35,437 bases of DNA. Source: an uncultured bacterium (GTDB lineage: Bacteria > Bacillota_I > Bacilli_A > RF39 > UBA660). The stretch lies in assembly GCA_946611605.1 (NCBI GenBank), contig CAMODU010000010.1, forward strand, positions 1 to 35,437, written 5' to 3'. Shown in pieces: positions 1-35,437 of this stretch. The notes beneath the pieces are model-generated. The model searched no databases. It was not told the DNA's origin and worked only from the letters and a program-made list of their open reading frames with translations. How positions within the stretch are numbered: position 1 is the first letter of the stretch; each line of letters begins with the position of its first letter. The position numbers were made by a program, and so were the translations under genes.

Positions 1-158
1 CATCTATGTTTAAGATTAATAATTTATATAGATTTCAAATAATTATTAAATATAAAAAAGATGATAAGATTATTAATTATTTAAAGAATATAGATGAACA
101 ATATATAAATAATAAAGATATTTATTTAGAGATTGATGTAGATCCAATTAGGTTATAG
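1..158 (+). CDS. priA: Primosomal protein N' (PriA), C-terminal end only
   Basis: The window opens inside a reading frame that ends at a TAG at 156-158. The last 52 residues contain the pattern LYRFQIIIKYK followed later by LEIDVDPIRL and the stop. This matches the extreme C-terminus of PriA, where an arginine/tyrosine segment precedes a terminal 'DVDP' strand. PriA is the 3'-5' helicase that reloads the replicative helicase at stalled forks. The helicase motifs and zinc-binding cysteines lie upstream of the window and cannot be checked. The next gene starts 10 bases downstream behind its own strong ribosome binding site, so the two may be co-transcribed. The call rests on the tail signature only. 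Confidence 0.8.
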   Translation, partial: SMFKINNLYRFQIIIKYKKDDKIINYLKNIDEQYINNKDIYLEIDVDPIRL

Positions 159-168
159 GAGGGATTAT

Positions 169-828
169 ATGAAAAAATCTCATATGTCTATTATATTTAA
201 TGCTGCTACAATAATATTTGTAGTTATAGGATTAGTTATGATGTTTAATGGGATACAATTTATAGAAGCACCTAAAGGATTAGATGTATCTGGTGTAGAA
301 ATGTTAAAGTTTTATACTGTTGATACTAATATATTAGTTGCTATATCATCATTCTTTGTACTTATGTATAGAATAGATCATTTAACTGATAGAAGAAAAA
401 GACTTCCTGTACCTTTAATGATATTCAAACAACTATCAGTTGTAGGTATAACAATTACATTTATTGTAACGCTTGTATATTTAGCTCCATTTGGACCTTA
501 TGGATTTATGAATATGTATATTAATGCTAATCTATTCTTTCATTTAATAGTACCTATTATTAGTATTGTTAATTATGTATTCTTTGAAAGATATGACAAT
601 AACTTATCTTATACATGGTGGGGATTATTAACTATGTTATTCTATTCATTATATTATGTAATTAACATATTAATTCATTTAAATAAACCTAATGTATTAT
701 CATATGATTTCTATGGATTTACAGGTGGTAACTTACATAATATGGCATTTGTTATTATTCTTATGTATGGACTTGCAGCATTTATATCTATATCATTAAT
801 ACAACTAAATATTAAGTTCTCAAAATAG
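169..828 (+). CDS. Pr6Pr-like six-helix membrane protein
   Basis: A 219-residue integral membrane protein with about six hydrophobic helices and no signal peptide cleavage site. The second helix begins with LKFYTVDTNILVAI, which resembles the 'FRYFTxxTNxL' signature of the Pr6Pr/TIGR02206-like membrane family. A later histidine-proline segment (FFHLIVPIISIVNYVFFE) and a Trp-Trp helix (TWWGLLTMLFYSLYYV) also fit. The function of that family is unknown. ATG at 169 is preceded by AGGAGGG about 6 bases upstream. It lies directly behind priA and ahead of the promoter of the glyQS operon; no terminator is visible after it. The family assignment is from pattern memory and is moderate. Confidence 0.65.
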   Translation: MKKSHMSIIFNAATIIFVVIGLVMMFNGIQFIEAPKGLDVSGVEMLKFYTVDTNILVAISSFFVLMYRIDHLTDRRKRLPVPLMIFKQLSVVGITITFIVTLVYLAPFGPYGFMNMYINANLFFHLIVPIISIVNYVFFERYDNNLSYTWWGLLTMLFYSLYYVINILIHLNKPNVLSYDFYGFTGGNLHNMAFVIILMYGLAAFISISLIQLNIKFSK

Positions 829-831
829 ATG

Positions 832-859
832 TTGAAATAATAAATAATTATGTTATAAT
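832..859 (+). promoter_or_regulatory. Promoter of the T-box-like leader / glyQS operon
   Basis: TTGAAA at 832-837, a 16-base spacer, then TATAAT at 854-859 with an upstream TG (851-852), giving an extended -10. It starts immediately after the stop codon of the upstream gene. Transcription would begin near 866, which fixes the leader at roughly 120 bases before the first start codon. Confidence 0.75.
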
Positions 860-865
860 TTACTT

Positions 866-974
866 ATTAAAGCGATGACGGGGTTGGAATCCAAGAGCTA
901 TAAGAAGAGAATAAGACCAAAGTATGGTGGAACAGCGGTAATACGCCCATACATATTTGGTCTTTTTATTTTTT
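866..974 (+). promoter_or_regulatory. Compact T-box-like leader (predicted glycine tRNA sensor) with terminator
   Basis: The core at 922-952 has the T-box antiterminator layout: helix GTATGG/CCATAC (922-927 with 947-952), a seven-base bulge UGGAACA (928-934), then helix GCG/CGC (935-937 with 944-946). The bulge reads UGGA, which would pair with a tRNA ending UCCA; bacterial tRNA-Gly has U at the discriminator position, and the operon encodes glycyl-tRNA synthetase. Upstream, 871-899 can form a short stem-loop (AGC/GCT and TTGG/CCAA), with glycine codons GGG or GGA inside it (880-888). A terminator helix (914-921 with 956-963) is followed by a U-rich run. Stem I is far shorter than in standard T-boxes. 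Predicted to tune glyQS expression to uncharged tRNA-Gly. Confidence 0.7.
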
Positions 975-985
975 AGGAGGTGTAT

Positions 986-1537
986 ATGAGAGTTTTTATT
1001 GCATCATCAGGAAAAGAAGGAATTCTTAATATTTATAAAGAATTAGCTTCAGGAGTTGCTACTATACTAGCAAGAAATGATTATAAGTTAGTATATGGTG
1101 GTGGTGATACTGGAATGATGGGGACTACTTACATGACATATAAATATGAAGGTAAGAAAGTAAAAGGTTTTTATGATATTACGGATGCAACAGTAGCTGA
1201 AAGATTAGAACTTGATGCTGTAGATGTATCACCTAATACATTTGAAAGAACTAAAAGATTATATGATCATGCAGACTTGATAGTTATACTTCCAGGAGGA
1301 GTTGGTACTCTTGCTGAATTATATTCAGTAATAGTAGAGAAACAAACTAAAAATGATATCAATAAAAGAATAATATTATTTAATTATAATAAATATTTTG
1401 ATAATATTTTATATCATTTTAAAGATATGTTAGATGAAAGATTTATTACAGAAGATACATTACAGATGTTTGATATTATAACTAATTTAAATGACTTTGA
1501 AGAATATATTAATAAAATAAATAAGGAGGAAGAATAA
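986..1537 (+). CDS. LOG-family nucleotide phosphoribohydrolase-like protein
   Basis: A 183-residue Rossmann-like protein with the two signatures of the LOG (formerly 'lysine decarboxylase-like') family: YGGGDTGMMG near residue 38 and PGGVGTLAE near residue 105, which form the nucleotide-binding and catalytic pocket. Characterised members cleave cytokinin or AMP-type nucleoside monophosphates to base plus ribose 5-phosphate; the bacterial physiological substrate is often unknown. The start is ATG 986, five bases after AGGAGG (975-980); an in-frame GTG at 980 overlaps that site and is unlikely. It is the first gene behind the T-box-like leader and lies one base before glyQS, so it should share glycine-tRNA control. 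Why a LOG protein sits in this operon is unclear. Confidence 0.88.
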   Translation: MRVFIASSGKEGILNIYKELASGVATILARNDYKLVYGGGDTGMMGTTYMTYKYEGKKVKGFYDITDATVAERLELDAVDVSPNTFERTKRLYDHADLIVILPGGVGTLAELYSVIVEKQTKNDINKRIILFNYNKYFDNILYHFKDMLDERFITEDTLQMFDIITNLNDFEEYINKINKEEE

Positions 1538-1538
1538 T

Positions 1539-2915
1539 ATGGAAAAAAGTATGGAAAAAATAGTTAATTATTGTAAACAATATGGATATATATTCCAAGG
1601 TAGTGAAATATATGGTGGTTTAGCTAATACTTGGGATTATGGTTCATTAGGAGTTGAATTAAAGAATAATATTAGAAAAGCTTGGTGGAAGAAATTTATC
1701 CAAGAAGTACCTAATAACTACGGATTAGATTCAGCTATATTAATGAATCCTGAAACATGGGTTGCATCAGGTCATGTTGCATCTTTTACAGATCCATTAA
1801 TTGATTGTAAGCAATGTAAAGCAAGACATAGAGCTGATAAATTAATAGAAGACTTTACTAATGGTAAAGAAACAGGAGATGGATGGGATAATAAAAAGTT
1901 AGAAGATTTTATTAAAAAGAATAATATTGAATGTCCTAAATGTGGATCTCATAACTTTACTGAAATCAGAAAGTTCAACTTATTATTTGAAACCCATATG
2001 GGTGTAACTGAAGATAGTAAAAATGTAGTATATTTAAGAGGAGAAACAGCACAAGGTATATTTGTTAATTTCTTAAATGTACAAAGAGCAGCACGTGCTA
2101 AAGTTCCATTTGGAATAGGACAAACTGGTAAGAGTTTTAGAAATGAAATAACTCCAGGTAATTTTATATTTAGAACTAGAGAATTTGAACAAATGGAATT
2201 AGAGTTTTTCTGTAAACCAGGAACTGATCTTGAATGGTTTAAATATTGGAAAGACTATTGTATGAACTTCTTATATACTTTAGGATTATCTGAAGGTAAT
2301 TTAAGATATAGAGATCATGCTAAAGAAGAATTAGCTTTCTATTCTAAAGCTACTACTGATATTGAATATAATTTCCCAATTGGATTTGGTGAATTATGGG
2401 GTATAGCAGATAGAACTGACTATGATTTAGGTGTACATATGGAACATTCTAAAGAAGACTTAAGATATTTAGATCCTGAAACTAATGAAAAGTATTTACC
2501 ATATGTAATTGAACCTTCTGTTGGTTTAGATAGATTAGTATTAGCTATTCTTACAGAAAGCATGCAAGAAGAAACATTAGAAAATGGAGATATAAGAGAA
2601 GTATTAAAATTAAAACCATTCTTAGCTCCATATAAAGTAGCTGTACTTCCTTTAATTAAGAAGAATCATGCTGATAAAGCTATGGAAGTATATAATAATT
2701 TATCTAAGTATTTTATGTGTACATATGATGAATCAGGTAATATAGGTAAACGTTATAGAAGAAATGATGCAATTGGTACACCATTCTGTATAACTATTGA
2801 TGATGAAACATTAAATAATGGTACTGTAACTTTAAGAGATAGAGATACTATGGAACAAGTTACATTAAAATTAGAAGAAGTACAAAAATATATTGAAGAT
2901 AAGTTAATTTATTAA
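1539..2915 (+). CDS. glyQS: Glycyl-tRNA synthetase, single-chain homodimeric type
   Basis: A 458-residue class II aminoacyl-tRNA synthetase of the eukaryote/archaeal-like homodimeric type used by many Firmicutes, not the alpha2-beta2 GlyQ/GlyS type. It charges tRNA-Gly in the cytoplasm. Visible features are the N-terminal GGLANTWDYGSLG segment, CxxC pairs (CKQC and CPKCGSHNF) of the insertion domain, motif 2 (FRNEITPGNFIFRTREFEQMELEFF, shown here only as a landmark in parts FRNEI and REFEQMELE), motif 3 (EPSVGLDRL) and a C-terminal anticodon-binding domain. Length is normal. ATG 1539 follows AGGAGG by 7 bases. It is the second gene behind the leader at 866-974, whose T-box bulge matches tRNA-Gly. 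Confidence 0.97.
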   Translation: MEKSMEKIVNYCKQYGYIFQGSEIYGGLANTWDYGSLGVELKNNIRKAWWKKFIQEVPNNYGLDSAILMNPETWVASGHVASFTDPLIDCKQCKARHRADKLIEDFTNGKETGDGWDNKKLEDFIKKNNIECPKCGSHNFTEIRKFNLLFETHMGVTEDSKNVVYLRGETAQGIFVNFLNVQRAARAKVPFGIGQTGKSFRNEITPGNFIFRTREFEQMELEFFCKPGTDLEWFKYWKDYCMNFLYTLGLSEGNLRYRDHAKEELAFYSKATTDIEYNFPIGFGELWGIADRTDYDLGVHMEHSKEDLRYLDPETNEKYLPYVIEPSVGLDRLVLAILTESMQEETLENGDIREVLKLKPFLAPYKVAVLPLIKKNHADKAMEVYNNLSKYFMCTYDESGNIGKRYRRNDAIGTPFCITIDDETLNNGTVTLRDRDTMEQVTLKLEEVQKYIEDKLIY

Positions 2916-2987
2916 TTATATTATTTACTATAATTAAGATAAATGATATTATTATAAGTAGTATATTAAGATGAAAGGTGTGTTATT

Positions 2988-3395
2988 ATGGCATTTAAAA
3001 AGTTTAAAGAAGCATTATTTCCAAACGGTAGTGATGATGAAATAGAAGATACTGAAGAAGAATCTTATGAAACATCTGCTAAAGAAGCATTTACATCTGG
3101 AAATAATATGATATTAGCTGAACCAAGAGCATATTCTGAATCTCAACAAATAGCTGATCATATTAAAAGAAGAAACTCTGTTATCGTTAATTTAAAGAGA
3201 GTTACTAATGATCAAGCTAAGAGAATTATTGATTTCTTAAGTGGTACATTATATGCATTAGGTGGACAATTACAAAGATTAGGAAATGGTATTTATTTAT
3301 GTACTCCTAAAAATATTAATGTTGAAGGTCGTATGAGTGATGATGAAGACGACAAGAAATCAAAGAATAAAATAGAAGATGAGATGGACTTTTAA
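2988..3395 (+). CDS. sepF: Cell division protein SepF
   Basis: A 135-residue cytoplasmic protein with the SepF layout: a short N-terminal amphipathic segment (MAFKKFKEALF) expected to touch the membrane, an acidic linker to about residue 40, then the compact SepF core (residues 45-115) with SVIVNLKRV and RIIDFLSGTLYALGG. SepF bundles FtsZ filaments and anchors them to the membrane. The start follows AAAGGTGTG a few bases upstream. divIVA lies 38 bases downstream, as in many Gram-positive division clusters, although ftsZ itself is not in the window. A short acidic tail with a basic patch follows the core. Confidence 0.95.
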   Translation: MAFKKFKEALFPNGSDDEIEDTEEESYETSAKEAFTSGNNMILAEPRAYSESQQIADHIKRRNSVIVNLKRVTNDQAKRIIDFLSGTLYALGGQLQRLGNGIYLCTPKNINVEGRMSDDEDDKKSKNKIEDEMDF

Positions 3396-3433
3396 TTATT
3401 TTTAATATATAATAATTAACCAAGGTGATTTCT

Positions 3434-3877
3434 ATGAATAAATTTGATAGAAGTATTAATGGTTATAATATTCATCAAGTTAACGCATTTGTAGATGATT
3501 GTGTAGTTAAAGTTGATGATATGATTACTAAATTAAAAGAAAAAGATTTAGAAATCGATAGATTAAATAGAGAATTAGACCATTACAAACATATGGATGA
3601 AACTTTAAATAGAGCTGTAGTTATGGCTGAAGAAGCATCTACTAAATATAAAGAGTCATCATTAAATGAATCAGATTTAATTATAACTGAAGCTAAAAAG
3701 AATGCTAATAGAATTATAAATGATGCATTATTAAAAGCTGAATCAATTGAAGAGGAATCACAAAGATTAAGAAGAAATATTGTTACATATAAAAGAAGAA
3801 TTAGAAGTTTAATTGAAGAACAAATGAATATAATAGATGATCTTGATAAAGTAGATTTAAATGATACTAATAAATAG
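3434..3877 (+). CDS. divIVA: DivIVA-family cell division / polarity protein
   Basis: A 147-residue protein beginning FDRSINGYNIHQVNAFVDD, the conserved N-terminal membrane-binding module of DivIVA/GpsB, followed by two long coiled-coil segments (about residues 25-60 and 65-135) rich in Glu, Lys and Leu. DivIVA binds negatively curved membrane at division sites and poles. ATG 3434 is chosen because AAGGTGAT (3422-3429) is its ribosome binding site; the in-frame GTG at 3425 is part of that site. It directly follows sepF and ends in a terminator that begins before its stop codon. Whether it acts as DivIVA or GpsB cannot be told from length alone, but the sepF linkage favours DivIVA. Confidence 0.93.
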   Translation: MNKFDRSINGYNIHQVNAFVDDCVVKVDDMITKLKEKDLEIDRLNRELDHYKHMDETLNRAVVMAEEASTKYKESSLNESDLIITEAKKNANRIINDALLKAESIEEESQRLRRNIVTYKRRIRSLIEEQMNIIDDLDKVDLNDTNK

Positions 3878-3888
3878 TATCATTTTTA
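3861..3888 (+). terminator. Intrinsic terminator at the end of divIVA
   Basis: ATGATAC (3861-3867) pairs with GTATCAT (3877-3883), followed by a T-rich run. The divIVA stop codon (3875-3877) sits at the base of the 3' arm. Confidence 0.8.
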
Positions 3889-3897
3889 TTTTATTAA

Positions 3898-3906
3898 TGT
3901 TATAAT
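3898..3906 (+). promoter_or_regulatory. Extended -10 promoter of the cyclophilin gene
   Basis: TGTTATAAT lies 18 bases before the start codon at 3925. There is no recognisable -35, as the spacing would place it inside the divIVA terminator. The predicted leader is only about 12 bases and begins at the ribosome binding site. Confidence 0.65.
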
Positions 3907-3924
3907 TTCTATGGTGATAATAAT

Positions 3925-4422
3925 ATGGTAGGTAAAGTAAATATTGAAATGAGTATTATTAATTATGGGCATATAAAACTAGAATTAGATGCTGATAACG
4001 CACCTATAACTGTTACTAATTTTGTAGGATTAATTAATGATGGATTTTATACTAATAAAACATTTCATAGAATTATAAAAGGTTTTATGATTCAAGGTGG
4101 ATCATCTGATGGAAGAGGATATGAAGGTTCTGATAAACAAATAAAGGGTGAATTTGCATCTAATGGTATAGCTAATACTATTTCACATGTAAGAGGAACT
4201 ATTTCTATGGCTAGATCATCTGATCCAGATTCCGCATCTTCTCAATTCTTTATAGTTCATCAAGATTCGTTATTTTTAGATGGTAATTACGCAGCATTTG
4301 GTAAAGTAATTGAAGGAATGGATGTAGTAGATAAAATAGCTGAAACAGCTAATCCAATTGATAATAATGGTACTATTCCTCATCAAGAACAACCTATAAT
4401 AGAATATATAAAAGTTATATAA
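3925..4422 (+). CDS. Cyclophilin-type peptidyl-prolyl cis-trans isomerase
   Basis: A 165-residue single-domain cyclophilin that isomerises Xaa-Pro bonds during folding. It has the family landmarks in order: DNAPITVTNFV, FHRIIKGFMIQGG (catalytic Arg and the FMIQGG strand), the GTISMARSSDPDSASSQFFI region and LDGNYAAFGKV. There is no signal peptide or lipobox, so it should be cytoplasmic. The start is ATG 3925 after GGTGAT at 3913-3918. It forms its own transcription unit between an extended -10 promoter and a strong terminator. Confidence 0.95.
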   Translation: MVGKVNIEMSIINYGHIKLELDADNAPITVTNFVGLINDGFYTNKTFHRIIKGFMIQGGSSDGRGYEGSDKQIKGEFASNGIANTISHVRGTISMARSSDPDSASSQFFIVHQDSLFLDGNYAAFGKVIEGMDVVDKIAETANPIDNNGTIPHQEQPIIEYIKVI

Positions 4423-4442
4423 GCACATAATGTGCTTTTTTA
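4422..4442 (+). terminator. Intrinsic terminator after the cyclophilin gene
   Basis: AGCACA (4422-4427), loop TAA, TGTGCT (4431-4436), then a run of T. It starts at the last base of the stop codon. Confidence 0.88.
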
Positions 4443-4484
4443 ATTACTATATGTTAAAATAAAACTAATAAAGAAGGGATAAAT

Positions 4485-5663
4485 ATGAAGATTGTAATAA
4501 TTGGTGGTGGAGCTGCTGGTTTATTTGCTGCTTTAAATATAAAAAATAAAGATAATGAAGTAATTATTCTTGAAAAGAATGATGAAGTAGGTAAAAAAAT
4601 ATTAGTAACTGGAAATGGTAGATGTAATTTATGGAATGAAGATATGAATACATCTAAATATTATTCGTCTAATAAAGAGTTATTAGATTCTTTTATTGAT
4701 AAAGAAATTATCCCTAAAACATTTGAAAGATTAGATAATTATTTTGAATTTAAGATTAAAAATGGTTATTATTATCCTTATTCAAATAAAGCTACTACTG
4801 TAAGAGATGTATTAGTATATGAATGTAATAGAAAGGGTGTACAAATAATAACTAACTACGATGTTATTTCTATTAAAAAAGAGGATAAGTTTATTATAAA
4901 TAATGATATTTCATGTGATAAATTAATTATTTCTACAGGTGGTAAATCATTTGAAGTAACTGGTTCAGATGGTAAGATGTTAGATATATTAAAAGATTTA
5001 GGACATGATATTATTAAACCATTGCCATCATTAGTACCTTTATATGCTGATGAGACATATTTAAATAAATGGAATGGCATAAGATGTGATGCTACTGTTA
5101 CATCTATAATTGATGGTGTTAATGTTAGATCAGAACAAGGTGAATTACAATTAACTGACTATGGGGTCTCAGGTATATGTGTATTTAATATTTCAAGAGA
5201 GATAGCAGAAGCTTTAAATGAAGGTAGAAATGTATCTGTTGAAATTAATTTTATAAATAAAGAAGATATTATTTCTTATTTTAAAGAACACTATGAAAAT
5301 CAAACTGTTCATGAAATACTACTTAAATATTTTGATAAGAAATTAATGAAAGTATTATTAGATAAGATGGAAATAAACGAAAGAGCTTATTTTAAATCAT
5401 TAACATCTAAAGAATTAAGTAGATTAGAAAAGTATTTAACTCAATTTAATATAAATATAACTGGACATGGAGATTTTAATAAAGCTCAAGTAACTCAAGG
5501 TGGAGTATCATTAGAAGATGTTAATCCAGATACTTTTGAATCTAAAAAAGTTAAAGATCTATATTTAATTGGTGAAGTATTAGATATAGATGGTATATGT
5601 GGTGGATATAATCTAGGATTTGCTTGGATGTCTGCGACTAAGGTAAGTGATAATATATGTTAA
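4485..5663 (+). CDS. HI0933/YhiN-family flavoprotein
   Basis: A 392-residue FAD-dependent protein. It starts with the dinucleotide-binding loop GGGAAG (residues 7-12) and continues with the family marker GKKILVTGNGRCNL, then ISTGGKSFEVTGSDG mid-protein and a C-terminal GEVLDIDGICGGYNLGFAW block that closes the FAD site. This is the HI0933/TIGR00275 family, often labelled 'aminoacetone oxidase-like' or BaiN-like; the true substrate is generally unknown. Length is normal. ATG 4485 follows AAGAAGGG. Its last seven bases overlap the start of a second flavoprotein gene, implying translational coupling. Confidence 0.9.
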   Translation: MKIVIIGGGAAGLFAALNIKNKDNEVIILEKNDEVGKKILVTGNGRCNLWNEDMNTSKYYSSNKELLDSFIDKEIIPKTFERLDNYFEFKIKNGYYYPYSNKATTVRDVLVYECNRKGVQIITNYDVISIKKEDKFIINNDISCDKLIISTGGKSFEVTGSDGKMLDILKDLGHDIIKPLPSLVPLYADETYLNKWNGIRCDATVTSIIDGVNVRSEQGELQLTDYGVSGICVFNISREIAEALNEGRNVSVEINFINKEDIISYFKEHYENQTVHEILLKYFDKKLMKVLLDKMEINERAYFKSLTSKELSRLEKYLTQFNINITGHGDFNKAQVTQGGVSLEDVNPDTFESKKVKDLYLIGEVLDIDGICGGYNLGFAWMSATKVSDNIC

Positions 5664-7222
5664 GAGTTAGAAATATTAAAATTGGAATTGATAATAATTC
5701 TAAAGAACATATTATATCTAAAGTAAGTAAATTATTAGATAATAAAGTATTAGATTATAAAATAGTAAAACAATCTATAGATGCAAGAGATAGAAATAAT
5801 ATGTTATATGTATATACTTTAGATGTAATTGTAGAAAACGAAGATAAAGTAGAATTATCTAAAGATATATTTCAAACACCTGATGAAGAATATAAAATTG
5901 ATATAATTGGTGATGAAGAATTAAATAATAGACCTATTATAATTGGATCTGGACCTTCAGGATTATTTGCAGCTTATATACTAGCTGAATATGGATACAA
6001 ACCTATTATATTTGAAAGAGGAAAAGATATAGATAATAGAATTAAGGATGTTAATAAATTTATTAATACTAATAAATTAAATACATCATCTAATATTCAA
6101 TTTGGCGAAGGTGGAGCTGGTACTTTCTCAGATGGTAAATTAAATACTCTTATAAGTGATAAATATCATAGAATTAATAAAGTATTTAATATATTTGTAG
6201 AAAATGGTGCACCTGAAGAAATAATATATAACTATGAACCTCATATTGGTACAGATATATTAAGAAATGTTATTAAGAATATACGTAATAAAATAATTGA
6301 TATGGGTGGAGAAATTCATTTTGAATCTACTTTAACTAATATTATTATTGAAGATAATCAAGTTAAAGGTATTATCATTAATGATAAAGATAAATATGAA
6401 ACTGATAATTTATTCTTATGTATAGGACATTCAGCAAGAGATACATTTAAAATGTTAAATGATAATCATATTTATATGGAATCAAAACCTTTTGCTGTAG
6501 GTTTACGTATAATACATGATCAAGCTTTAATAGATCATAGTTTAATACATGATAAGAAAGAATTAAGTCCTGCGTCATATAAAACTACACATATTACTAA
6601 AGATGGTAGAGGAGTTTATTCTTTTTGTATGTGTCCAGGAGGATATGTAATTAATTCATCAAGTGAAGATAATAAATTAGTAGTAAATGGTATGAGTAAT
6701 TATAAAAGAGATTCTGGATATGCTAATTCTGCTATAGTTGTTACTGTTGATCAAAAAGACTATGGTAATAATTTGTTTGATGGAATGTATTTTCAAGAAG
6801 AACTTGAAAGAAAAACTTATGAATTAGGTAATGGATATATTCCTATACAATACTTTGGAGATTTCTGTAATAATATACCATCTAAAGATATTAAAACAAA
6901 TGGAATAATAGGGAAGTATATATCTACAAATATAAGAGAAATATTACCTTTGTTCTTATCTGAATCAATTATTGAAGGAATACATGCTTATTCTAATAGA
7001 ATTAAAGGATTTGATAATATAAGTGCTATTTTATGTGGAACAGAAACAAGAACTTCTAGTCCAATTAGAATAGTAAGAGATAGTTTAACAGGATTATCTA
7101 ATATAAAAGGATTATATCCATGTGGCGAAGGTGCAGGATATGCAGGTGGTATAACATCTGCAGCTACTGACGGAATAAGACAAGCAGAACAATTAATTAA
7201 AATATATAAACCTTTTATTTAA
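5657..7222 (+). CDS. COG2509-type FAD-dependent dehydrogenase-like protein
   Basis: A 521-residue protein with an N-terminal alpha/beta cap of about 90 residues, then an FAD-binding fold starting IIIGSGPSGLFAAYI (around residue 95) and FGEGGAGTFSDGKLNT, a signature of the uncharacterised COG2509 family. The C-terminal FAD-closing segment is PCGEGAGYAGGITSAATDG. The reaction is unknown; relatives are annotated as NAD(FAD)-utilising dehydrogenases. ATG 5657 overlaps the end of the upstream flavoprotein gene by 7 bases, with GTGATAA as the ribosome binding site inside that gene. The two proteins are not close paralogues but are co-translated, so a shared redox role is plausible. Confidence 0.88.
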   Translation: MLRVRNIKIGIDNNSKEHIISKVSKLLDNKVLDYKIVKQSIDARDRNNMLYVYTLDVIVENEDKVELSKDIFQTPDEEYKIDIIGDEELNNRPIIIGSGPSGLFAAYILAEYGYKPIIFERGKDIDNRIKDVNKFINTNKLNTSSNIQFGEGGAGTFSDGKLNTLISDKYHRINKVFNIFVENGAPEEIIYNYEPHIGTDILRNVIKNIRNKIIDMGGEIHFESTLTNIIIEDNQVKGIIINDKDKYETDNLFLCIGHSARDTFKMLNDNHIYMESKPFAVGLRIIHDQALIDHSLIHDKKELSPASYKTTHITKDGRGVYSFCMCPGGYVINSSSEDNKLVVNGMSNYKRDSGYANSAIVVTVDQKDYGNNLFDGMYFQEELERKTYELGNGYIPIQYFGDFCNNIPSKDIKTNGIIGKYISTNIREILPLFLSESIIEGIHAYSNRIKGFDNISAILCGTETRTSSPIRIVRDSLTGLSNIKGLYPCGEGAGYAGGITSAATDGIRQAEQLIKIYKPFI

Positions 7223-7276
7223 CGTTAATTTACATATAGTAAACATATACTAATTTATTGATATTCAATAAAGGAA

Positions 7277-7306
7277 TTGATATTTTTCAACAATTGATGT
7301 TATAAT
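7277..7306 (+). promoter_or_regulatory. Promoter of the GT2 glycosyltransferase gene
   Basis: TTGATA at 7277-7282, 18-base spacer, TATAAT at 7301-7306, with TG at 7298-7299. The leader of about 45 bases to ATG 7358 is longer than most in this window. Direct TTGAT repeats lie at 7258, 7277 and 7295. Confidence 0.7.
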
Positions 7307-7357
7307 TAAGTAGGTTTTGAGAAAAGAAATTTTTATGGTTGTTAGGGAGTGTAATAA

Positions 7358-8584
7358 ATGATAATTATAAAAATATTATATTATATATTAACATTTGCAT
7401 CGTTATCATACATTTTGTATTTTGGTTTGTCTGGTTTATGGGCATTCAAAAAGAACAAAACTAGAGTTAGAAAGTTCAGTGATAAGACTAAATTTGCTAT
7501 TATTATTGCTGCACGTAATGAATCAAATGTTATAGGTAATTTAGTTAAATCATTAATGAATCAAAAGTATACTAAAGATTTATATGATGTTTATGTATTG
7601 CCAAATAACTGTACAGATAATACAGGAGAAGTAGCTGCAGCCAATGGTGCTAAAGTTATGGAAGTAACTGTACCAGTTAAATGTAAGGGAGATGCATTAA
7701 AATTTGCTTTCTCTCAATTAAAGAACAAAAAATATGATGCATATGTAATATTTGATGCTGATAATGTTGTTCATCCTGATTTCTTACATCATATGAATAA
7801 TATTTATCAATCAGGTTATAAAGCTGCACAAGGTAGAAAAGATAGTAAGAATATGTATGATAACTGGGTTTCTTGTTCATACTCATTATTCTATTCAATT
7901 CAAAACTTATTCTTTAATAAAGCAAGAACTAATGTTAAGATGTCAGCTACTATAAATGGTACTGGTTTCATGATAGCTAAGAGTTTTATTGAAGAAAATG
8001 GATTTAATCCTGTTACAGTAACTGAAGATATTGAATTATCTATTATGTGTATATTACATGATGAACCTGTTATTTATACAGATGATGCTATAACATATGA
8101 TGAACAACCAACTGGATTTGGTGATTCTATTAAACAAAGAAGAAGATGGTCTGTTGGTATAATTCAATGTTGTAAGAAATATAATAAAGATTTATTAAAG
8201 AAAGCTATAAAAGATAAAGATAAATCTGCAATGGATAAAGTATTATTCAATATTGCTCCTTATACTCAAATATTATCATTAATACCATTTATTTTATTAG
8301 GTGTTATGAATATTAGATCTGCATCTGATATGAGTTGGGCATTACTAACATTTGATTATACTACTATAATTGCTGGATATTTTATATCTATCATAATATC
8401 AATATATACATTACAATATTATGAAGGATCAATATCTAAAGCATTAACTGGTATTATCTTATTTGTATTCTTCATACTTTCATGGATACCATTAAATATT
8501 CAATGTATATTCTCTAAGAAAGAATTAAAATGGGTTCCAATTAAACATGAAAGAAATGTTGAAGTAGGAGATTTAATTAAGTAG
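7358..8584 (+). CDS. Membrane GT2-family glycosyltransferase
   Basis: A 408-residue membrane-bound family 2 glycosyltransferase. After one N-terminal membrane segment (residues 4-30) comes a GT-A domain with the nucleotide-binding start IIIAARNES (49-56), the metal-binding DAD (133-135), a TED motif near 222 and QRRRW near 265. That D, DxD, TED, Q(Q/R)xRW set is typical of BcsA/IcaA/HasA-like polysaccharide synthases and relatives. Two or three C-terminal helices follow. It probably adds a sugar to a lipid or growing polymer at the cytoplasmic membrane face; the sugar cannot be predicted. It is a single-gene unit with its own promoter and a terminator overlapping the stop codon. Confidence 0.9.
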   Translation: MIIIKILYYILTFASLSYILYFGLSGLWAFKKNKTRVRKFSDKTKFAIIIAARNESNVIGNLVKSLMNQKYTKDLYDVYVLPNNCTDNTGEVAAANGAKVMEVTVPVKCKGDALKFAFSQLKNKKYDAYVIFDADNVVHPDFLHHMNNIYQSGYKAAQGRKDSKNMYDNWVSCSYSLFYSIQNLFFNKARTNVKMSATINGTGFMIAKSFIEENGFNPVTVTEDIELSIMCILHDEPVIYTDDAITYDEQPTGFGDSIKQRRRWSVGIIQCCKKYNKDLLKKAIKDKDKSAMDKVLFNIAPYTQILSLIPFILLGVMNIRSASDMSWALLTFDYTTIIAGYFISIIISIYTLQYYEGSISKALTGIILFVFFILSWIPLNIQCIFSKKELKWVPIKHERNVEVGDLIK

Positions 8585-8605
8585 ATAGAAATATCTACTT
8601 TTTCT
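8580..8605 (+). terminator. Intrinsic terminator overlapping the GT2 stop codon
   Basis: AGTAGATA (8580-8587), loop GAAA, TATCTACT (8592-8599), then a T run. The TAG stop (8582-8584) lies inside the 5' arm. Confidence 0.92.
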
Positions 8606-8606
8606 A

Positions 8607-8615
8607 TGCTATAAT
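8607..8615 (+). promoter_or_regulatory. Extended -10 promoter of the ttcA-like gene
   Basis: TGCTATAAT starts two bases after the U-tract of the preceding terminator and 21 bases before ATG 8637. Any -35 would lie within the terminator hairpin and is not recognisable. Confidence 0.6.
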
Positions 8616-8636
8616 ACTTGATGGAAGTGTTTATAT

Positions 8637-9494
8637 ATGAAGAAATATGAAGAAATAGAAAGATCAATTATTACAACTTATAGAAAAGAAATATGGTCTA
8701 GATTTGTCAAAGGTATTAATACATATAATTTAATTGAAGATGGAGATTCTATCATGGTATGTATATCAGGTGGTAAAGATTCTTTTTTATTAGCTAAATT
8801 ATTTCAAGAATTATACAAACATGGTAAGAAAAACTTTACTGTAAGGTATGTAACTATGAATCCTGGTTATAATAAAGTTAATTTAGATAGAATAAAGAAG
8901 AATGCCAAATTAATGAATATTCCTTTAGAAATATTTAAATCTGATATATTTGCTATAACTGAAAAAGAAAGAGCAAATAATAATGGTAATCCTTGTTATT
9001 TATGTGCAAGAATGAGAAGAGGATATTTATATGCTAAAGCTCAAGAATTAGGATGCAATAAAATAGCCTTAGCACATCATTATAACGATGTTTTAGAAAC
9101 ATCATTATTATCTATGTTCTATGGTTCTGAAATAAAGACAATGGTACCTAAAATACATTCAGAAAACTTTAAAGGATTAGAATTAATTAGACCACTATTC
9201 TTAGTTCATGAAGAAGATATTATTAAATGGAAGAATAAAAATGATTTACAATTTATAAATTGTGCATGTCCTTTAGTAGATAATTGTACAATTGAACCAC
9301 CTAGTATGAATAGTGAATCTAAAAGAAAACAAATGAAATTCTTAATAAGTGAACTAAAGAAGACTAATCCAAATATAGAAGAACATTTATTTAAAGCATT
9401 AGGAAACATTAATATGTCATGTATATTAGGTTATAGAGATATTAAAGGAAACAAGCATGACTTTAATGATTTCTATGATGATTTAAAGAGGTAA
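8637..9494 (+). CDS. TtcA-family PP-loop ATP pyrophosphatase
   Basis: A 285-residue N-type ATP pyrophosphatase. The PP-loop SGGKDS is at residues 44-49 and activates a substrate by adenylation. The CxxC (CYLC, 120-123) followed by ARMRRGYLY, plus later cysteines at 209 and 211, matches the TtcA family, in which cysteines hold an iron-sulfur cluster used to 2-thiolate tRNA cytidine 32. In Firmicutes such proteins are annotated TtcA-like, but their tRNA target is often untested, so I leave the symbol empty. The gene is followed two bases later by a phosphodiesterase gene, and both are probably co-transcribed from 8607. Confidence 0.85.
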   Translation: MKKYEEIERSIITTYRKEIWSRFVKGINTYNLIEDGDSIMVCISGGKDSFLLAKLFQELYKHGKKNFTVRYVTMNPGYNKVNLDRIKKNAKLMNIPLEIFKSDIFAITEKERANNNGNPCYLCARMRRGYLYAKAQELGCNKIALAHHYNDVLETSLLSMFYGSEIKTMVPKIHSENFKGLELIRPLFLVHEEDIIKWKNKNDLQFINCACPLVDNCTIEPPSMNSESKRKQMKFLISELKKTNPNIEEHLFKALGNINMSCILGYRDIKGNKHDFNDFYDDLKR

Positions 9495-9496
9495 AT

Positions 9497-9997
9497 ATGA
9501 AATATTTAGTTATATCAGATATACATGGAGATTTAGCTTTTATTAATTATATATTTAAATTAATAGAAACTGAACAACCTGATAAAATTATACTATTAGG
9601 AGATATGATGTCTTTAGGTGATGATAGTAGAAGAATACTTGATTTAATAGATGAATATCGTAATAAATTAGTTCTTATTCAAGGTAATTGTGATTATCCA
9701 TCTTTCTTTAATGATAATCTTTTAAAATATTATAGAGAAACAATAAATGGTAAAGTGTTTATATTTACTCATGGCCATTTAATGTCATCTAATACTATTG
9801 AAAATGATGTATATGTATATGGACATACACACATGAATGAATTAGAAGAAGTAGATAATCATATATTCTTTAATCCAGGATCTATTGCAAGACCTAGAGG
9901 TAATTCAACTAATTCATATGGATTAATAACTGATGATGAATTAATTATTAAAGATGTAGATAATAATGTAATTAAAAAATTAACTTATAGAAAGTAA
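9497..9997 (+). CDS. YfcE/MJ0936-type metallophosphodiesterase
   Basis: A 166-residue calcineurin-like metallophosphoesterase with all metal-binding motifs in order: DIHGD (residues 8-12), GDMMS near 36, GNCD near 64, THGH near 91 and GHTH near 110, followed by FFNPGSIARPRG. This compact form is the YfcE/YsnB-like subfamily, which hydrolyses phosphodiester bonds of small model substrates; its natural substrate is not settled. ATG 9497 sits two bases after the stop of the TtcA-like gene, with AAAGAGG as ribosome binding site inside that gene. Confidence 0.92.
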   Translation: MKYLVISDIHGDLAFINYIFKLIETEQPDKIILLGDMMSLGDDSRRILDLIDEYRNKLVLIQGNCDYPSFFNDNLLKYYRETINGKVFIFTHGHLMSSNTIENDVYVYGHTHMNELEEVDNHIFFNPGSIARPRGNSTNSYGLITDDELIIKDVDNNVIKKLTYRK

Positions 9998-10026
9998 TTG
10001 AATTAAAAATAGTATTATTTTATAAT
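9998..10026 (+). promoter_or_regulatory. Promoter of the DUF5684-like gene
   Basis: TTGAAT at 9998-10003, 17-base spacer, TATAAT at 10021-10026; the start codon lies 18 bases beyond the -10. No terminator was seen after the preceding gene, so read-through is possible. Confidence 0.65.
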
Positions 10027-10044
10027 TAAGAATAGGTGATAAAT

Positions 10045-10614
10045 ATGTTTGTAACATTACCAATCGCATTTATGGTTGTATTATTAAGTATTATTATAGT
10101 TCCAATTGTTGCATTTATGTTCTATTCAATATATAAATTATTTGAAAAGTGTGATGTAGATGGTTGGAGAGGATTAGTTCCATTTTATAATGTATTTATA
10201 TTAATTAAATTAGTAGGATTAAATTGGTGGTATATAATTATTTATATTGGTGCATCTATATTATCTATTGATGCAGGTACAGGATTAAAACTATTATGTT
10301 CAATAGCATTATTCTTTGTACATACATTAATAAGTTATAACTTAGTTAAGAAAGTTAATAATGGTAAAAATTCATTATTTGTAGATTTCTTATTATTAAC
10401 ATTTGTACCAATTATATATTTACCAGCTATGGCATTAATTGATGATTTTAAGTATTATAAAGATGCTAAAGTTACTCCTAATGCATATATAGATGAAATA
10501 CAAACATCTGATTTTGATATTCATAAAACTCAAACAGATAATATATGTAAAAAATGTGGTGAAAAAATAAATAAAAATAATAAATATTGTCCTAATTGTG
10601 GAAAGAAAATATAG
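10045..10614 (+). CDS. DUF5684-like membrane protein with C-terminal zinc ribbon
   Basis: A 189-residue protein with about four membrane helices in the first 135 residues. The segment GWRGLVPFYNVFILIKLVG after the first helix matches the 'W-x-x-L-I-P-F-Y-N' signature of DUF5684-type small membrane proteins. After a polar linker it ends in a zinc ribbon, CKKCGEKI...YCPNCGKKI, presumably cytoplasmic. Function is unknown. ATG 10045 is preferred because GGTGAT (10035-10040) is the ribosome binding site; the in-frame GTG at 10036 is part of it. It is a single-gene unit flanked by a good promoter and terminator. Confidence 0.75.
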   Translation: MFVTLPIAFMVVLLSIIIVPIVAFMFYSIYKLFEKCDVDGWRGLVPFYNVFILIKLVGLNWWYIIIYIGASILSIDAGTGLKLLCSIALFFVHTLISYNLVKKVNNGKNSLFVDFLLLTFVPIIYLPAMALIDDFKYYKDAKVTPNAYIDEIQTSDFDIHKTQTDNICKKCGEKINKNNKYCPNCGKKI

Positions 10615-10644
10615 AACTTACTTAATGTAAGTTTTTATTTTTTT
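10615..10644 (+). terminator. Intrinsic terminator after the DUF5684-like gene
   Basis: AACTTAC (10615-10621), loop TTAAT, GTAAGTT (10627-10633), then a long T-rich run. It begins on the base after the stop codon. Confidence 0.88.
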
Positions 10645-10657
10645 ATATTAGAATAAA

Positions 10658-10666
10658 TGTTATAAT
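10658..10666 (+). promoter_or_regulatory. Extended -10 promoter of the exported-protein/SDR/hemW cluster
   Basis: TGTTATAAT ends 21 bases before the preferred start at 10688. No clear -35 is present. Confidence 0.6.
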
Positions 10667-10687
10667 TTATATATGAGGGTGATGGAG

Positions 10688-11341
10688 ATGAAGAAACTTT
10701 TTATAATTATAATCGGATTATTTTTACTTATTCCTGGTGTAAAAGCATTAGAATTAACTAAACAAGGTATTACTATAGATATACCAGCTACATGGACTTA
10801 TTACACTAGAGAAGATAGAACTAGATTAGAAAAGTATTATAAGAATAATATATATCTCGAAGCATATGATAATAAAAATGATGCATTATTTATTCGTATA
10901 ATTGATAATCCAGGTATTAATACATACAGTAAAGATGCAGATCTTATTCAAGAAGTATTTGGTATTATCAATAATGGAAATGTTAATACTAATATGTATT
11001 CTTATATTGAATCTGGAGATTATAAATGGATTAAATTTGAATATACAGCTAAGAATAATAATATGGAAATGCTTGAATATTATTTATGTGTTAATAAAGA
11101 ATTCATAACTATTACTATTCAACCTGAAGAAGGAAATACATTATCAACTGATATTAAAAAAGAAGCTGATGATTTAATTAAAAGTATTAAAATAACTGGA
11201 AATGGTATAAGTGATGGTATTCATATAAATGAAAATGAATTAGATTATAATAAATCATTTGTACAAAAATATGGAGTAGAATTATTAATTTGTATCATAG
11301 TAATACTATGTGCATGGTATTTCACAAGAAAGAAGAGATAA
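10688..11341 (+). CDS. Exported protein with C-terminal membrane anchor, function unknown
   Basis: A 217-residue protein that I do not recognise. It begins with a clear signal peptide (MKKLFIIIIGLFLLIPGVKA, likely cleaved near residue 20) and ends with one hydrophobic helix (VELLICIIVILCAWYF) followed by RKKR, so the middle of about 165 residues should face outward. That part alternates beta-strand-like and charged segments (ITIDIPATW, FIRIIDN, WIKFEYTA, FITITIQP) loosely like PsbP/Mog1-type folds, an inference only. ATG 10688 is chosen over upstream in-frame ATGs at 10673 and 10682 because it gives a proper signal peptide behind AGGGTGATGG. The next gene starts two bases after its stop. Confidence 0.7.
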   Translation: MKKLFIIIIGLFLLIPGVKALELTKQGITIDIPATWTYYTREDRTRLEKYYKNNIYLEAYDNKNDALFIRIIDNPGINTYSKDADLIQEVFGIINNGNVNTNMYSYIESGDYKWIKFEYTAKNNNMEMLEYYLCVNKEFITITIQPEEGNTLSTDIKKEADDLIKSIKITGNGISDGIHINENELDYNKSFVQKYGVELLICIIVILCAWYFTRKKR

Positions 11342-11342
11342 T

Positions 11343-11993
11343 ATGAAGTATGTGTTATTAACAGGTGCTTCAGGAGGTCTTGGTGTAAAATTATCTAAAT
11401 ATCTATTAAATAATAATTATCATGTAATAATGCTTTATAACAAAAATAAAGAAGTTATAGAAGAATTACATGCAAAATATAGTAATGCAACTATGTATCA
11501 GATAGATTTAACTAATGATAATGAAATAGATGAGCTTGTTAAATATTTATATGATTATGATATTAATATTGATATTCTTATTAATAATGCAGCTATTGAG
11601 AATACTTCTAGTATTGATGATAAGAATAAAGATACATTCTTTAAAGTATATGAACTTAATACATATGTACCTTTTAAATTAATGAAAGATATTAAATATA
11701 ATACTTGTATAAATATATCATCTGAAAATGCAATTGATACATATGATGAAGTAACAGTTGAATATGATCTATCTAAGGTATCATTAAATATGTTAGGTAA
11801 GATATTCAAAATGAAATATCCAAATAGAATATATAATACTATTTGTTTTGGATGGTTAGATACTAAAATGAATTCATATTTAGATGAAGATATAAAAAAA
11901 GAAATAGACTTTGTTCCTATGGATAAAGCTGTTAGAGAAATAGTTAAACTATTTGATAAACAAGAAGATAAAGAAGTAATAATAAGGAAGTGA
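11343..11993 (+). CDS. Short-chain dehydrogenase/reductase
   Basis: A 216-residue Rossmann-fold oxidoreductase with the classical SDR motifs: TGASGGLG (residues 7-14) for NAD(P), NNAA (81-84), catalytic Ser near 126-127 and the YxxxK pair Y141/K145 (YDLSK). It is slightly short for the family (about 250), lacking part of the C-terminal substrate loop, so the substrate cannot be guessed. The start ATG 11343 gives the standard SDR N-terminus; an upstream in-frame ATG at 11310 would add an unrelated 11 residues inside the previous gene. It lies between the exported protein and hemW, with tight spacing on both sides. Confidence 0.88.
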   Translation: MKYVLLTGASGGLGVKLSKYLLNNNYHVIMLYNKNKEVIEELHAKYSNATMYQIDLTNDNEIDELVKYLYDYDINIDILINNAAIENTSSIDDKNKDTFFKVYELNTYVPFKLMKDIKYNTCINISSENAIDTYDEVTVEYDLSKVSLNMLGKIFKMKYPNRIYNTICFGWLDTKMNSYLDEDIKKEIDFVPMDKAVREIVKLFDKQEDKEVIIRK

Positions 11994-11998
11994 TAATC

Positions 11999-13081
11999 AT
12001 GAATGCAGTATATGTACATATACCTTTTTGTAGACATATTTGTTCTTACTGTGATTTTTGTAAGGTATTACATATCAAAACATTCGTAGATGATTATTTA
12101 GATGCACTTCAAAATGAAATAGTTAATACATATGATGGAGAATTAATTAAAACTATTTATATAGGTGGTGGTACTCCTTCATGTTTAACTAGACAAGAAA
12201 GACAAAAATTATTTAGAATCATGGAGAATTTTAATAAAACTCCTGATGTTGAATATACATTTGAATGCAATCCTGAAGATATATCTGATGAATTATTAGA
12301 TGATATAGTTCAAGCAGGTGTTAATCGTGTATCTTTAGGTGTAGAATCATTTGATAAGAATAATTTATCCTTCTTAAATAGAGAACTAAATTATAAAGAT
12401 TTAGAAGCTAAATTAGAGATGTTACATAATAGAGGATTAGATAATATTAATCTAGATTTAATGTATGCATTACCGGGTGAAAAGATGTCTACATTAAAGA
12501 AAGATGTAGATAAATTGATTAAATTAAATCCAACTCATATATCTACATATTCTCTTATAATTGAAGATCATACTAAGTTATCTAATGATAATACTCAGTA
12601 TATATCTCAAGATGAAGATAGAAAGATGTATGATTATATTTGTAAGACATTAGAAAAGAATGGATATATTCATTATGAAGTATCAAACTTTGCTAAAGAA
12701 GGATTTGAATCTAAACATAATATTACTTATTGGAAAAATAAAGAATACTATGGATTTGGATTAGGTGCATCTGGTTTTAAGGGTGGAGTAAGATATACTA
12801 ATACTAAAAATTTATCTGAATATATTAATAATAAATATAGAAAAGAAGAATTATTATTAAATATTAAGGATCAAATGGATAATGAAATTATGCTCGGATT
12901 AAGATTATTAAAGGGTATAGATGTTAATAATTTCTATGATAAATATGGTAAGAATATTCAAGAAGTATATCCAATAGAAGACTTAATAAAAGATAAATTA
13001 TTAGTATATAAAGGTGGTATGTTATATATACCAACTAAATATATATATACTATGAATGAAATATTGAATAAATTAATATAG
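11999..13081 (+). CDS. hemW: HemW-like radical SAM protein (heme chaperone family)
   Basis: A 360-residue radical SAM protein. The cluster-binding CxxxCxxC is at residues 11-18 (CRHICSYC) after the typical VHIPF, followed by DF and a further cysteine. GGGTPS and ECNPED near residues 55 and 90, and LGVESF, belong to the HemN/HemW group. HemW lacks coproporphyrinogen oxidase activity and is thought to insert heme into proteins; older annotations call it oxygen-independent coproporphyrinogen oxidase. No heme biosynthesis genes are visible nearby. ATG 11999 follows AAGGAAGTGATA; the in-frame GTG at 11990 belongs to the binding site. The gene ends in a GTAA-loop terminator. Confidence 0.9.
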   Translation: MNAVYVHIPFCRHICSYCDFCKVLHIKTFVDDYLDALQNEIVNTYDGELIKTIYIGGGTPSCLTRQERQKLFRIMENFNKTPDVEYTFECNPEDISDELLDDIVQAGVNRVSLGVESFDKNNLSFLNRELNYKDLEAKLEMLHNRGLDNINLDLMYALPGEKMSTLKKDVDKLIKLNPTHISTYSLIIEDHTKLSNDNTQYISQDEDRKMYDYICKTLEKNGYIHYEVSNFAKEGFESKHNITYWKNKEYYGFGLGASGFKGGVRYTNTKNLSEYINNKYRKEELLLNIKDQMDNEIMLGLRLLKGIDVNNFYDKYGKNIQEVYPIEDLIKDKLLVYKGGMLYIPTKYIYTMNEILNKLI

Positions 13082-13099
13082 GGTAACCTATATTTTTTT
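13075..13099 (+). terminator. Intrinsic terminator overlapping the hemW stop codon
   Basis: AATATAGG (13075-13082), tetraloop GTAA, CCTATATT (13087-13094), then T run. The TAG stop (13079-13081) is inside the stem. Confidence 0.9.
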
Positions 13100-13107
13100 A
13101 ATTATTA

Positions 13108-13136
13108 TTGATATTTAATAATAGTTGTTATATAAT
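13108..13136 (+). promoter_or_regulatory. Promoter of the cadherin-like surface protein gene
   Basis: TTGATA at 13108-13113, 17-base spacer, TATAAT at 13131-13136; start codon 26 bases further on behind AGAGGG. Confidence 0.75.
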
Positions 13137-13162
13137 TTTGCATAGAATAGAGGGTATAAAAT

Positions 13163-14797
13163 ATGAAGAAAAAAATATTATTTTTATTACTATTATTACT
13201 TATTCCTTTAAATGTTAAGGGATTAGAATATAGTTTTGGAAACATAACTAATGATGAGCAAGGTAAAGCAACTGTTGAACTAAAAGTTGCTAGTGCACAA
13301 AGTGAAACAATTTCTGATTCATTAAATTGTTCAGCTACTAATGGTATAAATTGTAAAATTGAAGCAGTGAGTCCTTATACGATGGATGGTACTAGAATTG
13401 AACCTCACACTGCATTTACTGATGGAGACGTAATTGCAAAGTTAGTATTAAGTAATACAACTTATAATGATGTAAGTACTGATATTGTATTGAAATACGG
13501 TGATTCTACTTTAACTCCTATTACAGTTAAAGTTTTAGGATTAGAAAAACCATTATCAAATGATACAACTATTAAAACATTAACTACAAATGTAGGTGAA
13601 TTTGATCCAAAATTCGATCCAAATAAATCAGAGTACACTATATACGGTATCGCTGATTCTGTATCAGGTATTACTTTTACTCATACATGTGATGCATGTT
13701 CAGTTAAATATGAAGGTGGATCTAGAGTAGAAGGCACTAAAGTATATTTAAATAACGGAGAAAATAAGGTTAAATTAATTGTTACTGCTCAAAATCAAAC
13801 AGATAGTAGAACATATACATTTAATGTTATTAAGGGTGAATCTAGCTATAATTCATCAAGATTGAAATCATTAACAGTAGGTCAATATGAATTAGATCCT
13901 AAATTTGAATCTGCTAAGTTAGAATATACAGTTAAAATACCTAAGAAATTAAGTAATATTGAATCATTATTAGATTTCAAATTAGAAGATGAACAAGCTA
14001 CTTCTAAAGTTGAAGGTGCTGCTACATTAGAAAATGATGAAAATGAAGTAAAAATTACTGTTACTGCAAGAGATGGTAAAACTACTATTTATGTATTAAA
14101 AGTAATTAAAGAAGATGATGTTCAAGCTGTTATCGATGTAATTGGTTATAAAGATAAAAAAGTAACATTCATTGATACAGAAGGTAATTCAACAACTTTA
14201 CCTGAAGAAGAATTTAAAGAACAATATCCTGATGAATGGACTAAAATTGATGATGGTACATATAAATTTGATGAAGATGGTAATATTATAAGAGAATCAA
14301 ATGAACCAGAAAAGAAAGAAGAAAAGAAAAAAAGTTCTTTCCCATGGATTATAGTAATTCTAATTGTATTAGCTATCGCAATTATAAGTGTTGCTGGATA
14401 CTTCATTTTTAGAGATCCAGAAAAAGCTAAAAACAAAAAGAATAAGAAAGATAAAAAAGGTAAAGAAGATGATGAAGAAGATGAAGAATCTGAAGATTTA
14501 CCAACTGATGAAGAACAAGAACATTTAGATGATATAGATTCTTATAATGAAGAAGCTAGATTAATAGCAGAAGATAATCTTCGTAAGGAAGATGCTAAAA
14601 ACACTATGAAAGATGAAGAGTCTGAAGAAGATGTTGAAGAAGAATCTGATGATAAAGAAGATAAAGAAGAAGTAGTTAGAGAAGAAACTATAGATGAATA
14701 TGTAGAAGATGAAGAAGAAAAATCTCCAACTATGGATATAGATGAAGCTTTATCTGATTTAATGAATACTAAAGAATATAATTTTAAAGATAAGTAA
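13163..14797 (+). CDS. Membrane-anchored surface protein with cadherin-like beta-sandwich domains
   Basis: A 544-residue exported protein. It has a signal peptide (residues 1-20), an N-terminal beta-rich domain with a Cys pair (C56, C64), and two tandem cadherin-like beta-sandwich domains (about 131-224 and 232-316), each with the 'L..L......L.P.F......Y.v.v' pattern (LTTNVGEFDPKFDPNKSEYTI and LKSLTVGQYELDPKFESAKL). A short linker follows, then one membrane helix (about 393-416) and a 128-residue cytoplasmic tail that is first lysine-rich, then very acidic. Such proteins occur on Gram-positive surfaces; partner and function are unknown. The acidic tail could dock a cytoplasmic protein. It is a single-gene unit with a strong promoter and a 12-bp terminator. 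Confidence 0.8.
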   Translation: MKKKILFLLLLLLIPLNVKGLEYSFGNITNDEQGKATVELKVASAQSETISDSLNCSATNGINCKIEAVSPYTMDGTRIEPHTAFTDGDVIAKLVLSNTTYNDVSTDIVLKYGDSTLTPITVKVLGLEKPLSNDTTIKTLTTNVGEFDPKFDPNKSEYTIYGIADSVSGITFTHTCDACSVKYEGGSRVEGTKVYLNNGENKVKLIVTAQNQTDSRTYTFNVIKGESSYNSSRLKSLTVGQYELDPKFESAKLEYTVKIPKKLSNIESLLDFKLEDEQATSKVEGAATLENDENEVKITVTARDGKTTIYVLKVIKEDDVQAVIDVIGYKDKKVTFIDTEGNSTTLPEEEFKEQYPDEWTKIDDGTYKFDEDGNIIRESNEPEKKEEKKKSSFPWIIVILIVLAIAIISVAGYFIFRDPEKAKNKKNKKDKKGKEDDEEDEESEDLPTDEEQEHLDDIDSYNEEARLIAEDNLRKEDAKNTMKDEESEEDVEEESDDKEDKEEVVREETIDEYVEDEEEKSPTMDIDEALSDLMNTKEYNFKDK

Positions 14798-14820
14798 TAT
14801 TTACTTATCTTTTTCATTTT
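14786..14820 (+). terminator. Intrinsic terminator spanning the stop codon of the cadherin-like gene
   Basis: A perfect 12-bp stem: 14786-14797 pairs with 14801-14812 around a three-base loop, followed by a T-rich run. The final codons and the TAA stop form the whole 5' arm. Confidence 0.93.
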
Positions 14821-14823
14821 TCC

Positions 14824-14852
14824 TTGATATTTCCTATAAATAATAGTAAAAT
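14824..14852 (+). promoter_or_regulatory. Promoter of rpsU
   Basis: TTGATA at 14824-14829, 17-base spacer, TAAAAT at 14847-14852; the start codon follows 30 bases later behind GGAAGGAGGG. Confidence 0.7.
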
Positions 14853-14882
14853 ACAAGTTGATATCGGAAGGAGGGAAGCAAT

Positions 14883-15089
14883 ATGGCTAGTATCAAAGTT
14901 GAAGTAAAAGGCGGAAATATAAATGAAGCTTTAAAAAGATTTTCTAGAAAAGTAGCTAACAGTGGAGTACCTTCAGAATTAAAGAAACACAGAGAATACT
15001 CTAAACCAGGAGTAAAAAGAAGAGAAGAAAAGAAAGAAATGATTCAAAATTTCTATAAGAGAAATAAAAGAAATAAAAGAGATAGATAA
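14883..15089 (+). CDS. rpsU: Small ribosomal subunit protein S21
   Basis: A 68-residue, highly basic protein with the S21 core: VKGGNINEALKRFSRKVANSG then a lysine/arginine-rich C-terminal helix with YSKPGVKRR. S21 sits on the 30S platform near the anti-Shine-Dalgarno end of 16S rRNA. It is about ten residues longer than typical Firmicutes S21 (57-58), the excess being a basic tail. Its ribosome binding site GGAAGGAGGG is among the strongest in the window. rpsU usually sits next to yqeY; here a bactofilin-like gene separates them. Confidence 0.95.
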   Translation: MASIKVEVKGGNINEALKRFSRKVANSGVPSELKKHREYSKPGVKRREEKKEMIQNFYKRNKRNKRDR

Positions 15090-15102
15090 TCTCTTTTTTT
15101 TA
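15076..15102 (+). terminator. Intrinsic terminator after rpsU
   Basis: AAAGAGAT (15076-15083), loop AGATA, ATCTCTTT (15089-15096), then a T run. The TAA stop (15087-15089) lies across the loop/stem junction. Confidence 0.88.
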
Positions 15103-15105
15103 TTA

Positions 15106-15111
15106 TATAAT
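15106..15111 (+). promoter_or_regulatory. Possible -10 box of the bactofilin-like gene
   Basis: TATAAT at 15106-15111, immediately after the rpsU terminator and 21 bases before ATG 15133. No -35 or TG extension is visible. Confidence 0.4.
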
Positions 15112-15132
15112 TAATAATAGAAAGGAGATTAT

Positions 15133-16254
15133 ATGAAAAGACTATTTTTATTAATCATAGCTTTATTAACAACTTTTGTATTCGTTCCAACTACATATGC
15201 ATTAAATAATTTCAAAGCCGACAAAGATCTTGATATTAAAGAAAATTTCAATGATAATGCATTTATAGCTGGGGAAACTATTAAGATGGATTCTTATATC
15301 GATGGTTTAGGCTTTATGGCTGGTAAAACTCTTGATATTAAAGGAGAAGCTGATTATGCATTTATTGCCGGTGAAACTATAAATTTAGATAGTTTTGTTG
15401 CTAAAGATATATATGTAGCTGGTAAAGAAATTAAAGTATCTCATTTTAATTTAAGAAACATCTATTTAGCCGGTGAAACAGTTACTGTTAATGGTGATGC
15501 AAAAGACTTATACATTGGTGGTGATACAGTTACTTTAACTGGTAATTATGATAATGTATTTGTTGGATGTACTAAATTAAAAATTAACGGAACTATTTCA
15601 GGTACATTAGAAGTTAATGAAGATGCTGAAATCGAATATGCTGAAGGTACTACAATAAGTGAAGTTAAAAAGACTGCTGCAATTAAGATGAGTAAAGATA
15701 ATGTCTGGAGATTAGTAATTATCTCAATCGTTGCTAAAATTATGAGCATTATAATGCATTTTATTAATATGTTAATCTTAGGATTCGTATTTATTGCAAT
15801 TTATAAGAAAGCTAATAAGAAGATTACAGATACTAAAGCTAATGGATCAGCTGTACTTGGTAGATTTGCTATTGGTCTATGTGTATTAATTGCAACTCCA
15901 ATTGCTTCTATTATTCTATTATGTACAGGAATAGCATCAGCATTAGGATTAGTTACATTAATTCTTTATGGTTTAGCATTATATTTAGCAAGCATGATAT
16001 CTTCTATTTATATTTCTAGACACTTATTAAAGAATATGAATGAATACTTAGCATATTTCTTAGTCTTATTAGTAGTAACATTATTATCTAATATTCCAGT
16101 CATTGGATGGCTATTCAAGTTCGTTCTATTATGTATTGGTTTAGGAGTTATTATTGCTATTACTAGACAAGAAAAAGTAGTAGAAGAAGTTCCAGTTGTA
16201 GAAGCTCCTGCTAAAGCTAAGAAAACTACTAAAACAACTAAAAAAGGAAAGTAA
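15133..16254 (+). CDS. Exported bactofilin-like beta-helix protein with C-terminal membrane domain
   Basis: A 373-residue protein with a signal peptide (residues 1-23, VPTTYA before the cut), then a repetitive domain (about 40-175). In it AGET, AGKT, AGET, AGKE, AGET and GGDT recur at residues 46, 63, 79, 96, 113 and 129, a period of 16-17 residues. That is the rung spacing expected of a right-handed beta-helix such as bactofilin. Four or so membrane helices (about 193-345) follow, then a Lys/Thr/Ala-rich tail. Bactofilins are normally cytoplasmic polymers; here the signal peptide puts the helix outside. It may be a polymerising envelope scaffold; function unknown. RBS is AAAGGAG. Confidence 0.75.
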   Translation: MKRLFLLIIALLTTFVFVPTTYALNNFKADKDLDIKENFNDNAFIAGETIKMDSYIDGLGFMAGKTLDIKGEADYAFIAGETINLDSFVAKDIYVAGKEIKVSHFNLRNIYLAGETVTVNGDAKDLYIGGDTVTLTGNYDNVFVGCTKLKINGTISGTLEVNEDAEIEYAEGTTISEVKKTAAIKMSKDNVWRLVIISIVAKIMSIIMHFINMLILGFVFIAIYKKANKKITDTKANGSAVLGRFAIGLCVLIATPIASIILLCTGIASALGLVTLILYGLALYLASMISSIYISRHLLKNMNEYLAYFLVLLVVTLLSNIPVIGWLFKFVLLCIGLGVIIAITRQEKVVEEVPVVEAPAKAKKTTKTTKKGK

Positions 16255-16267
16255 TTTCCTTTTTTTA
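16241..16267 (+). terminator. Intrinsic terminator with stop codon in a GTAA loop
   Basis: Stem 16241-16250 (ending GGAAA) pairs with 16255-16264 (TTTCC onwards) around GTAA; the TAA stop (16252-16254) is in the loop. A T run follows. Confidence 0.88.
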
Positions 16268-16268
16268 A

Positions 16269-16277
16269 TGTTATAAT
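16269..16277 (+). promoter_or_regulatory. Extended -10 promoter of yqeY
   Basis: TGTTATAAT begins two bases after the terminator U-tract and ends 23 bases before ATG 16301. No -35 is evident. Confidence 0.62.
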
Positions 16278-16300
16278 ATATCTAGAAAGAAGAATGATAT

Positions 16301-16747
16301 ATGTATGATCAAGTAAGAAAAGATTTAACAGATGCAATGAAGTCTGGAGATAAGTTTAAGCTAAATGTAATTAGAATGCTTAAAACAGCTTTAATGAATG
16401 AAGAAATAGCATTACATGGAAATGGTGAAGGCTTATCTGATGATGAAGTTATAACTGTTATTAAAAGAGAAGTAAAGAAAAGAAATAACTCAATTGATGA
16501 ATACACTAAATATAATAAATTAGATGTAGTAGAAGATTTAAAGAAAGAAGTTGAAGTATTATCTGTTTATCTACCTCCTGAATTAAGTGATGAAGAATTA
16601 GATAAAGCTGTATCTGAAATAATTGATGAAGTAAAACCTGAATCTATTAAAGACATGGGTAGAATCATGAAAGAATTAACTACTAAATACGGATCTTCTA
16701 TAGATATGTCTAAAGCATCTAAAATAGTTAAAGAGAAATTATCTTAA
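16301..16747 (+). CDS. yqeY: YqeY-type GatB/YqeY-domain protein
   Basis: A 148-residue, helix-rich cytoplasmic protein with the YqeY layout: an N-terminal RKDLTDAMKSGDKFKLNVIRMLKTA helix pair (quoted in parts: DLTDAMKSGDK and NVIRMLKTAL), VEVLSVYLPPELSDEEL in the middle and a C-terminal helical half ending in MGRIMKELTTKYG and ASKIVKEKL. This domain is shared with the tail of GatB, which contacts tRNA in the amidotransferase; the role of free YqeY is unknown. Length is typical (about 150). It follows its own extended -10 promoter and ends in a clear terminator. Confidence 0.93.
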   Translation: MYDQVRKDLTDAMKSGDKFKLNVIRMLKTALMNEEIALHGNGEGLSDDEVITVIKREVKKRNNSIDEYTKYNKLDVVEDLKKEVEVLSVYLPPELSDEELDKAVSEIIDEVKPESIKDMGRIMKELTTKYGSSIDMSKASKIVKEKLS

Positions 16748-16773
16748 AACACGATTTTATTCGTGTTTTTTCT
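16746..16773 (+). terminator. Intrinsic terminator after yqeY
   Basis: AAAACACGA (16746-16754), loop TTTTAT, TCGTGTTTT (16761-16769), T run. It begins within the TAA stop codon. Confidence 0.9.
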
Positions 16774-16831
16774 TTAATTTATAGGCATTTTTTTATATAA
16801 TATTAATATAAGTATAGAAAGGTATGATAAT

Positions 16832-17362
16832 ATGATTCCGAATAAGGTATTTAGTTTAATCAATGATGTTATACCCATGATTATCTTATTTATTATCATG
16901 GCTATTCTATTAAAAATAGTATCTGTTGGCTTAGGTAAACGAAAAGGTGATTTCTGGATAGAATTTAAAATAGTAATATATATTATATATTCATTTGTTC
17001 TATTCCATTTAGTTACTAATACTGATTTTCAAAGTTATGGTAATAACTTTATACCTTTTAAAGAAATACTAAGATATACAAATATCAAATCTGCTTTATT
17101 CTTAAGAAATGTAATTGGTAACATAGCAATCTTTATACCATTTGGATATATAGTTGCAGATGTTATTAAAATATCATGTAAGAAGACTAATTTTATAATT
17201 ACAATAATATATGTATTAATAACTTCTTTATCAATTGAAGTAATACAATATTTTATAGGAAGAGCATTTGATATAGATGATATTATACTTAACTTTGTAG
17301 GTGGTGTAATTGGTTATATTGCATATAAAGTTATCCATATACTATTAAAGGAGAAGAATTAA
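16832..17362 (+). CDS. VanZ-like membrane protein
   Basis: A 176-residue protein with four to five membrane helices. The segments NVIGNIAIFIPFGY, SIEVIQYFIGRAFDIDDIILN (quoted in parts: IEVIQYFIGR and FDIDDIILN) and FVGGVIGY are the VanZ-family signature, including the conserved 'GNixxFiPfG' and 'RxxDxxDxxxN' motifs. VanZ gives low teicoplanin resistance in enterococci, but most members are of unknown function. A likely -10 TATAAT lies at 16796-16801 and AAAGG is the ribosome binding site. Its TAA shares one base with the ATG of ybeY, so the two are translationally coupled at the head of a ybeY-era-recO operon. Confidence 0.9.
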   Translation: MIPNKVFSLINDVIPMIILFIIMAILLKIVSVGLGKRKGDFWIEFKIVIYIIYSFVLFHLVTNTDFQSYGNNFIPFKEILRYTNIKSALFLRNVIGNIAIFIPFGYIVADVIKISCKKTNFIITIIYVLITSLSIEVIQYFIGRAFDIDDIILNFVGGVIGYIAYKVIHILLKEKN

Positions 17363-17805
17363 TGAATACATTTGATATATTTAATGAATACAACTATGAA
17401 AAAGATTATTCCTACCTTAATGATGTTATTAATCATACATTTGAAGTTTTAGATATAAAGAATGCCAATATGGCAGTTATACTAATAGATGATAATAAGA
17501 TGAAAGAATTAAATAAAGAATATCGAGGAGTAGATAGAACAACAGATGTACTATCATTTGCTTTAGAAGATAATAATAACATTAAGATGCCTATTAGAGA
17601 ATTAGGTGAAGTATATGTATCTATTCCTAAAATGATTGAACAAGCTAATGAATTTAATCATTCTGAGAAAAGAGAATTATCATTCTTAGTTTGCCATGGA
17701 TTATTACATTTATTAGGATATGATCATACAAAATCAAAAGAAGAAGAAGAAAAACAGTTTGGATTACAAGATAAAGTATTATCTGATCTAAATATAATTG
17801 ACTAG
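17362..17805 (+). CDS. ybeY: Endoribonuclease YbeY
   Basis: A 147-residue metalloprotein with the diagnostic zinc-binding HGLLHLLGYDH (about residues 112-122) and the upstream RGVDRTTDVLSFA segment. YbeY is a single-strand-specific endoribonuclease involved in 16S rRNA 3'-end maturation and ribosome quality control. ATG 17362 shares its A with the stop of the VanZ-like gene. It is followed by era 11 bases later, a classic pairing since Era also acts on 16S rRNA 3'-end assembly. Confidence 0.97.
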   Translation: MNTFDIFNEYNYEKDYSYLNDVINHTFEVLDIKNANMAVILIDDNKMKELNKEYRGVDRTTDVLSFALEDNNNIKMPIRELGEVYVSIPKMIEQANEFNHSEKRELSFLVCHGLLHLLGYDHTKSKEEEEKQFGLQDKVLSDLNIID

Positions 17806-17816
17806 GAGGAGAAAAC

Positions 17817-18698
17817 ATGAAGTCTGGATTTGTTTCTATAGTAGGAAGACCTAATACAGGTAAATCAACATTAATTAATGCAATTGTAGATGAACATATA
17901 GCTATAGTATCTAATGTTGCTGGTACAACTAGAAATACTATTCAAGGTGTATATCATGGAGATGATTTCCAAATCGTGTTTGTAGATACTCCTGGTATAT
18001 CTAAACCATTAGATAAATTAGGTAAAAAGTTAAACGCTTCATCATATGAATCATTAGAAGATATTGACGTAATATTATTTGTTGTAGATGCTGCTGCTGG
18101 AGTTGGTAAAGGAGATTTACAAATACTTGAAATGCTTAAAAGAGAATCTACACCTGTTATCTTAGTATTAAATAAGATTGATAAATTAACTAAAGATGGT
18201 ATTGTTAAAGCAATTAATACTTATAATGAATTATTCGAATTTGCTGATATTATTCCAATAAGTGCATTAAAAAATGATAATGTACAAAGATTAATTGAAT
18301 TAACTAAGACATATTTAAGAGATGATATTAAATATTATGAAGATGGTGTTATTACTAATACTGATCCTAAATTTATGATACAAGAACTTGTTAGAGAAAA
18401 AATATTAAATCTAACTAATGAAGAAGTTCCTCATAATATTACAACATTACTTACATCTTATAATGAAAAATCAAATGTTATCGAAATAATGGTTGATATT
18501 ATAGTATCTAGAGATAATTTAAAGAAAATAATTATAGGTAAACAAGGTAATATGCTTAAGACTATCGGAACAGAAGCAAGAAAAGATATAGAACACTTAT
18601 TGGGTAAACCTGTATATCTAGAATTATTTGTAAGAACAGTTAAGAATTGGCGTAACAAAGATAAATATTTAGCTGAATTAGGTTTTGATGAATTATGA
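17817..18698 (+). CDS. era: Ribosome-assembly GTPase Era
   Basis: A 293-residue GTPase with G1 GRPNTGKST (residues 10-18), G2 around TTRN (37-40), G3 DTPG (57-60), G4 NKID (119-122) and a C-terminal KH domain with IIGKQGNMLKTIG near 240. Era binds the 3' end of 16S rRNA and checks 30S maturation. Length is normal. The ribosome binding site is AGGAGGAG. Its TGA stop overlaps the ATG of recO by four bases (18695-18698), consistent with coupling; this also confirms UGA as a stop. Confidence 0.98.
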   Translation: MKSGFVSIVGRPNTGKSTLINAIVDEHIAIVSNVAGTTRNTIQGVYHGDDFQIVFVDTPGISKPLDKLGKKLNASSYESLEDIDVILFVVDAAAGVGKGDLQILEMLKRESTPVILVLNKIDKLTKDGIVKAINTYNELFEFADIIPISALKNDNVQRLIELTKTYLRDDIKYYEDGVITNTDPKFMIQELVREKILNLTNEEVPHNITTLLTSYNEKSNVIEIMVDIIVSRDNLKKIIIGKQGNMLKTIGTEARKDIEHLLGKPVYLELFVRTVKNWRNKDKYLAELGFDEL

Positions 18699-19423
18699 TA
18701 AAGAGTATAAAAGGTGTAGTAATAAGTGAAACACCTTATAAAGAATCATCTAAGATATTAAATATCTTAACTGAAGAAGGAATAATAGGAGTTATATCTA
18801 AAGGCTGTAAGTCTTTGAAATCTCCTTTAAGAGTAGTATCTAATAAATTAACATATGCTGAATATATTATTTATTATCATGAAGATTCTTTATCTACTTT
18901 AAAAGAAGGCAATATTATTAATAATTTAACTAATATTAAGACTGATCTCAAATTAATAAGTTATTTAATATATATAACTGACTTAACTAAACAAGTTATC
19001 AATGAAGGAGATAAAAGCAAAATCTTTAATGATTATATAAATACAGTTCTAAAAATAGAAGAAGGATTAAATCCAACTATATTAACTAATATATTAGAAG
19101 TTAAGTATCTAGACTATCTAGGTGCTCCAATTAACTTTAATTCATGCGTTAAATGTGGTAATACAAGCGATATAGTTACTATTTCATCTATTGAAGGTGG
19201 ATATATATGTAAGAACTGTTATACAAATGAAATAATATATGATAATAAAGTAATTAAAATGTTAAAGATGTATTATTTAGTAGATATTAAAACAATTAAA
19301 GAATTAAATATATCTGAAAATGTAATAAATAGTATAAATGATTTTTTAACTGATTATTATGATACATATACAGGTATATATATTAAGAGTAAAGATTTCT
19401 TAAATAAATCTATAGAATATTAG
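18695..19423 (+). CDS. recO: DNA repair protein RecO
   Basis: A 242-residue protein with an N-terminal OB-fold (GVVISETPYKESSKILNILT, quoted as start GVVISETPYKESS), a helical middle and a zinc finger of two CxxC pairs (CVKCGNTSD and CKNCY, about residues 152-178). RecO helps RecR load RecA on SSB-coated gaps. Length and order match the family. The start overlaps the end of era. It is the last recognised gene of the vanZ-ybeY-era-recO set; an unknown membrane protein follows 8 bases later and is probably in the same transcript. Confidence 0.95.
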   Translation: MIKSIKGVVISETPYKESSKILNILTEEGIIGVISKGCKSLKSPLRVVSNKLTYAEYIIYYHEDSLSTLKEGNIINNLTNIKTDLKLISYLIYITDLTKQVINEGDKSKIFNDYINTVLKIEEGLNPTILTNILEVKYLDYLGAPINFNSCVKCGNTSDIVTISSIEGGYICKNCYTNEIIYDNKVIKMLKMYYLVDIKTIKELNISENVINSINDFLTDYYDTYTGIYIKSKDFLNKSIEY

Positions 19424-19431
19424 GTGGTTAT

Positions 19432-20715
19432 ATGGGTCTTATATTTAAAAGTAAGAAGGAAAAACAAGAACTAAAAGAATTAAAAGAGTATTTTGATACA
19501 TTAGACAAAATTGAAGATGAAATAACTGAAGAAGAAGATAAAAAAAGAAAAGAAGAAGAAAAAGGTAATCCAGTTATTCAAATGTTAAATATAATCGACA
19601 ATGACCCAGAAGATGAAGAATTAAAAAAATACATGACCACTGAACAATTAATAGAAGAAGAAAAAGATAAAAGAGTAGGTAAAGTATATGCTATATCTGC
19701 TGTAGTTATTATGGCTATTTCCGTTATAGTATTAGTATCTATATCTTATATATTCTTCTTTAATAATCAAGATGATTTAAATAGAGTATTTAAATATGAT
19801 ATATTGAATTATTATTCAAGTAGATATAATTCATCTACTAAATTAAATAAACTAGAATACGTATGTTATGAAGAAGTTAAAGAAGATAATCAAAAAGAAA
19901 AAATATGTACAGATTTAATATATGCTTTAACTGATAATAATAAAGTAATCATGAAAAGAAATGATTTATATGGTGATAATATATCACTTACAACATTCTA
20001 TGATGATTATAAGACTTTATTAACTGATTATAATCCTGATATGAAGTTACTATGGAATAATCCAATTATAAGTGATAAAGATTTCTATATTAACTATAAT
20101 AAATTTTATGATTATATTAATGTAATGCCTGCTAATTCTACATTTAATAATCTGCTTAAAAATAATAAATTAAATATAGTAGATGTTATTATGTATCAAG
20201 GTGATATTAATGTTGATAGAATGAAAGGTTTACTTGGACAATTAGACTATGGATCTGAATTTGTATTTATTAAATCAAGTGAAGGTAGTCCTGTTAATTT
20301 AAAAGTAATAGCAAAAGATAAATATGTAGATTTAAATGTTATTGGTGAAACATATCCTGATGAAAATATAGTTAACTATCAATTTGATACTGCAACTAAT
20401 AATATAGCTGGTATAACAGTAACTAAAACTTCTCCTGATGCAATTAGACCAAAAGGAAAAGATTATACATTTGAATCAGCATATCATATAAATACTACAA
20501 GTGTTAGACGTAATTATAAAGACAAAGGTCAATATCCATCATATTACTTAGTTATGTTTAATAATTATCTATTAGAAGGTAATATAAAACAATATAATTC
20601 TACAAGTGAGACTGATGTAGATAAATATATTAATTACCATTACTTATCATTTGGTGGTAAAACATATATTGTAGCTGAAAAAAGTATTGGTTTAGCTAAG
20701 GTAAAATCTAAATAA
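19432..20715 (+). CDS. Single-pass membrane protein of unknown function
   Basis: A 427-residue protein that I do not recognise. Residues 1-82 are cytoplasmic, very charged and mostly acidic, with a likely coiled coil (KEKQELKELKEYFDTLDKIED, quoted in part KQELKELKEYFD). One membrane helix spans about 85-110. The remaining 317 residues should be outside and are rich in Asn, Asp, Tyr and Lys, with few cysteines (C144, C159), which could form a disulfide. The C-terminal part resembles no motif I know. ATG 19432 follows TAGGTGG. It probably ends the era-recO transcript; no convincing terminator follows before the alaS promoter. Confidence 0.7.
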   Translation: MGLIFKSKKEKQELKELKEYFDTLDKIEDEITEEEDKKRKEEEKGNPVIQMLNIIDNDPEDEELKKYMTTEQLIEEEKDKRVGKVYAISAVVIMAISVIVLVSISYIFFFNNQDDLNRVFKYDILNYYSSRYNSSTKLNKLEYVCYEEVKEDNQKEKICTDLIYALTDNNKVIMKRNDLYGDNISLTTFYDDYKTLLTDYNPDMKLLWNNPIISDKDFYINYNKFYDYINVMPANSTFNNLLKNNKLNIVDVIMYQGDINVDRMKGLLGQLDYGSEFVFIKSSEGSPVNLKVIAKDKYVDLNVIGETYPDENIVNYQFDTATNNIAGITVTKTSPDAIRPKGKDYTFESAYHINTTSVRRNYKDKGQYPSYYLVMFNNYLLEGNIKQYNSTSETDVDKYINYHYLSFGGKTYIVAEKSIGLAKVKSK

Positions 20716-20722
20716 TAACATA

Positions 20723-20750
20723 TTGAATTAACCAACATTGGTGTTATAAT
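20723..20750 (+). promoter_or_regulatory. Promoter of alaS with an inverted repeat in its spacer
   Basis: TTGAAT at 20723-20728, 16-base spacer, TATAAT at 20745-20750, with TG at 20742-20743. The spacer contains ACCAA-CA-TTGGT. The leader is only about 19 bases, so no T-box precedes alaS. Confidence 0.65.
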
Positions 20751-20775
20751 ATATAAGGCAAGAAAAGGTGATTTT

Positions 20776-22527
20776 ATGAATCTAAAGGATTTATATATAA
20801 ATTATTTTGTTAGTAAAGGACATAAGCAAATTCCAAGTGCTCCAGTAGTACCTGAGAATGATCCTTCAGTATTATTTAATACTGCAGGTATGCAACCATT
20901 AATACCATATTTAATGGGACAAGAACATCCTTATGGTAAAAGACTAACAGATTATCAAAAATGTGTAAGAACTAATGATTTAGATAATATAGGTGATACA
21001 TATCATCATACATTCTTTGAAATGTTGGGTAACTGGTCATTAGGAGATTATTTTAAAAAAGAAGCTATTGAATGGTCATTTGAATTCTTAACTAAGGAAT
21101 TAAATATTCCTAAAGAAAGATTAGCTGTAACTATATTTGCAGGTAATGACACTATACCATTTGATCAAGAAGCTCATGATTTATGGATAGAACAAGGTAT
21201 TCCTGAAGAAAGAATTGCTCCAACAAGTGACGATAACTTCTGGATAGCTGGTGAAACAGGACCATGTGGACCAGATACTGAAATGTTCTACTGGAGAAGT
21301 AATGATCCAATTCCTGAAAAATTTGATACTGAAGATGAAAGATGGGTAGAAATTTGGAATGATGTATTCATGCAATTTGAAAAACATGAAGATGGATCTG
21401 TTACTGAACTTAAAAACAAGAATGTAGATACAGGTATGGGTGTAGAAAGAACTACAGCAATACTTGAAGGTGTAAATGATAATTATCAATCATCAATCTG
21501 GATACCTACAATTAAATTAATTGAAAGTATATCTGGTTTATCTTATGAAGGTAATGAAAAATCAATGAGAATAATTGCAGATCATTTAAGAACAGCAGTA
21601 TTTATTCTTGCTGATCCTGCAGGTATTAAACCTTCAAATACAGATCAAGGATATATTTTAAGAAGATTAATAAGAAGAGCTATAAGACATGCTAAAAATT
21701 TAAATATAGATATTAATTCCGATTGGGAACAACAAATAGCATCATTATTATTAGACCAATATGATACATATTATTCAGAATTAAAAGATAATAGACAAGT
21801 AGTATTAGAAGGTTTATCTAATGAAAAAGTAAAATTCAATAGAACTTTGGAAAAAGGTTTAAGAGAATTTGAAAAAGTAACAAGAAATAATGAAGACATC
21901 GATGGTGTTACTGCATTCCATTTATTTGATACATATGGATTCCCAATTGAGTTAACTGAAGAGTTAGCTAAAGAAAAAGGATTAAAAGTAGATATAGATG
22001 GATATAAAGCTAAGTTTAAAGAACATCAAGAATTATCAAGAACAGCATCACAAGGTAAATTTAAAGGTGGTTTAGCTGGTAATTCAGAAATAGAAACAAG
22101 ATATCATACAGCAACACATTTACTTAATGCTGCATTAAAAGTAGTTATTGGTCCAGATGTACATCAAAAAGGATCCAATATAACTGATGAAAGAATGAGA
22201 TTTGATTTCTCATGTGATCATAAATTAAGTGATGAAGAAAAGAAACAAGCTGAAGATCTAGTTAATCAATGGATTAAAGAAGGTTTAGATGTTGTTAGAA
22301 AAGAAATGCCTAAACAAGAAGCAATTGATTCTGGTGCTGAATGTATGTTTATTGAAAAATATCCAGATATAGTATCAGTATATATAATTGGTGATGGTAT
22401 ATCTAAAGAATTATGTGGTGGTCCACATGTATCTAATACAAGTGAATTAGGACATTTCAAGATTACTAAGGAAGAAGCTAGCTCACAAGGAGTTAGAAGA
22501 ATAAAAGCTATATTAGAGGAGGAATAG
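20776..22527 (+). CDS. alaS: Alanyl-tRNA synthetase, shortened form
   Basis: A 583-residue AlaRS; usual bacterial length is about 870-880. The catalytic domain is intact, with SAPVVPENDPSVLFNTAGMQ (as N-terminal landmark), THHTFF-like YHHTFFEMLGNWSLGDYFK and GMGVERT. The tRNA-recognition helices follow, with YILRRLIRRAIRH near residue 295. The editing domain keeps its zinc-site motifs HTATH (444-448) and CGGPH (547-551). Missing are the beta-barrel subdomain that normally precedes the editing site (no 'FYAEGGGQ' segment) and the whole C-Ala/DHHA1 part. The stop is followed 3 bases later by mscL, so there is no remnant downstream. It should still charge and proofread Ala-tRNA. Similar short forms are common in reduced lineages, from memory. 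Confidence 0.95.
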   Translation: MNLKDLYINYFVSKGHKQIPSAPVVPENDPSVLFNTAGMQPLIPYLMGQEHPYGKRLTDYQKCVRTNDLDNIGDTYHHTFFEMLGNWSLGDYFKKEAIEWSFEFLTKELNIPKERLAVTIFAGNDTIPFDQEAHDLWIEQGIPEERIAPTSDDNFWIAGETGPCGPDTEMFYWRSNDPIPEKFDTEDERWVEIWNDVFMQFEKHEDGSVTELKNKNVDTGMGVERTTAILEGVNDNYQSSIWIPTIKLIESISGLSYEGNEKSMRIIADHLRTAVFILADPAGIKPSNTDQGYILRRLIRRAIRHAKNLNIDINSDWEQQIASLLLDQYDTYYSELKDNRQVVLEGLSNEKVKFNRTLEKGLREFEKVTRNNEDIDGVTAFHLFDTYGFPIELTEELAKEKGLKVDIDGYKAKFKEHQELSRTASQGKFKGGLAGNSEIETRYHTATHLLNAALKVVIGPDVHQKGSNITDERMRFDFSCDHKLSDEEKKQAEDLVNQWIKEGLDVVRKEMPKQEAIDSGAECMFIEKYPDIVSVYIIGDGISKELCGGPHVSNTSELGHFKITKEEASSQGVRRIKAILEEE

Positions 22528-22530
22528 TAT

Positions 22531-22956
22531 ATGGCAAAAATGGATAAGATTAAAGATGTTGCAGGAAAGGGAAAAGGATTCGTTGAAGAATTCAAAGCAT
22601 TTGTTTTAAAAGGAAATGTAATGGATATGGCTGTTGGTGTTATTATTGGTACAGCATTTGCTTCAATAGTAACAGCATTAACAGATGACTTTATTAATCC
22701 ACTTATTAATGGTATTGGTGGAGCAGAAGTAGCTGGCCAAATCAAGATTTATGGTGGTCAATACTTAAACTGGGGTCATTTTGTAACTTCTATTATTAAT
22801 TTCTTAATAATGGCATTTGTATTATTCATTATGTTAAAGTTCGTTAATGGATTACTTGCACTAGGTAAGAAGAAAGAAGAAGAAAAAGAAGAAGCTAAGA
22901 AATCTGCTGAATTAGAAGTATTAGAACAAATCTTAGCTGAAGTTAAAAAGAAATAA
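22531..22956 (+). CDS. mscL: Large-conductance mechanosensitive channel MscL
   Basis: A 141-residue channel subunit. EEFKAFVLKGNVMDMAVGVIIGTAF (landmarks FKAFVLKGN and MDMAVGVIIGTAF) is the hallmark N-terminal helix and first membrane segment; a short outer loop (YGGQYLNWGHF) and the second helix (IINFLIMAFVLFIMLKFV) follow, then a charged cytoplasmic bundle helix. MscL opens under membrane tension to release solutes during osmotic downshock. An extra 17-residue basic N-terminal extension precedes the usual start of the family. It begins 3 bases after alaS behind GAGGAGGAATAG, so it shares the alaS transcript, and it ends in a terminator. Confidence 0.96.
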   Translation: MAKMDKIKDVAGKGKGFVEEFKAFVLKGNVMDMAVGVIIGTAFASIVTALTDDFINPLINGIGGAEVAGQIKIYGGQYLNWGHFVTSIINFLIMAFVLFIMLKFVNGLLALGKKKEEEKEEAKKSAELEVLEQILAEVKKK

Positions 22957-22982
22957 AAGATGAGATTAACTCATCTTTTTTG
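22955..22982 (+). terminator. Intrinsic terminator after mscL
   Basis: AAAAGATGAG (22955-22964), loop ATTAA, CTCATCTTTT (22970-22979), T run. It starts within the TAA stop codon. Confidence 0.92.
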
Positions 22983-23002
22983 TTTAATTATTTATTATTT
23001 AA

Positions 23003-23011
23003 TGATATAAT
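23003..23011 (+). promoter_or_regulatory. Extended -10 promoter of the nucleoside phosphorylase gene
   Basis: TGATATAAT ends 22 bases before ATG 23034. No strong -35. Confidence 0.5.
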
Positions 23012-23033
23012 TATTAAGAATAGGGTGATAATC

Positions 23034-24269
23034 ATGAATATACTAGACATTATAACAAGAAAGAAAAATGGGAATTCATTATCATATGATGAACTTGAAT
23101 ATGCATTTATGGGTTATTTAAAGAAAGAAATACCTACATATCAAATGAGTGCATTGTTAATGGCTATTACTATTAATGGAATGAATATGTCTGAAACTTT
23201 AGCATTAACTGATATATTTATTAAATCAGGAGAACAATATAATATATCTAAGTTTGTTAAGAATACTGTAGATAAACATTCTACTGGTGGTGTAGGAGAT
23301 ACAACTACTTTAGTTGTTGGGCCTATGGTTGCTGCCATGGGAATGCATATGGTTAAGATGTCTGGTAAAGGTTTAGGATTAACTGGCGGAACAATTGATA
23401 AACTAGAATCTATACCTGGCATGAATTTAAAACTATCTAAAGAAGACTTAATAGAAAAAGTAAATAAAGTTGGATTTGCTTTATCAAGTCAAACTAAGGA
23501 ATTAACTCCATTAGATAAAGTAATATACTCACTAAGAGATGTAACTGGTACTACTGAATCAATTGCATTAATTGCATCATCAATTATGAGTAAGAAAATT
23601 GCTTTAGGTGCTGAAAATATCTTAATTGATATTAAAGTAGGAGATGGAGCATTAATAAAGAATGAAGAAGATGCAAATGAATTATCTAAGTTATTAATTG
23701 CTATAGGTGAATCATATAATAAAAATGTTAGAACAATAATATCTAATATGGATACACCTTTATCATATGCAATTGGTAATGCAATAGAAGTAAAAGAAGC
23801 AATAAATGTATTACATGGCAAGAAATGTCCATTATACTATACTGCTGTAGAATGTGCTGCTAATCTTTTATCTATGGCTAGAGGATTAGATATAGAAGAA
23901 TGTAAGATGTATGCTGAGAAAACTATTGAAACAGGTAAAGCATTACAAAAATTCTATGAGTTTGTACAATCTCAAGATGGTAGATTAGCTGAAATGAAAA
24001 TATCCGATAAGATAATTCCTATTAACGCTAATAAAACTGGTAGAGTTAAGAAAGTAGATGCTCTTGGAGCTGCTAAATTAGCTGCTAAACTTGGAACATC
24101 TAAAATGAAAATAGATGATAAGATTGATTACTCTGTTGGAGTATATTTAAATGTCTTAGAAGGAGATAAAGTAAAAGAAGGAGATCTTCTAATGAAATTA
24201 TATGTTAATGATCCTAATATTGAATTAGGTAAGAATGATTTCTCTTTCATTGATATAGTAGAAAAATAA
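23034..24269 (+). CDS. Pyrimidine-nucleoside / thymidine phosphorylase
   Basis: A 411-residue enzyme of the glycosyltransferase-3 nucleoside phosphorylase family. It has KHSTGGVGD (residues 81-89) for phosphate binding, KMSGKGLGLTGGTIDKLESIPG (landmarks GLTGGTIDKLES) for the active site and a C-terminal alpha/beta domain. It splits thymidine, uridine or deoxyuridine with phosphate for salvage or carbon use. Slightly shorter than typical (430-440). ATG 23034 is chosen behind AGGGTGATAA; an in-frame ATG at 22980 lies inside the upstream terminator and would add an implausible hydrophobic stretch. It is 13 bases before the HerA-like gene. I cannot separate pdp from deoA. Confidence 0.93.
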   Translation: MNILDIITRKKNGNSLSYDELEYAFMGYLKKEIPTYQMSALLMAITINGMNMSETLALTDIFIKSGEQYNISKFVKNTVDKHSTGGVGDTTTLVVGPMVAAMGMHMVKMSGKGLGLTGGTIDKLESIPGMNLKLSKEDLIEKVNKVGFALSSQTKELTPLDKVIYSLRDVTGTTESIALIASSIMSKKIALGAENILIDIKVGDGALIKNEEDANELSKLLIAIGESYNKNVRTIISNMDTPLSYAIGNAIEVKEAINVLHGKKCPLYYTAVECAANLLSMARGLDIEECKMYAEKTIETGKALQKFYEFVQSQDGRLAEMKISDKIIPINANKTGRVKKVDALGAAKLAAKLGTSKMKIDDKIDYSVGVYLNVLEGDKVKEGDLLMKLYVNDPNIELGKNDFSFIDIVEK

Positions 24270-24282
24270 AAAGGGTGATAAT

Positions 24283-26043
24283 ATGTTTGGCAAGATACTA
24301 AATATAGATGACGTTACAGCTACTGTTGCTATAAATAAACAAAACATGGTTGTACCTAACTTAATGAATATGCATGTAGTATTTGAATCAGAAGGTAATA
24401 GAATACTAGGTGAAGTTAAGAAAGCAAATGAAGACACAATAGAAATTGGCTTATTAGGTCAATTTACTAATGATGGTAAATTCATTGCTGGTACAATTGT
24501 TAAACCAACATTAGATGCTAATATTAGAATTGTAAATGATGACGAATTATCAATTATATTTGGTAAGAATGATCCTACTACATTATATATTGGTAAATCA
24601 GCTGTATATCCTGGTAAAGATATATATGTAAATATAAATGATATGTTTTCTAATCATATGGCTATATTTGGTAACACTGGTTCAGGTAAATCTTGTTCAG
24701 TTGCTAGAATAGTACAAAACATATTCCTAAATAAGAATTTTTTATCTTTCAATGCAAACTTATTCTTCTTTGATGCATATGGTGAATATAAGAACGCATT
24801 TAAGATATTAAATCAATTAAATCCTAATTATCAATACAAATTTATAACATCTAATCCAATAGATGATTCAGATGTACCATTAAGAATACCAATATTCTTA
24901 CTTAGTATTGATGATTTATCATTATTATTACAAGCTGACAACCATCATCAATATACAATAATTGAAAGAATGGTTAAGTTAGCTAAATTATTTAGTAAGA
25001 ATGATGAAGAAACTAAGAAATTAAAGAATCATTTAATTGCTAAAGCTATCATGACAGTATTATTTTCAAATCAAAATGCTGCTGGTAAGAAGAATGATAT
25101 CTTTACTATAATTGCTGATTGTTCTACACCTGAATTTAATGTAGATACAGATTTACAAGGTATTGGATATACTAGAAAATTCTCTGAATGTTTTGGTATA
25201 GATAGAAATGGTGAATTTGGCGAATCAGTATTAATTAATGAATATTTACTTAAGTTTATAGATGATGAACTAGAAGCTAAGATGATGGTCCCTAAGGATG
25301 CTTTCTATACATTAGATGATCTAGAAAAAGCATTATCATTTACTTTAATAGGTGATGGTTTCTTAGGAAATAGAATCATGCAAGATAATGCAACTATCAT
25401 GCAAGTTAGATTACATGCTTTAAATAATTCATCTAACCAAGAATACTTTAAAGTAGATAATTATATAACATTAGAAGATTATATATCTTCATTAATTGTA
25501 CATAATAATAAAAGATCTCAAATTATTAATATCAACTTAGAAGATATAGATGATGCCCTTGCTAAAACTATGGTTAAGATATTTAGTAAGATGATATTTG
25601 ACTTTGCTAAATCAAGAAGAGAAAGAGCAGCTATACCATTCCACTTATTTATTGAAGAAGCGCATAGATATGTTACTAAAGATGATATAGATCATTTCTT
25701 ACTAGGTTATAATATATTTGAAAGAATTGCTAAGGAAGGTCGTAAATACGGTGTTATGTTATCATTGGTATCTCAAAGACCAGTAGAACTATCAGATACA
25801 GTTATCGGACAAACATCTAACTTCTGTATCTTAAAGATGACACACCCATTAGACCTTGATTATATTAACAAGATGTTACCTAATATTTCTGGTGATGTAA
25901 TAGAGAAGTTAACTTCATTACAATCAGGTACTATGGTAGCCTTTGGTACAGCATTTAAGATACCAGTTATTATAAAGATGGATATGCCTAATCCGGCTCC
26001 TTATTCATCAAACTGTAATGTAAACGAAAGATGGAAAGCATAA
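24283..26043 (+). CDS. HerA/DUF87-family ATPase
   Basis: A 586-residue HerA-like AAA-type ATPase. It begins with a small beta-barrel (residues 1-80), then Walker A GNTGSGKS (130-137), Walker B with FHLFIEEAHRY near 453, and the downstream LVSQRP and TSNFCILKM segments typical of HerA/FtsK-superfamily translocases. HerA hexamers usually pump DNA into the nuclease NurA or partner with SIR2/DUF4297-type effectors in defence. No nuclease or effector gene is visible on either side, so the partner is unknown. It sits right behind the nucleoside phosphorylase gene (GGGTGATAA ribosome binding site) and ends in its own terminator. Confidence 0.9.
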   Translation: MFGKILNIDDVTATVAINKQNMVVPNLMNMHVVFESEGNRILGEVKKANEDTIEIGLLGQFTNDGKFIAGTIVKPTLDANIRIVNDDELSIIFGKNDPTTLYIGKSAVYPGKDIYVNINDMFSNHMAIFGNTGSGKSCSVARIVQNIFLNKNFLSFNANLFFFDAYGEYKNAFKILNQLNPNYQYKFITSNPIDDSDVPLRIPIFLLSIDDLSLLLQADNHHQYTIIERMVKLAKLFSKNDEETKKLKNHLIAKAIMTVLFSNQNAAGKKNDIFTIIADCSTPEFNVDTDLQGIGYTRKFSECFGIDRNGEFGESVLINEYLLKFIDDELEAKMMVPKDAFYTLDDLEKALSFTLIGDGFLGNRIMQDNATIMQVRLHALNNSSNQEYFKVDNYITLEDYISSLIVHNNKRSQIININLEDIDDALAKTMVKIFSKMIFDFAKSRRERAAIPFHLFIEEAHRYVTKDDIDHFLLGYNIFERIAKEGRKYGVMLSLVSQRPVELSDTVIGQTSNFCILKMTHPLDLDYINKMLPNISGDVIEKLTSLQSGTMVAFGTAFKIPVIIKMDMPNPAPYSSNCNVNERWKA

Positions 26044-26055
26044 TTCCATCTTTTA
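26027..26055 (+). terminator. Intrinsic terminator overlapping the HerA-like stop codon
   Basis: AAAGATGGAA (26027-26036), loop containing the TAA stop (26041-26043), TTCCATCTTT (26044-26053). Confidence 0.85.
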
Positions 26056-26060
26056 TTATG

Positions 26061-26069
26061 TGTTATAAT
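26061..26069 (+). promoter_or_regulatory. Extended -10 promoter of the kinase-like gene
   Basis: TGTTATAAT ends 16 bases before ATG 26086, giving a leader of about ten bases. Confidence 0.6.
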
Positions 26070-26085
26070 TATATTAGTGATTACT

Positions 26086-26970
26086 ATGAGTGAAATAATA
26101 AGATTAACACAAGAAGAATTAGATAATATTATTAAGAATAATAAGAAAATAGGTCAAGGTACTGAAGGTACTTGTTTTAATCATGATGGAGAAGTATATA
26201 AAATCTACCATAAAACAGGTGAACAACTACATGCTATTGCTACTGAAGATAAAGTAGATGAAGATGGTACAAAAATATATGATAAGAATAAACCTAAACA
26301 TTATGTAAGAGAAGATAATAGAATATTTAAATATACAGATGAAGATGGTGTTAAATTAGGTAAACCTGAAGCATTAAATAGAGCATTAGCAAAAGGATAT
26401 AAGATAACTAAATCTAGATTACCTCATAAAATAATATTAGTAGATGGTAAATTAAAAGGGTGTGTATATCCATATTATAAGCATACAAAATCTATTTATT
26501 CTGCATATAGAAAGCCATTTAAAACTAGATTATTGATATGTCAAAGATTAATAGAACAAGTAAAAGAATTATTAGATAATAATATTTATCCAATTGATTT
26601 ATGCCAAAAGTTTGGTGGTAGAACTATATTTGATAAATCAGTAGCTAATGTATTATTAGATTGGAAGAATAATCCTATTATTATAGATTTAGAAGGTAAA
26701 TCCACATTATATACTGATTCATATAATCCATTATATGCTAGTACAACATGTTATTTATTAGCTACTTTAATTCTTGAGATAATGACAAGAGAAGATATAC
26801 AAGAAGACTTTATAGATGAAGATTTTGATTTAATACATGAATACTTAAATGATATAGGTCTACCAGACGAATTAATTCAAAAATATATTGACAATTCACT
26901 AGTATTAGATGATGTCTATCAAATGTTTGATTTAATAGCAAGTAAGAAACATATAACTGTAAAACGCTAG
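26086..26970 (+). CDS. Protein-kinase-like fold protein
   Basis: A 294-residue protein with a recognisable but divergent kinase core. It shows a glycine loop IGQGTEG (residues 22-28), a VAIK-like lysine in VYKIY (K39), a catalytic-loop pattern DKSVAN (D183...N188, spacing as in HRDxKxxN) and a DLEG in place of DFG (201-204). These residues could support phosphotransfer. The substrate is unknown; it could also be a small-molecule kinase of the same fold. An insert of about 60 charged residues lies between the lysine and the next strand. It is transcribed separately from the HerA-like gene. The start is ATG 26086 with AGTGAT as a weak binding site. Confidence 0.7.
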   Translation: MSEIIRLTQEELDNIIKNNKKIGQGTEGTCFNHDGEVYKIYHKTGEQLHAIATEDKVDEDGTKIYDKNKPKHYVREDNRIFKYTDEDGVKLGKPEALNRALAKGYKITKSRLPHKIILVDGKLKGCVYPYYKHTKSIYSAYRKPFKTRLLICQRLIEQVKELLDNNIYPIDLCQKFGGRTIFDKSVANVLLDWKNNPIIIDLEGKSTLYTDSYNPLYASTTCYLLATLILEIMTREDIQEDFIDEDFDLIHEYLNDIGLPDELIQKYIDNSLVLDDVYQMFDLIASKKHITVKR

Positions 26971-26980
26971 ACTATATTTA

Positions 26981-27009
26981 TTTACAACATATAATAATCG
27001 TGTTATATT
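26981..27009 (+). promoter_or_regulatory. Promoter of the 6S-like RNA
   Basis: TTTACA at 26981-26986, 17-base spacer, TATATT at 27004-27009 with TG at 27001-27002. It points at a start near 27015, just before the 5' arm of the closing helix. Confidence 0.65.
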
Positions 27010-27014
27010 AAAAG

Positions 27015-27212
27015 TACCTAGGAGAGGTTATTTCATAAAAACCGACTATGGTGATATTATTGGGAATCTAATTACTTTGATGTTGTTGAACACCTACATT
27101 TTAAGGTGTGGCAATAGTATATATTGCTACGTAGGGATCCTGATTCGAGGTATGTGATGCCCACCTCGTGAGAGCGGGTTTTTTATCACTTTGACTTTTC
27201 CTAGGCTTTTTA
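27015..27212 (+). ncRNA. ssrS: Structured non-coding RNA, probably 6S RNA
   Basis: A 200-base gene-free segment that folds end to end. CCTAGG (27017-27022) pairs with CCTAGG (27200-27205), and the helix runs on through AGAGGTTA/TGACTTTT to about 14 bp with G-U pairs. After an internal loop, ATAAAAACC (27034-27042) pairs with GGTTTTTTAT (27178-27187). The apical part has ATGTTGTTG/CAATAGTAT and ACACCT/AGGTGT as a long stem-loop; between lies a large bubble whose 3' side holds the hairpin GAGGT/ACCTC. A T run follows the closing helix. Size, closed ends and central bubble match 6S RNA, which binds the housekeeping RNA polymerase. SRP RNA, tmRNA and RNase P hallmarks are absent. A riboswitch for the next gene is the main alternative. 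Confidence 0.5.
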
Positions 27213-27232
27213 TTTGGAAAGAAGGTACTAAA

Positions 27233-27568
27233 ATGAAAAAGAATGAACAAACTAATACTATAAGTATAATAGGATTTGTGTTATCTATATTTGATGGTTT
27301 AATTGGTATGATATTATCAATTATTGCATTAGTACAAATCAACAAGACTGGAGAAAAAGGTAAAGGATTAGCTATAGCCGGAATTATAATAAGCGCATTA
27401 AGAATGATATTTACATTAATATTATTATTTGTAATCATAATACTTAGTGTAGTTGATTATAAGAATTCTGATTTCAAACAAATAAATGATCAATGTTATC
27501 AAGAAAATGGTAAGGTAACATGTACTTATACTTTCGAGGAATATAACGAATGGATATCTTTAGATTAA
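27233..27568 (+). CDS. DUF4190-like small membrane protein
   Basis: A 111-residue protein with two membrane helices (about residues 9-32 and 45-72). Between them QINKTGEKGKGLAIAGIIIS matches the 'G-x-G-L-A-I-A-G' signature of DUF4190 proteins. The C-terminus is a short polar tail with two cysteines. Function is unknown. ATG 27233 is preferred (AAGAAGG upstream); an in-frame ATG at 27191 would lie inside the 3' arm of the structured RNA. It overlaps the next small membrane protein gene by 19 bases. Confidence 0.75.
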   Translation: MKKNEQTNTISIIGFVLSIFDGLIGMILSIIALVQINKTGEKGKGLAIAGIIISALRMIFTLILLFVIIILSVVDYKNSDFKQINDQCYQENGKVTCTYTFEEYNEWISLD

Positions 27569-27918
27569 TAATATCTATACTATTTCCTCCAATAGGTTTA
27601 TTCATTAATTTCTTTTTAGGAAGTGAAAATAAATTACAAAAAGTTGCTACATATATTTCAATGATTTTATCAATAATATTAGTATGCTTAATCATTGGAG
27701 CATGTGTAATAGTTGGTAAAAATAATGATCAAGAAAATGATTTATTAAAGTGTAGAGCACCTTTATATTGTGATCCATCTGATACAGATACTCAAACATG
27801 TTATTACTGTAAAGATGAGAAGTGTAAGACAAAAGGTAAAGTTACATGTGTTAATGATGGAGAAAGACAATTCAACTATGAAACTGTAGCAAAAGAAGAA
27901 GGAGATCAAGAAGAATAG
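27550..27918 (+). CDS. Small membrane protein with cysteine-rich tail
   Basis: A 122-residue protein that I do not recognise. It has two hydrophobic segments (residues 4-22 and 32-55) and a hydrophilic tail holding six cysteines between about residues 68 and 100 (LKCRAPLYC, CYYCKDEKC and VTC), which could bind metal or form disulfides outside the cell. The upstream gene overlaps it by 19 bases in another frame and CGAGGAA serves as ribosome binding site. The gene ends in a terminator containing its stop codon, which supports it as real and co-transcribed with the DUF4190-like gene. Confidence 0.65.
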   Translation: MDIFRLIISILFPPIGLFINFFLGSENKLQKVATYISMILSIILVCLIIGACVIVGKNNDQENDLLKCRAPLYCDPSDTDTQTCYYCKDEKCKTKGKVTCVNDGERQFNYETVAKEEGDQEE

Positions 27919-27938
27919 TTTTATCTATTCTTTTTTTA
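27911..27938 (+). terminator. Intrinsic terminator overlapping the small-protein stop codon
   Basis: AAGAATAG (27911-27918), loop TTTTAT, CTATTCTT (27925-27932), T run. The TAG stop is the end of the 5' arm. Confidence 0.9.
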
Positions 27939-27987
27939 TTTTTAATATAAATTATAGTATAATATTAATTGAAATGAAGGGATTGTT

Positions 27988-30900
27988 ATGAGAAAAATAT
28001 TAGATGGAAATCATGCAGTAGGTTATGCTGCTCATTTACTATCAGAAGTGGAAATGGTGTATCCAATTACGCCATCTACACCTATAGCTGAATCTCAAGA
28101 AGAATTAAATAAAGAAGAAACTAATTTATATGATAATAAAGTAGTAATTAAAGAGATGGAATCTGAAGCAGGTGTAGCTGGTGCTATGCATGGTTCTTTA
28201 TTAACTGGATCTTTAACATCTACTTTTACATCATCTCAAGGATTATTATTAATGATACCTAATATGTATAAAATGGTAGGAGAAGGATTACCTGGAGTAA
28301 TACATGTAGCATCTCGTACAATTGCTACTCATGCATTATCAATATTTGGTGATCATTCAGATATATATGCTACAAGACAAACTGGTTTTTGTATGTTATC
28401 TTCTAACAATCCTGAAGAAGCATATCATATGGCTTTAATATCTCATTTATCTGCAATAGAAGGTTCAATTCCTTTCTTACATTTCTTTGATGGTTTTAGA
28501 ACATCACATGAATATAATGTAGTTAATCTATTAGATAAAGAAGATATATTAAAATTAGTAAATAATAAAAAAATAGAAGAATATAAAAATAGATGCTTAA
28601 ATATTAATAAAGAAATACAATATGGTATGAATGAAAATGAAGATATTTATTTTCAATCTCTTGAAGCAAGAAATACTAACTATGAAAAAATACCATATAT
28701 AGTAGAATCATACATGGGAAGAATTAATAAATTAGCTAATACTAATTATCATCTATTCAATTATTATGGTGATGAAGAAGCTAAATATATTATAGTTTCT
28801 ATGGGTTCTATAAATGATACTATTAAAGAAGTAATAGATAAAGAGAACAAACATGGAATGAAGATAGGTGCTATTGATGTTCATCTTTATAGACCATTTT
28901 CAATTAAACATTTAAAAGAAGTGTTACCTAAAACAGTAGAAAGAATAGCTGTACTTGATAGAACTAAAGAATCTGGTTCAATAGGTGAACCATTATATCT
29001 TGATGTATTAAGTGCATTAAAAGATGAAAATATTGAAATAGTAGGTGGGAGATATGGAATATCATCTAAGAATGTAACTCCACAAGATATATATGGAGTA
29101 TATTCTATGTTAATGTCTACACCTAAGAATAACTTTACTGTTGGTATAGAAGATGATGTTACTAAAACATCTATTAAATCTAAAGAATATAAGATTAAAT
29201 TAGATTGTAAACAAATAAAAATATATGGATACGGTTCAGATGGAATGGTATCTGCATCTAAAAACTTACTTAATATAATTGGTGAAGATAAATATGTACA
29301 AGGTTATTTTCAATATGATAGTAAAAAGTCAGGTGGAGTAACAATATCACATTTAAGATATGGTGATAATAAGATTAATCTCCCTTACTATGTAGAAGAT
29401 GCTGATATAGTTGTTGTTACAAATACATCATATTTTAAGAAATATAAATTATTAAATGAAATAAATAAAGAAGGTATTTTATTAATTAATACAGATAATA
29501 AAAATATCTTAAATACTTTATATCAAGAAGATATAGATATTATTAAATACAATAATATTAAAATATATATAATTGATGCTAATGAAATAGCTGTTAAAAA
29601 TCAAATAAAGGGTAAAATAAGCAAGATTATGGAAGCAGCAATACTTTCATTACTTAACTATGATAATTATGAAGAAATACTAGTAAATAGCATAAAGAAA
29701 GAATTTAATAATAAAGATGAAGATATTATTAATAATAATATAAATGCTATTAAAGATATTAAAGATATAATTATTCCTATTAATAATATAGAAGATACTA
29801 ATATAAATAAAGAAGAATCAAATAATATAATTGATATTATTAATGCAAGAGAAGGTAATTCATTAAAAGTATCAGATTTAATTAAATATAAAAATGGTAT
29901 GTTTGAAGGTGGATTAACTAAGAATGAGAAAAGAGATGTATCTCAATATGTTGCTAAATGGGATCCATCTAAATGTATACAATGTGGATTATGTTCATTG
30001 TATTGTCCTCATGCAGTTATAAGACCATTTATTAATAATGAAGGACCTGTTTCATTATTAGGTAATGATGATAAGAAATATGAAATATTAATATCTGAAA
30101 AAGATTGTCTAGGATGTGGTGTATGTGTAAATGCATGTCCAACTGGTGCTTTAAAATTAGATTTTAAGACATATAAAGATGAAGAAAGAATAAATAAATA
30201 TTTCAATGAATACACAAATGAAGTAGATAATAAATTCAGCATTAAAGACTCTCAATTAATTAAACCTAAATTTGAATTCTCAGGTGCATGCGGAGGATGT
30301 GGAGAAGCTGCATATATTAAATTATTATCGCAATTATATGGAAATGAAATAGTAGTTGCTAATGCTACAGGATGTTCATCTATATATGGAGGATCAGTTC
30401 CTTCAACACCTTATAGTATGCCATGGGCTAATTCCTTATTTGAAGATAATGCAGAATTTGCATATGGTATGCATATTTCATATCAAACAAAAAGAAATAG
30501 ATTATATGAATATATAACTAATAATACATTTGATGATAGTATATCTGAATTAATAGATTTATTAATTAATAACTTTAATAATAATCAAGTAACAAGTGAT
30601 ATATATAATAGATTATTAAAGATAGATATACCTGATGAATTAAAAGAGTATATAGAATATATTCCAGCTAGAACAGTAGTTGCTATAGGTGGAGACGGAT
30701 GGGCATATGATATTGGTTTTAATGGAATAGATCATATACTATGTTCTAATGAAAATATTAAAATAATGATACTTGATTCGGAAGTATATTCGAATACTGG
30801 AGGTCAAGCAAGTAAATCATCTCATATTGGACAAGTTGCAAAGCTTGCAAGTGAGGGTAAAAAGAATAATAAAAAAGATTTATTTAGAATATGTATGCAA

Positions 30901-31320
30901 TACAAAAATGTATATGTTGCATCATGTAATTTATCTTCTAATCCTATGCATACAATTAAATGTATGAAAGAAGCATTTGAACATGAAGGTCCATCTGTTA
31001 TAATATGTTATGCACCTTGCATTGAACATGGTATAAAAGAAGGAATGTCTTGTTCTTTAAAAGAAGGTAAGAAAGCAACTGAAGTAGGATATAACTTATT
31101 AATGAGATTTAAAGATAATAAACTATATTTAGATTCTAAAGAACCTGATTTTAATAAATATGATGAATTCTTAAGTAATGAAAATAGATATAATTCTCTA
31201 AAGAAGATTAATAAAGAAGAAGCAGAAGAATTATTAGAATTAAATAAACAAGAATCTATAGAAAGATATAATTACTATAAAGAAATATCAGAGGGTGATG
31301 GTAATGATAAAAAACAATAG
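27988..31320 (+). CDS. nifJ: Pyruvate:ferredoxin (flavodoxin) oxidoreductase
   Basis: A 1110-residue single-chain PFOR, which turns pyruvate plus CoA into acetyl-CoA and CO2 and reduces ferredoxin; it is oxygen-sensitive and marks anaerobic metabolism. Domains in order: pyruvate-binding N-terminus (YPITPSTPIAE), transketolase-like domain II, gamma domain (FQYDSKKSGGVTISHLR), a 2[4Fe-4S] ferredoxin insert (CIQCGLCSLYC from residue 663; CLGCGVCVNAC from 707), a CGGCGE cluster-binding motif and the thiamine diphosphate domain (GGDGWAYDIG, VYSNTGGQ). It is slightly short of the usual 1170-1200 residues, partly at the C-terminus. TATAAT at 27958-27963 is a likely -10. The 3' end overlaps the next gene. 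Confidence 0.96.
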   Translation: MRKILDGNHAVGYAAHLLSEVEMVYPITPSTPIAESQEELNKEETNLYDNKVVIKEMESEAGVAGAMHGSLLTGSLTSTFTSSQGLLLMIPNMYKMVGEGLPGVIHVASRTIATHALSIFGDHSDIYATRQTGFCMLSSNNPEEAYHMALISHLSAIEGSIPFLHFFDGFRTSHEYNVVNLLDKEDILKLVNNKKIEEYKNRCLNINKEIQYGMNENEDIYFQSLEARNTNYEKIPYIVESYMGRINKLANTNYHLFNYYGDEEAKYIIVSMGSINDTIKEVIDKENKHGMKIGAIDVHLYRPFSIKHLKEVLPKTVERIAVLDRTKESGSIGEPLYLDVLSALKDENIEIVGGRYGISSKNVTPQDIYGVYSMLMSTPKNNFTVGIEDDVTKTSIKSKEYKIKLDCKQIKIYGYGSDGMVSASKNLLNIIGEDKYVQGYFQYDSKKSGGVTISHLRYGDNKINLPYYVEDADIVVVTNTSYFKKYKLLNEINKEGILLINTDNKNILNTLYQEDIDIIKYNNIKIYIIDANEIAVKNQIKGKISKIMEAAILSLLNYDNYEEILVNSIKKEFNNKDEDIINNNINAIKDIKDIIIPINNIEDTNINKEESNNIIDIINAREGNSLKVSDLIKYKNGMFEGGLTKNEKRDVSQYVAKWDPSKCIQCGLCSLYCPHAVIRPFINNEGPVSLLGNDDKKYEILISEKDCLGCGVCVNACPTGALKLDFKTYKDEERINKYFNEYTNEVDNKFSIKDSQLIKPKFEFSGACGGCGEAAYIKLLSQLYGNEIVVANATGCSSIYGGSVPSTPYSMPWANSLFEDNAEFAYGMHISYQTKRNRLYEYITNNTFDDSISELIDLLINNFNNNQVTSDIYNRLLKIDIPDELKEYIEYIPARTVVAIGGDGWAYDIGFNGIDHILCSNENIKIMILDSEVYSNTGGQASKSSHIGQVAKLASEGKKNNKKDLFRICMQYKNVYVASCNLSSNPMHTIKCMKEAFEHEGPSVIICYAPCIEHGIKEGMSCSLKEGKKATEVGYNLLMRFKDNKLYLDSKEPDFNKYDEFLSNENRYNSLKKINKEEAEELLELNKQESIERYNYYKEISEGDGNDKKQ

Positions 31321-31756
31321 ATGTGATAACTGTGGACATTCTGTAACTGACGAAATGATAGCTAAGAATGAAGGTTATAAGATAAATGATCGCTTTTATT
31401 TATGTGGTAAATGCTATGCATTAAAGTATGAAGCTGCATTAGATTATGTTAAAACACATCCAAATCAAGAAAGAAAGATAATAGCTAAATGCACATATAT
31501 GCCTCTTTCTTTAATTGATATGTTTTGTGATAATAATAATTTAATAGAAGAAGCTAAAAAGAAAAATCTACAAGAAGAACAATATAAACAAGATATTATA
31601 GAAGAAAAAGATGAAAAGACTAAGAAATTAGAAATGCTAAGAGATTTACAACAAGCATTAAATAAGAAACCTGAATCATCTATGCAAAGAGTTATTAAAG
31701 CTCAAGAAAATAGTAAGATGAGATTCTTAAATCAAGATCATCGTAGAAGATTTTAA
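31304..31756 (+). CDS. Small zinc-ribbon protein, function unknown
   Basis: A 150-residue protein that I do not recognise. The N-terminus carries a probable zinc ribbon, CDNCGHS (residues 7-13) paired with CGKCY about 22 residues later. The rest is helical and strongly charged, with a likely coiled coil (EEAKKKNLQEEQYKQD, EKDEKTKKLEMLRDLQQAL) and an Arg-rich C-terminus (DHRRRF), so nucleic acid or protein binding is possible. It starts inside nifJ, overlapping by 17 bases, at ATG 31304 behind AGGGTGATGG; the in-frame GTG at 31295 is part of that site. The coupling suggests co-expression with PFOR, but no functional link is evident. Confidence 0.7.
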   Translation: MIKNNRCDNCGHSVTDEMIAKNEGYKINDRFYLCGKCYALKYEAALDYVKTHPNQERKIIAKCTYMPLSLIDMFCDNNNLIEEAKKKNLQEEQYKQDIIEEKDEKTKKLEMLRDLQQALNKKPESSMQRVIKAQENSKMRFLNQDHRRRF

Positions 31757-31767
31757 TAGGTATTAAT

Positions 31768-32424
31768 ATGGAAGAATATAATAGTAAAATTGAAACATTA
31801 AAGCATATTAAACAAGTTGCTTTATATATAAGTATAGTACAAGATGCTTTATTGAAAGATGATCCAATTAAATCAGGCATAAATGATATTACACTTGTAG
31901 ATATGTTAAAGATATTATTAGATGGAAATGATTTACCTAGTTTTTCTAAATTATTTAATGATATTAATAAGAATAGTCATATATATAAATTAGGAGCTAA
32001 ATATTATGATCAAAGTGAGTTACTTACTTTATATAATAATGAATTAACTGATAGACAAATAAATCATGATAGATCTAAATTAGAAGAACCAGAAAAACAT
32101 GAATTTGATATCTGGACACCTAGATTACATGAGGCATCAGTTGGATCTCCTATGTATGATTATTTCTTAAAAGAACTAGGAAAAGCATTAGAGCATCACT
32201 ATAGATATAATAGACATCATCCAGAACATTTTGGTAATGGTATTAACGGAATGACTATCATGGATTTAACTGAAATGTTATGTGATTGGACAGCAACTGC
32301 TGAAAGACATGATGATGGAGATATTTATTTAAGTATAGAAATACTATCTAAGAGATTTAATTATTCAACTCCTATGAAGAAAGTATTATCAAATACATGT
32401 GAAAAATATTTTAAGAGTAAGTAA
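31768..32424 (+). CDS. DUF5662-like protein
   Basis: A 218-residue cytoplasmic protein. The second half has NHDRSKLEEPE, then HHYRYNRHHPEHF, then MTIMDLTEMLCDWTATAERHDDGD, which is the pattern of the DUF5662 family. Its spaced His/Asp residues suggest an HD-like metal site, although no activity is established. DUF5662 is often seen in phages and gut Firmicutes. The N-terminal 90 residues are an additional helical domain that I do not recognise. ATG 31768 sits 11 bases after the zinc-ribbon gene, so the two are probably co-transcribed; the unit ends with a terminator whose loop is the stop codon. Confidence 0.78.
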   Translation: MEEYNSKIETLKHIKQVALYISIVQDALLKDDPIKSGINDITLVDMLKILLDGNDLPSFSKLFNDINKNSHIYKLGAKYYDQSELLTLYNNELTDRQINHDRSKLEEPEKHEFDIWTPRLHEASVGSPMYDYFLKELGKALEHHYRYNRHHPEHFGNGINGMTIMDLTEMLCDWTATAERHDDGDIYLSIEILSKRFNYSTPMKKVLSNTCEKYFKSK

Positions 32425-32436
32425 TTACTCTTTTAA
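32413..32436 (+). terminator. Intrinsic terminator with stop codon in a GTAA loop
   Basis: AAGAGTAA (32413-32420), GTAA loop holding the TAA stop (32422-32424), TTACTCTT (32425-32432), short T run. Confidence 0.85.
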
Positions 32437-32438
32437 TA

Positions 32439-32447
32439 TGCTATAAT
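32439..32447 (+). promoter_or_regulatory. Extended -10 promoter of tlyA
   Basis: TGCTATAAT ends 16 bases before ATG 32464 and directly follows the terminator. Confidence 0.6.
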
Positions 32448-32463
32448 TTAGATGGTGATATCT

Positions 32464-33258
32464 ATGCGATTAGATAAGGAATTAGTTAGTAGAGGATTAG
32501 TATCTACTAGAGCTAAAGCACAAGAATTAATAAAAGATAAAAAAGTAAAAATAAATGGTAAAATAGAAACAAAACAATCATATATGGTAAATGATATAGA
32601 TAATATAGAAATACTTCCAAATAATACCTTAAAATACGTTTCAAGAGGTGGATTAAAGTTAGAAGAAGCTATAGATGAATTTGAAATTGATTTAAAAGAT
32701 AAAGTAGTAATGGATATAGGTTCTTCAACTGGTGGTTTTACTGATTGTTCTTTACAACATGGTGCTAAGAAAGTAATAGCTATTGATGTAGGTACAAATG
32801 TAATGGTGCCTGAGTTAAGAGGAGATAAAAGAGTTGAATTACATGAGAATCTAAATCTTAAAGATATACCTAAATCATATTTTAAAGATGTAGATGTTAT
32901 AGTATCAGATGTTTCTTTTATATCATTAAAACATGTAATAAATAAAGTATTAGAACAAGATAAGAAATTTGATATGATATTACTAGTTAAACCTCAATTT
33001 GAATGTGGTAAGGAAATAGCTGATAAATATAAAGGAATAATATTAGATAAAGAAATACATTATAATATTCTAAAAGATATAACTAATTATTTAGATGATA
33101 ATAAATACTATATCAATAATGTATGTGCATCACCTATAAAAGGTGGAGATGGTAATATAGAATACTTAATATATGTAAGACCTACATATGATACAGATAG
33201 TATGTATTTTATCAATTATAAAGAATTAATAGATGATGCATTTAAGAAGGTGAAGTAA
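32464..33258 (+). CDS. tlyA: TlyA-family rRNA 2'-O-methyltransferase
   Basis: A 264-residue protein with an N-terminal S4 RNA-binding domain (residues 1-60, MRLDKELVSRGL start) and an FtsJ-like Rossmann methyltransferase. The SAM-binding motif is MDIGSSTGGFTDC, and the catalytic K-D-K set is visible in VSRGGLKL, VSDVSFIS and LLVKPQFE. TlyA proteins methylate ribose 2'-OH in rRNA (C1409 and sometimes C1920) and were once called hemolysins. ATG 32464 is chosen because GGTGAT (32454-32459) is the binding site; an in-frame ATG at 32452 would start before it and essentially at the transcription start. Confidence 0.93.
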   Translation: MRLDKELVSRGLVSTRAKAQELIKDKKVKINGKIETKQSYMVNDIDNIEILPNNTLKYVSRGGLKLEEAIDEFEIDLKDKVVMDIGSSTGGFTDCSLQHGAKKVIAIDVGTNVMVPELRGDKRVELHENLNLKDIPKSYFKDVDVIVSDVSFISLKHVINKVLEQDKKFDMILLVKPQFECGKEIADKYKGIILDKEIHYNILKDITNYLDDNKYYINNVCASPIKGGDGNIEYLIYVRPTYDTDSMYFINYKELIDDAFKKVK

Positions 33259-33936
33259 TTGTTTGATAGATTAATAAGATTAATTGGAAAAGATAATTTT
33301 AATAAAATACAAAATACAAATGTCTTACTAATTGGAGTAGGTGGAGTAGGATCAGCTACTTTAGAAACATTAGTAAGAAATGGATTTATAAATATAACTA
33401 TAATAGACTTTGATATTATAGATGAAACTAATATTAATAGACAATTAATTACTAACAGTTCTAATGTAGGTAATATTAAAGTTGATGAAGGTAAAAAAAG
33501 ATGTCTATTAATAAATCCTAACTGTAATATTAAAGCTATAAATGAGGAATTAGATATTGATAATGTAGAATCATATATAAAAGGATTTGATTATATAATT
33601 GATGCATGTGATGATATAGATGTTAAATTTAAATTAATAGAATTATCTATGAATAATCCTTTTAAATTAATAGAATCCATGGGAACAGCAAAAAAATTAG
33701 ATCCTACTAAATTATCAATTACTACATTAGAAAAAACTGAATATGATCCAATTGCAAAGATATTAAGAAAGAAGTGTAGAGAAAATAGAATTAATAGTAA
33801 TAAAGTACATGTTGTATCATCTACTGAAACACCTATTAATATTCAAGAAAAAGCTACATCTTCTATAGTACCTAATACAGCAGGTATTCTATTAGCATCA
33901 TATGTAATAAATGATATAATTAATACAGGTGAATAA
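33259..33936 (+). CDS. tcdA: TcdA/CsdL-like E1-type ATP-dependent dehydratase
   Basis: A 225-residue ThiF/MoeB-like adenylating enzyme. It starts FDRLIRLIGKDNFNKIQNTNV, then GVGGVGSATLETLVRNG (nucleotide loop at residues 26-31), and IIDFDIIDETNINRQL, which is typical of TcdA. TcdA cyclises N6-threonylcarbamoyladenosine at tRNA position 37 to its hydantoin form. No zinc-binding CxxC pairs of MoeB/ThiF are present, supporting TcdA. The start codon is TTG at 33259, directly after the tlyA stop and 5 bases after AGAAGGTGA, the only clear TTG start in the window. Confidence 0.88.
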   Translation: MFDRLIRLIGKDNFNKIQNTNVLLIGVGGVGSATLETLVRNGFINITIIDFDIIDETNINRQLITNSSNVGNIKVDEGKKRCLLINPNCNIKAINEELDIDNVESYIKGFDYIIDACDDIDVKFKLIELSMNNPFKLIESMGTAKKLDPTKLSITTLEKTEYDPIAKILRKKCRENRINSNKVHVVSSTETPINIQEKATSSIVPNTAGILLASYVINDIINTGE

Positions 33937-33937
33937 T

Positions 33938-34189
33938 ATGAGTGAAATAGATCCAATAGTAATTGAAAATATATATAAACTAATAATAGATTTACATGTT
34001 CCTGAAGAAGAGAAGATAGAGGGTATAAAAGGAACATATAGTTTTGAAGAATTATTAAAAGAAGTAGAAGAAAAAGATTTATATCAATTCTATGAAACTC
34101 AATTCTATTTATCTGAAATAGGTAAGAAGATAGAAGATTGGGAAGAAAGAGGATTAATTGAAATAAACAAAAAGACTAGAATTAACTAG
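33938..34189 (+). CDS. Small acidic protein, function unknown
   Basis: An 83-residue cytoplasmic protein that I do not recognise. It is acidic and helix-rich, with VIENIYKLIIDLHVPEEEK at the front, YSFEELLKEVEEKDLYQFYE in the middle and a lysine-rich end. No cysteines or membrane segment. ATG 33938 is chosen behind CAGGTGAAT, in which the in-frame GTG at 33929 is part of the binding site. It starts one base after tcdA stops and ends in the bidirectional terminator shared with gpsA. Confidence 0.65.
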   Translation: MSEIDPIVIENIYKLIIDLHVPEEEKIEGIKGTYSFEELLKEVEEKDLYQFYETQFYLSEIGKKIEDWEERGLIEINKKTRIN

Positions 34190-34197
34190 TCTTTTTT
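34169..34197. terminator. Bidirectional terminator between convergent genes
   Basis: An 11-bp stem, 34169-34179 with 34186-34196, around AATTAA. There is a T run on the plus side and an A run on the other, so it can serve both strands. The stop codons of the plus-strand small protein (34187-34189) and of gpsA (34186-34188) both lie in it. Confidence 0.92.
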
Positions 34198-35160
34198 CAT
34201 TAAGAATTCTATTAATTTATTAGGATCTTCATCATTCATTACTATTCTATATATTAGATTTACTAATGGCATTTTTACCTTTTTCTTTCTAATTAATGCA
34301 TATATAGACTTTAATGTATAATATCCTTCAACTGTATTACTTTCTAAGAATTTATCAGCTTTCTTTTTATCTTTAGCTAATAACATACCATATGAATAAT
34401 TACGTGATTTAGTTGAAGTAGCAGTTAATAATAAATCTCCAACACCAGCATATGATAATATAGATTTTTTACTACCACCTAATTTATATATTAATTCTTT
34501 TATATCATGTAATGATTCAGTTATTAAGAATGCTCTTGTAGATTCTTTATATCCTAATCCTTCCAATATACCAGCAGCTATTGCTATAACATTTTTAATA
34601 GATCCAGATAATTCAGTACCAACTAAATCTTTAGATCTTCTTAATTTAATACTTGTATCTTTATAAGCTTCTTTTAATTTATTAAATACTTTAGGATTCT
34701 TAGTTGCTAATGCAAGTGCAGTAGGTTCCATACTTGCTACATCAATTGCAAATGATGGACCAGATAATACTCCTAAATTCTTAGTATTTATATTATCTTT
34801 AAATACTTCATGTACAAATCTACATGATCCTTGTTCTATACCTTTAGAACCAATTACAAATATCATTTTGTTATTTATATATGGTTTCATATTCTTAGAT
34901 ACTGAATCAATAAACTTAGCTGATGTCATGATTAAAACAATATCAGTATCTTTTAATGCTTCCTCATATGAAGTAGTGAATTTAATACTTTTAGGTATTT
35001 TCATGCCACCTAGTAATTCATATTTATCTCTTGTATCTTCAATTCTTTTAAGTGACTCATCACTTTCGGTCCACATTATTATTTTATTATTTTTATTATG
35101 TGATAATGATATACCATTTGCTATACCAAATACACCAGATCCTATAATTGCTATTTTCAT
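34186..35160 (-). CDS. gpsA: Glycerol-3-phosphate dehydrogenase [NAD(P)+]
   Basis: A 324-residue dehydrogenase with GSGVFGIANG (residues 7-16) for NAD(P), GSKGIEQG near 104, LSGPSFAIDVA near 132 and the catalytic-lysine region SGSIKNVIAIAAGILEGLG near 187. GpsA reduces dihydroxyacetone phosphate to sn-glycerol 3-phosphate for phospholipids. The family's C-terminal 'R.R.....' and NTVEGYYT segments are present; length is normal. ATG at 35160 overlaps the rarA stop by three bases in an ATGA-type junction, with GAGGAAATG as binding site inside rarA. Confidence 0.96.
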   Translation of the reverse strand: MKIAIIGSGVFGIANGISLSHNKNNKIIMWTESDESLKRIEDTRDKYELLGGMKIPKSIKFTTSYEEALKDTDIVLIMTSAKFIDSVSKNMKPYINNKMIFVIGSKGIEQGSCRFVHEVFKDNINTKNLGVLSGPSFAIDVASMEPTALALATKNPKVFNKLKEAYKDTSIKLRRSKDLVGTELSGSIKNVIAIAAGILEGLGYKESTRAFLITESLHDIKELIYKLGGSKKSILSYAGVGDLLLTATSTKSRNYSYGMLLAKDKKKADKFLESNTVEGYYTLKSIYALIRKKKVKMPLVNLIYRIVMNDEDPNKLIEFLMKKD

Positions 35161-35437
35161 TTTTTCATTTCCTCATTTCCTTTATTTAATGCATCTTCTA
35201 ACTTGTTGTTACAAGGATGATAATATTTCTTATTCTTTATATTATCAGGTAAATATTGTTGTTTAACCCAATGATTAGGATAATCATGTGGATATTTATA
35301 TAATGGATTCATTTCTGAATTTATATGAGCAGGTACATCGCCAGTTGAGCCTGATTCTATATCAGATAACACTGAATCAATTGCACATATACCTGAATTA
35401 GATTTAGGTGATAAAGCAAGTTCTATAACTACATCTG
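35157..35437 (-). CDS. rarA: RarA/MgsA-type AAA ATPase, C-terminal part only
   Basis: The minus-strand frame runs off the right edge and gives about 92 residues ending at TGA (35157-35159). It contains LALSPKSNSGICAIDS, GDVPAHI, YKYPHDYPNHWVKQQYLP and KKYYHPCNNKLED, the characteristic C-terminal tail of RarA (replication-associated recombination protein A, WRNIP1/Mgs1 relatives). The Walker motifs lie outside the window. RarA acts at stalled forks as a DNA-dependent tetrameric ATPase. Any internal GTG near 35372 is not a start, as the frame continues upstream. Its stop overlaps the gpsA start. Confidence 0.93.
   Translation of the reverse strand, partial: DVVIELALSPKSNSGICAIDSVLSDIESGSTGDVPAHINSEMNPLYKYPHDYPNHWVKQQYLPDNIKNKKYYHPCNNKLEDALNKGNEEMKK

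Follow-up and report, generated by a model that had tools for sequence, protein, structure and literature searches.

A short candidate glycine T-box ahead of glyS in one family of uncultured Bacilli

The leader, its operon, and its match to tRNA-Gly

The window (the whole stretch of DNA analyzed here, 35,437 nucleotides) carries near its start a promoter, a short leader RNA, and an operon in which a LOG-like gene precedes glyS (Table 1). The first gene 3′ of the leader is the LOG-like gene and not glyS, a correction to the first-pass annotation. A predicted 219-aa protein is encoded immediately 5′ of the leader (169 to 828), and a Pfam search with it gave no match. Elsewhere in the window (20776 to 22527) lies a gene for a PRK01584-type alanyl-tRNA synthetase, compact at 583 aa, which ends after the second additional domain.

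Table 1. Positions of the leader elements, promoter, and operon genes in the window
Feature	Position	Strand	Remark
Promoter TTGAAA-16-TATAAT, TG before the −10 box	832-859	+	−10 box ends at 859; 11/12 matches
Leader RNA	from about 866	+	start expected near 866
Stem I, ultrashort	871-899	+	about 29 nt; covariation among homologues
Base helix of Stem I	871-873/897-899	+	
K-turn signature, GAUGA with GA	874-878 with 895-896	+	
Upper Stem I helix	G881-G882 with C891-C892	+	weak in the window's species
Apical loop UUGGAA	884-889	+	specifier GGA at 886-888
Linker, purine-rich, without Stem III	900-921	+	3′ part is the terminator 5′ arm
Terminator 5′ arm AGACCAAA	914-921	+	partner 956-963
Antiterminator	922-952	+	A1 helix GTATGG 922-927/CCATAC 947-952; A1 covaries
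A2 helix GCG/CGC	935-937/944-946	+	
T-box bulge UGGAACA	928-934	+	UGGA 928-931 complements UCCA of both tRNA-Gly
Terminator 3′ arm, then U-run	956-963, U-run to 974	+	
Ribosome site AGGAGG	975-980	+	
LOG-like Rossmann-fold gene (TIGR00730-like)	986-1537	+	first gene of the operon
glyS, dimeric-type glycyl-tRNA synthetase	1539-2915	+	second gene

Judged from its sequence, the segment from 866 to 974 appears to be a short glycine T-box with its own promoter, ahead of the LOG-like gene and glyS, and would sense tRNA. The antiterminator, bulge, GCG/CGC helix, terminator arms, and U-run all lie where the first-pass annotation had placed them. The predicted fold of 866 to 976 has an energy of −27.9 kcal/mol (z = −3.46), and none of 200 shuffled sequences folded as low. 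A transcription start far upstream of 866 was looked for and rejected, given that the −10 box ends at 859. Among homologous leaders, the −10 box of the best promoter was found 10 to 22 nt 5′ of GATGA in 65 of 75, compared with 29% in shuffles. Because the promoter sits at this fixed short distance in the window and in its homologues, no Stem I is hidden upstream. Nor is there room for Stem II, since just 22 nt separate Stem I from the antiterminator; the first-pass view that a normal Stem I or Stem II could not fit was thus borne out by a 29-nt Stem I, a 22-nt linker, and a promoter ending at 859. The elbow-binding part (IDTM) and Stem II are both absent from the window's leader.

A search of the window with Rfam at its cut-off gave no match. 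At a loose threshold, T-box model RF00230 did match the leader, though at 16.3 bits against a cut-off of 93; two further loose-threshold matches in the window were attributed to chance. Elsewhere in this genome Rfam matched nine T-boxes, with E values from 1e-21 to 2e-11.

Stem I consists of the K-turn signature and a hairpin whose apical loop carries GGA (GGC in some relatives). An RF00005 search of the window's genome found tRNA-Gly genes with anticodons UCC and GCC, which match GGA and GGC specifiers. Both encode CCA and have discriminator U, and so end in UCCA, which is complementary to the UGGA of the bulge, as the first-pass annotation had anticipated. The loop sequence UUGGAA complements, base for base, positions U33-A38 (UUCCAA) in the tRNA-Gly(UCC) that the genome itself encodes. 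Across the bacterial family, the complementary run between loop and anticodon loop, scored against the tRNAs of the window's genome, is five to seven bases. The base 5′ of the codon was U in 46 of 46 ultrashort leaders that were found with a covariance model and parsed; this recheck was made on model-found leaders because our first search pattern had demanded U before GG. The full-length glycine leaders that we read have A, C, or U at this position. Pairs flanking the GGA codon probably form with the anticodon loop. The upper Stem I helix is only 2 to 3 bp in the window, and the window's UUGGAAUCCAA could fold on itself and mask the codon. Other loops were seen elsewhere. Genome G153 has two ultrashort leaders (L172, 500 to 592; L221, 301 to 395), one with a UGGGA loop, and a leader in genome G222 (L233, 291 to 387) has UGGUA; these are possible GGG or GGU specifiers.

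Conservation, covariation, and distribution

The glyS loci of relatives were collected by a whole-genome search with the window's GlyRS. The short leader was present at all eight same-genus glyS loci that were read (L010-L017) and in other genera of the family (L018, L019, L020, L021, L025, L026, and L028). A pattern built from those leaders recovered at least 118 stretches in GTDB contigs, about 90 of them low in GC and ending in a U-run; matches from genomes of high GC content, among them L042 and L043, were discarded as chance. The matched records are named as Bacilli, Tenericutes, Erysipelotrichaceae, Clostridium, or Candidatus Ventrenecus metagenome-assembled genomes. We take the bacterial family that carries the short leader to be GTDB order RF39.

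Anchored parsing of 93 leaders gave a consistent layout. The 3-bp base helix occurs as AGC/GCU, UGC/GCA, GGC/GUC, GAC/GUC, UCC/GGA, or CGC/GCG; GAUGA stands opposite GA; the upper helix has 2 to 5 bp; and the loop is UGGAA in 83 leaders and UGGCA in 10. The 3′ half comprises the linker, Stem III in most leaders (typically AUUC-UUCUA-GAAU), A1, the bulge UGGAAC(C/A), and A2. When 42 leaders were aligned with MAFFT, changes on both sides were seen at 12 of 20 pairs, with 86 such cells compared to 25 in shuffles; pairing held in 93.9% of cells, a share that did not exceed 49.3% once the partners were slid. The A1 and A2 helices were paired in 99.6 and 100% of cells, respectively. The first-pass annotation had asked for covariation in the helices flanking the bulge, and A1 covaries at four pairs. 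When strands were swapped between species, the upper Stem I helix weakened (z = −9.3), as did the outer terminator helix (z = −14.5 overall and −3.5 among the ten leaders lacking Stem III); the corresponding figure for A1 is biased, because the A1 3′ strand was located by complementarity. Covariation and strand swaps support the base helix, the mini Stem I, the antiterminator, and the outer terminator helix.

Of the 125 leaders that were checked, almost all of them from a single family of uncultured Bacilli with small genomes, 119 have this layout ahead of glyS. The specifier codon in the loop (GGA or GGC) therefore fits the regulated amino acid. The glyS gene lies within 1.5 kb in these 119, and five of the six leaders without glyS behind them are near a contig end. 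A LOG-like gene stands between leader and glyS in the window and in 22 of the 119 other leaders.

Genomes were then searched with a covariance model, R1, built from the short leaders. At E 1e-3, 192 of 193 family genomes match, most with best matches above 60 bits. In the order sample, which held this family alone, 110 of 146 genomes match at E 1e-8. The class sample gave matches in 23 family members and in one of about 216 others (G304), where the locus (L224) proved on reading to be the 3′ part of a full-length leader. In the phylum sample, the eight genomes that match are all family members; about 284 others gave no match. The short layout was thus not found in other families of the class and phylum samples. 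Full-length T-boxes from the window's genome do not exceed 40 bits with R1. Three low-scoring matches (L226, L239, and L224) turned out to be the 3′ portions of full-length leaders, and R1 matches under about 60 bits were for this reason read before being counted as short. Full-length glyS leaders occur in other families and in a few members of this one, so the first-pass concern that homologues might have a full Stem I holds for those few, whereas glyS leaders in the family are mostly short. With RF00230, matching family members score 33 to 50 bits, and every sampled member falls below the cut-off of 93.

An enclosing terminator and how it might switch

In the usual T-box, the 5′ strand of the terminator is built from the A1 and A2 3′ strands (PMC7583486). 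Here, the predicted terminator draws its 5′ arm from upstream of A1 in 74 of 79 nonredundant leaders, and in 70 of those 74 the antiterminator is still paired inside the enclosing terminator. The first-pass observation that the terminator arms flank the antiterminator, so that both can form together, is thus reproduced in the predicted folds of 70 of 79 homologues, and terminator and antiterminator are not mutually exclusive in them. In most relatives the outer helix competes instead with Stem III; the two are mutually exclusive because the loop and 3′ strand of Stem III make up the terminator 5′ arm. Of 23 full-length T-boxes scored outside the family, 18 are of the usual type and the remaining ones look like miscalls of the U-run. 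Inside the family, mostly in the window's genus, 12 of 32 full-length T-boxes are nested, and several re-use the A1 5′ strand. In five same-genus examples (L004, L006 on the reverse strand, L007, L008, and L293), the terminator arms flank an intact antiterminator and the 5′ arm overlaps the Stem III region. These nested full-length T-boxes rule out an enclosing terminator as unique to the short leader.

Stem III is present in 69 of 79 family leaders, and the terminal A2 pair is G·U in 64 of 79. In the window, Stem III is absent, the terminal A2 pair is G-C, and the bulge has ACA in place of ACC. Bulge ACA together with the G-C pair was found in 9 of 10 leaders without Stem III and in 2 of 69 with it; because the leaders in question are relatives of one another, these cases do not count as independent events. 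Stem III is lost in the window's genus and in L040, L057, L062, and L134, where the purine-rich linker itself is the arm. The published discriminator consists of Stem III with flanking purines and the G·U terminal A2 pair (Li et al. 2019, as described in PMC7583486), of which the G·U pair is the chief sensor of 3′-aminoacylation, and the published antiterminator without Stem III hardly binds tRNA (PMC7583486). The ACA/G-C change is the chief ground for doubting charging sensitivity in the window's genus.

Taken together, the conserved and covarying elements, their place in the operon, the match to tRNA, and the nested terminator point to a glycine-specific transcriptional T-box of new architecture, in which a tRNA bridge would block the outer terminator helix; we consider this reading probable. 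The tRNA binding, the charging sensitivity, and the role of the outer helix as switching element are inferred. The hairpin of about 29 nt, made of the K-turn and mini-stem, would offer its apical loop to the anticodon loop of tRNA-Gly(UCC), pairing through the codon GGA and probably through another one to three base pairs beside it, which would offset the lack of contacts to the elbow and by Stem II. In either state the core of the antiterminator could fold, and its UGGA bulge would receive the UCCA end of uncharged tRNA. By spanning loop and bulge, the tRNA would hold the linker taut, and in most relatives Stem III would sequester it as well; the outer helix could then not close, and the LOG-glyS operon would be transcribed. 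With charged tRNA-Gly, the bulge contact would fail, 914-921 would pair with 956-963, and transcription would stop.

The linker lengths are compatible with the tRNA bridge of stem and bulge that the first-pass annotation had suggested. In leaders without Stem III, 5 to 13 nt (about 10) separate Stem I from the closed outer helix, and 19 to 24 nt are available if it is open. Geometry was estimated from the A-form rise and tRNA dimensions. If the acceptor stacks towards A1, the anticodon would lie about 110 Å from the foot of the closed outer helix. A mini-stem of about 25 Å with a linker of 5 to 13 nt is estimated to span less than this, and 19 to 24 nt with the outer helix open to reach A1. 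By this estimate the linker in the closed state is too short, and a tRNA bridge would thus seem to preclude closure of the terminator. Stacking of the acceptor towards A1 corresponds to the published central spine (PMC7583486).

The first-pass annotation had left a choice between a decayed T-box and a switch that works differently. Decay, with antiterminator and terminator kept and tRNA sensing lost, would account for the missing Stem III, the weak upper Stem I, the ACA bulge, and the poor Rfam score. It is very improbable: across genus and family, conservation and covariation hold for the loop, bulge, K-turn signature, and outer helix, and the layout lies beside glyS at a fixed distance from the promoter. 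That the switch differs held at the level of anatomy (an ultrashort Stem I, no Stem II, an enclosing terminator); its operation is as proposed above.

Two further readings keep tRNA binding. Leaders of the window's genus might bind tRNA-Gly and not tell charged from uncharged, and so report how much tRNA-Gly is present or how far the synthetase is occupied. The sieve as described (PMC7583486) has two parts, and both are altered there, Stem III being gone and ACA/G-C present as counted above; however, charging sensing makes the most sense of glyS regulation, the C that replaces U may still clash with the aminoacyl group, and the closed outer helix could add discrimination. We regard this reading as unlikely. 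Less likely again is a slip of register, in which, in the off state, the bulge UGG would be masked by pairing with CCA from the 3′ strand of A1 until tRNA restores the antiterminator register. The slipped register appears in the predicted terminator folds of the window, L010, L012, and L017, and AUGG/CCAU replaces AAGG/CCUU within this group. It is not consistent among these leaders: the folds of L011, L015, L062, and L134 stay in the normal register, and the repeat that a slip needs is missing from L040 and L057.

The bridging reading can be taken further, tentatively and at less than even odds, for the window's genus. Its leader may be a minimal tRNA riboswitch, in which a mini-hairpin kisses the anticodon loop beyond the codon, a bulge in a constitutive helix binds the tRNA end, and the tRNA acts as a strut that blocks the enclosing terminator, with no IDTM, Stem II, Stem III, or antiterminator strand exchange.

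Relation to known T-boxes

T-box binding is augmented by the IDTM, Stem II, or both (PMC10482949), and as a rule a T-box acting on transcription needs a long Stem I, while Stem III is indispensable (PMC7583486). Set against this, a whole bacterial family appears to run a glycine T-box without IDTM and Stem II, and one genus also without Stem III. Our sequence comparisons, which took in over a hundred related genomes, indicate a real, lineage-wide design that does without elements previously regarded as essential. With a length of about 100 nt, it offers a compact model for asking what a tRNA sensor minimally needs. Because the Rfam model scores these leaders below cut-off, T-boxes in these bacteria are undercounted. 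TBDB mentions sequences with predicted truncated Stem I (PMC7778990), and some short-leader members may therefore already be listed there.

Four classes of T-box are distinguished (PMC10482949): class I has a long Stem I and Stem II; class II, glycine-specific, a long Stem I without Stem II; class III a short Stem I with an apical specifier and a required Stem II; and class IV is intermediate. (Sherwood et al. 2015 and Li et al. 2019 are cited here through PMC10482949 and PMC7583486.) By its anatomy the short leader would work like a T-box, though without the usual mutual exclusion of terminator and antiterminator. With RF00230 it shares the 3′ region that holds the antiterminator, although it scores below that model's cut-off. 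Like class II, of the Bacillus subtilis glyQS type (PMC10482949), it is glycine specific, would control a glycyl-tRNA synthetase, and has a transcriptional terminator, a K-turn signature, a UGGA bulge, and no Stem II. Class II has a long Stem I with an IDTM and an internal-loop specifier, whereas here Stem I is 29 nt with an apical specifier, the promoter is directly upstream, the terminator encloses the antiterminator, and the window's genus is without Stem III. The short Stem I without IDTM and the apical-loop specifier are shared with class III, of the Nocardia farcinica ileS type (PMC10482949). That class, however, needs a Stem II with an S-turn and is mostly translational, isoleucine specific, and actinobacterial; the leader described here has no Stem II, a terminator switch, and a glycine specifier. 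It thus has class III traits in its short Stem I and apical specifier and class II traits in its lack of Stem II, glycine specificity, and transcriptional output, and fits none of the four classes.
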